Below are positions 1-51,054 of a stretch of 51,054 bases of DNA, piece after piece (the stretch's first letter is position 1; every line of letters starts with the position of its first letter). The notes beneath the pieces are model-generated. The model searched no databases. It was given only the letters and a program-made list of their open reading frames with translations, and was not told where the DNA came from. Position numbers and translations under genes: made by a program. This DNA is from Candidatus Melainabacteria bacterium (GTDB lineage Bacteria > Cyanobacteriota > Vampirovibrionia > Obscuribacterales > Obscuribacteraceae): assembly GCA_027451745.1 (NCBI GenBank), contig DAIDIP010000022.1, positions 1-51,054 of the forward strand. The letters run 5' to 3'.

Positions 1-233
1 ATACGTCTCCACCTGCCACCATTAATTTCTACAGCAAATAATGGTTTAGCAAAAGATGTACTTGGTGGAACGCTTTCCTGCTAGCTACTGTTTGGCACTA
101 AAAGGGCAGCAACCGAAAAGTTAGAATGGTTTATGTGAACCGATTTGAGAAATTGATGATTATATGCGCTTCAAAGCAAGGGCCTTTTGGTGCACATAAA
201 AAAGTTGCAAAAAAGGCTTCTTAGCTACTTAGT
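1..233. other. Left-edge non-coding stretch
   Basis: No convincing gene is visible here. The reverse strand reads open from about position 85 to the window edge and looks mildly protein-like (it ends ...EINGGRWRR), but it has an in-frame TAG just upstream and no ATG, GTG or TTG start that I can find. The stretch lies downstream of the minus-strand zinc-finger gene and contains A-rich runs near 198-214. Any gene crossing the left edge cannot be judged from this window. Confidence 0.4.
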
Positions 234-554
234 TCAATTAGTTTCGATAATTTCTTGCAGTATTTCGCTGCAGGTGTCCAAGCACTTATCACAAATATAG
301 ACGTCATTGCCTGGAATTAAATGTTCCACTTCGCTTTTGTTTTGATTGCAAAAAGAACAAGTTATAGTTTCGTCTTCTACACCAACAAATTCAGGATCGG
401 CAATAAATTCGTAAAATTCGTCTACACAAAGATCGCAAATTTTACTGTCTTCAGGACCAACAATTAAATAGCCAACTTTGTCATTATCTTGGTGACAAAA
501 TGAGCAAAAGAGACCGCTGTTGGTTTGGGTGGATTCAGTCATATGACAATTCAA
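234..554 (-). CDS. Tandem ClpX-type C4 zinc-finger protein (no AAA+ domain)
   Basis: A 106-residue protein made almost entirely of two copies of the ClpX N-terminal zinc-binding module. Copy 1 has CSFC near residue 17 and CDLC about 22 residues later. Copy 2 has CSFC near residue 66 and CDKC, followed by a CLDTCSEIL tail very like that of ClpX. In ClpX this module dimerises and binds adaptors and substrates; here no ATPase follows. The longest reading starts at TTG 554, with AGAAGA about 8 bases upstream. The ATG at 542 (MTEST) is a plausible alternative but has poorer spacing. The gene lies about 40 bases downstream of folC on the same strand, so it is probably co-transcribed. A role as a ClpXP adaptor or decoy is inference. 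Confidence 0.8.
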   Translation of the reverse strand: MNCHMTESTQTNSGLFCSFCHQDNDKVGYLIVGPEDSKICDLCVDEFYEFIADPEFVGVEDETITCSFCNQNKSEVEHLIPGNDVYICDKCLDTCSEILQEIIETN

Positions 555-594
555 CCATGGAATCTTCTTTTAGATCCCTAGTAAATAATAAATA

Positions 595-1917
595 TTAATT
601 CAAGCCGTCCTCAACGCTCTTCCAGCCTAGGGTTTGCATTGTGGCTTTTATTACCAAAAAGGAGCCAGAAGCAATTATGAAGTCATCTTTACTCCTGTTT
701 TTTCTTGCTGCATCTATAGCATCCGCTACTGAATCATGAACACTAGTTTTTATGCTATTTTCCTGCGCTAGCTTTGCTAATTCTTTTGGTGAAAAGAAAG
801 CTCTTTTGCCAGAAAGGTTAACCAAATAGAGGTTATCACCGGATCTCAACAAGTTTCTAAGCATAGATGAGCCGTCTTTATCTGCATAGCAAGCAAATAT
901 AAAGTGAAATGACTGCTTTGGAAATAATGCATCCAAGCTCTCACGCAGAGCTTTTGCACCGGCTGGATTGTGAGCCCCATCCAAAACAATGTGTTCAGAT
1001 TCTATAATTTGAAAGCGTCCTGGCCAGTAAAAGTTATTAATTCCTAAAAGAGCCTGGTCAAAAGATATTTTATTTTTGCTTTGGTTAAAACTTAATAGAT
1101 CAGCTACTTTGAGCATGTTAAGAGCTACTAAAGCATTTTGATATTGATAAATGCCATGACGAGTAATATTGTTTGTAATTTTTTTTAGTTGGATCGCGAG
1201 TTCTGAAAAATCATTTGTTTTATTGCTGTCCCCACTGCAAACTGTAAGAGGGGCATTCATTTCTTGAGCCCGTTTAGAAATCACAGTTAGAGCTGGTTCA
1301 CTTGCGGCAGTAATTATTGGTATACCTTTTTTTATTATGCCTGCTTTTTCCATAGCAATAGTTTGAAGATCTAAGCCAAGAATAGATTCGTGGTCTAAAG
1401 CAATATTGGTAATAGCTGTAGCTGAAAGATTTTGCAATACATTTGTAGTGTCGAAGCGACCCCCCAAGCCTACTTCGATAGCCGCTATATCAATATTGTT
1501 TTCAGTAAAATAAAAGAAAGCTAGAGCTACTAAAAATTCAAACCAAGACAACTTTCCATATTGTGGACTGAGGGCAGAAAAGCTTTCTGATTTAGCTTTT
1601 AAAATGGAAACAGCACTGGCTAAGTCTTGATCAGCTATTGGACTGCCATCTATGTGAAAGCGTTCGTTATAACGCAATAAATGTGGTCCTATAAAGCGTC
1701 CTATTTTTAGATTGCTTTGCCTTAAGCAACTGTCAACCATAGCTGTTGTTGATCCCTTTCCATTGGTGCCGGCAATGTGAAAAGCAGTAAAGGAATTTTG
1801 AGGAGAATTATAGTAAGAAAAAAAAGCCGCTATTCGTTCAAGACTGGGCGAAGTAGGCCTTTTTTGCTCAATGAGCTTAAGGTGTTCTATGTATTCAATT
1901 GCTTGTGAATAGTCCAT
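595..1917 (-). CDS. folC: Bifunctional folylpolyglutamate / dihydrofolate synthase
   Basis: Cytoplasmic ATP-dependent ligase of the Mur-ligase superfamily. It adds glutamate to dihydropteroate and/or to folates, completing and retaining the cofactor. The 440 residues match the family length. Visible signatures are the P-loop GTNGKGS at residues 50-56, EVGLGGRFDTTN near 150, the ALDHESILG segment with MEKAGIIK near 190, and the C-terminal WPGRFQ and LDGAHNPAGA motifs. The start is ATG 1917. It is transcribed away from the NUDIX gene, with a short divergent spacer of about 70 bases, and the tandem zinc-finger gene follows it. Nothing is missing from the catalytic motifs I can see. Confidence 0.95.
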   Translation of the reverse strand: MDYSQAIEYIEHLKLIEQKRPTSPSLERIAAFFSYYNSPQNSFTAFHIAGTNGKGSTTAMVDSCLRQSNLKIGRFIGPHLLRYNERFHIDGSPIADQDLASAVSILKAKSESFSALSPQYGKLSWFEFLVALAFFYFTENNIDIAAIEVGLGGRFDTTNVLQNLSATAITNIALDHESILGLDLQTIAMEKAGIIKKGIPIITAASEPALTVISKRAQEMNAPLTVCSGDSNKTNDFSELAIQLKKITNNITRHGIYQYQNALVALNMLKVADLLSFNQSKNKISFDQALLGINNFYWPGRFQIIESEHIVLDGAHNPAGAKALRESLDALFPKQSFHFIFACYADKDGSSMLRNLLRSGDNLYLVNLSGKRAFFSPKELAKLAQENSIKTSVHDSVADAIDAARKNRSKDDFIIASGSFLVIKATMQTLGWKSVEDGLN

Positions 1918-1986
1918 AATTAAAGTGCAGTCGATGCAAACACTGAATGTAAAACGATTGCAATATAGTTTGCTAAGGAGGCATTT

Positions 1987-2511
1987 GTGACACTATTTAC
2001 CCGTCTGGATAAAGTAGCAAGCAAGTTAGTTTACCAGGGCAAAGTTATTAGTTTACGCGTTGACGAAGTTACTTCACAATACAAAACTGTAACCAGAGAA
2101 ATAGTCGAACATAATGGAGGCGTAGTTATAGCTTGCCAGCCCGAGCCAGATATGATTGTCCTGGTTAAACAGTATCGATATCCAATAGATAAGGATTTAA
2201 TTGAATTGCCTGCTGGGAGAATCGATGCTGGCGAATTCCCACTACCAGCTGCTCAGCGCGAATTAAGAGAAGAAACTGGTTATGAAGCAGCCATATGGCG
2301 TGAATTACTAAAGATGTATTCAGCGCCTGGCTTTTGTGACGAAGTTTTACATGTATTTCAAGCAACTAAAACCAATCTAACAGCTAAGGCATTAGATCAT
2401 GATGAAGAAACTGATGTAATAATAATCCCCGTCAGAGAGGCTTGGCAGCAAGTATTAGATGGCAAGATTTGTGATGCCAAGACTATTGCAGGTTTAGCAA
2501 TGTTGATTTGA
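1987..2511 (+). CDS. NUDIX hydrolase, ADP-ribose pyrophosphatase type
   Basis: A 174-residue hydrolase of nucleoside diphosphates linked to another moiety; the closest family type is ADP-ribose pyrophosphatase (NudF-like). The complete Nudix box is present: G77, E83, then RELREETGY at 91-99, fitting GX5EX7REUXEEXGU. The upstream YRYP and ELPAG elements are typical of ADP-sugar pyrophosphatases. Translation starts at GTG 1987, with an excellent AAGGAGG at 1975-1981. The true substrate cannot be read from the sequence. Divergent from folC and followed by a small membrane-protein gene. Confidence 0.9.
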   Translation: MTLFTRLDKVASKLVYQGKVISLRVDEVTSQYKTVTREIVEHNGGVVIACQPEPDMIVLVKQYRYPIDKDLIELPAGRIDAGEFPLPAAQRELREETGYEAAIWRELLKMYSAPGFCDEVLHVFQATKTNLTAKALDHDEETDVIIIPVREAWQQVLDGKICDAKTIAGLAMLI

Positions 2512-2546
2512 AATGATTCTTGCCTAAGTGCTAGAATTGTATTCTT

Positions 2547-2786
2547 ATGACAGAAAAAACACCTAACAGCTCTATACCAATGCCTATTGTCGGCGCAGTC
2601 TTAGTAGGTCTTCTAAGTGCCATACTTGTTGGTTTTAGCTTTGTAGTTATCAAGTACTGGCCTCAGCCAGCCAGCGTTGCACCCGCTTTAAGTTTTGCAG
2701 GTGGTTTTTGGTGGGGCGGTATAGTTGGTGCAATAACCGGCTTCATACTTGGCTTCCTCACAGACGAAAAGCATTTCGTTCAATAA
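2547..2786 (+). CDS. Small two-TM membrane protein
   Basis: A 79-residue protein with no function I recognise. It has a short polar N-terminus, a hydrophobic segment at about residues 12-35, a Pro-rich turn (YWPQPASVAP) and a second glycine-rich hydrophobic segment at about 48-72 that ends in charged residues. This predicts two membrane helices. It begins with ATG 2547, 35 bases after the NUDIX gene, and may share its transcript. It faces the RNA methyltransferase gene, with a small hairpin between the two ends. Confidence 0.7.
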   Translation: MTEKTPNSSIPMPIVGAVLVGLLSAILVGFSFVVIKYWPQPASVAPALSFAGGFWWGGIVGAITGFILGFLTDEKHFVQ

Positions 2787-2818
2787 GCTCTAATATTTAT
2801 CTCGGTTATACATGGGTT

Positions 2819-2838
2819 GCGCACCACATACAGTGCGT
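2819..2838. terminator. Small hairpin between convergent genes
   Basis: GCGCAC at 2819-2824 can pair with GTGCGT at 2833-2838 around the 8-base loop CACATACA. It sits exactly between a plus-strand and a minus-strand stop codon and touches the latter. There is no long T-run on either side, so efficient intrinsic termination is uncertain. Confidence 0.35.
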
Positions 2839-3509
2839 TAAGTAAATTCATTTATAAAATAAGCGGCAACGGCAAAGGCAGAGGCAACGTTGAGCGATTC
2901 TTTACTGCCTTTCATTGGCAGATCGCAAATATAATCACAATATGCCATTACTTCTGGGGACAAGCCTGCATTTTCATTGCCAACTATTAGACATACAGGT
3001 TTTTTGATTATTTTATTTTTCAATAAACTTACCAGATGAACTGATTTTTCATTACGCTCTAAACCCAAAATAAGCATTCCTAACTCTTTAAGAGCAGGAA
3101 TTATATTCAAAGGACTATAGATATATCGCCAAAACAAAGTTTGTTCTGCACCTAAGGCTGTTTTGCTTATTTCTTTGCTAGGAGGACATCCAGTTATTCC
3201 GGAAAGATAGAGGCGTGAAATGTCCGCTGCGTCAGCAGTGCGAAACATAGAACCAACGTTCCACAAACTACGAATATCTTCTAATAGGGCATAAAATTGT
3301 CCATTTTTTCTGGCTAGGTCATTAGTATTGTCTGCCTTACTAAAGAATTTTTCTTTGGACATTAATTTGTCAATAATTTCAACCGGTTTTGCCCTGCTTA
3401 ATCGGTGACATTGGGGACAAAATTCATTAACAAGATAAGATTTAACCTTGTCAGTCGATTCTATTTTGTATTGATTCAAACAGTCAAGATAAGAACAACG
3501 GGTCAGCAT
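2838..3509 (-). CDS. TrmH/SpoU-family RNA 2'-O-methyltransferase with N-terminal Cys motif
   Basis: A 223-residue SAM-dependent methyltransferase of the SPOUT (TrmH) class. Motif 1 is visible as NVGSMFRTAD at residues 84-93, motif 2 as VGNENAGLS near 170 and motif 3 as LPMKGSKESLNVASAFAVA near 200. This is the trefoil-knot SAM site. The first 40 residues are unlike classical TrmH and carry Cys5, Cys10 and CPQCH at 31-35, a possible small zinc site that could help RNA binding (inference). Substrate, tRNA or rRNA, cannot be told. The start is ATG 3509. Confidence 0.88.
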   Translation of the reverse strand: MLTRCSYLDCLNQYKIESTDKVKSYLVNEFCPQCHRLSRAKPVEIIDKLMSKEKFFSKADNTNDLARKNGQFYALLEDIRSLWNVGSMFRTADAADISRLYLSGITGCPPSKEISKTALGAEQTLFWRYIYSPLNIIPALKELGMLILGLERNEKSVHLVSLLKNKIIKKPVCLIVGNENAGLSPEVMAYCDYICDLPMKGSKESLNVASAFAVAAYFINEFT

Positions 3510-3681
3510 TAGTCCTCTTCAAGCTTTGTATTTGGCCTTTTCCGCTTATCAGGTATAAAAGCAAAATGTTCTAAGACGAATTGATAAATTTACGATCTTG
3601 AGATAATAATGATATAAGTACAATATCAGTTTGTGTATAAGCTGAGTAAACTGGCACGATTTTTCGTAAAGGGGTAGTTGA

Positions 3682-3831
3682 ATGAATGCTTTTCTAAGCA
3701 ATCCTTTGAATATAGCAATAGTATTGGTGCTCCCAATAGTAATTATCCGCCTTACAAAGTCTCTGAAGCGCTTCAATGAAAAGGTTGCAGAGAAAAAGGA
3801 AACACCTGAAACCAAAGAAACCCAAAGCTAA
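3682..3831 (+). CDS. Short single-TM protein (49 aa)
   Basis: A short open frame with a good start: ATG 3682, preceded by AAAGGGG at about 3668-3674. The protein begins MNAFLSNPLNIAIVLVLPIV, forming one hydrophobic helix at roughly residues 7-23. A very basic and then acidic tail rich in Lys, Glu and Thr follows. The composition and ribosome-binding site favour a real small membrane protein; no family is recognised. It lies about 70 bases upstream of acsA in the same direction. Confidence 0.55.
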   Translation: MNAFLSNPLNIAIVLVLPIVIIRLTKSLKRFNEKVAEKKETPETKETQS

Positions 3832-3904
3832 TACCCTGGCTTGTTGCTTTACTCGTTTCGCTATATAGTTTGTTTCAATAACATCTAAGCGAGGCGGTAG
3901 GCTT

Positions 3905-5626
3905 GTGCAGATTATAAGAAAGTCTGGTATTGAACCAAATTTGGAAAACTATGAGGGCAGTTATGCTACTTTTGACTGGCTTCATGGCAATAAAGAAATA
4001 GATTATTTTGCTGATGGCAAAATTAATGCGGCTTTCAATGCTATCGACAGACATCTGCATAAAGGACGAGCCAATAAAGTAGCTTTATATGCCGTTAGTG
4101 ATAATGGGCATCTAGAAAAATTCACTTTTCAAGAAATTGCAACTGCGGCTAATCGGTTAGCCAACGCTCTCAAGAAGCTGGGCGTAAAAAAGAGCGACCG
4201 AGTATTTGTTTTTTTACCACGCATAGCCGAACTATATATAAGCACAATTGCAATTGCTAAGCTTGGAGCAATTGTTGGTCCTTTATTTTCGGCCTTTGGA
4301 CCCGATGCCTTACGCGATCGTTTGATAGATAGCGAAGCAAAAGTAATTATTACCAACGATGTTCTAAAACAAAAGCTTATCGAGATCCAAGGACAGTTAG
4401 TAGACTTAGATCACATAGTTGTTGTTAACAGTAAAACATCTCCATTAGCTGGAGAAATTAGTTATGAAGAACTGGTCAAAGATGCGCCCAGTGATCCTGT
4501 GTGTGAAGCTGTAAGCGTAGATCACCCTTTATATTTGCTCTACACTTCTGGCACTACCGGCAAACCAAAAGGGGTTGTACATGCCCATGGTGATATTGTT
4601 GGGCATCACATGAGCGCCAAATGGGTTTTGGACTTAAAAGAAGATGATATGTACTGGTGCACCGCTGATCCAGGCTGGGTGACTGGCACCGTATATGGTA
4701 TCTTTGCACCTTGGTCTAATGGCATATCAGTAGTTTGCTATGAGGGGCGTTTTAGTGCTCATGATTGGTATGCTTTAATTGATAAGCTAAAAGTAACAGT
4801 TTGGTACACAGCACCTACTGCTTTGAGAATGCTTATGAAAGCTGGTATACAAGCAGTAAATGATTTTAAGCTTGACAGCTTGAGACACATTGCCAGCGTA
4901 GGAGAACCATTAAATCCAGAAGTTATTCGCTGGGGCATGGAAGCATTTGGTTTGCCCATACATGATAATTGGTGGCAAACTGAAACTGGCATGCAGTTAA
5001 TAGCTAATTTACCTTGCTTGCCTATTAAACCAGGCTCTATGGGTAAACCACTGCCTGGTATACATGCCAGTGTTGTTGATGACAATGGTGTGGAGTTGGC
5101 CGCGCACCAACTAGGACGTTTGGTAGTTAAGCCGGGCTGGCCTACCATGCTCAAAGGTATATGGCGCAACGAAGAAAAATTTCAAGAATATTTTAAAATT
5201 CCTGGCTGGTATACAAGTGGTGACAATGCCTGGAAAGATGAAGATGGTTATTTCTGGTTTGTTGGTCGAGCGGACGATGTAATAAATACTTCAGGACATC
5301 GCGTTGGTCCCTTCGAAGTAGAGTCGGCATTATTAGAACATCCGGCAGTGGCAGAAGCGGGTGTAATAGGTAAGCCAGATTCTGAGCGGGGAGAGATTAT
5401 TAAAGCTTTTGTAGTTTTAAAAAATAATGTTTCTAGCTCAGAAAAGCTTCTTGAGGAACTCAAAATACATACAAAAAACAAATTGGCTGCCCACGCTTAT
5501 CCGAAAGAAATTGAAATAAGAACAAGTCTTCCGAAGACAAGATCGGGTAAAATTATGCGCCGCCTTCTTAAAGCTTGGGAGCTTGGTTTGCCAACTGGTG
5601 ACATCTCTGCGCTAGAAGATGAATAG
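3905..5626 (+). CDS. acsA: Acetyl-CoA synthetase (AMP-forming)
   Basis: Makes acetyl-CoA from acetate, ATP and CoA through acetyl-AMP in the cytosol. At 573 residues it matches the shorter Bacillus-type AcsA rather than the roughly 650-residue Acs. The adenylate-forming signature YTSGTTGKPKG starts at residue 213. NWWQTETG near 357 is the A5 region, TSGDNAWKDEDGY the A7 region, and the C-terminal SGKIMRR has K549 at the catalytic lysine position that acetylation usually controls. It starts with GTG 3905 behind GAGGCGG at 3891-3897. A propionyl-CoA preference cannot be excluded. Confidence 0.93.
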   Translation: MQIIRKSGIEPNLENYEGSYATFDWLHGNKEIDYFADGKINAAFNAIDRHLHKGRANKVALYAVSDNGHLEKFTFQEIATAANRLANALKKLGVKKSDRVFVFLPRIAELYISTIAIAKLGAIVGPLFSAFGPDALRDRLIDSEAKVIITNDVLKQKLIEIQGQLVDLDHIVVVNSKTSPLAGEISYEELVKDAPSDPVCEAVSVDHPLYLLYTSGTTGKPKGVVHAHGDIVGHHMSAKWVLDLKEDDMYWCTADPGWVTGTVYGIFAPWSNGISVVCYEGRFSAHDWYALIDKLKVTVWYTAPTALRMLMKAGIQAVNDFKLDSLRHIASVGEPLNPEVIRWGMEAFGLPIHDNWWQTETGMQLIANLPCLPIKPGSMGKPLPGIHASVVDDNGVELAAHQLGRLVVKPGWPTMLKGIWRNEEKFQEYFKIPGWYTSGDNAWKDEDGYFWFVGRADDVINTSGHRVGPFEVESALLEHPAVAEAGVIGKPDSERGEIIKAFVVLKNNVSSSEKLLEELKIHTKNKLAAHAYPKEIEIRTSLPKTRSGKIMRRLLKAWELGLPTGDISALEDE

Positions 5627-5721
5627 AATCTAGTTTAATTGAACTTTTTCTAAGCGACTTACGTATATAAGATGGGTTTATCATTAACAAACTCGCTCAA
5701 ATTCTCTAATTCAATAAAGTA

Positions 5722-8367
5722 ATGAATACTGAACAATTGCTTACCGAAACAAATATAGAACGTCTGCCACCTCAGTCAATTGAGTCTGAGCAAGCTGTGC
5801 TAGGTGCATTGTTAGTTAGCGGTGACGGCATTAGCCGCATATTGGATCTTTTGGAGCCTGAATATTTTTATCGCCGAGCTCACCAAGAAATCTATGCGGC
5901 AATGGTTACTTTATTCGACAATAACGAACCAATTGATATATTGACTGTTTCTCAGTTTTTACAGGACAAGGGGAATATTGATTCGGTCGGCGGTAGACAA
6001 TATATAACCGACTTATCTCTTTCTGTAGCTACAACTGCTAATTTAGAATATTACGCACGCATAGTACAGGAAAAAGCGGTATTGCGTAATTTAATTAAGG
6101 CCGGCACTGAAATTGTTGGTAATTGCTACGGAGACGTAGAGGCAGATGCAGCTTTGGACAAAGCCGAGCATTTGATCTTCCATCTTGCTCAAAAGCGTGG
6201 TATGCAACAGTTAATTCATATAAAACATATTGTTGAACAATCTTTTCAACGCATCGAAGAACGTTATGAAAATAGAGACAACTTGTCTGGTGTACCAAGT
6301 GGATTCTATGATCTTGATGCACTTACGTCTGGTTTTCAGCCTTCTGATTTAATTATTATTGCCGCTAGACCGTCAATGGGAAAAACGGCGCTCTGTTTGA
6401 CCATCGCCCAACATGCTGCAATTGATAAAGGTATACCAATAGCAATATTCAGTCTTGAAATGTCTAAAGAACAGCTAGTACAACGTATGCTTTGTTCAGA
6501 AGCTTCGATTGATGCCAATCGTTTACGCACAGGTCATTTACATACAAATGACTGGACTCATTTAGCCATGGCTATGGGTAAATTAGGCGAAGCGCCGGTT
6601 TATATAGACGATTCTGCCTTATTGAATGTTCTAGAAATACGCGCTAAAGCAAGAAGACTGAAAGCAGAGAATAAGGGGCTAGGACTAATCATCATAGACT
6701 ATATTCAGTTATTGCAAGGACGTAAGCAAACAGATAATCGTGTGCAAGAAGTATCAGAGATCTCGCGAAGTTTAAAAACTTTGGCTCGTGAACTCAATGT
6801 TCCCGTTATAGCCTTATCTCAATTGTCTCGAGCCGTAGAAACAAGACAGAATAAAAGACCAATGTTGTCCGACTTACGAGAATCTGGTTGCTTAACCGGA
6901 GACACTTTAGTTTATCTGCCCGATGAAGGTATCTACCAGCCAATAAAAACCTTAGTTGGACAAAGCGGTTTCAGAGTGTTAGCTCTAGATACACAAAGCT
7001 GGCAGCTTCAATCTAAGAAGGTGACTAATGCGTTTAGCACTGGTATTAAGCCGGTTTATAAATTAACTACTAACCTTGGTCGATCCATAAGAGCCACCGC
7101 TAATCATAAATTTTTGACTATGGAAGGATGGTTTCGTCTAGACGAACTTAAACCAGGGATGCGCCTAGCCGTACCTCGGGAACTTAAAGGTAGTGCAAAG
7201 GCGACGATGACACTCGACGAATTAGCATTGCTTGGTTATTTGATAGGAGATGGTTGTACTCTGGCCAGACACACCATGCAATTTACAACCGCTGATTACG
7301 ATCTTGCTGAAGATGTAGTAAGGGTAGCTTCTTTGATTTTTGGATCAAATATCTCTCCTCGCATAGCAAGGGAAAGAGACTGGTATCAAGTTTATTTGCC
7401 TGCCACCCAACGATTAGCTCGTGGAAAGCGTAATCCTATCGCTGCCTGGCTGGATAGTTTGAATGTGTTCAATTTACGCTCTTACGAAAAATTTGTTCCC
7501 AAAGAGGTGTTTGCTCAAACACCAGCTAATATAGCCTGTTTTCTCAAACATCTTTGGGCAACAGACGGCACAATCTCGTTGCCAGAAAATAGCAAAATTC
7601 CAGTAGCTATGTATGCAACCAGCAGTAAACGTCTTGCCTTTGATGTGCAATCGCTCTTGTTGAAACTTGGCATTAACTCAATACAGCGCGTAGTTCCTCA
7701 AACAAATAAAGGTAGGGATCAGCACCATATAATTATTACTGGTAAACAAGATCTGCAAATATTTCTTACTTTTATCGGAATAGCAGGACAAAGAAAAGAT
7801 CAGATTGTTAAAAAAGTTGATTCACACTTATCGGTCAGAACTTCTAATACTAATCGCGACATAATCCCCGTAGAGGCCTGGAAACTTGCCATCGAGCCAG
7901 CAAGGTTGGTAGCAGGATTAACAACAAGACAGTTACAAGAAGCTATGGGCATGTCTTACTGTGGGAGTGCATTATATAAAAGCGGAATTGGTAGAGAAAG
8001 GACTCTAAAAATTGCAGAAATACTCAAATCTAATGAATTAATTAGCTTGGCTACGAGTGACGTTTATTGGGATGGAATAAAAAGTATTGAATTAGAGGGG
8101 GAAGAAGAAGTTTTCGACTTAACCGTGGAAGACTTACACAACTTTGTTGCCAACAACATTACTGTTCACAATAGTATCGAGCAAGATGCTGACGTAGTAA
8201 TGTTTATCTATAGGGATGAATACTACAACCCTGAAAGCGAAAGACGTGGCGAAGCAGAAATCATTATTGCTAAACAACGTAATGGCCCAACCGGGCATGT
8301 GGAATTACTCTATCAATCAAGTATTACTCGCTTCTTAAACAAAGTGCATAATCAATATACGGCTTAA
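5722..8367 (+). CDS. dnaB: Replicative DNA helicase DnaB with in-frame intein
   Basis: Hexameric 5'-3' replicative helicase precursor of 881 residues. The exteins alone total 453 residues, the normal DnaB length. The N-terminal domain begins near residue 15 (PPQSIESEQAVLGALL). The RecA-like domain has Walker A ARPSMGKT with K221, and Walker B LIIIDYIQLL near 330. After DLRESG at residue 389 the frame enters an intein and returns at S818 (SIEQDADVVMFIYRDEYYN), which is perfectly conserved DnaB sequence. Active helicase therefore requires protein splicing. The stop codon overlaps that of the convergent acyl-CoA ligase gene within TTAA. No strong ribosome-binding site precedes ATG 5722. Confidence 0.97.
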   Translation: MNTEQLLTETNIERLPPQSIESEQAVLGALLVSGDGISRILDLLEPEYFYRRAHQEIYAAMVTLFDNNEPIDILTVSQFLQDKGNIDSVGGRQYITDLSLSVATTANLEYYARIVQEKAVLRNLIKAGTEIVGNCYGDVEADAALDKAEHLIFHLAQKRGMQQLIHIKHIVEQSFQRIEERYENRDNLSGVPSGFYDLDALTSGFQPSDLIIIAARPSMGKTALCLTIAQHAAIDKGIPIAIFSLEMSKEQLVQRMLCSEASIDANRLRTGHLHTNDWTHLAMAMGKLGEAPVYIDDSALLNVLEIRAKARRLKAENKGLGLIIIDYIQLLQGRKQTDNRVQEVSEISRSLKTLARELNVPVIALSQLSRAVETRQNKRPMLSDLRESGCLTGDTLVYLPDEGIYQPIKTLVGQSGFRVLALDTQSWQLQSKKVTNAFSTGIKPVYKLTTNLGRSIRATANHKFLTMEGWFRLDELKPGMRLAVPRELKGSAKATMTLDELALLGYLIGDGCTLARHTMQFTTADYDLAEDVVRVASLIFGSNISPRIARERDWYQVYLPATQRLARGKRNPIAAWLDSLNVFNLRSYEKFVPKEVFAQTPANIACFLKHLWATDGTISLPENSKIPVAMYATSSKRLAFDVQSLLLKLGINSIQRVVPQTNKGRDQHHIIITGKQDLQIFLTFIGIAGQRKDQIVKKVDSHLSVRTSNTNRDIIPVEAWKLAIEPARLVAGLTTRQLQEAMGMSYCGSALYKSGIGRERTLKIAEILKSNELISLATSDVYWDGIKSIELEGEEEVFDLTVEDLHNFVANNITVHNSIEQDADVVMFIYRDEYYNPESERRGEAEIIIAKQRNGPTGHVELLYQSSITRFLNKVHNQYTA
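6889..8172 (+). mobile_element. DnaB intein with LAGLIDADG (DOD) homing endonuclease
   Basis: The intein spans residues 390-817, 428 residues. Splicing blocks are complete: Cys390 begins CLTGDTLVYLP, block B is RATANH with T459 and H462, block F is DLTVEDLHNFVANN, and the end is His816-Asn817 followed by Ser818 as the +1 nucleophile. The insertion site RESG/SIEQD is the one known from the Synechocystis DnaB intein. A LAGLIDADG-type endonuclease lies between the splicing halves, with LGYLIGDG (D510) and LWATDG (D615) as the two catalytic motifs, both intact. It should therefore be able to splice and may still home. Confidence 0.93.
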
Positions 8368-10073
8368 CTAATTAATTGAAGTAATTCGTTTCTTTTTACT
8401 TTTTTAGTGGCTGTTTTGGGTAAATCAATATCCATAACGATGATCCGAGTTGGACGCTTATATGAAGCTAGTTGCATACTTAGGTCTTCTAATTCTTGTT
8501 TTAAAGCCTTTTCCATTTCTACTTTATCACCGTACTCTTTCTTAAAAGCATCAGCCGGAACTACCACGCAGCAAACTTCTTCTGTCCCTTCTTTAGAGCC
8601 ACTTTTGACATTTAAGCCTAGAACGCATATCTCTTTCACATGAGAACAGGCTGCTAAAACACCTTCTACTTCTTCTGGATGGACCTTTTTACCACCGCCA
8701 AGAACAATCAGATTTTTAATTCTTCCGGTGATATACAAATAGCCATCTTCATCTATTTTGCCTATGTCACCCGTATGGAACCAATTTTCTTGATCTATTA
8801 CAGAAGCGGTTAAGTCATCTTGTTTAAAATAACCTTTCATAATGTGAGGCCCTCGAGTTAAGATTTCTCCTTCTTTACTGTCGCTACCGTTATGATCAAT
8901 TTTAATTTCAACGCCAGGAATCACTTTGCCTACTGAACCTAAGCGGTTGGCAAATGGTGCATTAGATGTAATAACAGGACTAGTTTCAGTTAAACCATAA
9001 CCTTGTAGAATCGAAATACCGATTAAATCGTAGAATTCAGCAGTGGAAATTTCTAGCGGAGCGCCACCTGAGACTAAAAGTCTAAGTTTGCCACCCAAAG
9101 TTTTGTGCAAGGGAGCAAAAAGAAACCGTCTAAATTTTTGATTTTTTACCATAACACCAAGAGCAGTGGCACATTGCCACCATGTTTTTTTTGATTCATT
9201 GCCTTTAGAAATTTCGCGCTCAATACCATTTTTGAAGGTTTTATAGAAAAGCGGCACTGCAATCATGCCAGTTATACGCTTTTCTTTCATAACGGCAATA
9301 ATATCTTTAGGATAAAGGCTGTGACTATAGTAGATTGTTCCACCGGCATGCAAAACACCTAAAAAGCCATGAGTTAGTTCAAGGAGGTGATTGAGCGGTA
9401 AAATAGATAAAAAGCGATCGCCTTCTTTGGCATCAGCAATTTTTTCAAACTGAGTAGCTTGAAACATTAGATTAGTTACAGTGGTCATGACTCCTTTTGG
9501 ACTACCGGTAGTGCCTGAAGTATAAATAAGCACTGCAACATCATCTAAAGAACGCTCTCTAGACGGAATTTCTTTAGTTGGTACAAGATTTTGTACTGAT
9601 TGATAAGCACAAGCAGGTGGATCATGATCAATTAAATAACAGCGCATACTGCTATCTAATGAATCTTTGATCTCTTCGTATATTTTTATTAAATGGCTAG
9701 ATATGAATATCACTTTGGGAGAACAGTCGAGAAGCAATATTTTGAGTTCATTGCTTGTTAATTTTATATCTAATGGAACAACCGTAGCTCCAGCTCGTAT
9801 AGAACCGAAAAAAGCCACAGCAAATTCTGGACGTGACTCAGTTAATATGGCAATTCGATCGCCAATATTTATACCTAATTCTATGAGATAAGAAGAAAGC
9901 TTAATTGCCTGACGCGAAAGCTCAGCAAAACTTAGTTCATACCAGCCAGTTTTAGTCTTAATACAAACCGCCGGACGAGCAGAAAATACGTCTGATTTTG
10001 CTTGCAGCAAAGATAAGAAGTCATTTTCTCTTTCTTCATCAGATTTGTAGCGGCGCTCAAGCGAATCTTTCAT
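8364..10073 (-). CDS. Long-chain fatty-acid--CoA ligase (AMP-forming)
   Basis: A 569-residue adenylate-forming enzyme that activates a fatty acid to acyl-CoA. It has YTSGTTGSPKGVM near residue 184, the GYGLTETSPV A5 motif near 360, HTGDIGKIDEDGYLYITGR near 434, and a C-terminal KVKRNELL with the usual lysine. The sequence resembles FadD/AAS-type ligases rather than acetyl-CoA synthetase. No membrane segment is evident. ATG 10073 is the only clear start: the frame stays open about 100 bases upstream and looks protein-like, but I find no ATG, GTG or TTG there. The last codon overlaps the dnaB stop. Acyl-ACP synthetase activity is an alternative. Confidence 0.88.
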   Translation of the reverse strand: MKDSLERRYKSDEERENDFLSLLQAKSDVFSARPAVCIKTKTGWYELSFAELSRQAIKLSSYLIELGINIGDRIAILTESRPEFAVAFFGSIRAGATVVPLDIKLTSNELKILLLDCSPKVIFISSHLIKIYEEIKDSLDSSMRCYLIDHDPPACAYQSVQNLVPTKEIPSRERSLDDVAVLIYTSGTTGSPKGVMTTVTNLMFQATQFEKIADAKEGDRFLSILPLNHLLELTHGFLGVLHAGGTIYYSHSLYPKDIIAVMKEKRITGMIAVPLFYKTFKNGIEREISKGNESKKTWWQCATALGVMVKNQKFRRFLFAPLHKTLGGKLRLLVSGGAPLEISTAEFYDLIGISILQGYGLTETSPVITSNAPFANRLGSVGKVIPGVEIKIDHNGSDSKEGEILTRGPHIMKGYFKQDDLTASVIDQENWFHTGDIGKIDEDGYLYITGRIKNLIVLGGGKKVHPEEVEGVLAACSHVKEICVLGLNVKSGSKEGTEEVCCVVVPADAFKKEYGDKVEMEKALKQELEDLSMQLASYKRPTRIIVMDIDLPKTATKKVKRNELLQLIS

Positions 10074-10174
10074 ATAGCCGACCAGGTCCTCTAATTCACG
10101 TGTAGTATCGTTCAGGTTTGAATCCAGTTTAGATTTTGTAAGACAGTTAATTTTGTGTTTGTCGTAGAAAGAAT

Positions 10175-11551
10175 TTAGTTTTTAGAAGCAATAGTGACAG
10201 GGACAACCGTTTCTAGTTCTTCCGTGTTTCCTAATGGTCGGGTATGTTTTTTGTCTTTAAAAATTTCAACCATAATTAAGCGTGCTAATTCTTTACTGTC
10301 ATGTTGATAGTTCTGCTCGCTGATTGGTTGAGGATTTAAAAGCGGTTTGCTGACAATAGAGATGCCCAAAGCAGAAATTTTATCGTCATCAACTGCTACA
10401 GGTTTGCACAAAGACGAGCCATCAACGATCGGAATATTATCATTAACAATAATCGTGTGGATGAATTTATTAGCTTCAGACTCATCCACACCTGCATGAG
10501 AAAGTATTGCTTTTATATGGTCGAAAGCAGAGTAGTTAACTGTCTCTCCAGGCTGGGTCATGACATTACAAACATAGACTTTCCTAGCCGAAGCATTCTT
10601 TACTGCTTTGACAATTTTTTCTACTAGTAAGTTTGGAATAACTGATGTATAAAGACTGCCTGGTCCGACAATAATCAAGTCTGCCTCTGCAATAGCAACC
10701 AGGGCTTCTGGAGTTGGCTCAGCGACAGGCTCTATACTTAGCCTGTCAATTTCTCCCCCTGCAGACGGAATTTGTGATTCCCCTCTTATAATCCGTCCAT
10801 CTTTTAAATGAGCAACAAGAGCAATGCTAGTCAGAGTAGATGGAACAACTTGTCCACGACTATTTAAAATGCGCCCTGCTACTTTAACGGCTTGGATCAT
10901 GTCACCATTTGTAATGGCACATATAGCAGTTAAAAATAAATTACCAAAGCTGTGTCCTTCCAAACCTTGTCCGGATTGAAAACGATAACGAAATAACTCA
11001 GTGACAAGCTTCTCCTCATCAGCTAAGGCTGTAATACAGTTTCTGATATCGCCTGGAGGCAACACACCAAGTTCTTGTCTTAGTCGTCCGGAGCTGCCAC
11101 CATCGTCTCCTACTGTGACAATAGCAGTAATATTATTTGTATAGTTTTTGATTCCTTTAAGCAAGGTCGAAAGACCTGTACCGCCGCCTATAACAACAAC
11201 TTTTGGACCGCGTCCAAGTAATTGTCTACGATAAAGCACATCAGGAATAGATTCACGATCATCAGGTAAATAAGCACCTAAGACAGAAGTAGTCATTCGA
11301 GAGATAGCAAAAATAACAACTAAGGCTCCGCCAGTTATTACCAAGATGCCACTAATACGATACGGCAGTACATGTGCGGCATCTTTCATTAAATCGCGCA
11401 AAAATATTCCACTAACTAATAACGGGTGATAGCCAAGCAATAAAAATACGCCAAAAACAATAAAAGCGATTCCGATTGAGATAAACAACATCCAGCGCTT
11501 TAAACCTGGTAGCATCATGCTTAAAAGGCGATATTTAAAGCCACCTTTCAT
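10175..11551 (-). CDS. yvcK: YvcK/CofD-like protein with N-terminal membrane anchor
   Basis: A 458-residue member of the YvcK (UPF0052, gluconeogenesis factor) family. In Bacillus, YvcK binds UDP-sugars and affects growth on gluconeogenic carbon sources and cell-wall synthesis. The Rossmann core begins at VVVIGGGTGLSTLLKG (residues 118-133), followed by TVGDDGGSSGRLR and PPGDIRNC near 165, then GHSFGNLF and VGPGSLYTSV, all family hallmarks. Unlike the soluble Bacillus protein it has two hydrophobic segments, about 19-41 and 67-84, so the core is probably held at the inner membrane. Its start overlaps the stop of the RapZ-like gene by four bases (ATGA), indicating translational coupling. Confidence 0.9.
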   Translation of the reverse strand: MKGGFKYRLLSMMLPGLKRWMLFISIGIAFIVFGVFLLLGYHPLLVSGIFLRDLMKDAAHVLPYRISGILVITGGALVVIFAISRMTTSVLGAYLPDDRESIPDVLYRRQLLGRGPKVVVIGGGTGLSTLLKGIKNYTNNITAIVTVGDDGGSSGRLRQELGVLPPGDIRNCITALADEEKLVTELFRYRFQSGQGLEGHSFGNLFLTAICAITNGDMIQAVKVAGRILNSRGQVVPSTLTSIALVAHLKDGRIIRGESQIPSAGGEIDRLSIEPVAEPTPEALVAIAEADLIIVGPGSLYTSVIPNLLVEKIVKAVKNASARKVYVCNVMTQPGETVNYSAFDHIKAILSHAGVDESEANKFIHTIIVNDNIPIVDGSSLCKPVAVDDDKISALGISIVSKPLLNPQPISEQNYQHDSKELARLIMVEIFKDKKHTRPLGNTEELETVVPVTIASKN

Positions 11552-12033
11552 GTTACTGATTCCTTGCTTGTTGATTCATCTGCACACGATGAAAATTCTC
11601 TTTTGTTGCCTATCTCACGATGCACAATGTGTATTGGGTAGCCAGGAAATATTTCGTTTATAAGACGTGCAGATTCTTCAGCAATTGCTGCTGATCGATG
11701 CTGTCCACCTGTGCAACCAAAAGCTATTGTAAATATGGTTTCAATCTCAGAAGGTGTACCTATTTTTGCGGCAATACTTGCTGCTTGCATAGGAAGAATT
11801 ATTTTTATCATCTCGGCAAAAGAGTTGATAAAGCTCTGTGCCGCTTGTTGAGTAAGAACAAAATCTTGTACATTTTTGTCTAAGCCTGTCAAAGGTCTTA
11901 AACTCTCAACCCAATAAGGATTGTCTATAAAACGAACATCGAAAAGTAAATTAGCCTTGGGAGGCTGATTAGATTTATAGGCAAAAGATATAATTTCTAT
12001 CTTTAATTTCGGGCTATTTGTACTATTTGGCAT
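11548..12033 (-). CDS. Stand-alone RapZ C-terminal-domain protein
   Basis: A 161-residue protein matching only the C-terminal half of RapZ/YvcJ. It shows the SFAYK opening near residue 16, FDVRFIDNPYW at 31-41, LRPLTGLD at 45-52 and GCTGGQHRS at 106-114. The N-terminal P-loop kinase domain of RapZ is absent, and the start at ATG 12033 leaves no room for it. In E. coli the C-terminal domain binds small RNAs and RNase E partners and senses glucosamine-6-phosphate. It sits in a RapZ-YvcK order as in Firmicutes and overlaps yvcK by four bases. The RNA or sugar-phosphate ligand here is unknown. Confidence 0.88.
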   Translation of the reverse strand: MPNSTNSPKLKIEIISFAYKSNQPPKANLLFDVRFIDNPYWVESLRPLTGLDKNVQDFVLTQQAAQSFINSFAEMIKIILPMQAASIAAKIGTPSEIETIFTIAFGCTGGQHRSAAIAEESARLINEIFPGYPIHIVHREIGNKREFSSCADESTSKESVT

Positions 12034-12121
12034 TCAAAAAATTATTACCTTGCCGATTGACTGGTTTATATATTACGGCGATTTATCCTAGCTAACGCTA
12101 AAAAGTATAGTTTCATTTTGA

Positions 12122-12436
12122 TCATATTGACAAATTATTATTAAAATCAGGCTTGCTCGTCGGTTTAAAGAAGGATATTGCTGCATTTAGCTTAAAGTCA
12201 GTTTGAAGAGCTGTAGCTGAGCAGCCCCATGCTGACCAACCTTGCTCTAATAATAATTCTGCCATAGAAAAACCACAAATTGGACAGAAAAGGGCTTCCC
12301 CATCCAGATCCATTAATTGAGTCAAATTGGCATTTCTAGCAAGAAAATGATTACTTTGCATTCGGCTTAATATTCTTTGGAAGCCCAAAACTCTATGTTT
12401 AAGCCAGGACATAATTGATGGAAGAGTAAACGGCAT
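12122..12436 (-). CDS. Hypothetical protein with single CPxCG motif
   Basis: A 104-residue open frame 26 bases downstream of def on the same strand. No family is recognised. It has a basic N-terminal third (WLKHRVLGFQRILSR) and one FCPICGF motif at about residues 50-56; a lone Cys near 73 could complete a metal site only in part. The last 25 residues are polar and Asn-rich. The ribosome-binding site is weak. Position and lack of competing frames support a gene, but confidence is moderate. Confidence 0.5.
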   Translation of the reverse strand: MPFTLPSIMSWLKHRVLGFQRILSRMQSNHFLARNANLTQLMDLDGEALFCPICGFSMAELLLEQGWSAWGCSATALQTDFKLNAAISFFKPTSKPDFNNNLSI

Positions 12437-12462
12437 CTCTTAAACCAGGTGTATTTTTCCAA

Positions 12463-13083
12463 TTAACCAATCAGTACTGATGGGGTAATCTCTTCAGCTG
12501 TCGGTAAAGGTTCCAACGGTAATGATTCGGTAATGTTTCCTTGGGAGTCAGCATTAAAGCCATGTTTGCTTAATTCTAGCTGGGCTACAAGCGGGGAAAC
12601 AGCCTTATCGACAAACAGTTCTCCGTCCAAATGATCAATTTCATGTTGAATAGCTCTGCACAGCAAGTCGCCCGAAGCTTCTATTTTTTGCTCTTTACCA
12701 GCTAAATTCTGATAACGAACAATGATTGATCTTGCGCGTTTGACCTCGAAAAATACTCCCGGAAAGCTCAGGCAGCCTTCCAAACCAACCATTTCACCGT
12801 CCTGTTTGACAATTTGAGGATTGATGAAAACAATGGGTTTGCCCTTCTTTTGGCTAGTTTTACCAGACTCATTTTCATCTTCGTCATTGCGATGTATGTC
12901 AATTACCATGATACGCTTGGACACGCCTATCTGGGGCGCTGCAAGACCGACACCATTAGATTCGTACATTGTGTCTAGCATATCGGCAGCCAATTTACGC
13001 ACTGAAGCATCAAATCTGCTTATTTTCTTTGCTTTTTGCTTAAGTATGTCATCTGGATAATATTTAAGCTGAAGTTTGGACAT
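12463..13083 (-). CDS. def: Peptide deformylase
   Basis: Removes the N-formyl group from nascent proteins, using Fe2+ or another divalent metal. All three family motifs are intact: GVGLAAPQIG at residues 44-53, EGCLS at 102-106 (metal Cys104) and QHEIDH at 146-151 (two His ligands, catalytic Glu148). I start at ATG 13083 (MSKLQ), preceded by GAGGT about 11 bases upstream. A longer TTG-started version, from 13110, is possible. At 206 residues it is longer than usual because of an acidic and lysine-rich insertion at about 66-82 and a C-terminal extension after about 170. The small zinc-ribbon gene follows closely. Confidence 0.95.
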   Translation of the reverse strand: MSKLQLKYYPDDILKQKAKKISRFDASVRKLAADMLDTMYESNGVGLAAPQIGVSKRIMVIDIHRNDEDENESGKTSQKKGKPIVFINPQIVKQDGEMVGLEGCLSFPGVFFEVKRARSIIVRYQNLAGKEQKIEASGDLLCRAIQHEIDHLDGELFVDKAVSPLVAQLELSKHGFNADSQGNITESLPLEPLPTAEEITPSVLIG

Positions 13084-13212
13084 GATTCTAAAGACCTCAT
13101 TAAAGTGCAAAAGTGCGCTGGCTACTTAGATCGCATAACTTGCTATTGATTTGAACTTACCATTTTCAGGTACAGAATTCAAGTTCCAAACGAACAAAAA
13201 GTCTTGCTCAGA

Positions 13213-13248
13213 CTCTCATAGGAAGATTTCAGACATCTCTTATGAGAG
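13213..13248. other. Imperfect hairpin in divergent intergenic region
   Basis: CTCTCATA at 13213-13220 is complementary to TATGAGAG at 13241-13248. The 20-base loop contains a further AGAT/ATCT pairing. The region lies between def (minus) and the metallopeptidase gene (plus). On the plus strand an A-run, not a T-run, follows, so it does not look like an intrinsic terminator. It could be a 5' leader structure of def or an operator. The rest of the spacer, 13084-13372, shows nothing further I recognise apart from the promoter noted separately. Confidence 0.3.
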
Positions 13249-13336
13249 CAATTTAGTTTGCTTAAAAAAAATATTTTATGCTTGTGCACCGCCGGCGATG
13301 ATAAATTGCTTAAACACATAGTAAGAAAAACTGTCT

Positions 13337-13364
13337 TTGCAAACGCAGAACATTTCGCTATGCT
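13337..13364 (+). promoter_or_regulatory. Possible promoter producing a (near-)leaderless mRNA
   Basis: TTGCAA at 13337-13342 and TATGCT at 13359-13364 are separated by 16 bases. Transcription would start around 13371-13373, which is where the ATG of the metallopeptidase gene lies (13373). No Shine-Dalgarno sequence precedes that ATG, which fits. This is a pattern match only. Confidence 0.35.
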
Positions 13365-13372
13365 ATAAAAAC

Positions 13373-13975
13373 ATGGAAGATCTGCGATTAAAAAAGAATA
13401 TTCGGCGTGCCAAACAAAAGCAATTTCTTCATCAGCCCGAAAGGCTAGAAATGTATCGTGCTTTTATGACTGGCTACGTCAAACGTATTAATGAGGCTAC
13501 TTTTAACGTTCCAATTGGTGGGATAAGAATTGGTTCGGCAAAATATTCACGACTGGCGCAAATTAATTTAGAAAGTCGAATTATCACTTTTTCTTGCTAC
13601 GCTATTGAAAACGTGCCAGAACGCGGAAGACGCTATTTGGTATTACACGAATTAGCGCATGTCAAGGAAACCAACCACACCAAGCGTTTCTGGCAATTAG
13701 TAGAAAAATATGAACCCGATTATCGGCAAATAGGCAAAAGCTTAGAAGCAGCTTTCAAAAAAAATGTCAAAGAAGACGAAAAAAATACGAACACTCAATG
13801 GTCGCATATAAATCAGCTATCTCTTATATCTAGTCAAGCAAAGAAAGAGAGCATAATTGAATCAGGATTAGATTTCGAAGAGATTATCGGCGAAGTAATC
13901 ATGCAGGAAGAGGAATTCAAGTCGCCTCTTTTAGACTGCGAGATAGACAATTTTCTCGACTGGACAATTGAGTAA
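13373..13975 (+). CDS. YgjP-like (DUF45) metal-dependent hydrolase
   Basis: A 200-residue protein of the SprT/YgjP-like zinc metallopeptidase group. The zinc motif HELAH is at residues 92-96, and the third ligand follows in NHTKRFW at H102, exactly the DUF45 pattern. A basic N-terminus and an RIGSAKYSRLAQINLESRI strand region precede it. After about residue 130 the tail is charged, acidic and unlike the family, and has no recognised function. I choose ATG 13373; an in-frame TTG at 13337 would add 12 residues. In vivo substrates of this family are not well established. Confidence 0.82.
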   Translation: MEDLRLKKNIRRAKQKQFLHQPERLEMYRAFMTGYVKRINEATFNVPIGGIRIGSAKYSRLAQINLESRIITFSCYAIENVPERGRRYLVLHELAHVKETNHTKRFWQLVEKYEPDYRQIGKSLEAAFKKNVKEDEKNTNTQWSHINQLSLISSQAKKESIIESGLDFEEIIGEVIMQEEEFKSPLLDCEIDNFLDWTIE

Positions 13976-14115
13976 AGAATAATCTTTCCATAATTAATTG
14001 AGCTTTAATTATTATGATTAGGTTAGAATACTGGTGGTAAATTTAATGGATGCCCTTCCCCGGACAGTCAGTCGGTTAGCATCACATAGATGTAAGATGA
14101 GCAGAAACTAGTACA

Positions 14116-15384
14116 ATGAATAACGAAAGACGAGTCGTCATTACCGGTCTAGGAGTTATCAGTCCAGTTGGTATTGGACATGAAGATACTTGGAACGCAT
14201 TGTTGGCTGGCAAGAGCGGTGTTTCACATATCAGTCACTTCGATCCAAGTGCGCATGGATTAGAGGTAAAAATTGCAGCTGAAGTCAAAGATTTCGATAT
14301 AAATAACTTTTATACAGACAAGCGCAAAGTTGGGTCCATGCTTAAAGAAATGGACCGAGTAACACTTTTTGCAATGGCTGCTGCAAAACTAGCATTGAAA
14401 GATGCAAATTTTGAAATAAGATCGACTGTTCCTGAACGTGTAGGTACGTTCATTGGCACCGGAGTAGGGGGATTAATTACTACTACTGCGGATCATTTAA
14501 AACTAATGGAAGGTGGACCAAAGAAGATTGGTCTACGCTCAATTATTCGATTGATGCCAAATGCTGCTTCTGGTCAAGTAGCCATCGAATATGGTGCTAA
14601 GGGTCGAGCTAAAAGTGATGCTACTGCTTGTGCAAGCGGCCTTGATTCTTTGTTTGATGCATTTATGTATATCAAAGCTGACCGAGCTGATGCAATGATT
14701 GCGGGCGGCAGTGAGGCGTGCATTAATCCATTCAGTATAGCTTCTTTCACCAATATGATGGCTTTGTCTAAAGATAGTGGTCCACCAGAAAATGTCAGTA
14801 AACCTTTCAGTGCCAATCGAGACGGTTTTGTTATAGGTGAAGGCTCAGTAATTTTGATACTCGAAGAATTGCAACACGCCATGCGTCGTAATGCACCAAT
14901 TTATGCTGAAATTATTGGCGGCGGAGCCAGTTGTGACGCTTCGCATATAGTCGCACCTGACGAGCACGGGAATGGGGCTGCTAGAGCAATGAAAGAAGCA
15001 TTACGAGAAGCCCAAGTTTCACCAAATGATATTGATTATATAAATGCTCATGGCACATCTACACCATTAAACGATGAGCGTGAAACACTTGCTATAAAGC
15101 AGGTCTTTGGCCAACATGCATACAAAATTGCTGTTTCGAGCACAAAATCAATGGTTGGACATTTATTGGGAGGCGCCGGGGCATTGGGTGCAGCAGCTAC
15201 AGCGCTGACAATCAAGAATCAAAAAGTTCACCCGACTATTAATTATCACAACCCAGATCCAAAATGCGATCTGGACTATGTTCCAAATTTTTACAGGGAT
15301 GCCAAGGTAAGCCATGCTATGGTTGAAGCTTTGGGCTTTGGTGGACACAATACAGTATTAGTAATGAAAAAATTTGTTGCGTAA
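14116..15384 (+). CDS. fabF: Beta-ketoacyl-ACP synthase II
   Basis: Condenses malonyl-ACP with acyl-ACP in fatty-acid elongation. The thiolase-fold triad is present: Cys172 in TACASG, His312 in NAHGTSTPLND and His349 in KSMVGHLLGGAGA. At 422 residues it is slightly longer than the usual 410-415. The stretch after the active-site Cys reads ASGLDSLFDA, where typical FabF proteins have ATGTHxIGDA, so the pocket may differ a little. No acpP gene lies directly upstream, although that is a common arrangement. The start is ATG 14116. A role in a specialised fatty-acid or polyketide-like pathway is possible but less likely. Confidence 0.9.
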   Translation: MNNERRVVITGLGVISPVGIGHEDTWNALLAGKSGVSHISHFDPSAHGLEVKIAAEVKDFDINNFYTDKRKVGSMLKEMDRVTLFAMAAAKLALKDANFEIRSTVPERVGTFIGTGVGGLITTTADHLKLMEGGPKKIGLRSIIRLMPNAASGQVAIEYGAKGRAKSDATACASGLDSLFDAFMYIKADRADAMIAGGSEACINPFSIASFTNMMALSKDSGPPENVSKPFSANRDGFVIGEGSVILILEELQHAMRRNAPIYAEIIGGGASCDASHIVAPDEHGNGAARAMKEALREAQVSPNDIDYINAHGTSTPLNDERETLAIKQVFGQHAYKIAVSSTKSMVGHLLGGAGALGAAATALTIKNQKVHPTINYHNPDPKCDLDYVPNFYRDAKVSHAMVEALGFGGHNTVLVMKKFVA

Positions 15385-15497
15385 GGCAACTGTTCAACCA
15401 CTTATCCTGGCAATATAGGTAGTAGTAACACCGCCAGTTCTTGACAGCTACAGATTTGTTTATAAGCTAATAGCAACTATTTTGAAAGGACCTCGCT

Positions 15498-16136
15498 ATG
15501 TGGGGAGAACTAGTAAATAAAATCTGGGAACTTGATCCTGCTGCCCACAGCCGCTTGGAAATTATCTTACTTTATCCAGGTTTTCACGCAATCAATCTGC
15601 ATAATTTAGCACATTGGTTCTGGAAGAAGAATATGAAGATGTTGGCTTCTACTATATCCTTCTATAGCCGAATGTTTACTGGGATAGAAATTCATCCGGG
15701 AGTAAAAATTGGCAGACGAGTTTTTATTGACCATGGTATGGGTGTGGTCATTGGTGAAACTGCCGAAATTGGTGATGATGTTTTGATTTATCAAGGAGCA
15801 ACTATTGGAGCTTCTGCAGATGGTCACAAAGGAGCTGTAACCAGGAATAAGAAGCGTCATCCAACCATAGGAAATGGAGTAATCATCGGTTGCGGAGCTG
15901 CCGTTTTAGGCAATATTGAGATTGGCGCTGGTAGTAGAATTGCTGCTGGAGCAATTGTTTTGCAAAATATTCCACCCAATTCACTTGTTGTAGGAGCAGC
16001 TGGGAAAGTAGTACCAAAACAACCAGAAGCATCTCCAGTTCAAGATAACTCGGCACAACTAGAAGAGCTTTTTACTAAATTGACAAAGCTAGAAAAACAG
16101 GTAGAAAATTTGACCGGCCACTTTAATGGCAAATAA
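15498..16136 (+). CDS. cysE: Serine O-acetyltransferase
   Basis: Transfers acetyl from acetyl-CoA to L-serine, the first step of cysteine synthesis. The 212-residue length fits the shorter bacterial CysE type. The family N-terminal helix region has [13 protein letters not shown] near residue 37. Left-handed beta-helix hexapeptide repeats run from about 70 to 165, including [19 protein letters not shown] with the catalytic Asp-His pair, [11 protein letters not shown] and [16 protein letters not shown]. The C-terminal 35 residues are predicted coiled coil. Translation starts at ATG 15498 behind AAAGGA. No cysK is adjacent. Confidence 0.93.
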
Positions 16137-16199
16137 GCATGTAAAATAGACAATTAGTTTTGGATATACAATACTATCCAGAACACACTAAGGAAAGGA

Positions 16200-16424
16200 A
16201 TGGATATGGCAGGAAGTGAGCTTGAAAAGGCATTTCAAACCCTTACCGATGCGCTTAATCTAAGTGAAGCAGAAACTGCAGAAGAGATTAAGCTCGTTGA
16301 AGAACAAATAAATGAGCTAAGGGAAAAAACAATCGAATTGAAGGGTAAGCAAGAAACACTTGCTCACGACCGTACATCTATAGACGAAATGTTCCAACGC
16401 TATGTCGAAGAAGACAAAAAGTAA
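16200..16424 (+). CDS. Small coiled-coil protein
   Basis: A 74-residue, highly charged, helix-prone protein with no Cys, Pro or Trp. Heptad-like spacing of Leu, Ile and Val runs from about residue 8 to 55, so a coiled coil is likely. No family is recognised. It is supported by the strong ribosome-binding site AAGGAAAGGA just before ATG 16200 (an in-frame ATG lies two codons later) and by its tight position between cysE and the zinc-ribbon membrane protein. Confidence 0.7.
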   Translation: MDMAGSELEKAFQTLTDALNLSEAETAEEIKLVEEQINELREKTIELKGKQETLAHDRTSIDEMFQRYVEEDKK

Positions 16425-16455
16425 GATTCGAATGTAGCAAAAACTAGAAGGTAAA

Positions 16456-16917
16456 ATGACTTCTTCTTGTCCGTATTGTGGGGCGGCACTTAAACTAAAA
16501 TTTTGTGTTGTTTGTGGACGCCAAAGCAAGCAGAATAAAATGGGTCAGCTCCGTAGTGGCGGACGCAGTCATGATGCTACTACTCGCTTAGAAGAGCCAT
16601 TCATACAAGAAGAGAGTGGTCTTAATAAGAATCTCCGGTTTAGAACAAGTCTCAAGTCATATTTGATGGCCGCTCTTGGTGGGATAATGGCTGGTATTCT
16701 TCTTTTTTGTGCTGCAAAAGAAGCTATAAATCTGTACACAACCGGTAGTATTCCCAAAATTGTATTGCCCTGGATGAAAACTCATCATATTAGTTTTCCT
16801 TCTAATTGGCCAGGACAAGGGTTCTTGTCAAACAAGGCAAATCAAAAAAATGCTAAATCAAGCAAACATATTATTAATCCCCCAAAAAAGAGGCCCATTT
16901 CGAAAGCAGACAATTAA
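16456..16917 (+). CDS. Zinc-ribbon single-TM protein
   Basis: A 153-residue protein that opens with a compact zinc ribbon, CPYCG at residues 5-9 and CVVCG at 17-21. A basic linker follows, then one transmembrane helix at about residues 69-90 (LMAALGGIMAGILLFCAAK) and a Lys/Asn/Pro-rich tail. This zinc ribbon-membrane architecture is common but functionally undefined. ATG 16456 follows AAGGT. It ends seven bases before the convergent acyl-CoA dehydrogenase-like gene. Confidence 0.7.
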   Translation: MTSSCPYCGAALKLKFCVVCGRQSKQNKMGQLRSGGRSHDATTRLEEPFIQEESGLNKNLRFRTSLKSYLMAALGGIMAGILLFCAAKEAINLYTTGSIPKIVLPWMKTHHISFPSNWPGQGFLSNKANQKNAKSSKHIINPPKKRPISKADN

Positions 16918-16923
16918 TAAAAG

Positions 16924-18060
16924 TCAGGCTTTGCCCAAAAACATTTTGCCCAGCATTTGCGCACCGTTATTTTTTTGTCCATAAAAAGCCTGAAAAGCTT
17001 TTGCATCTCGCATAAGCTTTTCTACAGGATATTCTTTTGTATAACCATAACCACCAAAAATTTGCACTGCGTCAATAGTTATATGCCCTATCACTTCTAA
17101 GGCATATGCCTGACTGACTATGGCTAATTTTTCATTGCTATATCCTTGTTTCATACTGGATATACATTGAGCAAGCGTTAGGCGTAAGGCTTGGATATCA
17201 GTATTCATATCCGCTAGCATGAATGAAATTGCTTGGTGTTTTGCTATTGGCACACCGAAAGTTTGACGTTCTTGTGAGTATTTTTTGGCTTCGCCAAAAG
17301 CAGAGTTGGCTAAGCCAAGACATCCGGCGGTGATAACAGCGGCATTTGTCTGTTTAATCATTTTACTTTCTGTCGGTATTTGCAAGCAATTGATTGGCTT
17401 AAGACATAAATTATTGAAGCGGGCACAGCAAGCATCTGCAATCTGTCCACCAATATGCTCTATAGGATCTGAAAGGCTAAGACCTTCCATATTTTTTGTA
17501 ATAATGAAAATACCTATGTCTGTATAATTTGCTTTACTAGTATCTTTAAATGGACAAGATACTAATAACCAATCTGCCTTTTGCGCATTAAATATCAAAG
17601 GACAATAACCGTTTAAAACAATTCTTTCTGCCTCATATCTGGCATGCAGTTGTTCGTCGTCCTGTTTTAGAATTGAGCCCAGGGAAGCAATTCCACCTAA
17701 TTTGCCCTTTTGAGCCAATGGGGCAAGGAATACGTCCTTTTGTTCTTGCGAACCGAGAGAAAGAAGATATGTAACAGCCATTTCAGAAGCAATAGCCAAA
17801 CTGGCAACTCCAGGACAAGCAAAAGCCAGCTCTTCTATAATGAGACAGGTATCAATTAAAGATAATTCCAATCCCCCGTATTTAGCTGGAATACGAGTGT
17901 TAATCAATCCAGACTGGCACAATTTCTCAACAATGTCAGCCTGGATCGGCTGACTTTTTTGATAAGAATTTCTTGTGGGAATAATCTCTCTATTGGCAAA
18001 ATCGCGAGCTAATTTTTGAATCTCGATTTGTTCATCGTTTAAAGGATATAAAGCTGACAT
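16924..18060 (-). CDS. Acyl-CoA dehydrogenase family protein, catalytic Glu replaced by Tyr
   Basis: A 378-residue flavoprotein-type protein with the full acyl-CoA dehydrogenase fold: the N-terminal helical domain (LARDFANREIIP), a middle beta domain, then ERQTFGVPIAKHQAISFMLADM and VQIFGGYGYTKEYPVEKLMRDAK. In medium- and short-chain enzymes the next residues are xxQIYEGT, whose Glu is the catalytic base. Here they are AFQAFYGQ, which puts Tyr360 at the Glu position. The alternative base position on the helix before GLA (used in isovaleryl- and long-chain enzymes) reads QTNAAV, so no Glu there either. Many surface positions are conserved, so it is not a decayed gene. It may catalyse another flavin reaction. 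ETF subunits are encoded about 5 kb away. Confidence 0.85.
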   Translation of the reverse strand: MSALYPLNDEQIEIQKLARDFANREIIPTRNSYQKSQPIQADIVEKLCQSGLINTRIPAKYGGLELSLIDTCLIIEELAFACPGVASLAIASEMAVTYLLSLGSQEQKDVFLAPLAQKGKLGGIASLGSILKQDDEQLHARYEAERIVLNGYCPLIFNAQKADWLLVSCPFKDTSKANYTDIGIFIITKNMEGLSLSDPIEHIGGQIADACCARFNNLCLKPINCLQIPTESKMIKQTNAAVITAGCLGLANSAFGEAKKYSQERQTFGVPIAKHQAISFMLADMNTDIQALRLTLAQCISSMKQGYSNEKLAIVSQAYALEVIGHITIDAVQIFGGYGYTKEYPVEKLMRDAKAFQAFYGQKNNGAQMLGKMFLGKA

Positions 18061-18189
18061 AAGAATCCTAATAAGAACATCTAAAAAGAACTTTAACAGG
18101 AAAATCTATTCTATAATTGGAAATTAGTCCATAAGCTAGGAAAATGTATTATCCCCTTTATTGTGTCATAAATATTACTTTCGTTCGTT

Positions 18190-18876
18190 ATGCCTGTAAT
18201 TATTGCTCCTTCGATTTTGTCAGCTAATTTTGCCAATCTTTCTCATGAAATTGAGCAAGTAGAGAAGGCTGGATGTGATTGGATTCATGTTGATGTCATG
18301 GATGGACACTTTGTGCCAAATATAACTATTGGGCCGCCAGTGATTCGCAGTATAGCTAAAATAGCTACCGTGCCTTTAGATGTCCATTTAATGATTACTG
18401 AGCCTGATCGCTATTTAGAAGATTTTGCAGAAGCAGGAGCCAGCTTTATCACAGTTCATACCGAAGCCTGTATTCATTTACAGCGAACACTTTCTCATAT
18501 TCGCAAACTCGGCAAAAAAGCAGGTGTTTCTTTGAACCCAGCTACGCCACCATCGGTATTAGAATATGTTATTGATGATATTGATTTGGTTTTGATAATG
18601 TCTGTTAATCCTGGTTTTGGTGGTCAGAAATTTATTCCAGCCATTGTGCCAAAGATTGCAAAAGTGAGGCAGCTTTTTGATCAAGCTGGTAAAGATGTAC
18701 ATATATCAGTGGACGGTGGCATCAATAGTGAAACAGCCAAATTAGTCACCGCTGCTGGTGCCAATGTGCTTGTGGCTGGTAATAGTATTTATGGATCCAA
18801 GAATATAAAGGAAGCAATTACAAGTTTACGCCAAGCTGAACAACCAAGACGTATAGTGTACCAAGGAGCAAAATGA
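18190..18876 (+). CDS. rpe: Ribulose-phosphate 3-epimerase
   Basis: Interconverts ribulose-5-phosphate and xylulose-5-phosphate in the pentose phosphate pathway. It is a 228-residue TIM barrel with all family signatures: APSILSANFANL at residues 6-17, HVDVMDGHFVPNIT near 33, LDVHLMITEP near 65, VNPGFGGQKF near 142 and the phosphate-binding VDGGIN near 180. Metal and acid-base residues (His, Asp in VDVMDGH, Asp in VDGG) are present. The start is ATG 18190 without a clear Shine-Dalgarno. Its stop overlaps the next start (ATGA), so the following exported protein is probably co-translated. Confidence 0.96.
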   Translation: MPVIIAPSILSANFANLSHEIEQVEKAGCDWIHVDVMDGHFVPNITIGPPVIRSIAKIATVPLDVHLMITEPDRYLEDFAEAGASFITVHTEACIHLQRTLSHIRKLGKKAGVSLNPATPPSVLEYVIDDIDLVLIMSVNPGFGGQKFIPAIVPKIAKVRQLFDQAGKDVHISVDGGINSETAKLVTAAGANVLVAGNSIYGSKNIKEAITSLRQAEQPRRIVYQGAK

Positions 18877-19523
18877 ATAAAATTCAAACCATTACTTTAG
18901 GTCTATTATTGACCGCCAGCATGACTGGTTTCTGTAGCCAGTGTGCACCTGCTGAAGAAGAAAAAACTCCTGATTATATTATGGACACCTCAAGCATCGG
19001 CAATAGTGAAAATGGTTATATTAGATCTGAGCAATTGCTAGAATTAGGTTCTCCTACACCTTCAGCTCTATCTATTGAAGGAGAACAATCCTTAAGGCAG
19101 GGCTCGATAGATAGAGCGCTAACAGTTTTGCAGCGCTCTGTAGAAATGGCGCCTTTGGATATAGACAGCCGTATTCTTTATGCTCAAACATTAGAAAAGA
19201 AATTGATGATGGAAAAGGACAAAAAAGATCCCAAACTATTCAATTTCTGCATAAAACAATGGTATTGTGTTTATAAAAAAGCAGAATTCCTCGATCAAAC
19301 CATGCTGGGGTTGAGTCATGTTGTTGAATTAACAGGAACGCAGCCAAAACGCTTTGAGAATGCCCAAAAGTTTTTTGCTCGAGTTCTATTGCCAGAAGAT
19401 GGCTCGGTCAAAGTAGTTATTGGTGGAAACAACAAACCGAAGATAAGCAAAAAGAAAGTCGATAAAGATGATATGCAATTCAATAGTGAATTAACCCAAA
19501 GCAAAAGCGGCGTACCACAGTAA
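18873..19523 (+). CDS. Exported TPR-like protein
   Basis: A 216-residue protein with a cleavable-type signal sequence (MNKIQTITLGLLLTASMTG, then Cys-containing QCAPA). It has no good lipobox, so a periplasmic location is more likely than a lipoprotein. Residues 63-105 (GEQSLRQGSIDRALTVLQRS and onward) fit one and a half tetratricopeptide repeats. The C-terminus is basic and ends in a polar tail. The function is unknown. The start codon overlaps the rpe stop. Confidence 0.7.
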   Translation: MNKIQTITLGLLLTASMTGFCSQCAPAEEEKTPDYIMDTSSIGNSENGYIRSEQLLELGSPTPSALSIEGEQSLRQGSIDRALTVLQRSVEMAPLDIDSRILYAQTLEKKLMMEKDKKDPKLFNFCIKQWYCVYKKAEFLDQTMLGLSHVVELTGTQPKRFENAQKFFARVLLPEDGSVKVVIGGNNKPKISKKKVDKDDMQFNSELTQSKSGVPQ

Positions 19524-19529
19524 TTTGTG

Positions 19530-19958
19530 TTAGTCAACAGAAGTCGAATCTGTTTTTTGACAGTTTTTGATTTTTCCAAATAACCAAATAGACAAACTGC
19601 TTGTACATATAACTAAGCCAACAATAAAGGAAACGAGTCCAACCAAAAACCATGCCCAATATGGGTGGTATAAATTCATATGGGCTTTCATTGCTTCCAT
19701 ATGATAAGGCTCCAATGCCTTTTCTGGAAAGAAAACCGCCACATACAAAACAAAACCTATAAACATATTACAAATACCAAAAACAAGCCAAAAGAATCGC
19801 ATTCTCATGGCAAAAAACAAAGGCCAAAAACCAAGCAATAGAAGCGTATCAGGCAACCATATAAATGGGCTTGTTGGCGGAACATAGAAAGAAAGAATAA
19901 AACTAACTATCCAAGTTACTATAGTTAGAATACTTAATTTTTTACTAGGTGCTTTCAT
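19530..19958 (-). CDS. Four-TM membrane protein of unknown function
   Basis: A 142-residue protein with four hydrophobic segments, approximately residues 8-26, 34-52, 57-78 and 103-128, and short loops. It resembles small uncharacterised inner-membrane proteins and no motif is recognised. I choose ATG 19958 because AGGACG sits about six bases upstream; a longer in-frame reading from 19994 lacks such support. The chosen start lies inside the end of the TOPRIM gene by 14 bases, so the two are likely coupled. Confidence 0.65.
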   Translation of the reverse strand: MKAPSKKLSILTIVTWIVSFILSFYVPPTSPFIWLPDTLLLLGFWPLFFAMRMRFFWLVFGICNMFIGFVLYVAVFFPEKALEPYHMEAMKAHMNLYHPYWAWFLVGLVSFIVGLVICTSSLSIWLFGKIKNCQKTDSTSVD

Positions 19959-20763
19959 ATTTCGTCCTGTTCTTATTACTAGATGTTTGGTCAATTATTT
20001 TAATCAAAATGTCCAGCATATGCTTACCATCATCAGAAATAAAATTAGCCTGGCAATCGTGAGTCAAAGGCTGATCGGCAATGAATTGAGCAAATTTGAC
20101 TTTTTCAAATTTGCCTAATTCTTTTTTACGCCATATTTTTTCTAAAACAACAGTTCTTCTTTCATCGCTTGAGAAATCGGCAGGCAAAATAGGTTTAGTT
20201 CTATCATAGAGTGGATCAGCAGAAAAAAACTGGTTAAGCTTTTTAATCAAAAATTCTAAGGGCATTAGATCTTCTATTTCTCCGTCTGAAAGAACATAGA
20301 CATAGTCTGATTCTCGCAAATTGGCGCTTATAACTTGGGCTAAATATTGAGCGTCACGATCAAACAGACAAAAAATCGGTAAGTTAATAGCGTCCTTCCA
20401 TGCCAGATATTTTCGTATGATTTTTTTGGCACCACCAGCGGAGACAACAATGATTCCTTTGCTTAACAAATCAATGCCGCTATGGCAGGCAAAATAAGGT
20501 AATAAAATTTGCTCGGTTGTTCCTTCCACTAGAACAATTGCTCTTGGATAAAAGTTGGAAGGAAGGGTGGTTTTGTGTAGTGTTAAACTTTGTTGGAGCA
20601 GCTTCTTGAGCTTGCTGCTTTCCTGGCTTTTATCGGTAAAAATCTGCTGCCAATAGGGGCTAGATTCATCAAGTGCCAGAAAACTCTGGCAAACAGAATT
20701 CAGATTGCTAGGATTTGCTTTCTTCAAGCTACACTTTTGCCAACCAAGCTCAGCCCCCGACAC
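19945..20763 (-). CDS. Stand-alone TOPRIM-domain protein (OLD-family type)
   Basis: A 272-residue protein whose central part is a TOPRIM fold like that of OLD-family nucleases. VLVEGTTEQILLPYF has E80, SAGGAKKI follows near 108, and LFDRDAQ has D135 and D137; the family uses this Glu and Asp pair to bind metal. The DGEIEDLMP segment near 168 is also typical of OLD TOPRIM domains. The N-terminal ATPase of complete OLD proteins is absent. The only start I see is GTG 20763, without a clear ribosome-binding site, so the N-terminus is uncertain. It is divergent from a RadC-like gene. Nuclease, primase-like or purely regulatory roles are all possible. Confidence 0.72.
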   Translation of the reverse strand: MSGAELGWQKCSLKKANPSNLNSVCQSFLALDESSPYWQQIFTDKSQESSKLKKLLQQSLTLHKTTLPSNFYPRAIVLVEGTTEQILLPYFACHSGIDLLSKGIIVVSAGGAKKIIRKYLAWKDAINLPIFCLFDRDAQYLAQVISANLRESDYVYVLSDGEIEDLMPLEFLIKKLNQFFSADPLYDRTKPILPADFSSDERRTVVLEKIWRKKELGKFEKVKFAQFIADQPLTHDCQANFISDDGKHMLDILIKIIDQTSSNKNRTKYEST

Positions 20764-20802
20764 TATTTCATTTTAGCATTGTCAAAAGTGCTGAATTCAC
20801 TG

Positions 20803-20814
20803 ATTGGCACCAAT
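20803..20814. promoter_or_regulatory. Palindromic site in TOPRIM/RadC divergent promoter region
   Basis: ATTGG and CCAAT flank CA, a perfect 5-2-5 inverted repeat lying between the divergent TOPRIM and RadC-like genes. It is symmetrical and could be a binding site for a dimeric regulator of both. No regulator is identified. Confidence 0.3.
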
Positions 20815-20883
20815 TTAACTTGAAAAATTGAACTTATCTGGTTTTTATTCGTAATAACTATATAGATATAAATATAGGGCAGC

Positions 20884-21399
20884 ATGATGAAACCCAAAAC
20901 AATACTAAACAAGCTAAATTACCCCATACCAACTTTTACTTTATGCATAGTAAAGCAAAACAAAAGTAATTTTAGACCAATTAAAATTTCGACGCCAAGG
21001 GACATACTCCAGTTAATCACCCCTTTGTCGCTGGCTTCTGAAGAGCATTTCATTGCTTTACATTTGAATGTAAAGCATGAGGTTATTGGTGTGCATGAAG
21101 TCGCTCACGGTACGCTGACTGAAAGTTTAGTCCACCCAAGAGAAGTATTCAAAGCGGCTTTGCTAGCTAATAGCTTCGCTATTCTTGTTTGTCATAATCA
21201 TCCTTCTGGATCGTTAATAACACCCAGCAGAGAAGACTATACAACTACAAAACAACTTATCAAAGCAGGACGACTTTTAGGAATAGCGCTCATTGATCAT
21301 CTAATACTTGGCGGCGATTTTTCTCCTGCGACAATCTATAGTTTTCGCGACAAACACCCGGACTTGTGGTTAACAAAGCCAGTTTTAGAGCAAGACTGA
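20884..21399 (+). CDS. RadC-like JAB/MPN-domain protein, short form
   Basis: A 171-residue protein containing the RadC/JAB metalloprotease-like fold. The JAMM-type metal set is visible: Glu54, then HNHPSG with H104, H106 and S108, and D118 in SREDY. The HGTLTESLVHPREVFK strand is the RadC hallmark. The helix-hairpin-helix domain found at the N-terminus of chromosomal RadC proteins is missing, as in shorter RadC homologues carried by mobile elements. The biochemical role of RadC is still unsettled, despite the repair name. ATG 20884 follows an AGGG sequence. It is divergent from the TOPRIM gene. Confidence 0.85.
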   Translation: MMKPKTILNKLNYPIPTFTLCIVKQNKSNFRPIKISTPRDILQLITPLSLASEEHFIALHLNVKHEVIGVHEVAHGTLTESLVHPREVFKAALLANSFAILVCHNHPSGSLITPSREDYTTTKQLIKAGRLLGIALIDHLILGGDFSPATIYSFRDKHPDLWLTKPVLEQD

Positions 21400-21486
21400 A
21401 CAAAAACTCAAGTTTGTAGCTAGTAAAACAGATATATTATTCTGGTAAAATGAAGCAGTTTTCGCGTGGTAAGTTGTTATTTAGTC

Positions 21487-22728
21487 GTGTCTATCTATAA
21501 AAGACGTCAATCTTGCAGTGTAAATATTGGTCATCTATCAATTGGTGGCTCTGCACCTATTGCTGTGCAATCAATGACAAACACTTCTACAGAAGACGTT
21601 TCTGGTACAGTAAAGCAAATTATAGAATTAGTTAATGCTGGCTCTGAAATTGTCCGTATTACTGTTAATACTAGGGAAGCCGCTGCGTGTGTACCTAAAA
21701 TTGTCAAAGAATTAGACAAAAATTCAATCAATGTGCCTTTAGTTGGTGATTTCCACTATAACGGACATTTATTACTAGCTGAATATCCGCAATGCGCTCA
21801 AGCACTAGCTAAATATCGCATCAATCCCGGCAATGTGGGCAAAGGCGAAAAGCATGATACTAATTTCAAAACAATGATTGAGGCGGCTATTAAATGGCAA
21901 AAGCCGGTTCGCATCGGCGTCAATTGGGGATCACTGGATCAAGATTTGTTGGCTGAAATGATGGATACTAATGCTAAATCTAGTCAGCCGGCTGAATCAG
22001 GAGCTGTTCTTACTCAAGCTATAGTACAAAGCGCTTTGCGCTCAGCAAAATTAGCACAAGAATATGGCTTGGCTCATAACAAAATTATTCTGAGCGCCAA
22101 AGTTTCTATAGTGAGCGATCTAGTAACAGTTTATCGTCAACTTGCCCAAAGTTGTGACTATCCACTGCACTTAGGATTAACCGAGGCGGGTATGTCAACA
22201 AAAGGCATTGTGTCCTCAACTGCTGCACTTTCTATTTTATTATCCGAAGGCATTGGTGATACTATTCGTGCTAGCCTTACCCCGGAACCTGGCGGCGACC
22301 GCACACAAGAAGTAACTGTGTGTCAGCAAGTTTTGCAAGCCTTAGGACTGCGATCATTCTCTCCTAATGTCACTGCCTGCCCAGGCTGTGGACGTACTAC
22401 GAGCACAGTTTTTCAAGAATTAGCAAAAGAAATTGAAGATCATTTGCAAGCTAGACGCAAAACATGGAAAGAACGTTATCCTGGTTTTGAAGAATTAAAA
22501 GTAGCTGTTATGGGCTGCATAGTAAATGGTCCAGGTGAATCAAAACATGCTGATATTGGCATTTCACTGCCAGGCACAGGCGAAGAACCAAAAGCACCGG
22601 TATTTATCGATGGGCAGTATTTCAATACACTTTCAGGGGCTACGCTAGCAAAAGACTTTATTGCTTTAGTAGATAATTATGTAGAAAAACGTTTTTCCTC
22701 TTCGACGCGTATAGCAGTTACAAAATAA
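21487..22728 (+). CDS. ispG: 4-hydroxy-3-methylbut-2-enyl diphosphate synthase
   Basis: Penultimate enzyme of the MEP isoprenoid pathway, a 4Fe-4S reductive dehydratase (GcpE). Signatures are [15 protein letters not shown] near the N-terminus, RINPGNVG near residue 120, GLTEAGM near 235, and the cluster Cys residues in CPGCGRT and in GCIVNGPGE near the C-terminus, followed by [10 protein letters not shown] start at GTG 21487 (VSIYKRR), which aligns with the usual N-terminus; GTG 21466 would add seven residues. Neither has a clear ribosome-binding site. It needs ferredoxin or flavodoxin as electron donor, not encoded here. Confidence 0.95.
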
Positions 22729-22831
22729 TTTAAACTAGGTTTTTATTTGAGTTTTTAGCGACTCTATTGACGCATTTCCATATTTGTATACGATGTTTGC
22801 ATAAATCCTCAGGGCTTCCAATTACCCTTGC

Positions 22832-23818
22832 TTACGACTCTCCCTTTAGTTTCTTTATTTCTTCAGTTAATTTAGGTACTATTTCAAAAACATCGCCTAC
22901 AAGACCGTAAGTAGCTAATTTAAATATAGGCGCGTCAGGATTATTGTTGATAGCAACAATATTTTTGGATGAATTCATTCCCGCTAAATGTTGTATGGCA
23001 CCGGATATGCCGCAGGCAATATAAAGCTGAGGGCTGACAGTTTTACCAGTTTGACCAACTTGATGTTGGTGATCTATCCAGCCAGCATCGACTACAGCAC
23101 GAGAAGCTCCCAAGGCAGCCCCTAATACATCACATAAATCTTGCAACATAGCCCAATTTTCTGGTCCTTTAATGCCCCGACCGCCTGATACTATAATTGG
23201 CGCCTCAGTCAATTCCATTTTTTGCTTTTCAGAAGCTTTCGTTTCTACAACTTTGGCTCGTACCTCAATTGGTGGACAAGATAATGTTTCAACTGGGACA
23301 CTAGCTGATTCATTCTTTTCCGCTAGTGGAAATACATTAGGACGCAAAGTCATAAATGACATATCACTATTAAAGGCGAATTTGCCATATGATTTAGCTG
23401 AATACATAGGTTTGACAGCTAATAGATTGGAACCTTCTGCGATTAATTCAACTACATCAGTAACACAAGGTGATGTAAAGTGAGCCGCTACTCTGGGAAT
23501 CAAATCTTTGCCCATAGCAGTATTGGCAGCAAATGTATATTTGGGGTTCAGTTTTTCAACTACTGTTTGTAAGGCATTAGCATAGGATTCAGTAGAATAT
23601 TCGCTGTATTCATGTCCGCTAATCACAATTACTTTATTCGGTTGAAAACAAGTAATATTTTTTACTAACAAGGTGCTGTCAGCACAAATCAATACAGCAG
23701 TTACCGTACCATTCTTGTCTTTATTTTGACGTATGGCTTCTGAAAGAACTTCCAGGCTTGCTTTTTTTATTACGCCTTGACGTTGTTCAATGAACACTAA
23801 AAAATCTTTGTCGGCCAT
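22832..23818 (-). CDS. etfA: Electron transfer flavoprotein, alpha subunit
   Basis: The 328-residue FAD-carrying subunit of the soluble ETF heterodimer, which collects electrons from acyl-CoA dehydrogenases and similar flavoenzymes. The C-terminal FAD domain contains GGRGIKGPENW near 210, GQTGKTVSPQLYIACGISGA near 258-277 and NNNPDAPIF near 290, all diagnostic. It starts at ATG 23818, ten bases after etfB. The quinone oxidoreductase partner is not in the window. Confidence 0.95.
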   Translation of the reverse strand: MADKDFLVFIEQRQGVIKKASLEVLSEAIRQNKDKNGTVTAVLICADSTLLVKNITCFQPNKVIVISGHEYSEYSTESYANALQTVVEKLNPKYTFAANTAMGKDLIPRVAAHFTSPCVTDVVELIAEGSNLLAVKPMYSAKSYGKFAFNSDMSFMTLRPNVFPLAEKNESASVPVETLSCPPIEVRAKVVETKASEKQKMELTEAPIIVSGGRGIKGPENWAMLQDLCDVLGAALGASRAVVDAGWIDHQHQVGQTGKTVSPQLYIACGISGAIQHLAGMNSSKNIVAINNNPDAPIFKLATYGLVGDVFEIVPKLTEEIKKLKGES

Positions 23819-23828
23819 TAGTAAACTC

Positions 23829-24611
23829 CTAAATTACTTTTGCTTCCATGCGCAATAATTGTACTAATTGTTTAACTTGCTCATCAGCACTACCTTCTAT
23901 TTTTCTACCTTGTGTCCTTGCTGGTGGCATGCTTAATTCTTTTAGAACAACCAGGTCTTTTGTTTTGGTTATTGCGTCTTTCACACCTAAACTCTCAGCA
24001 TCCTTGATAGTAATTTCTTTACGCTTAGCAGCCATAATTTCTTTAATAGAAGGATATCTTGGTGTATTCAAATCTTTTTGAGCGCTAAACACTGCTGGCA
24101 ATACACCAGCTACAATTTCATGTGCGCCTTCAATTTCTCTTTCGGCTTTAAATTCTTTTCCTTCAATATCCAGTTTAACGATTTGATTTACTTGTGACCA
24201 ATTAAGAAGCTCAGCAATAATTGTCGGAACTTGATTATTGTCACCTCCAACCCCCTGTTGTCCACATAGAACAATATCAAAGTTTTCATTACGAATAGCA
24301 GCAGCTAGACACCCAGCAGTACTTAATGGATTTAGATCAGCAAAAAGATCATCTTTGAGATGTAGGGCAGTATCTAAACCACGTGCCAAAGAATTTTTAA
24401 GTACTTCGGTAACTTCTGCACCGCCTAAAGAAATGCCTACAATTTCGCCGCCATGCTTTTCTTTTATTTTTACTGCTTCTTCAATAGCAAACTCATCATA
24501 GGGGCTAGTGATATATTTCACCCCGGCTGTTTCTATATGGATTTTGTCGGAGGCAATAGCAATTTTTGTTTCAGTGTCTGGTACTGCCTTTATACAAACA
24601 GCGATTTTCAA
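23829..24611 (-). CDS. etfB: Electron transfer flavoprotein, beta subunit
   Basis: A 260-residue partner of EtfA. It contains MKIAVCIKAVPDTE at the N-terminus, TSPYDEFAIEEAVKIKEKHGG near 35-55 and LCGQQGVGGDNNQVP near 113-127, the nucleotide-binding region. The recognition-loop region falls near residues 185-200. It is followed ten bases later by etfA, a standard two-gene unit. It lies just downstream of holA on the same strand with a 15-base gap, so it may be read through from the upstream genes. Confidence 0.95.
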   Translation of the reverse strand: MKIAVCIKAVPDTETKIAIASDKIHIETAGVKYITSPYDEFAIEEAVKIKEKHGGEIVGISLGGAEVTEVLKNSLARGLDTALHLKDDLFADLNPLSTAGCLAAAIRNENFDIVLCGQQGVGGDNNQVPTIIAELLNWSQVNQIVKLDIEGKEFKAEREIEGAHEIVAGVLPAVFSAQKDLNTPRYPSIKEIMAAKRKEITIKDAESLGVKDAITKTKDLVVLKELSMPPARTQGRKIEGSADEQVKQLVQLLRMEAKVI

Positions 24612-24626
24612 TTAGGGCCTCCTCAA

Positions 24627-25655
24627 TTATGTTGACGAAATAAACATGGCTAGTGCATGATCGCCTGGAATTTGACCTACTTTAATAGCGTATTCTAGCC
24701 GAGTTAATTGTAAACGCTTGTCTACTAATTGTGCAGCTGTGAATTTTTGCAAGCGTCGCAAATCTTTTTCTACACTAAAAGGCATTAGTTTAAGGTCCAA
24801 AGCAATCTGCTTGGTTACAGCTGAGTTGTTTTTATTTGTTTGTGAATAGTTTTCGTAGAGAGCTTTTATTCTTATCCATTTGCTCAGCATAGTTTGAATG
24901 GTAGCAAGAATAGGCATAAAGTTTTGCTGAGCCAACAATTCAGAAAGATTACTCAGCGCTTGATCAGTCTGTTTGTTTAGCCAAAAATCTATAAAACGAA
25001 ATACATTTCCATGGGGTGTACATAAAAGAGCGACATCTTCATATGTTATATCTGTTCTTGGAAGAATACTAAGAGCAGTTTTTTCAATTTCATTAGCTAA
25101 TTGCCTGAGATCTCCTTCAGTACTCATTAGCAAATATTCTAATGCGGTATCTTTAATTGTGGCATTGTGTCGTTTTGCTTCTTGCCTGCAGAAGCTTTCT
25201 AATTTTATATTTTTTGAACCAGGAAAATATTTCTCTTTTCCAAATTCTTCGATTTCAGCATACTTAGCTATTGTTTTTGATATTTTTAAAGTTGAGTCAA
25301 AATTATAAGGACAGGCAAAGATAAGATAAGTTTTGTCTGGAATAGAAGTAAGGATTGATTCCCAATCATCTTCCGAACTATTTTTGCTCGACTTTGTGGA
25401 AGCATTGTCTTCTTTATCTTCTTGGACTTTTGCCCTTTTTTTAGTAAATAAATCGCAATTGTCTACAAGAATTATGCGACTACCTTGTCCAAATGGAACT
25501 GTAATTGTAGATTCTCGCAAAGAAGCAAGGCTAGGCTTGTATAGCTTGATAAGATTGACTTCTCGCCAAGCTGGTGAAAGCAATGTCGTCTTCAATTCAT
25601 TCAGGCGTTTATTTAAAGCAAATTCTTCTTCGCCAGCAAGAACAATTACAGGCAT
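24627..25655 (-). CDS. holA: DNA polymerase III delta subunit
   Basis: The 342-residue clamp-loader subunit that opens the beta sliding clamp. The N-terminal AAA+-like domain starts VIVLAGEEEFALNKRLNEL. It has no functional P-loop, as expected for delta. The LMSTEGDLRQLANEIEKTAL segment near 177-197 and TAAQLVDKRLQLTRLEYAIKVG near 305 are the typical C-terminal collar helices. A short insertion rich in Lys, Ser and Glu lies near residues 75-92. It is between phoU and etfB with small gaps. Confidence 0.9.
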   Translation of the reverse strand: MPVIVLAGEEEFALNKRLNELKTTLLSPAWREVNLIKLYKPSLASLRESTITVPFGQGSRIILVDNCDLFTKKRAKVQEDKEDNASTKSSKNSSEDDWESILTSIPDKTYLIFACPYNFDSTLKISKTIAKYAEIEEFGKEKYFPGSKNIKLESFCRQEAKRHNATIKDTALEYLLMSTEGDLRQLANEIEKTALSILPRTDITYEDVALLCTPHGNVFRFIDFWLNKQTDQALSNLSELLAQQNFMPILATIQTMLSKWIRIKALYENYSQTNKNNSAVTKQIALDLKLMPFSVEKDLRRLQKFTAAQLVDKRLQLTRLEYAIKVGQIPGDHALAMFISST

Positions 25656-25682
25656 AGTACCCTACTGTGTGTTATTCCAAAT

Positions 25683-26354
25683 TCAAGCTGTTTCCGCAGT
25701 TTCTTTTTTTAAGCGATTCCCGGTAACAATAAAAAATACTTTTCGTGCCACTGAAACACAAGCATCTCCCATGCGCTCCAAAAAGCGAGCACAAAATAAA
25801 AACTGGGCTCTCATCTGCGCTTTAGCTTGATCCTGAGCTCCTAAGTCAGACAATAATTGTTTAGATAGGACATCATGCAAATAGTTGACTTGGCTATCTT
25901 TGTTCACTACTTCTTGCGCTTTTTTCTCATCATCGGTAACGAAGCTAAGTAAAACATCTTGCATCATTAGATGAATAACACCTGCCATTTCTGACAATTC
26001 CGGAGGAATATCCATACCATCTTGTTCAGCCCAAAAAGCCATGCGTCCCACACGGTGAGCATGATCGGCTATACGCTCAAATTTTGCTGCAATGGCCGTA
26101 CTGCCAACTAAAGTACGTACTTCTTTTGCGTCAAGTGCATCTTTTTCCAGAAGCAAGTCTAAACATTTTTCTTCTATAGCGTGACAGGCATCATTGATTT
26201 TTTCTTCGCGCTCTTCTATGAGATCAATATTTACGCTGGTCTCATGTTGTAAGAGCTTGCCGACTTCCTCAACTGTTTTGTCCACCATTCGACCGAGGGA
26301 CAAAATATCTTCTTTTAAAAATGTTAGTGCTTCTGTTTTCACTTTACTCTCCAT
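25683..26354 (-). CDS. phoU: PhoU-family phosphate signalling protein
   Basis: A 223-residue two-bundle helical protein that links the Pst transporter to the PhoR/PhoB system. It has the duplicated PhoU motif: EEKINDACHAIEEKCLDLL near 49-67, and AAKFERIADHAHRVGRMAFWA near 88-108, whose acidic E-x3-D pattern recurs in CARFLERMGDACVSVARKV near 188-206. The ATG at 26354 lies 11 bases inside the end of the response-regulator gene, so the two are translationally coupled. No pst genes are in view. Confidence 0.92.
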   Translation of the reverse strand: MESKVKTEALTFLKEDILSLGRMVDKTVEEVGKLLQHETSVNIDLIEEREEKINDACHAIEEKCLDLLLEKDALDAKEVRTLVGSTAIAAKFERIADHAHRVGRMAFWAEQDGMDIPPELSEMAGVIHLMMQDVLLSFVTDDEKKAQEVVNKDSQVNYLHDVLSKQLLSDLGAQDQAKAQMRAQFLFCARFLERMGDACVSVARKVFFIVTGNRLKKETAETA

Positions 26355-27093
26355 GTGGGGTTAGAGTTTCTTGCTTATCGTCTGCGTGTAAGTTTTTGCC
26401 TTTATTCAGACGATAACCAGAACGCTGTACTGTTTCCAAAAGTTTTGGATTTTTAGGGTCGCTCTCCAATTTTTGCCTTAACCACCGAATATGAACTGCA
26501 ACTGTTTTAACATCACCTGAAAAATCAGGTCCCCAAATGCGGTTAAGCAGAGTCTCTGTGGTTAGAGTTTTCCCTGCGTTTTGCATCAAAACTTTTAGCA
26601 AAGAGAACTCTTTTGGGGATAAATCAATATGTTTACCACCCTGCATTACTTCTTTGCTGTCAAGATCGATGATTAGATCGTCAACTACCAATTGGCCGCT
26701 TGCAGCTGAAAGCATGTCTTTGTTTGATCGTCTAAGCAAAGCCTGCACACGGGCTATCATTTCTACTGCACTAAACGGTTTAGCCAAATAATCATCAGCA
26801 CCGCTAGAAAGCCCCTTGGCTACTTCATTAGGACCGGCCCTTGCTGTTAACATGAGTATTGGTACATCAGATGGTCTAGAGCGAATAATTTTGCAAATTT
26901 CAGGACCAGTAATATCAGGCAAATTCCAGTCAAGAATAAGAAGACCAGGTGCAATTTTGTCGAACTGTGCCAATGCATCCGATCCTTTATTGAATGGATA
27001 TATTTCATAACCTTGTCGTTTCAAGTTATATACCAATGTTTCAATTATGATTTCATCATCATCAACCAACATTAGTCTTTGGGTCGAGCTCAT
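26344..27093 (-). CDS. PhoB/OmpR-family response regulator
   Basis: A 249-residue DNA-binding regulator. The receiver domain (residues 6-120) has the acidic cluster DDDE at 11-14, the phosphoacceptor Asp55 in LLILDWNLPD and the LAKPF lysine near 104. A linker and a winged-helix domain follow (FSLLKVLMQNAGKTL, VAVHIRWLRQKL, GYRLNKG). The phosphorylation residues are intact. It overlaps phoU and follows the histidine kinase by 20 bases, which points to a PhoB/SphR-like phosphate regulator. The exact regulon is inference. Confidence 0.92.
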   Translation of the reverse strand: MSSTQRLMLVDDDEIIIETLVYNLKRQGYEIYPFNKGSDALAQFDKIAPGLLILDWNLPDITGPEICKIIRSRPSDVPILMLTARAGPNEVAKGLSSGADDYLAKPFSAVEMIARVQALLRRSNKDMLSAASGQLVVDDLIIDLDSKEVMQGGKHIDLSPKEFSLLKVLMQNAGKTLTTETLLNRIWGPDFSGDVKTVAVHIRWLRQKLESDPKNPKLLETVQRSGYRLNKGKNLHADDKQETLTPHGE

Positions 27094-27113
27094 CTTTATT
27101 TACCTATCATTGA

Positions 27114-27935
27114 CTAAGTTGAGGCGGAGTTGGATACAGAATTGGGATCTGGGAACTCAAGTAAAAAACTCGATCCCCGACCTTCTTTCGATGTAACCGT
27201 AATTTTAGCACCATGAGAATCAAGAATATGTTTGACAATTGATAATCCCAAGCCGGTGCTACCTTTGCTTCTATTTCTATCGATGCGATAGAAACGTTGA
27301 AATATTTTAGAAATTTCAGATTCAGCCATACCAATGCCTGTATCTTCCACACAAAATGAGCTTGGATTATTTTTGGAAGCAATAGTCACAGTCCCGCCGG
27401 AGGGCGTGAATTTTAGCGCATTTTCCAATAGATTCAATAACACTTGATCAAATTGAGCTGCATTGGCAAATACTTTGAAATTTGGCTCTACTTTTAAATT
27501 AACTCTCACACCGGATTCATTAGCCAGAGCAGCAGTCGATTCGATAGCATATTTTGCACGCGCTTCTAATGAAAGCCATTCTTTAGATAAAAGCTCATAT
27601 CTACTTGTAGATAATTTTTCTACCGCCAATAGATCTGCAGCTAAACTTTGCAAACGTTTAACTTCTGAATAGGCACGATTGAGCATTTTTCGAGCAGTGT
27701 CTTCGTCTTCTAATGCGCCATTTAAAAGGGTTTCAACCAGTAAGCGAATATTAGCTATAGGCAAACGCAGTTCATGCGAAACTTCAGCAATCCAATCTGC
27801 ACTTGGCGTATCTTCTGAATTTTTGTCAGTTTCGCTGTCGCTCATTTCCTGTCCATTTAAATTTTGCAATTCGTGATTTATTGGCATATTGCCTAATTTT
27901 GAATTCTTTCCCAATAATTCGTTTTTATTTAACAC
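27114..27935 (-). CDS. Soluble sensor histidine kinase
   Basis: A 273-residue kinase. It is an unusually small HisKA-HATPase protein: H-box EVSHELRLPIANIRLL with His54, N-box LLNLLENALKFT near 168, then EDTGIGM, FQRFYRID and GSTGLGLSIV. The first 45 residues are polar and contain neither a membrane segment nor a PAS domain, so any input must come from partners. The start is GTG 27935; ATG 27887 (MPINH) is an alternative. It heads the kinase-regulator-phoU unit and is presumably the cognate kinase. Phosphate-starvation sensing through PhoU is likely but inferred. Confidence 0.9.
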   Translation of the reverse strand: MLNKNELLGKNSKLGNMPINHELQNLNGQEMSDSETDKNSEDTPSADWIAEVSHELRLPIANIRLLVETLLNGALEDEDTARKMLNRAYSEVKRLQSLAADLLAVEKLSTSRYELLSKEWLSLEARAKYAIESTAALANESGVRVNLKVEPNFKVFANAAQFDQVLLNLLENALKFTPSGGTVTIASKNNPSSFCVEDTGIGMAESEISKIFQRFYRIDRNRSKGSTGLGLSIVKHILDSHGAKITVTSKEGRGSSFLLEFPDPNSVSNSAST

Positions 27936-28099
27936 GTTAAGAATCTATTCTTGAATTAGACAGCTCGGGCCTCATTTTGACATTTTTCCAGCTAGGATAT
28001 GGTCTAGCTATATCATAAATTTGGTTAAATTGGCTATGGCTTTACTTGACTGGAAGCCGGTTTTTCTTGGCTAACGGATATTTAAACTGAGGAGAAAAC

Positions 28100-29632
28100 G
28101 TGGGACCAATAGTTTTAGTCGTATTAGACGGGTGGGGTATTAGCAAAGAAAAGCGTGGAAACGCTATTTTGGCAGCCAATACACCTAATTACAACATGCT
28201 TTTGTCGCATTTCCCCAACACACAATTAGATGCTTCAGGCATAGCGGTAGGACTGCCCCCAGGACTAATGGGAAATTCAGAAGTTGGTCACCTGACAATT
28301 GGTTCTGGACGTGTCGTAAAACAAAAACTTACAATTATCAGTGAAAAAATTAGCGACGGTTCTTTTTTCAAAAATCCAGTACTCTTAGATGCAATCTCTG
28401 CTGCTAAGAATAGTGCTTTGCACATAATCGGGTTATTGAGTAATGGCTGCGTTCATTCAAGCCTCGATCATTTAGAAGCCATGCTTGAATTGGCACGCAA
28501 GCATAATATCTCTGAAGTTATTATTCATCCCATACTTGATGGCCGTGATACGCCGCCTAAGTCAGCAAAAAAATTCGTGCAAATATTTGCTAACCAATTG
28601 CAAAAGCACGAAAAAATCGGTGTTATTTGTGGACGTTATTATGCAATGGACAGAGACAAACGCTGGGAGCGGACAGAGAAATATTGGCGAGCTTTAGTGC
28701 TTGGAGAAGCACCAAAAGTGCTTTCAGCAACGGAAGCAATCGAAAAATCGTATGAACAAAATATATCTGATGAATTTATTGAGCCATTCATAGTAACCGA
28801 ACGCAGTATTAAAGATGGTGACAGTGTCATTTGTTTCAATTTTCGCCCCGATAGAGTGAGACAAATTAGTCAAGCTTTGACGCAGTCAACTTTTGATGGT
28901 TTTAGCCGCCCTATAGTACCTAAAGTTTATTATGCTTGTTTTACAGAATACGATAGTAGCTTAAAGTTGCCTGTCGCTTTTGATGCCAACACAATGCATA
29001 CACCAGATATAGTCGATACTCTGCCGGATATTTTGTCGTGTAAGCATTTAGGCCAATTCCATACGGCAGAAACTGAAAAATATGCTCATGTAACTTATTT
29101 TTTCAATGGCGGAAAAGAAAAACCAGAGCCTGGAGAGGATCGCGAATTAATCCCTTCGCTCAAAGTGTCCACTTATGATTTAGCTCCAGCTATGCAAACT
29201 GCAAAAGTATGCGAACTGGCCTGTCAAGCAGCCAAATCTGGAAAGTATCCTTTTATTGTTTTAAACTTTGCTAATCCAGATATGGTTGGTCATACCGGAA
29301 TGCTTGAAGCCGCCGTAGCGGCGGTTGAATCAGTAGATCATGCTTTTGCGCTTTTGTTGGAAACCATCCGCGAGGTCAAGGGAACATTGATTATTACTGC
29401 AGACCATGGCAATTGCGAACAAATGATCGATTATTCTACTGGCGAGCCGCACACTGCCCATACAACAAATCCAGTACCATTTATACTTGCTAATTTCCAG
29501 AATAATGGCTCGGATATTATAAATGGAGCGACTCTTAGCAAGGGCTCCTTAGCGGATGTGGCACCGACAATATTACAAATTCTCAAAATCAATCAACCCT
29601 ACACTATGACGGGTCACTCCTTATTGAAATAG
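28100..29632 (+). CDS. gpmI: 2,3-bisphosphoglycerate-independent phosphoglycerate mutase
   Basis: Converts 3-phosphoglycerate to 2-phosphoglycerate in glycolysis and gluconeogenesis, using two Mn2+ ions and a phosphoserine intermediate. The full 510-residue length is present. VLDGWG contains Asp10, NSEVGH contains catalytic Ser60, HPILDGRDTPP lies near residue 148, RPDRVRQIS near 251, and C-terminal NFANPDMVGHTG, ITADHGN and EPHTAHTTNPVPF supply metal ligands. It starts at GTG 28100 behind GAGGAG. The following lipoprotein gene appears to have its own promoter. Confidence 0.96.
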   Translation: MGPIVLVVLDGWGISKEKRGNAILAANTPNYNMLLSHFPNTQLDASGIAVGLPPGLMGNSEVGHLTIGSGRVVKQKLTIISEKISDGSFFKNPVLLDAISAAKNSALHIIGLLSNGCVHSSLDHLEAMLELARKHNISEVIIHPILDGRDTPPKSAKKFVQIFANQLQKHEKIGVICGRYYAMDRDKRWERTEKYWRALVLGEAPKVLSATEAIEKSYEQNISDEFIEPFIVTERSIKDGDSVICFNFRPDRVRQISQALTQSTFDGFSRPIVPKVYYACFTEYDSSLKLPVAFDANTMHTPDIVDTLPDILSCKHLGQFHTAETEKYAHVTYFFNGGKEKPEPGEDRELIPSLKVSTYDLAPAMQTAKVCELACQAAKSGKYPFIVLNFANPDMVGHTGMLEAAVAAVESVDHAFALLLETIREVKGTLIITADHGNCEQMIDYSTGEPHTAHTTNPVPFILANFQNNGSDIINGATLSKGSLADVAPTILQILKINQPYTMTGHSLLK

Positions 29633-29637
29633 ATATG

Positions 29638-29646
29638 TGCTATTAT
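29638..29646 (+). promoter_or_regulatory. Extended -10 promoter for the lipoprotein gene
   Basis: TGCTATTAT fits an extended -10 element (TGn plus TATTAT at 29641-29646). It starts six bases beyond the gpmI stop codon. Initiation would fall near 29653. The -35 region is poor, which is usual for extended -10 promoters. A GGGT/ACCC mini-hairpin follows in the leader. Confidence 0.45.
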
Positions 29647-29725
29647 TCCCCCGTCCGGGTAGTTACCCAGATCGTTAGTAAATTGTCTTACCACCACAAT
29701 GACAAATAAGGAGATATCCTCAGTT

Positions 29726-30043
29726 ATGACTTTGAATTTAAAAGATTTGGCTTTGGCCGCTACTGGTACTGTAGTTACTTTGTCTTTAGTTGCATGCGCT
29801 GCTCCTGAAACCCCAAGCACCACTACAACAACCAACACCACAACTACCCAAGTTACTCCAGCAGCTCCTGGCGGAACTAGTGAAACTACAACAACTCAAA
29901 CTACTACTCCAGCCACTCCTGGTACTGAGTCGACTACAACGACCACCGCACCAGCTCCATCAACTCCAGAAGCTGCTCCAAGCCCATCCACAACTTCAAC
30001 AGAAAGTACAACAACTACTACTACTGGTGAAACTTCCAAATAG
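29726..30043 (+). CDS. Thr/Pro-rich low-complexity lipoprotein
   Basis: A 105-residue predicted lipoprotein. The signal peptide ends in the lipobox LVAC with Cys24. The mature part is almost wholly Thr, Pro, Ala, Ser and Glu with runs such as TTTTTTNTT-like blocks, so it is unstructured and probably surface-exposed or spans the periplasm. I choose ATG 29726, with AAGGAG at 29708-29713 upstream; ATG 29699 would add nine residues but lacks a ribosome-binding site. No homologue is recognised; such proteins diverge fast. It has its own promoter and a strong terminator, so it is probably monocistronic. Confidence 0.8.
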   Translation: MTLNLKDLALAATGTVVTLSLVACAAPETPSTTTTTNTTTTQVTPAAPGGTSETTTTQTTTPATPGTESTTTTTAPAPSTPEAAPSPSTTSTESTTTTTTGETSK

Positions 30044-30089
30044 TGCTCGATTAATTGCCAACACTAATTGGGTATGGCGTTAAATGTAC

Positions 30090-30128
30090 AATAGCCACTC
30101 TTTGGAATTGCTCCAGGGAGTGGTTATT
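30090..30128 (+). terminator. Long-stem intrinsic terminator after lipoprotein gene
   Basis: The stem 30090-30106 pairs with 30112-30128 around the loop ATTGC. The arms are 17 bases and pair throughout, with three G-U wobbles. The 3' arm ends in TTATT followed by T and A bases. It lies about 47 bases after the lipoprotein stop. Confidence 0.75.
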
Positions 30129-30170
30129 TACAGCAATAATTTTGTAGAAAGCTAAAAATAATCAATAGTC

Positions 30171-31166
30171 ATGTTTGCTCATTTGAAACTATCTTTTTCA
30201 AAATCTTTATCTAATTACGTAAGAAGAATTAGATTAGGCTTTATTGCAATTTTACTTACTGCTTCGTATGTGTTGACTCTTACGCCTCGATCATACGCAC
30301 AACAAATGGCCGGGATCGATTCTGTTTTGAAAAATGCTGGCGGACAGACACAACCAGTGGTGGTACCACCAATCTCTTTTGTTGACGTTAACAGCGGGCG
30401 CTTTGGCAAATTAGAAGTTGATCTTGAAGATGGACAATTTTTAGATACGGCTGTTGATAAGCTACATTTATTAGCCAAAAGCTTAGATGTTGAAGCAGGT
30501 ACGCTGAGATCCTTGAATATCTACATTGAAGGTGGTCATGTTCGTGATTTCATATTCGATAAGCTAAAGATGGAAACATCTGGAGATTTAAGTTTCAATT
30601 CTGGCGTATTGCTGAATCATAAACTACTCCAATTTGAACAACCGGCTCAAGCAAATGTTTCTGTCGTTATTTCCCAGAATAGTCTAAATAAATTTTTGAG
30701 TTCGCCACGTACTCTGGAACGTCTCTCTATTTCAGCAAATAAAAAAGCAAATGCTCTGGCTGGACTAGCAAATCTAGTTGGAATAAAAATAAATCAAGTA
30801 GGATTAATTATAGATTCTGCCAGCGTCAAACTAGCGAAACACAATCGGTTTAAAATGGATTTTACAAGCAAAATTGGATTAGGTAATTTAGGACTACCAC
30901 TTATTGGGCAAATCCAAGGAGAATTAGCCTTACAAGATGGAGCATTGGTTATCAATGATCCTCACTTAACTACCGGTGGTCAAGAAATCCCTCAAGAACT
31001 AGCGAATTTTTTGCTAAAAAAGGTAAATCTGATACCGTCCTTGTCTCAAACTTCAGAAGACATTCGCTTTAATTTTACTGATTTAAAAGTGCTATCGAAT
31101 AGGGAAATTCAATTGCGTGGAACTGCTTACGTAAGTAGACTTCGTTTTGGAAATGCGAAAAGTTAG
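30171..31166 (+). CDS. DUF2993 (LmeA-like) exported protein
   Basis: A 331-residue protein with a basic N-terminus, a hydrophobic segment at about residues 21-37 and an SYA cleavage-like site near 43, so it is exported. The rest fits DUF2993, a beta-rich lipid-binding-like fold common in cyanobacteria and actinobacteria, whose mycobacterial member LmeA takes part in lipomannan synthesis. Features that suggested this are GRFGKLEVDLEDGQFLDTAV near 80, SGDLSFNSGVLLNH near 135, and the final IQLRGTAYVSRLRFG. The specific role here is unknown. No Shine-Dalgarno precedes ATG 30171. Confidence 0.72.
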   Translation: MFAHLKLSFSKSLSNYVRRIRLGFIAILLTASYVLTLTPRSYAQQMAGIDSVLKNAGGQTQPVVVPPISFVDVNSGRFGKLEVDLEDGQFLDTAVDKLHLLAKSLDVEAGTLRSLNIYIEGGHVRDFIFDKLKMETSGDLSFNSGVLLNHKLLQFEQPAQANVSVVISQNSLNKFLSSPRTLERLSISANKKANALAGLANLVGIKINQVGLIIDSASVKLAKHNRFKMDFTSKIGLGNLGLPLIGQIQGELALQDGALVINDPHLTTGGQEIPQELANFLLKKVNLIPSLSQTSEDIRFNFTDLKVLSNREIQLRGTAYVSRLRFGNAKS

Positions 31167-31208
31167 GGTAACAGGTGTCCGTGATCAAAAACGGCAAGAA
31201 AGGAAATA

Positions 31209-31934
31209 ATGTTTCGCCGAAGAGATAACCGACAATGGGATCAATTAAGACCGGTTAAATTTACAAGACATTTCACAAAGAACGCTGATGGCTCGGTACT
31301 AGTAGAATTCGGGGACACCAGAGTTTTTACAACAGCCAAAATTGAGGAACGGGTTCCTGCTTTTTTAATAGGAAAAGGTGAGGGCTGGATAACTGCAGAG
31401 TATTCTTTATTGCCTGGCTCTACTTTAGTCCGCTCGGCTAGAGAAGTAACACGAGGACAACCTTCAGGTAGGACAAGCGAAATTCAACGTTTAATTGGAC
31501 GTTGTTTGCGTGCAGTTGTAGATCGTCGAGCTTTAGGCGAGAGAACAATAACTATTGATTGTGATGTCTTGCAGGCTGATGGGGGTACAAGAGTAGCAAG
31601 TATAAATGGTGGTTTTTTAGCGCTCTACGACGCTTTGCTCAAACTGCGTAAATCAGGAATTTTTGACGATTTGCCAATCCTCGAACATATGGCTGCAGTA
31701 AGCGTTTGCCAGCTTAAAGATCAACTTTTATTGGACCCTAATTATAATGAAGATTCTCAAGCTGAAATGGATAGCAACATAGTTCTAACTGAGTCAGGAC
31801 GCATTCTAGAGCTACAGATAACTGCTGAAGACAAATCCTACGACATGGCTAAGTTACAAGATTTGGTTGCCTTAAGTACTAAGGGAATCAACGATATCAT
31901 TAGATTACAGTACGAAGCTCTGAAACAAAAATAG
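31209..31934 (+). CDS. rph: Ribonuclease PH
   Basis: A phosphorolytic 3'-5' exoribonuclease that trims tRNA 3' ends, working as a hexamer. The 241 residues match the family. RRRDNRQWDQLRPVKFTRHF opens the protein, EYSLLPGST lies near residue 63, GRTSEIQRLIGRCLRA near 85-100 holds RNA and phosphate contacts, and DCDVLQADGGTR near 117 is the phosphate-binding signature. No defect is seen. It follows the DUF2993 gene after 42 bases with GAAAGGAAATA before ATG 31209. Confidence 0.96.
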   Translation: MFRRRDNRQWDQLRPVKFTRHFTKNADGSVLVEFGDTRVFTTAKIEERVPAFLIGKGEGWITAEYSLLPGSTLVRSAREVTRGQPSGRTSEIQRLIGRCLRAVVDRRALGERTITIDCDVLQADGGTRVASINGGFLALYDALLKLRKSGIFDDLPILEHMAAVSVCQLKDQLLLDPNYNEDSQAEMDSNIVLTESGRILELQITAEDKSYDMAKLQDLVALSTKGINDIIRLQYEALKQK

Positions 31935-32064
31935 ATGTTTGGCTATACGCATACTCGTATTTGCGAAGTTCTGTCAACTAATTACTTAAATTTATCTACA
32001 AGGCCAATGACAACATCAATTTACCCTTACACTATTGTAATTGCCAGCTTATATTAGGAAAAAT

Positions 32065-33624
32065 ATGATTGCTACTTTATCGACCAGTACGTTAGCACAA
32101 AAGGTGAGCCCGATAAAGAGTGCTTTTGCTGATGTCTCAGCATTGAAAGTATTAGTGTCAACCGCGCGCGTTTTTTGGCATGTTGGTAAATTGCAAGGAC
32201 TAAAAGAAGCCCTTAAAGTTTTTCCTATAATCTGGACAATTGTTTACTCTGTACGAGGGTTTTCTAAGTTTCATCAAAGAGAATTTGAACGTATTAGGGC
32301 TTCGCGGGCTACAGGCGTTGATGTAGAAGAAAGTATCGTAGGCCCTTCTGAACAAGAAGAATACAGACGGCTTGGACGCTGGCTTTGCGACCGCTTACAC
32401 TCACTAGGTCCAACCTTCATAAAAATCGGGCAAACTCTTTCTACTAGAGCCGATTTATTGCCACTTTCAGCCATGCTTGAATTAGCTAAATTACAAGAAC
32501 AGGTAATGCCTTTTCCTACCGAAGCGGCTGTTAAAACTATCGAAACTGACCTTGGCGGATCGATTCAGCAATTTTTTAAAGAATTCGACTATACGCCAAT
32601 TGCTGCTGCAAGTTTAGCTCAGGCTTACAAAGCTGTTCTTGCCGATGGAAAAGTGGTAGTTGTCAAAGTACAGAGACCAAATCTATCAAAACTGATAGCT
32701 GCAGATATTCAAATTCTTGAAGGCGTTGCTGCTGAATTAATGCATTACCCAAGTCTTTGTCGACATACAAATTGGCCAGGTGTAGTACAAGAATTCAAAC
32801 GTACTATTTTTGAAGAAATTGACTACATTCAAGAGGGTAAAAATGCCGATCGTTTTCGGCAAAATTTTCGCAGTTTTACTTCGATTTTTATTCCACACAT
32901 TATTTGGCGCCTTACGGGGCGCCGTGTTCTAACCATAGAATTTGTGGAAGGTGTTCGAGTAGATGATATTCAAGCATGGCGCAATCAAGGCATTCTTCGT
33001 GATGATATCACTGCAATTGGTGCACATTTTTATTTAAAACAATTACTTGAAGACGGCTTTTTCCACGCCGATCCACATCCAGGAAATTTACGCATCATGC
33101 CTGATGGTCGAGTCGGTATTTTCGATTTTGGCATGGTAGGACAACTTTCTCCCCAGTTAAAAGAACACACTATTAATGCATTCTTGCATGTTATACAAAG
33201 AGACTATCGTTCTTTAATTGATGATTTTGTTGGTATGGGGTTTTTAGATTCTTCAGTCGACCGCGAGGCGCTTTACGGTGATCTAAGTCCTATAATTGAT
33301 CAACGCTTTTCAGAAGGCATGAGCCGCATGCGCTTTCGTCAAATTCTTTTTGATTTTTCGGAAGTTTGCTGGCGCTATCCTTTCCGCTTACCGACTGAGT
33401 TTACGTACGTTATGCGGGCTCTATTAACATTAGAGGGCGTGGCTTTGATTATCAATCCCCAGTTCAATTTTGTTGAAACAGCCCTACCTTATGCTCAAAA
33501 ACTAGTATTAAAAAGTAATGGTGGCATAGGACAAACAATTATCAAAGAAGTATTTAGCGAGGGCAAATTCAATAGTGAAGCAGCGGTAAATCTTATAAAA
33601 GCGGCGGCTAAATTTGTTCAATAG
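32065..33624 (+). CDS. ABC1/UbiB-family atypical kinase
   Basis: A 519-residue protein of the UbiB/ABC1K/COQ8 family, membrane-associated kinase-like ATPases that support quinone biosynthesis or, in cyanobacteria and plastids, isoprenoid-lipid metabolism. It has the family KxGQ motif (GPTFIKIGQTLSTRADLLP), the Ala-rich loop IAAASLAQAYKA, EEIDYIQEGKNADRF, and the catalytic HADPHPGN followed by IFDFGMVG. I start at ATG 32065 behind AGGA; a TTG at 32041 would add eight residues. The C-terminus lacks the two clear membrane helices of E. coli UbiB. Confidence 0.9.
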   Translation: MIATLSTSTLAQKVSPIKSAFADVSALKVLVSTARVFWHVGKLQGLKEALKVFPIIWTIVYSVRGFSKFHQREFERIRASRATGVDVEESIVGPSEQEEYRRLGRWLCDRLHSLGPTFIKIGQTLSTRADLLPLSAMLELAKLQEQVMPFPTEAAVKTIETDLGGSIQQFFKEFDYTPIAAASLAQAYKAVLADGKVVVVKVQRPNLSKLIAADIQILEGVAAELMHYPSLCRHTNWPGVVQEFKRTIFEEIDYIQEGKNADRFRQNFRSFTSIFIPHIIWRLTGRRVLTIEFVEGVRVDDIQAWRNQGILRDDITAIGAHFYLKQLLEDGFFHADPHPGNLRIMPDGRVGIFDFGMVGQLSPQLKEHTINAFLHVIQRDYRSLIDDFVGMGFLDSSVDREALYGDLSPIIDQRFSEGMSRMRFRQILFDFSEVCWRYPFRLPTEFTYVMRALLTLEGVALIINPQFNFVETALPYAQKLVLKSNGGIGQTIIKEVFSEGKFNSEAAVNLIKAAAKFVQ

Positions 33625-33857
33625 GGATTAAATCTGCCTTTAACAAGAACAAATTTCCTGTAACCACGTCACGATGGGCATTTTGATAAAAAAATTATGA
33701 AATATTATGCAAAAATGGGCAAAATACGCTTGCTTTTGTCAAGATTCGCTATTAACCTGAAATAGACGATAAGACTGTTCAAAGACCTGGTAGGGTCGCA
33801 GCTTTTAGACTATTCGGTATATGCAATGGCAATAGAGTCCGTTGTTGGGTTGAAAAA
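33625..33857. other. Spacer between ubiB-like gene and zinc-ribbon gene
   Basis: An A/T-rich stretch of 233 bases. It has two similar GGGCATTTT/GGGCAAAAT patches around 33674 and 33717, and a GC-richer segment, 33773-33840, able to form small hairpins (GACC at 33784-33787 with GGTC at 33794-33797). I do not recognise a riboswitch class. Confidence 0.35.
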
Positions 33858-34493
33858 ATGGTAAAAGCAATGGTCAACTCTGTACAAGTAAAGGAAACAA
33901 TTTCAAATCGTACCGGTTTAATTGGTTCGTTTTATAACAGCAAAATTGTTCAGGAAAAAAATATTCATGCCTGCCCCGTATGCAGCGAAGTATTAGTAAC
34001 AGGATCAAAATTTTGTGGCGAATGTGGCTCGGCCTCTGTTACTGATAAAGTAACTCCAGCAGCAGTTAGTCCAAATTTTGGCAATCATAATCTAAGTAGC
34101 GAATATTTAAATACACAAAGAAAGCAGGTTGCAGGCATGCCTGCATTCGCTCAAGTCAGCACCCAACTAAGAAAGCCGATTGCCCCAGAATTAAAGCAAG
34201 AATATTGCAAAGTCACATGTTTGCTTGCCCGAGAGCGAGTTTTTCTAATATTGCATTATTTATTATTTTTAGGTGGCAACCTTTTTGGTCTATGGTGTGC
34301 TCTTACCGCCTATAACGGATTAATTGCCGACGAAGTAACTAGGACAGTAGTTGCTTTGGTACCAATGTTTTTCATAAACACAGTTGCTTTTGGTGCTGTA
34401 GTGCCAATTGGTGGTACTAAAAAACAAATAGCCCGTCTAAAGGAACGAATGATTCACATTCATTATCAAATCGAATATACAAACTTGGCTTAG
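33858..34493 (+). CDS. Zinc-ribbon two-TM membrane protein
   Basis: A 211-residue protein with a zinc ribbon at residues 39-59 (CPVC then CGECG). A polar linker of about 60 residues follows, then two membrane helices at about 130-150 and 163-186, and a basic C-terminus. This is the same zinc-ribbon-plus-membrane design as the protein at 16456-16917, though the sequences are otherwise different. The function is unknown. The start at ATG 33858 may be replaced by the ATG four codons on. The stop overlaps that of gcvPB. Confidence 0.72.
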
Positions 34494-35935
34494 GATTCCC
34501 TCCTCCAACGGAGATTTGGCTTACGAGCAGCTAGAGCCTCATCTAGTTTACGCACCACTGTTGTATGGGGGGCATTCCTAACTGTCTCAGGATCGTTTTT
34601 ACTTTCTTCATCTATGGCGATTAGTATAGAAGCAAATTCATCCAATGTTTCTTTGGTTTCAGTTTCAGTTGGCTCGATCATCATTGCTTCAGGAACAATC
34701 ATTGGAAAATAAACAGTCGGTGCGTGTACACCAAAGTCTAATAGACGTTTGACTATATGCCCTGCGCTTACACCTCTTTCTTTTTGGCGTGAGGCCGATA
34801 GAACAAATTCATGCATGCAAGGTTGTTTATGGGTAACATTAAAATGGCTACTTAGCCTCGCTCTTAAATAATTAGCTGAAAGAATAGCGTCTTTTGATAC
34901 TTGCGATAATCCATTACTTCCCATCGAGGAGATGTAAGCAAAAGCTCTTACCAAAATACCAAAATTGCCATAGAAGCCTTTTATTTTACCGATTGACTTT
35001 GGTCTATCTGTTTCAAGAATAAATTTGCCATCTTTTTTAACAACCACAGGTTTTGGCAAATATGGCTCTAGTGTACTTTTTGTAGCGACAGCGCAACCGC
35101 CGGGTCCGCCACCACCGTGTGGGGTAGAAAATGTTTTGTGTAAATTCAATTGGCAAACATCAAAGCCCATATCGCCTGGTCTAACCAGTCCTAAAATAGC
35201 GTTGAGATTAGCACCATCGTAATAAAGCAAACCACCAGCTTCATGGATTAGTTTTTGAATAGATCCAATCTCTTCTTCGAATAAGCCAAGGGTGTTAGGA
35301 TTTGTAAGCATGATGGCCGCAGTATCTGGACCAAGTACCGCTTTTAAAGCTGCTAAATCAACTAATCCTTTTTTATTTGATTTTATTTCGACAACATCAA
35401 AACCCGCCATAGTAGCAGTAGCTGGGTTAGTACCATGAGCGGTATCAGGAACAATGATCTTTGTTCTATTATGCTGTCCTTTGTCTTTAAAGTATGCTTT
35501 GATAAGCAATAAGCCTGTAAGCTCCCCATGAGCTCCAGCAGCTGGTTGCAGGGTAACTGCAGGCAACCCAGTAATTTCAGATATGCTTTGCTGTAGATTC
35601 CACATTAACTCCAAAGCACCTTGAACTTGATCCAATGGTTGCAGAGGATGTAATTCTTTAAAGCCCTCAAGAGCGGCTAACATATCATTAACTTTGGGAT
35701 TGTATTTCATCGTACAAGAACCAAGAGGATAAAAACCTTTATCGATACAATGATTGAGCTGCGAAAGTTTGACGAAATGTCTCATTAACTCAAGCTCACT
35801 TACTTCGGCTAGAGCAGGGGCTGTGGAACGCACATACTCATCAGGTATTAAGTTTGGCTTTTTATCGACATCAAGCTTTGGTACAGTAATTGCTTGTCGT
35901 CCAGGTTTTGATCTTTCGTATATTAGTTCTTCCAT
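34490..35935 (-). CDS. gcvPB: Glycine dehydrogenase (decarboxylating) subunit 2
   Basis: The PLP-binding half of the split P-protein of the glycine cleavage system, which decarboxylates glycine and passes the aminomethyl group to the H-protein lipoyl arm. The 481-residue length fits the two-subunit form. PLP-site Lys is in [18 protein letters not shown] near residue 270; [15 protein letters not shown] near 67-81 and [10 protein letters not shown] near 133 are family markers. The partner GcvPA and the H and T proteins are not in the window. It is the last of four minus-strand genes after glcE, glcF and the exonuclease. Confidence 0.95.
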
Positions 35936-35974
35936 GTTTTTCTCGTGTGTAGGTTGATTTAGGGCTGCTGTACT

Positions 35975-36631
35975 TTAATGTTCGAATATCCCTTTCCAGC
36001 CTTTAAGATCTAATTCGCCTATAGTGCTAATAAAATTGGATAACTTATCTGCAAGCGGTAATAGATTTTCGCGCTCCAGCAAAATTTTTATTTTTTGATA
36101 TATAGGCACCAATAACTTTACATCGTTTGCCGCATATTCAAGCTGTGATTGCGACAAATCGTCTCGCGCCCAATCACTCATTTGATTGCTTTTATCCATT
36201 TCCACACCGAGCAGCTCCATAGCCAGATCACGCAGACTATGCCTGTCTGCGTAAGTCCTAACAAGTTTGGAGGCAATTTTGGTGCACCAAATAGGGTGCA
36301 CATCAATGGAAAGATAGTATTTAAGCACAGCTACATCAAAACGGGCAAAATGAAAAACTTTCAAAGGCTTGGGGGCTTCCATCAACGTTTTTAAATTAGT
36401 CTTAGTGCTTATTGGCAGTTTGGCATTCTTTGTATAGCGAACCAAAGCAATTGTTCCATCTGGCGCCCCAATTTGCACTAAGCATAATCTGTCACGGGGG
36501 ATAACCAAACCACGTGTTTCAGTATCAACAGCTATAAATTCTTGCTTGAGAAAATGCTCTAAAAGATCTTTGTCTAGATCATCATTGCATACCTTAATTT
36601 TAGTTGATATATCTATACTTTCTGTTCCCAA
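35975..36631 (-). CDS. RNase D-like 3'-5' exonuclease
   Basis: A 218-residue DEDDy exonuclease domain of the kind found in RNase D, without its HRDC domains. Exo I is AVDTETRGL near residue 35 (Asp, Glu). Exo II is VFHFARFDVAVL near 93-104. Exo III is YAANDVKLL near 173-181 (Tyr, Asp). A short tail follows. Translation starts at TTG 36631, supported by AAGGGGAAA about eight bases upstream. RNA maturation is the likely role; a DNA substrate cannot be excluded. Confidence 0.87.
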   Translation of the reverse strand: MGTESIDISTKIKVCNDDLDKDLLEHFLKQEFIAVDTETRGLVIPRDRLCLVQIGAPDGTIALVRYTKNAKLPISTKTNLKTLMEAPKPLKVFHFARFDVAVLKYYLSIDVHPIWCTKIASKLVRTYADRHSLRDLAMELLGVEMDKSNQMSDWARDDLSQSQLEYAANDVKLLVPIYQKIKILLERENLLPLADKLSNFISTIGELDLKGWKGIFEH

Positions 36632-36727
36632 ACTCTTTCCCCTTATTTCTAGCAGTTTTAGTCCTTACCATACGTCTATTAAAAAGTAAGTTTATGGCAC
36701 TGACAAAACAATCATAGAGGCTCAAAT

Positions 36728-38083
36728 TCAAAAACTCTTTAAATAAGCTTTAGCCATGAGGGTTGCTAAATGAAGGACTTGAACATTCAATCTCTGTGCA
36801 CCTATACCAGCCTGGATTTGCAGAATACAACCGGGATTTGTTGTCACAATAATATCTGCGCCACTCATTTTAATTTGCTCTACTTTTCGCAATAAAATTT
36901 TCTCACTCAAGTCAGGATGCCCAAGGTTATATATACCAGCACTACCGCAGCAATATTCTTCTTCAATTAATGGCACAAGTGTTATTGTTTGCTGTCCAGT
37001 GAGGTTATTGACAGCTTGAGCAAAATTTTCTAGTAATTGCTTGGGTTCTGTTCTAATTCCTTGGGCGTGTGCCAAATGACAAGCGGCATGATATGCAATT
37101 GTAATTGGTTTAGCGTTGTCGCTTATATATGACCCGGACGGACTGTTAAGTTGATTTTGGGCAAGGAATTCAGGCAGGTCTTGAACACGAGCTGAAAATG
37201 CTCTAGCTCGCTCATGCCATGGATCGTCTCCCGAAAACAATTCAGGGTAGGTTTTAAGCATAGCCGTACAACCAGATGCGGTGGCAACTATCGGACCTTC
37301 TGTAGCACTATAATTTTCTATATTGCTTTTAGCTAATTGCTTAGCTAATTCTTTCTCTCCAGAATGGCAGGCAAGGGCTCCACAACATGTTTGGTTAGGA
37401 ACAGCTACCAATTGTGAGGATTGCTTTATTAGCTCCAAACTATCTATATTAACCTGGTTGTACATAACATCCATAACACAACCTTTAAAAAATTGAACTA
37501 TGTTTGTTTGTTTGCCTGTACCGAGGACAAGTCTGGGTAATTGTTTATGTTCAGGAATTTCAGGCAGCAGGGATAGCCAGCGCTGCATCTCGACAGCCAA
37601 AGGTAAGCGATAGAGGCTATTTAAGCGGCTCAACAATGAATGTATGATGTTTTGAGATCCCGATGTCTGCCAAATTTTCAATATTTTGCCAAAATTTTGC
37701 AACAAATTCTCGTTGGGCAAAAGCCATTTAAAAGCTAAATATTTAGGTAGTTTTGACCAGATTGGTGTTCTAGTATTTATTTGTATTTTTGCCTGATTAA
37801 AGATTGCCTCGTATTTAACACCGGAAGGGCAGGCCGTCTGGCAACCGTAGCAGCCAAGACACGAATCAAGATGTTCAGCCATTCGAGGCGAAAAAGAAGC
37901 TTTATCATGTTGCCACAGATTGAGCAGGTATATGCGTCCGCGCGGCGACTCAAGCTCGCGACCCGTGGCTAAATATGTTGGACAAGCTGGCAAGCACAGT
38001 CCGCAATGAATACAAGCATTCAGGAGCTCTTCATTTATGAGCTGAGCAGTAGTAGGTTCTATCAGTTTTTCTGTGTTGTCCAT
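36728..38083 (-). CDS. glcF: Glycolate oxidase-type iron-sulfur subunit
   Basis: A 451-residue protein with two 4Fe-4S ferredoxin motifs near the N-terminus (CIHCGLCLPACP near 25 and CLGCYGCQTACP near 74). It also has two CCG domains, TCCGALACHSG near 233 and YCCGSAGIYNL near 377, that bind cluster or electron-transfer partners. This is the GlcF subunit that passes electrons from glycolate (or lactate) oxidation to the membrane. It follows the GlcE-like gene after a 76-base gap. The GlcD subunit is not in the window. Confidence 0.9.
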   Translation of the reverse strand: MDNTEKLIEPTTAQLINEELLNACIHCGLCLPACPTYLATGRELESPRGRIYLLNLWQHDKASFSPRMAEHLDSCLGCYGCQTACPSGVKYEAIFNQAKIQINTRTPIWSKLPKYLAFKWLLPNENLLQNFGKILKIWQTSGSQNIIHSLLSRLNSLYRLPLAVEMQRWLSLLPEIPEHKQLPRLVLGTGKQTNIVQFFKGCVMDVMYNQVNIDSLELIKQSSQLVAVPNQTCCGALACHSGEKELAKQLAKSNIENYSATEGPIVATASGCTAMLKTYPELFSGDDPWHERARAFSARVQDLPEFLAQNQLNSPSGSYISDNAKPITIAYHAACHLAHAQGIRTEPKQLLENFAQAVNNLTGQQTITLVPLIEEEYCCGSAGIYNLGHPDLSEKILLRKVEQIKMSGADIIVTTNPGCILQIQAGIGAQRLNVQVLHLATLMAKAYLKSF

Positions 38084-38159
38084 ATTTATTGCCGGCTACT
38101 ATTGATATTTTACTATCAAGTAAGGATGGCTACCAATTTTAAGAAGATCGCTATTAAGA

Positions 38160-39374
38160 TCACAGGTCAACAAAAGGATTGAACAAACAATCTGGATCAA
38201 GCTTTTCTTTTAGTCTTTGTTTTAGATCGAAAATAGTTTCCTCCATTAATTTGTTCCTATTGCCTAATCGAGCTACCTTACGGATATATTCATTGTTATT
38301 GTACGCCACTACTAGTGGTGCTTGCTCATCAATTGAATATTTATTTAGTGAGTCTAAGGCGGACTCTTGTTCGGAGGAGGAGTTTAAGTAGACACGCAAT
38401 TTGCTAGAGATAGGCCTAAAAGTAAAAGCTTTAGAGTGCAGATCTGGCAATTGCAATAAGGCGCCACATTTTTGTCTGTCGCACAAAATATCTATAAAAC
38501 AAATTTCTTTATGATTAGTTTGAGCAAATTTATTTTTAGGCGAGCTTATAGCCGTCAGCTGCCGGAGTTCTCTTTCTTGCTCATCTCGATCAAGGATATT
38601 GGAGATAGATAAATTATTCTCTTTGCAAATATTTCTAAATTCAGTAGTGTTTTTGCTTATCTGGGACTCGTCACCGAAGAGTGTTACCATAAGTCTAAGT
38701 CGATCGCTCTTTACTCCTCTTTCGATTGACTCTGAGCTCATCAATTTTCTATCGACAATATCGAGCGACAACAACGAAAGTCTTGTGCTGATGATTTTAT
38801 TCGCTATGTTAAGCAGTTGAGCAAAGTTAGGGCTATCTATACCAATGCTTAGTGTCTTAGGGGGTAAATCATAAAGCCTTAGCTGCGCCTTTACTGGTAA
38901 AGCAAAATAGCCATAACTGCCTAGAAGGAATCGCGTCAGATCATAACCGCTCACATTTTTGACGACTTTGCCGCCTGATTTGGCTATCTGTCCGTTAGGC
39001 AATATAAAACTTAATCCCAAAAGGTGTCTTCTCAGTCCACCATTCACATTTTCATAGGGATCTGCATCTCCAGTTAAAATCAGATCTAATAGGCTGGTTT
39101 GCTCATCGCAGCAATTTACTGGCAGCCACAGTCCTTTAGAAACAAGAAATTTTTGCAATTCAACAATTTTGATTCCGCATTGTACGCTGACGATACGGTC
39201 TGCCAAAGAATATTCTTCTATCTCAAAGTAGTTTGATAAATCCACATAGGCAATATTTTTATCAGTATTAAGAGACTTACATACAAAACTATTTTGACTG
39301 AAAGGAATTATGACCTTCCTTTCGTCAATTACTGAGCAGATCTTTTTTAATTCAGTATCACTAGTTTGGAGCAT
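38160..39374 (-). CDS. glcE: Glycolate oxidase-type FAD-binding subunit
   Basis: A 404-residue protein with a short PCMH-type FAD-binding domain, the GlcE architecture. Visible are VSVQCGIKIVELQKFL near 58-73, the RRHLLGLSFILPNGQIAKSG segment near 115-134, and GGKVVKNVSGYDL near 134-146, the GlcE/GlcD FAD signature. The rest is more divergent. It is smaller than GlcD (about 480-500 residues). It leads the glcE-glcF-exonuclease-gcvPB group and is divergent from csaB with a 95-base spacer. GlcD is not in the window. Confidence 0.83.
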   Translation of the reverse strand: MLQTSDTELKKICSVIDERKVIIPFSQNSFVCKSLNTDKNIAYVDLSNYFEIEEYSLADRIVSVQCGIKIVELQKFLVSKGLWLPVNCCDEQTSLLDLILTGDADPYENVNGGLRRHLLGLSFILPNGQIAKSGGKVVKNVSGYDLTRFLLGSYGYFALPVKAQLRLYDLPPKTLSIGIDSPNFAQLLNIANKIISTRLSLLSLDIVDRKLMSSESIERGVKSDRLRLMVTLFGDESQISKNTTEFRNICKENNLSISNILDRDEQERELRQLTAISSPKNKFAQTNHKEICFIDILCDRQKCGALLQLPDLHSKAFTFRPISSKLRVYLNSSSEQESALDSLNKYSIDEQAPLVVAYNNNEYIRKVARLGNRNKLMEETIFDLKQRLKEKLDPDCLFNPFVDL

Positions 39375-39470
39375 TATTATTCTTAGTGTTCTTTACTCGC
39401 TCTTTGCTTGACATTGCAGAATAGGCAATAATATTCTTTAGTGCATTATAGCGAGCAACCCTGCCAATAG

Positions 39471-40628
39471 ATGTCAAACTCTAATAATTCAAATCTGCCG
39501 TCAGCAGAAAACAGATCTGTAAGTCGTCCTTATGTAATGATTACTGGCTACTATGGATTTGATAATTTAGGCGATGAAGCAATTCTGGAAGAGCTTATAA
39601 CTGAGCTCAGTTCGGTATGTGATAAAGAAAATATTGTGGTCCTCTCCAATAGCCCTAAAAAGACCAGTGCTAGCCATGGTATAAAAAGCATAAGTCGCTG
39701 GGATTGGCTAAAATTTATTAGTTTGTTGAAGCGCACCAATGTTCTTATAAGCGGTGGGGGCGGACTATTTCAGGACCGTACGGGACCACGTTCTGTTATT
39801 TTCTATGCTACCCAGATTTTTTTAGCCCAATTTGTCGGTACAAAAATATTTATTTATGCGCAAGGACTGGGTCCATTAAATACTGTGCTTGGTCGGCAGC
39901 TCACTAAATTGGCTTTCGCACAAGCAGACAGTATTACTTTGCGTGACAATAATTCAATAAATATGCTCAAATCATGGGGTCTAGACGCCGCACTTACCAG
40001 CGACCCGGTCTGGGCAATGCAACCATCAGCATTACCCCAGTCTGCACAATCAACACTTGATAATCTAAGAATGAATCCGGCTGACAAAATCATCGGAATA
40101 TCACTACGAAATGATATTGCTTTAGCGGATTATCATTTAAATTTGTTAGCACAAGCAATTGCGAAAAAATTTCCGACAACCAGCAGCATATTACTCTTAC
40201 CGTTCCAGATTAACCAGGACTTAGAACCTTTAAAAAAAATTGATAAGTACTTGCAAGAATTAGGCTTTAAAACTAGTTCTTTTGATCCTTCTTTACTGAA
40301 CAAGCCCAGTCATTGGCTTGCTTTAATGCAGAATTTAGACTTAGTAATTGGTATGCGTATGCATGCATTGTTAATGGCATTGCAGGCAGGCAGACCCGTT
40401 ATTGGTATTGCCTATGATCCCAAAGTTTCTCTTTTGCTAAACGAATTCAAGCAACCATTATTACCGTTAGATTTAAAAGACGAAGAAGAAACTAGAGCAA
40501 AATGGTTTAAGATCATAGATGAAGCTATGGTTGATAACCTTAGTGGTTTTGCCTGTACAAAACTAGAGGCAACTAAACAGCTTGCCCTTCAAAACAGTCT
40601 ACACTTAACTAATAGTCTAAGGGGATAG
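39471..40628 (+). CDS. csaB: CsaB-type polysaccharide pyruvyl transferase
   Basis: A 385-residue enzyme that adds pyruvate ketals to a cell-wall or envelope polysaccharide; in Gram-positive bacteria pyruvylation creates the ligand for SLH domains. N-terminal GYYGFDNLGDEAILEELI (residues 25-42), SGGGGLFQDRTG near 99-110 and IYAQGLGPL near 132 are diagnostic. The C-terminal GMRMHALLMAL near 290 completes the glycosyltransferase-like fold. It is followed after 11 bases by a WecG/TagA glycosyltransferase, the pairing seen in cyanobacteria and Firmicutes. The acceptor polymer is unknown. Confidence 0.92.
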   Translation: MSNSNNSNLPSAENRSVSRPYVMITGYYGFDNLGDEAILEELITELSSVCDKENIVVLSNSPKKTSASHGIKSISRWDWLKFISLLKRTNVLISGGGGLFQDRTGPRSVIFYATQIFLAQFVGTKIFIYAQGLGPLNTVLGRQLTKLAFAQADSITLRDNNSINMLKSWGLDAALTSDPVWAMQPSALPQSAQSTLDNLRMNPADKIIGISLRNDIALADYHLNLLAQAIAKKFPTTSSILLLPFQINQDLEPLKKIDKYLQELGFKTSSFDPSLLNKPSHWLALMQNLDLVIGMRMHALLMALQAGRPVIGIAYDPKVSLLLNEFKQPLLPLDLKDEEETRAKWFKIIDEAMVDNLSGFACTKLEATKQLALQNSLHLTNSLRG

Positions 40629-40639
40629 CACCGCTGGCA

Positions 40640-41422
40640 ATGGCATTTATGCAGACTAATACTGGTTCTCGCAAACAAGTACTCGATTATCCTGTGGATC
40701 TTGTTAATAAAAGAGAAGCGTTAGAAATAATCGCAAATTGCTGGCAAACTAATGGCTACATGCATGTCGTTACTATCAATGCTGAAATGGTTATTGCTGG
40801 ACAAGCAAATAAAAAATTGTCCGCAATAGTACACCAGGCTAATTTAGTTATTCCCGACGGCGCAGGGATAATATTTGCCTTAAAGCTACAAGGCTGTAGG
40901 ATATCTAGATTGCCTGGTATTGAGCTAGCAAGAGCGTCCTTGCAGCAGGCTGCTGATAAGAACATATCCGTCGCTTTAGTAGGGAGCAGCCCGGAGGTGC
41001 TTAGCTATCTAGAACACATCCTGCCAAAAGAAATACCAGGACTAAAACTTGTTTTTTGCCAAGACGGCTACTTTAACCCCGATGAAGAAGACGCCATAAT
41101 GGAAAAGATTAATAATCTTCGAGCCCAATTGGTCTTGGTAGCCATGGGCATACCGCGACAGGAGTATTTTATAGAGAAAGCTCTAAAAATAACCAGACAT
41201 ACTGTATTTATTGGAGTGGGTGGAAGTTTTGACGTCTGGGCAGGAAAAAAACAAAGAGCGCCTCAAATTTGGCAAACTTGTCATTTAGAATGGCTTTACA
41301 GGCTGTTAAAAGAGCCCTGGCGCTTCAAACGAATGGCCAGCACTTTACCAAATTTTGCCTGCCAGGTGCTTATCAAATATGTACAAAATAAATTGATAAC
41401 ATTTAAAAAAGACAAAACTTAG
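40640..41422 (+). CDS. WecG/TagA/CpsF-family glycosyltransferase
   Basis: A 260-residue glycosyltransferase (GT26) that adds a sugar such as N-acetylmannosamine to an undecaprenyl-linked intermediate in envelope polymer synthesis. Markers are TINAEMVIAGQANKKL near 47-62, IPDGAGIIFALKL near 71-83, ALVGSSPEVLSYLE near 112-125, VAMGIPRQE near 166-174 and GVGGSFDVWAGKKQRAP near 194. ATG 40640 follows AAGGGGAT. It comes directly after csaB, so the two likely act on the same polymer. Confidence 0.92.
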   Translation: MAFMQTNTGSRKQVLDYPVDLVNKREALEIIANCWQTNGYMHVVTINAEMVIAGQANKKLSAIVHQANLVIPDGAGIIFALKLQGCRISRLPGIELARASLQQAADKNISVALVGSSPEVLSYLEHILPKEIPGLKLVFCQDGYFNPDEEDAIMEKINNLRAQLVLVAMGIPRQEYFIEKALKITRHTVFIGVGGSFDVWAGKKQRAPQIWQTCHLEWLYRLLKEPWRFKRMASTLPNFACQVLIKYVQNKLITFKKDKT

Positions 41423-41443
41423 TTTAGCTGATATGTTTTGGGT

Positions 41444-41827
41444 ATGTTCATAGAAAAGAAAATTGAACAAATTGAAAGTATCCCTCTAAGACTTCTTGCT
41501 GGGCTTGGAGATGCTGTTAGTAGCTTGATTGAAAGAGAGACGGCTATAGCAAAATCTAGTTCGGCCAAGCAATTGCACAAAGAGACAAAGAAACGGGTCA
41601 ATGCCCACGCTCAAGCTCAAGATTTAGACAAACTCACTGAGTTTTTGAACGAAAAAGAACTAGAAATAGTACGACGAGCGTCTAACATGAAAGCTAATAA
41701 TTATCGGAAGACTGGACAGGCTACATCTCGTAAATCGACGGCTTATGAGGCCTTACTTGGCTACCTTTATCTTATGGACATTGATCGTTTACGTGCATTA
41801 CTGAAGCTACTTAAGAGCAAATCTTAA
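41444..41827 (+). CDS. mrnC: Mini-ribonuclease 3
   Basis: A 127-residue RNase III catalytic domain with no dsRNA-binding domain, the Mini-III type that matures 23S rRNA in Bacillus. Catalytic positions are recognisable: Asp23 in GLGDAVSSL, and Glu102 in YEALLGYLYL, with the LHKETKKRVNAHAQA helix between them as in the family. The RRGRNAKS segment of other Mini-III proteins is changed to RRASNMKA. The ATG at 41444 is preferred over an upstream TTG. It is 20 bases after the glycosyltransferase gene and precedes the kinase gene. Confidence 0.82.
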   Translation: MFIEKKIEQIESIPLRLLAGLGDAVSSLIERETAIAKSSSAKQLHKETKKRVNAHAQAQDLDKLTEFLNEKELEIVRRASNMKANNYRKTGQATSRKSTAYEALLGYLYLMDIDRLRALLKLLKSKS

Positions 41828-41889
41828 AGATAGGTTTTGATATGGGAATATACGCCTTTCTAATGATAATTTAAGTTTGGGTATGTACC

Positions 41890-43047
41890 ATGACTACTCC
41901 TATATTTAAGCCAGTGATAAGCTCAGATTTAATTTATCAATCATTGATTGAAAATTTGGCCGACGGTCTACTCATTAGTGGAACGGACGGCATAATTCAG
42001 ATTTGTAGCAAATCATTTGCACAACTTGTTGGTTCTTCATGCGACAAATTAATTGGTCAGCCACTTGAAGAATTGGTTCGATTGGAACATACAGAAGCAG
42101 TTTGCGGTACTGCAGGCGGTGCACAGCCCGTGGAAGTTTTATCAAGCGATAACGGAAAGAAAACTGATCATGAACAGGATCACGGCTTATTTAGCAACGT
42201 AAAGACCTCCCTTGCATTGATCACTACCCGCCCTGGATTACATACACACATGCCAGCAGCACAATTCTCCATAGTCAGTGAAGGCAAAATTATTGCCTAT
42301 ATTACTATTGTTTATATTGTCCAAGCCCATTCTGTTCAGCAAGCTCAAACAGAGTTCGTCAGCACAGTAAGCCATGAATTAAGAACACCGCTTACAAGTA
42401 TTAAAGGATTTGCCGATACTATTTTGCGTGCAGGAGATAAGCTGGAGAAGGGACAACAAAGAAGATATGTAGGTATTATAAAAGACCAAGCTGATAGATT
42501 AACGCGCCTCGTCGAAGATCTTTTAGCTGTCTCAGGACTGGATTCTAAAAAATTGCAATTGACTATAAGAGCTATCGATTTGCGTGAAGCAATCGAGAGA
42601 GTTTTGCGCAACCTGGCAGACAAGGCTGCCAAACATCGCATCGTTACTGATTTACCAACGGGACTGCCTCCTGTATGGGCAGATTCTGACCGTATAGAAC
42701 AAATACTTACTAATCTCATCGATAATGCTGTGAAATATTCAGCTCCCGGAAGCACAGTAATTATTGCTGCACATGAAGTTGATAAAACAATTGAATTTTC
42801 GGTCACCGATCAGGGCGTTGGTATTTCACAAGAGCATTTACCAAAAATATTTACTAAATTTGGGCGACTAGACAATCCACTCATTCGTCAAACTGAAGGA
42901 ACCGGACTTGGCCTTTATATCACTAGATCTTTAGTACTCGCTCTAGGTGGGCAAATCGAAGTAAGTAGCAAACCTGGACAAACTACTTTTACTGTACAGT
43001 TACCAGCTGCCAGCTTGGAAGAACAAGCGGCTCGAGGTAGGGGATAA
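41890..43047 (+). CDS. PAS-domain sensor histidine kinase
   Basis: A 385-residue cytoplasmic kinase without membrane segments. The PAS domain occupies about residues 12-140 (IENLADGLLISGTDGIIQIC and onward). The H-box VSHELRTPLTSIKGF follows with His162, then N-box LTNLIDNAVKYS, VTDQGVGIS, FTKFGRLD and GTGLGLYITRSL. All catalytic boxes look intact. It ends two bases before the REC-GGDEF-REC gene, which suggests a functional pair, although that partner lacks a normal phosphoacceptor. Confidence 0.92.
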   Translation: MTTPIFKPVISSDLIYQSLIENLADGLLISGTDGIIQICSKSFAQLVGSSCDKLIGQPLEELVRLEHTEAVCGTAGGAQPVEVLSSDNGKKTDHEQDHGLFSNVKTSLALITTRPGLHTHMPAAQFSIVSEGKIIAYITIVYIVQAHSVQQAQTEFVSTVSHELRTPLTSIKGFADTILRAGDKLEKGQQRRYVGIIKDQADRLTRLVEDLLAVSGLDSKKLQLTIRAIDLREAIERVLRNLADKAAKHRIVTDLPTGLPPVWADSDRIEQILTNLIDNAVKYSAPGSTVIIAAHEVDKTIEFSVTDQGVGISQEHLPKIFTKFGRLDNPLIRQTEGTGLGLYITRSLVLALGGQIEVSSKPGQTTFTVQLPAASLEEQAARGRG

Positions 43048-43049
43048 GT

Positions 43050-44375
43050 ATGTTGCCCACCCCAGTAATTTTGATTATCCATCATGCCGAAAAAGCACTC
43101 GGCTATGGACCGATGCTGGAAAAAACCGGAGCTAGAGTTCATACTGCCACATCATTAGAACAAGCAAATGAATTGCTATCTTTTTTACATCCGGATTTGA
43201 TTATTCTTGCTACTAGTATGCCAGAAGGTGATGGACGTATTTATGGGCAACAAATTCGGGCAACTCTTGTCCAGCCACGTCCAGTGCTAGTTCTAATGCA
43301 AAATTCTGCCGATATGTCTGAACGTATTAGCCTGTTTCGCTTTGGAGCGGATGACGTTCTTTCAGACGATATAGACAAGAAAGAATTAGCTTTTAGAATT
43401 ATGGCGCACTTGAGAAGACGACAAGAAGAGTTTTCTAATTCTTTAACACAATTACCCGGTCCTAATCTTATTAGACGTATGCTTGAACAAAGTTTGGTTT
43501 CTGATAAACCTTGGGCAGCTCTTTCTGTAGATTTAAACAAAATTCGTATCTATAACGAAATCTATGGTGATCTGGCGGGAGATCAGTTAATTAAGGCTCT
43601 GGGAGCCATTTTAGTGGATATTGCAGACGAGGATGATTTCGTTGGACATCTTGAAGCAGATGATTTCTTATTGATTACTAGGTCTAAAAATCCTGAGAAA
43701 AAGGCAGAACGCATTTGCCAACAATTTGACCATATTAGCAATCGTTTTTATCCTCGCGGCGACATTGAAAGGGGGTATCTGGTTGCTACTGGACGCGGTG
43801 GTATTAGAAAAAGAATTCCACTTATTTCAATTTCTATAGGTATTATTTCTTCTAATAATCGTCGCTTTCAAAGCTACGTGGATGTCCTCACCAGCTCAAG
43901 AGATTATCGTTACATTGCAAAAAAACAATCTGGTTCTAGTTGGGTTAGTGATGGTTCAATACCACAAGAAAAAACCTTGCCTTATAATAAAGAAAATGAA
44001 TCAGAAAGCAAGACTTTTCGTATTTTAGTTATCGAACCTGATGGAGCTATGGCTTGCTTGCTGCAAGAGAGATTATCCCTTGAAGGATATTTTGTGCAAG
44101 TAACTAATTCTGCCAATGAGGCTTGTGAATTAGTTCATGGCGAAACTCCTCCAGATTTAATATTAATGGAATCTACCCTTCCAGATAGACAAATGGACGG
44201 CTGGAAGTTATGTCGCTATCTTAAAGACGATGAGAAGCTGCGTCATATCTGCTTAGTAATGGTAACCTCTCACCCAGATCAGTCGCTTGCATTAGAGGCA
44301 GGGGCAGATCTTTATTTACCAAAACCTTTTGATATGACTATCCTGCTTAATGAAGTTAACTTGCTGCTGCACTAA
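43050..44375 (+). CDS. REC-GGDEF-REC protein with all three domains degenerate
   Basis: A 441-residue signalling protein. Receiver 1 (about 5-120) has HHAE where the acidic pair should be, Ala54 at the phosphoacceptor (LIILATSMP), and DDID in place of the conserved Lys-Pro. The middle domain (about 130-290) has the GGDEF fold (VDLNKIRIYNEIYGDLAGDQL), but the signature is EADDF and no cyclase activity is expected. Receiver 2 (about 322-441) keeps the VTS and LPKPF motifs but has Glu374 in place of Asp (LILMESTLP). It is coupled to the preceding PAS kinase. A phosphorylation-independent or dimer-based role is inference. Its end overlaps the convergent gmhB-like gene by 20 bases. Confidence 0.85.
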   Translation: MLPTPVILIIHHAEKALGYGPMLEKTGARVHTATSLEQANELLSFLHPDLIILATSMPEGDGRIYGQQIRATLVQPRPVLVLMQNSADMSERISLFRFGADDVLSDDIDKKELAFRIMAHLRRRQEEFSNSLTQLPGPNLIRRMLEQSLVSDKPWAALSVDLNKIRIYNEIYGDLAGDQLIKALGAILVDIADEDDFVGHLEADDFLLITRSKNPEKKAERICQQFDHISNRFYPRGDIERGYLVATGRGGIRKRIPLISISIGIISSNNRRFQSYVDVLTSSRDYRYIAKKQSGSSWVSDGSIPQEKTLPYNKENESESKTFRILVIEPDGAMACLLQERLSLEGYFVQVTNSANEACELVHGETPPDLILMESTLPDRQMDGWKLCRYLKDDEKLRHICLVMVTSHPDQSLALEAGADLYLPKPFDMTILLNEVNLLLH

Positions 44376-44970
44376 GTTTTTTTAAAATCAAATCTACTGC
44401 TTGATTAATATCACTAGCTACTAAATCTGGTTCAGAATTTTGTTTTTTCAAAGTTTTGAGAGTTTCTTTGCCATAACCGGTTTTCACCAAAACAAAATGC
44501 ATCTTGCAATTTGCAGCCAAACCTACATCCGCCTCTTTATCTCCGACCATAAAGGACTGCTCTTTGTTTAATTGAGGATTTTGTTCATAGGCTAGCTCAA
44601 TTAATCCCGGAGCGGGTTTGCGGCAAGAGCAAATCTTTGTTAGATCGGGGTTGCTTCCGTCTGGTAAATGTGGGCAATAATAAATGGCATCAAGAAAAGC
44701 ACCTTGTTCGGCTAACAAATGTTTTAAACGCTTATGTAAATCTTGAATATGCGATTCAGGATAATAGTTTCGGGCCGCTCCAGATTGGTTAGTAATTAAA
44801 ATAGCAGCTATACTGGCTTCATTTAACCTCTTAATAGACTGGGCTGCACCTGGGATAAGTACCAGATCATTCACATTGTGGATGTAGCCGATTTCTACAT
44901 TTACAGTACCGTCACGATCTAAAAAGACCACTGGCTTTTTGTGATTACCTAAATTATTAGCTTCGGACAT
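44356..44970 (-). CDS. gmhB: D,D-heptose-1,7-bisphosphate phosphatase type (GmhB-like) HAD hydrolase
   Basis: A 204-residue HAD-family phosphatase. FLDRDGTVN at residues 16-24 supplies the two catalytic Asp residues, ITNQSGAARN near 58-67 is motif II, and GDKEADVGLA near 143-152 is motif IV. The zinc loop CPHLPDGSNPDLTKICSC, with its Cys and His ligands near 100-118, is characteristic of GmhB. The enzyme makes heptose-1-phosphate for LPS core or, in related cases, histidinol-phosphate. No other heptose genes are in view. Its last 20 bases overlap the convergent signalling gene. Confidence 0.87.
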   Translation of the reverse strand: MSEANNLGNHKKPVVFLDRDGTVNVEIGYIHNVNDLVLIPGAAQSIKRLNEASIAAILITNQSGAARNYYPESHIQDLHKRLKHLLAEQGAFLDAIYYCPHLPDGSNPDLTKICSCRKPAPGLIELAYEQNPQLNKEQSFMVGDKEADVGLAANCKMHFVLVKTGYGKETLKTLKKQNSEPDLVASDINQAVDLILKKLSAAAS

Positions 44971-45079
44971 CTACCCAATCCAAAAATATAAGCGCTTACT
45001 TTTTAAGAGCCAAGAATACCCCACCTAATATATTAACCGGAATGTAAGCAGTGAACCAAATAAAACTATGGTTCAGGCT

Positions 45080-47014
45080 TTACAAATTATCAGGTATAGG
45101 TGAGCCTTCTGGCAATGTAGGTGATGTTTTTTGGAAGCGCTCTGAGCGGCCAGAAGTATAGTAACGCTCATCGACAACAGAAGGTTCAACTTGGAACATA
45201 TTGGTATCGCGTGGTCCTTCGACTCTGCCCAACTCTTCTGGTAGTTTGAGTTGTCCAGGTGTACCGGGCAATATAATTTCCGGTCTTACAGAGATTACAA
45301 GTTCGCTTTCGTTCTTAGAAAATGCTTTGGAACGGTATAAAGCACCTAGTACTGGAACTTCTCCCAAAACCGGGTTCATATTAACTTCCCGACCGACGTT
45401 CGATGAAATTAAACCTGCTATAAACAATTCTTGCCCAGGCTTTAATTCAACGATTGTTTGAGTTTTGCGCGTGGTAAATGAATTGATAGCTGAAGGAGAG
45501 CCGGTGAATACTAATGAGTTAGCAGAACTCAAAACACGCTCTTCTGGGGATATTTCTAAGTTGATCACGCCATTTTCTTGCAAAATAGGAATAATATTGA
45601 GCCTTAGGCCAAAAGGTTCAAATGTGATTGATTGCAGTGACACACCAGCAGTGGCCAATTGTTGCTGAATGGGTACTTCACCACCAGCCAAGAAAGATGC
45701 ACGTTCACCGGATACTGTAACCAAAGTAGGCTCCGAAAGAATTCTAGCTCTATTTTGTTCAATAGCACCTTGAATAACTGGTGAAAGGGACATACTGCCG
45801 TGACCTGTTACATAGGCTGCTGTGCCATTGAACATGTTAAGCAAATTAGCAGCAGCAGTAGTAAATGTTGTACCACCAGGAGCTCCAAACAATGCGGCAG
45901 TAGGCAATAAGGCAGGTGGAGCTTGCGGGAATATTGGCTGACCGATACCAGCTATATTTTGACTAAGCCCAGTTGGGAAAATCACCTGATTGCCATAGCC
46001 AAAACCGGCTGAGTTTAAGCTCGAAAGACCAGTGTTCCCACCATTAACCTGCAAACCAGGAAAAGAGGCGGGGCTTGTAGAACCAATTATTGGATTACTA
46101 GAACCACCGATACCGAAACCAAACGCTGAGGTGGTCATATTTATCCCTAGCTGAATACCTAGCGCCCTTGCTGTAGCCGTATTCATTTCTAGGAAGGTAA
46201 CATGCATAACTATAAGAGGCATTTTGCGCACTCTAATCATGCTTGTCACGCGACCACCATCACTTACTATTAATTGAGCGCGACCAATATTATTTGGCAA
46301 GTTTGGAAAGTAAGTATATTTATCAACTTGTCCAAGTTGAGCAAGCGCACCGGACTGTCCGCCAGCCTGTCCACCGCCGCCACCTTGCGCCATCATTTCA
46401 CCAATTCTTGCTGTGATGAGGCGATTATTAGCTACTTGGATATTGCATCCTCTATCATCCATAAAAACATTCGCTGCTGAAAATGCTCGAATGATTGATT
46501 CTGGATAATCTACATCACCGAGAAGAACAACTCGATCTATACCGCCAACGTTATAAGTTTTTATGATGATACGTGGATCAATTTCACGAAGTGTAGATTG
46601 TAATTGACTAAAATCACGATTTACTCGTAGATCTACAGCTACTGAATTCCCGGCATCGTCCCAAAGCAACATAGTTGCTACGCCTGGAGTTTTCCCAAGA
46701 AGAATGAATTGGTTTTCGGTGATAATTACTGGTTCGGCAATAGAGGGATCACTAACATGTGTTCTTACTATTTTATTCTTGGTTCTAAAAGTTCTGGATT
46801 GAGAAACTTTTAAATCAATAATATTACTCGGTTTAAATTCTTCCATGTCCAGCGAGCCGGAAACGATAGGAGGGATCGGAGAAGCGATCACATCAGCAGT
46901 ATTTGCTTGAGCTAAAAAGTCGCCCCCACTATTGCTGGCATTGGCCGCTAAAACACTTCCTTGTCCCAACAGAAGGCTTATACTTAAGCTCAAGCCCAAA
47001 GTATATCGCGACAT
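45080..47014 (-). CDS. Secretin-family outer-membrane protein, copy B
   Basis: A 644-residue secretin (the longer start at 47065 would give 661). A signal peptide, MSRYTLGLSLSISLLLGQGS, is followed by a BON/pilus-assembly N-terminal domain near residues 65-135 (SQSRTFRTKNKIVRTHVSDP). A Gly/Ala/Pro/Asn-rich, likely extracellular or flexible stretch covers about 290-400. The secretin core then includes SGERASFLAGGEVPI and ETPELEV-like pore strands up to about 590. I choose ATG 47014 for its AAGGGAG ribosome-binding site and the typical signal length. It follows its paralogue after 11 bases if the longer start is used. No secretion or pilus genes flank it. Confidence 0.85.
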   Translation of the reverse strand: MSRYTLGLSLSISLLLGQGSVLAANASNSGGDFLAQANTADVIASPIPPIVSGSLDMEEFKPSNIIDLKVSQSRTFRTKNKIVRTHVSDPSIAEPVIITENQFILLGKTPGVATMLLWDDAGNSVAVDLRVNRDFSQLQSTLREIDPRIIIKTYNVGGIDRVVLLGDVDYPESIIRAFSAANVFMDDRGCNIQVANNRLITARIGEMMAQGGGGGQAGGQSGALAQLGQVDKYTYFPNLPNNIGRAQLIVSDGGRVTSMIRVRKMPLIVMHVTFLEMNTATARALGIQLGINMTTSAFGFGIGGSSNPIIGSTSPASFPGLQVNGGNTGLSSLNSAGFGYGNQVIFPTGLSQNIAGIGQPIFPQAPPALLPTAALFGAPGGTTFTTAAANLLNMFNGTAAYVTGHGSMSLSPVIQGAIEQNRARILSEPTLVTVSGERASFLAGGEVPIQQQLATAGVSLQSITFEPFGLRLNIIPILQENGVINLEISPEERVLSSANSLVFTGSPSAINSFTTRKTQTIVELKPGQELFIAGLISSNVGREVNMNPVLGEVPVLGALYRSKAFSKNESELVISVRPEIILPGTPGQLKLPEELGRVEGPRDTNMFQVEPSVVDERYYTSGRSERFQKTSPTLPEGSPIPDNL

Positions 47015-47076
47015 AGTATTCTCCCTTCTTAATGCACTATATATTTCAGCAATAGTCTTTTTCATTCGATAATTTC

Positions 47077-49266
47077 CTATTCATTCTCAGGGATTGGTGA
47101 ACCTTCAGGCAAAGTAGGCGAGGTCTTTTGATAACGCTCAGACCGGCCACTTGTCCAGAAACGTTCGTCGATAACGGTTGGTTCAACCTGGAACAAGTTG
47201 GTATCACGCGGTGCTTCAACACGGCTGATTTCTTCTGGAAGTTTTAGCTGTCCAGGTGTACCTGGCAAGATAATCTCTGGACGTATTGCCACAACCAATT
47301 CACTTTCGTTTTTGCTGAAAGCTTTAGAACGATAAAGAGCGCCTAGAACTGGAACTTCACCCAAAACAGGGGTTTTGATTATGTCTCGCCCACTATTGCT
47401 TGTGATTAAGCCAGCAATAAACAGTTCTTGCCCAGGTTTCATCTCAACAATGGTTTGAGCTTTTCTGGTTGTAAAACCAGGAATAGCTGTAGCCAATGAA
47501 GACGGCTGGAAAGAAATCACGTTAGATATAAGTCTTTCTTCCGGCGAGACTTCTAAATTGATATTTCCATTTTCCATCAAAACTGGAATAACATTAAGTC
47601 TCAAACCGAATGGTTCAAACACAACTGACTGACCAGTTGTACCCGCTGCGGCAACGGCTTCAATGACTGGGATTTCACCACCAGCCAAGAAGGCAGCCCG
47701 CTCACCAGATATTGTCACCAAAGTTGGCTCAGCCAAAATTCTGGCGCGGTTTCTAGTGATGATACCTTGAATGGTCGGATTTAATGACCAAACTGACGAT
47801 ACACCAGCACCTTTATATATATTCGATAAAGATGTGAAAATATTCTGCAAGTTACCGGTACCGAAATTAGTTCCACCAGGAGCTCCTAAAAGAACTGATG
47901 TGGGCAACAATGCACCAGGGGCTTGGTTAAGTACGGCTTGACCGATACCACTTAAAGGATTACCAGGAAGGATTCCACCAGTCATCACGCTTTGTACAAT
48001 ACTATTAGATACAAAGGACACAGGTCCAACAACTTGTGGACCTGGTTTACCACCAGGAAGAATACTGGTGTTCAAGGCTGGAGTAATACCATTGATAATG
48101 GAAAGAGTTCCACCACCTTGGTTGATATTATTACCACCCACACCAAAAGTGAAGTGGTTACCGGTATATGTCAAACCAAGCTGGACACCCAGTTCTCTAG
48201 CAGCAATTGAATTCATTTCCATAAAAGTACAATGCAAAACAATCATCGGCACTTTTCTTACTTTGATTAAACTCGTCACTCTGCCGCCATCACTAGTAAT
48301 GACTTGAGCTTTACTAATATTGTTAGGCAAGTTTGGGAAAAAAGTATAACGATCAACTTGTGACAATTGAGCTAAGGCACCAGTTTGTCCACCACCCTGT
48401 CCGCCGCCACCTTGTGTGGTTTGTTCACCAATTCTGGCCGTGACAAGCCTGCTGTTGGCTATTTGGATGTTCATACCTCGATCATCCATAAATACATTGG
48501 CAGATCCAAACGCACGTATTACTGACTCGGGATGGTCAACATCGCCTAACAGAATAATACGGTCAGAACCACCCGAGAAAACAGGCTTAACTATGATGCG
48601 TGGATCAACTTCTCTTAGAGCAGCCTGCAATTGAGAAAAATCACGAGTGACTCGTATGTCTATAGTTGCTGAATTGCCAGCATCATCCCACAACACAAGA
48701 GTTGCTCCACCGGAAGCGTGTCCTAAAAGCACCAATTGATTTTCTGTGACCAAAATTGGTTCAGCGATAGAAGGATCACTAATAGATATCCTTACTATCT
48801 TGTTTTTTAGTTTAAAAGTGCGAGATTGAGAAATCTTCAACTCAATTACATTAGAGGTTTTGAGCTCTTCAAGATCAACAGTGCTACTTACGACTGGTGG
48901 GATTACGGTTGCGCCAACATAATCAGGATTACCCTGAGCCAGTAATTGATCTGGAGCCATCTCAGCCAAGAAATGAGGATGCTTCTTCTTTATGCTGCTT
49001 GGACGACTCGCAATAAGAGCATTATCGGTAAGCTCGATAGAAGGATGTATTGTTAATACCGCAGCTGGCGATCCGGTTTTTTCTTCAACATCGGATTCCT
49101 GCGGAGCCAAGAACAAAGAATGTCTTTTTACACTCGAACTATTTGGGACAACATGGGAAACTTTTGCTTGTACATTACCTGAGCGCGCAGCTATAGCTCC
49201 AGGCACAGCAGTTGGCATTAGTATTAAGGATAGGCTTAATGCTAAGCACACTCTGGTTTTCATCAT
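47077..49266 (-). CDS. Secretin-family outer-membrane protein, copy A
   Basis: A 729-residue paralogue of the next secretin. Signal peptide MMKTRVCLALSLSLILMPTA; then about 85 extra residues not seen in copy B; then the same pilus-assembly N-terminal domain (SQSRTFKLKNKIVRISISDP near 150-170), a Gly/Pro-rich stretch (about 375-480) and the secretin core ending near 680. The C-terminal tail FQVEPTVIDERFWTSGRSER is nearly the same as in copy B. The two are a tandem duplication, most likely co-transcribed. ATG 49266 follows AGGACAAAG. Export apparatus partners are not in this window. Confidence 0.87.
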   Translation of the reverse strand: MMKTRVCLALSLSLILMPTAVPGAIAARSGNVQAKVSHVVPNSSSVKRHSLFLAPQESDVEEKTGSPAAVLTIHPSIELTDNALIASRPSSIKKKHPHFLAEMAPDQLLAQGNPDYVGATVIPPVVSSTVDLEELKTSNVIELKISQSRTFKLKNKIVRISISDPSIAEPILVTENQLVLLGHASGGATLVLWDDAGNSATIDIRVTRDFSQLQAALREVDPRIIVKPVFSGGSDRIILLGDVDHPESVIRAFGSANVFMDDRGMNIQIANSRLVTARIGEQTTQGGGGQGGGQTGALAQLSQVDRYTFFPNLPNNISKAQVITSDGGRVTSLIKVRKVPMIVLHCTFMEMNSIAARELGVQLGLTYTGNHFTFGVGGNNINQGGGTLSIINGITPALNTSILPGGKPGPQVVGPVSFVSNSIVQSVMTGGILPGNPLSGIGQAVLNQAPGALLPTSVLLGAPGGTNFGTGNLQNIFTSLSNIYKGAGVSSVWSLNPTIQGIITRNRARILAEPTLVTISGERAAFLAGGEIPVIEAVAAAGTTGQSVVFEPFGLRLNVIPVLMENGNINLEVSPEERLISNVISFQPSSLATAIPGFTTRKAQTIVEMKPGQELFIAGLITSNSGRDIIKTPVLGEVPVLGALYRSKAFSKNESELVVAIRPEIILPGTPGQLKLPEEISRVEAPRDTNLFQVEPTVIDERFWTSGRSERYQKTSPTLPEGSPIPENE

Positions 49267-50051
49267 TTACTTTGTCCTCGTTTCCCTTTTTATAGCAGGC
49301 ACTTATAGTTTCTAAAGTTAGTAATTAATATCGAACTTGATTTGAATAATACAAGCACCAAATTTTGACTTTTTAGAATACCACCACATTTAGCGTCAAG
49401 TTTAAAATTTAAGGCACCTAACTACTATACATGAATTATTTTCAAAAACCAGATAATGATACCACTCAGAATCAAATTATTTTTCACTACTTTAACAATA
49501 GGTGCCGAATAATACTAGCCTTGGCATATTTTAGCTAAGCACCACATACGGAATTATATATCTCGGCACCATTTACGGGGTCAATACCACAGGCAAGGTC
49601 ACTACTTAAAATTCATGACAACCATATTTGGTGCCAAAATTTGGAGAAGATTGTGAAGACAGCAAGCTACCGCGGTGGCTGAATTTCTAGATTTAATGTA
49701 AGCCAAAAAAGATTGATATCGCAGCTAGTGCACTGTAAAAAACCAAACCTCAAGGATGGCATTTGGACTTATATAGCTTGGTAGCTAGGTGGTGCATATC
49801 GAGCGATACCTTATTTAGTGACACCATTTAAAATTTGAAGAATTTTGGTGTTATTAGGTGTTGTGCCATGCAAGAAAGGCCTAAAAAACATGTTCAGCAA
49901 GGTCCTCCAATAGAAAAATTTTCCCTGAAACTTCGGCCATCTAATAATCTATGCTAGAGAAATGTTATATACTCAGAATAGTCTCTTAGATATTTTCTGA
50001 TTGGCCGTAAAGGTCAGTTTGCCATCTAGTGAAAATATAAAACAAATATAA
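49267..50051. other. Long intergenic region with iterated GCACC motif
   Basis: 785 bases without a convincing gene, divergent between secretin copy A and rpaB. It contains about ten loosely similar copies of (A/G)GCACCWWWT in both orientations, for example at 49354, 49413, 49500, 49538, 49565, 49629, 49789, 49819 and 49845. One copy (49627-49638) is a 5-2-5 palindrome, TTTGG TG CCAAA. A short frame at 49868-49957 is noted below. Promoter-like TATACT lies at 49968-49973. This is a candidate regulatory region for both divergent operons. Confidence 0.4.
49868..49957 (+). CDS. Possible small ORF upstream of rpaB (29 aa)
   Basis: ATG 49868 is preceded by AGGTG with an 8-base spacing, and opens a 29-codon frame (MQERPKKHVQQGPPIEKFSL and nine more residues) ending at TAG 49957. 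It is rich in Lys, Pro and Gln and has no recognised motif. It could be a small protein or leader peptide; equally, it may be chance. Confidence 0.25.
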   Translation: MQERPKKHVQQGPPIEKFSLKLRPSNNLC

Positions 50052-50870
50052 ATGAGTGATTCAGTCCTACCTAGAAGTATCGATTCGCCGATTCATGCTT
50101 CTTCTGCGGACTCAAAAGAACAGGGAGAAAGAAAACAAACCGTGGTTGAGAATAATAACGAACAAGATAAGGTATTAGTAGTTGACGATGAAGCATCCAT
50201 TCGACGCATCTTGGAAACTCGCCTCAAATTGGCGGGCTATAACGTAGTCACTGCTGGAGATGGGCAAGAAGCTTTGGAACAGTTTCATGGCTTTCAGCCA
50301 GATTTAGTCATCCTAGACGTAATGCTGCCAAAAATGGATGGATATGAAGTCTGTCGCGAAATAAGAAAAACTGCCGATACTCCAATAATAATGCTAACGG
50401 CTGTAGCCGATGTATCTAATAGAATTCAGGGTCTAGAGATAGGTGCTGATGATTATGTGGTCAAACCATTTAGCCCTAGTGAACTTGAGGCAAGAATTAA
50501 GGCTGTTTTGCGCCGCACTGTAGAAAGACAACAAGAAACTGGCCAAACTAAGAGTACTAACGTAATAACTATTGGCAACCTTAAGATAGATTTAAACAAG
50601 CGTCAGGTTACTCGCAAAAATGAGCGCATCCGCTTGACAGGCATGGAATTTAGTTTGCTTGAACTATTAGTAACTAATTCTGGTAAACCATATTCACGAG
50701 GCGAAATTTTGCAACAAGTTTGGGCTTATCCACCAGATCATAGAATTGATACCAGGGTCGTTGATGTACATATAAGTAGATTGCGTTCGAAGCTTGAAGA
50801 AGATTCTTCCAATCCTGATTTAATCTTGACCGCTCGTGGCATTGGTTATATGTTCCAGAAAATAAATTAG
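50052..50870 (+). CDS. rpaB: RpaB-like response regulator (OmpR family)
   Basis: A 272-residue regulator. After a 40-residue polar N-terminal extension, the receiver begins VLVVDDEASIRRILETRLKL, a sequence typical of cyanobacterial RpaB. It keeps the phosphoacceptor Asp in VILDVMLPKMDG, the MLTA Thr and the VVKPFSPSELEARI stretch. The winged-helix domain (MEFSLLELLVTNSGKPYSR, VVDVHISRLRSKLEED, GIGYMFQ) is complete. In photosynthetic cyanobacteria RpaB and its kinase NblS/Hik33 control light-stress and cell-envelope genes. Its targets here are unknown. No Shine-Dalgarno precedes ATG 50052, and an intrinsic terminator follows. Confidence 0.88.
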   Translation: MSDSVLPRSIDSPIHASSADSKEQGERKQTVVENNNEQDKVLVVDDEASIRRILETRLKLAGYNVVTAGDGQEALEQFHGFQPDLVILDVMLPKMDGYEVCREIRKTADTPIIMLTAVADVSNRIQGLEIGADDYVVKPFSPSELEARIKAVLRRTVERQQETGQTKSTNVITIGNLKIDLNKRQVTRKNERIRLTGMEFSLLELLVTNSGKPYSRGEILQQVWAYPPDHRIDTRVVDVHISRLRSKLEEDSSNPDLILTARGIGYMFQKIN

Positions 50871-50909
50871 AAACGCTACTACATATATAGATTAGATAAA
50901 TACAGATCA

Positions 50910-50950
50910 GATAAAAGAGGGGAATAGAACACCATTCCCCTCTTTTTATC
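50910..50950 (+). terminator. Intrinsic terminator after rpaB
   Basis: The arm 50910-50925 (GATAAAAGAGGGGAAT) pairs with ATTCCCCTCTTTTTATC at 50934-50950 around an eight-base loop, giving a stem of about 16 pairs with one bulge. The T-run is inside the 3' arm. This is the clearest terminator in the window. Confidence 0.85.
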
Positions 50951-50987
50951 TGCCCTTATAAATGCGAAGATAATGTATAATTAGTTC

Positions 50988-51014
50988 GCCCTGCAAAACA
51001 GGGCAATTTTTTTT
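50988..51014 (+). terminator. Second hairpin followed by eight T residues
   Basis: GCCCTG at 50988-50993 pairs with CAGGGC at 50999-51004 around the loop CAAAA; AA and then TTTTTTTT follow. It is a classic intrinsic-terminator shape about 40 bases beyond the first. A TATAAT at 50976-50981 immediately precedes it, so it may instead lie at the very 5' end of the next transcript. Confidence 0.6.
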
Positions 51015-51020
51015 GAATAA

Positions 51021-51054
51021 ATGATGGGACAAAGAGAACTTTTTATTGGAAAAT
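51021..51054 (+). CDS. Start of an unidentified gene, cut by window end
   Basis: ATG ATG at 51021 opens a frame that runs to the window end (MMGQRELFIGK...). Eleven codons are too few to identify. It follows the double hairpin and a TATAAT, and lacks an obvious Shine-Dalgarno. Same direction as rpaB. Confidence 0.35.
   Translation, partial: MMGQRELFIGK

Follow-up and report, generated by a model that had tools for sequence, protein, structure and literature searches.

Judged from its sequence, the gene at 43050-44375 of the window (the whole 51,054-nucleotide stretch of Candidatus Melainabacteria bacterium DNA analyzed here) encodes a pseudo-response regulator that is deeply conserved and constantly paired with a kinase. 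It is well supported that the gene has lost enzymatic function and appears to be maintained for a job other than phosphate acceptance or second-messenger synthesis. Our preferred model, to which we give about an even chance of being right, is that the protein works as a pseudo-response-regulator subunit cooperating with the upstream kinase; its receiver 2 would be held in an active-like state, and its GGDEF domain would bind GTP and not cyclize it. The pair occurs in nearly every genome of the class, the non-photosynthetic sister group of the cyanobacteria. The features discussed are the following, with families given by our labels (f1, f2 and so on).

41890-43047, + strand: PAS-HisKA-HATPase_c sensor histidine kinase, 385 aa (Pfam, NCBIfam, synteny)
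43050-44375, + strand: predicted REC-GGDEF-REC pseudo-response regulator, 441 aa (ORF list, Pfam, residue script, orthologues)
43062-43424, + strand: receiver 1, residues 5-125, without phospho-Asp (Ala54), acidic pair (His11-His12) or Lys, and with GADD at residues 99-102
43209-43211, + strand: codon of Ala54, the receiver-1 phosphoacceptor position; A, P, S, Y, T or H in f1, f2 and f7, elsewhere mostly S
43425-43943, + strand: degenerate GGDEF domain, residues 126-298 (Pfam, PleD alignment)
43530-43583, + strand: putative GTP-pocket residues Asp161, Asn169 and Asp178 (D327, N335 and D344 of PleD), present in 34/34 sequences of f1, f2 and f7
43653-43667, + strand: EADDF replacing GGDEF, residues 202-206 (residue script, alignment)
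44013-44369, + strand: receiver 2, residues 322-440, with Glu329-Pro330-Asp331, Glu374, Thr406, Tyr422 and Lys425
44169-44171, + strand: codon (GAA) of Glu374, the receiver-2 phosphoacceptor position; Glu in 42/42 sequences of f1, f2, f4 and f7, Asp in 51/51 of eight other families
44322-44324, + strand: codon of Lys425, the invariant active-site Lys of receiver 2

The regulator starts with the ATG at 43050. Pfam recognizes two Response_reg stretches (8.9e-28 for the whole protein) and a GGDEF domain (2.4e-11), all above the curated cut-offs. A residue script placed Ala54, HHAE (residues 11-14), EADDF (202-206), Glu374 and LPKPF (which holds Lys425), and it confirms the original prediction that receiver 1 has Ala54 and His11-His12 and no Lys, that EADDF stands in place of GGDEF, and that receiver 2 has Glu374. 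The statement that every signature residue is replaced holds for these losses and goes too far elsewhere: receiver 2 keeps Glu329, Asp331, Thr406, Tyr422 and Lys425, and the GGDEF domain, which has lost both glycines, keeps Asp161, Asn169, Asp178 and Asp204/Asp205. The AlphaFold2 model of the protein, built from a two-sequence alignment, is of poor quality (mean pLDDT 54.6, with values under 50 over most of the GGDEF region), so pocket geometry cannot rest on it; in this low-confidence model the receivers show the expected alternating strands and helices, and Glu374 closes a strand.

The upstream gene has the H-box His and the N, G1 and G2 boxes of a HisKA kinase, and its catalytic motifs are intact (H162 in SHELRTPL, N275/N279 in the N box, D307 in the G1 box and GTGLGL as the G2 box). 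All catalytic residues are kept in 34/34 sequences of f1, f2 and f7. The best NCBIfam model is PnpS, at 236 bits, under its 400-bit cut-off. The kinase had been described as starting two bases away from the regulator; it ends there, with its TAA at 43045-43047, two bases before the regulator ATG. That it is intact and adjoining is borne out: an orthologous kinase gene lies directly 5′ of the regulator on the same strand at 93 of 93 loci, the window included. The spacing is mostly -4 to +5 nt in the first 60 loci sampled, where the few large negative values reflect over-long ORF starts; one f5 kinase (L093) is truncated at the edge of its contig. The kinase-regulator pair is by itself the class-wide conserved unit, and CsaB, TagA, a mini-RNase III-like gene and GlcD/GlcF surround it in f1 and f2 only.

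Other features of these loci were observed. Between TagA and the kinase, 41438-41827 (+ strand, TTG start) encodes a 129-aa mini-RNase III-like protein with a Ribonuclease_3 domain, present in f1 and f2. Two related tandem secretins (Secretin and T2SS-T3SS_pil_N domains) are encoded on the - strand at 45080-47065 and 47077-49266, and this arrangement is conserved close to the pair in most f1 genomes whose contigs reach far enough. The f5 kinases (L084-L093 and L123-L142) are mostly about 237-254 aa, apparently have no PAS domain, and in some cases have a degraded G1 box, so this family may use another input or bind ATP less well.

Within the family, 46 of 50 genomes, the 21 of high quality all among them, have one orthologue of the regulator, at 63-73% identity. 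Across the class (Melainabacteria/Vampirovibrionia), a match at E<=1e-18 was obtained for 360 of 382 genomes, with a single orthologue each, and the weaker matches in f4 and f8 are kinase-adjacent orthologues wherever inspected. Twelve of the 13 families of the class are represented among the regulator-kinase loci; a recognizable regulator orthologue was not found in f6. A phylum-wide profile search of 292 genomes gave 132 matches at E<=1e-45, every one within the class, and found no homologue outside it at this threshold. The Candidatus Melainabacteria record PSRH01000200.1 also holds an orthologue, with about 72% identity.

Receiver 1 is degenerate throughout this range. The active-site Lys is absent in the whole class, the Asp and canonical acidic pairs are absent in essentially all members, and GADD (residues 99-102) is conserved. 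In the window protein, receiver 1 has neither an active-site Thr/Ser nor a Lys, and the two receivers have Ala54 and Glu374 where a canonical receiver has its Asp phosphoacceptor, and H11-H12 and E329-P330 where it has the acidic pair DD1/DD2. Nearly all class members also have a degenerate GGDEF signature. EADDF does not contain the second Gly expected of a diguanylate cyclase, and both Gly are gone in f1, f2 and f7 save one sequence (second Gly in 1/34). Conservation among orthologues therefore applies to part of what had been proposed: EADDF-like signatures prevail in the window's order (with GGDDF in 1/93 sequences, L057) and Glu374 is fixed in four families (42/42), and position 54 varies among A, P, S, Y, T and H. 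Three independent losses had also been suggested. The pattern is different, as receiver 1 and the GGDEF domain are degenerate class-wide and only D374E separates sub-lineages; receiver 1 resembles the pseudo-receiver ahead of the GGDEF domain in PleD, so the losses are not parallel events in this gene.

Position 374 is acidic in 93/93 sequences, divided by family into the Glu and Asp groups listed above. The codon sets for D and E are one transversion apart, and the gene tree requires one change at this site. Among 409 columns, 11 are invariant and 12 have a single change, site 374 included; most other D/E-varying columns that are nearly always acidic have two to five changes. Because the regulator has no match outside the class at E<=1e-45, an outgroup-rooted RpoB tree was used to polarize D and E. 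Rooted on four Cyanobacteriia genomes, it resolves the Glu families (96/96) and the Asp families (97/89) as sister halves of the class. From these sequences, the switch at 374 is read as a single event at the deepest branching of the class. We argue that Asp is ancestral from its universality in receivers, with the RpoB tree giving sister clades only. Orthologues with a normal Asp, which the original prediction would have taken as a sign of decay, thus formally exist in receiver 2 of the other half of the class, yet they mark no decay, as Glu and Asp are each fixed on their own side of one split. As a separate observation, a divergent second RpoB-type ORF was seen beside the normal rpoB in 3/3 f1 genomes searched (G000:C37:7995-9194, G023:C6:751039-752235 and G006:C11:380265-381464; frames of 1230-1611 aa, E about 1e-97) and was not seen in the f2, f7 and f4 genomes searched.

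The rest of the receiver-2 active site is largely retained. The domain has the active-site T406 and K425; Lys425 is invariant (93/93), Thr406 and Tyr422 are present in 34/34 sequences of f1, f2 and f7, and there is little or no variation at Glu329, Asp331, Tyr422 and Lys425. At DD2, all 34 sequences of f1, f2 and f7 have Pro330, and the other families mostly have a non-acidic residue, except f4, where 6/8 sequences have Asp/Glu; because DD2 is mostly non-acidic, receiver-2 phosphorylation may be weak even where the Asp is present. Both Response_reg stretches lack key active-site residues, which makes them pseudo-receivers in the sense of Bourret et al. 2025 (PMC12632262), and receiver 2 of the window protein counts as one on that paper's criteria.

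The GGDEF domain appears to have kept a nucleotide pocket. In the alignment with PleD, regulator residues D161, N169, D178 and D204/D205 correspond to D327, N335, D344 and E370/E371, and the GTP-contact residues of a diguanylate cyclase (the first three) are thus in place; we take D161 to be a metal contact and N169 and D178 to be guanine contacts, the roles of their PleD counterparts. Asp161, Asn169, Asp178, Asp204, Asp205, Phe206 and Lys291 are invariant (34/34) in f1, f2 and f7, despite a mean GGDEF domain identity to f7 of 0.48. This would be the expected look of a nucleotide-binding, non-cyclizing domain, and the invariance of the guanine- and metal-contact residues in the clade makes GTP binding plausible. 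The Asp lineage mostly has Lys/Arg in place of Asn169 and varies at Asp161 and Asp204, and with these changes it has lost the GTP pocket. The same residues could mean that the protein is a GTP/GDP sensor, with nucleotide at the GGDEF pocket as the main input, receivers that are only a scaffold, and an adjacent kinase that regulates or is regulated, and for the GEDEF domain of CC3396, GTP binding without cyclase activity is documented. We consider this possible, if doubtful, since the pair persists in the Asp half of the class, which has lost this pocket, and GTP sensing is thus not the family-wide function; replacement of both Gly may also hinder triphosphate binding.

Retention of the GTP pocket coincides with Glu374 in one clade, and so counts as one event. 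It may reflect a swap of input in an ancestral kinase-regulator pair as one half of the class arose, with a fixed Glu taking the place of receiver-2 phosphorylation while the degenerate GGDEF domain kept its GTP pocket; the outcome would be a GTP-gated pseudo-regulator controlling its own kinase, and the sister lineage would have retained the phospho-Asp and given up the pocket. This idea is speculative and unlikely to be correct.

Glu is the commonest substitute for the receiver Asp and can be a partial phosphomimetic, an idea that has been disproved in some proteins (PMC12632262), and a phosphomimetic role for Glu374 is not guaranteed. The protein could be a constitutively active effector, locked "on" by Glu374 in receiver 2 and acting on unknown targets with little kinase input. 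The fixed Glu and the retained Thr406, Tyr422 and Lys425 agree with this, and plant and Ascomycota pseudo-receivers also have Glu for Asp (PMC12632262). We nevertheless regard it as unlikely: the intact kinase, always adjacent and nearly always abutting or overlapping, would be needless for a kinase-independent effector, and no output domain is present beyond the degenerate GGDEF.

In the preferred model of a subunit cooperating with the kinase, the regulator would accept phosphate neither on receiver 1 nor, in this lineage, on receiver 2, and would make no c-di-GMP. Receiver 1 and the GGDEF fold may form an adaptor or dimerization module like the PleD pseudo-receiver. The GGDEF pocket may hold GTP or GDP with a metal and not cyclize it, which would make it a ligand-sensing domain that may gate the state of the protein; this role is suggested by the invariant D161, N169, D178, D204, D205 and K291 combined with the loss of both Gly. 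In receiver 2, Glu374 opposite the retained Lys425, Thr406 and Tyr422 may give an active-like conformation. This domain may dock on the kinase or another partner, and so set the kinase/phosphatase balance toward a response regulator encoded elsewhere. In the Asp half of the class, where the receiver-2 Asp is kept and the GTP pocket is lost, receiver-2 phosphorylation is probably still the input. It is the strict gene pairing that suggests a kinase-pseudo-regulator complex, and gene adjacency is equally compatible with a kinase that phosphorylates a third protein while the pseudo-regulator acts separately.

The original prediction rightly placed the true phosphoacceptor of the kinase in question. 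NblS is a cyanobacterial kinase linked to the response regulator RpaB, and an RpaB-type regulator is encoded at 50052-50870 in the window. The adjacent kinase could phosphorylate it, with the pseudo-regulator tuning transfer, and in f1 RpaB (87-95% identical) indeed lies 6-15 kb downstream of the pair. A close RpaB orthologue is found across the class, yet outside f1 it was not found close to the pair, and 18/19 class genomes tested have a separate NblS-like kinase (310-384 bits), so the nearby RpaB is probably not the partner of this kinase and we consider the proposal improbable. The upstream kinase scores 155 bits against the NblS model (NF045911, 621 positions, cut-off of 1000 bits), and another gene in the window's genome scores 365.5 bits over most of the model. 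Elsewhere, at G027:C1:1161646-1164541, an NblS-like kinase gene lies next to the RpaB gene in the same orientation, and the two are a candidate cognate pair in a non-photosynthetic lineage. Homologues of RpaA, RpaB and NblS were already reported in Melainabacteria by Di Rienzi et al. (PMC3787301).

Binding of c-di-GMP had been proposed for the regulator, and a receptor using the GGDEF inhibitory site would resemble PopA, which likewise has two receivers and a degenerate GGDEF domain; the window's genome has 19 GGDEF matches and one EAL. The RxxD motif of that site is D193-E-D-D196 in the window protein, with no Arg, and the Arg position is D, S, G, T, A, N or H in f1, f2 and f7. In each of the four f7 genomes tested, three GGDEF matches and no EAL or PilZ match were found, counts that fit a role outside c-di-GMP turnover, at least in f7. 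A c-di-GMP receptor acting through RxxD was rejected on the loss of the Arg, and we hold such a function to be very improbable. Genome G000 (3.0 Mb assembly) has 19 GGDEF matches, one EAL and no PilZ match.

The regulator is under purifying selection. Its dN/dS values in five close pairs are 0.014, 0.047, 0.027, 0.098 and 0.043, and those of the kinase in the identical five pairs are 0.035, 0.094, 0.020, 0.147 and 0.069, all of them rough values because dS is about 1 or above in three of the five pairs; comparison with the nearest relative was saturated and was replaced by these closer pairs. The regulator is more constrained than the kinase in 4/5 informative pairs. Conservation for a non-enzymatic role, which the original prediction had favored over decay, thus finds support in the invariant positions, in Glu374 (34/34 in f1, f2 and f7) and in dN/dS of 0.01-0.10. 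That the gene was once a PleD-like diguanylate cyclase response regulator and is now decaying, as the catalytic residues missing from three domains might suggest, is scarcely credible and was rejected, since its orthologues are full-length, single-copy and syntenic across the class, dN/dS is <=0.1 and lower than that of the kinase in 4/5 pairs, and the near-invariant position 374 is among the slowest of 409 columns.

A 2025 review called the switching of bacterial pseudo-receivers a mystery (PMC12632262). The regulator is a deeply conserved, near-universal and single-copy example of a pseudo-receiver with a constantly paired kinase, the orthologous D and E proteins across one ancient split are a natural experiment on the effect of the substitution, and the invariant GTP-contact residues point to a concrete candidate ligand. 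We found no description of the kinase-regulator pair, a candidate core signaling system of Melainabacteria, among the searched papers on Melainabacteria and c-di-GMP or two-component systems.

PleD of Caulobacter (PDB 1w25, 2v0n, 2wb4 and 9g85) is the best PDB match of the regulator. Residues 323-437 align with receiver 1 of PleD, and its pseudo-receiver and GGDEF domain are matched in a single stretch by residues 49-206, so that a pseudo-receiver ahead of GGDEF is common to both proteins. The domain order differs (REC-REC-GGDEF in PleD, REC-GGDEF-REC in the regulator), the GG and RxxD motifs of PleD are missing, and the sole well-framed receiver is C-terminal, with Glu for Asp. The NCBIfam PleD model gives 103.5 bits against a cut-off of 474, and the regulator is therefore not a member of the PleD family. 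PopA is a PleD paralogue with two receivers, a non-cyclizing GGDEF domain and a non-enzymatic role, and it acts via c-di-GMP at the inhibitory site; this site is absent in the regulator, and the domain order of the two proteins differs.

The GEDEF domain of CC3396/PdeA is cyclase-dead, binds GTP and regulates its neighboring domain (PMC4823724). GTP as an allosteric ligand would be alike in the two proteins, being putative for the regulator, but CC3396 controls an EAL domain in cis and the regulator has no EAL. Osp of Rhodobacter sphaeroides is receiver-like, works without phosphorylation and directly inhibits CckA (PMC9430884); unlike the regulator, it is a single-domain protein that keeps the Asp, has lost the acidic pair and Lys, and is encoded away from its kinase. 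CmrT of Clostridioides difficile CmrRST is, like the regulator, a pseudo-receiver protein in an operon with a normal kinase, but it belongs to the OmpR family and its operon includes a normal response regulator (PMC12632262). The pseudo-receivers of Rim15p and plant PRR proteins show a lineage-wide Asp to Glu change as seen here, with sister lineages of Rim15p having true receivers (PMC12632262), although these proteins are eukaryotic and their domain context is unrelated. Direct action of Osp on CckA, the association of CmrT with CmrRS and GTP control by the CC3396 GEDEF domain are together the precedents for the proposed adaptor model.
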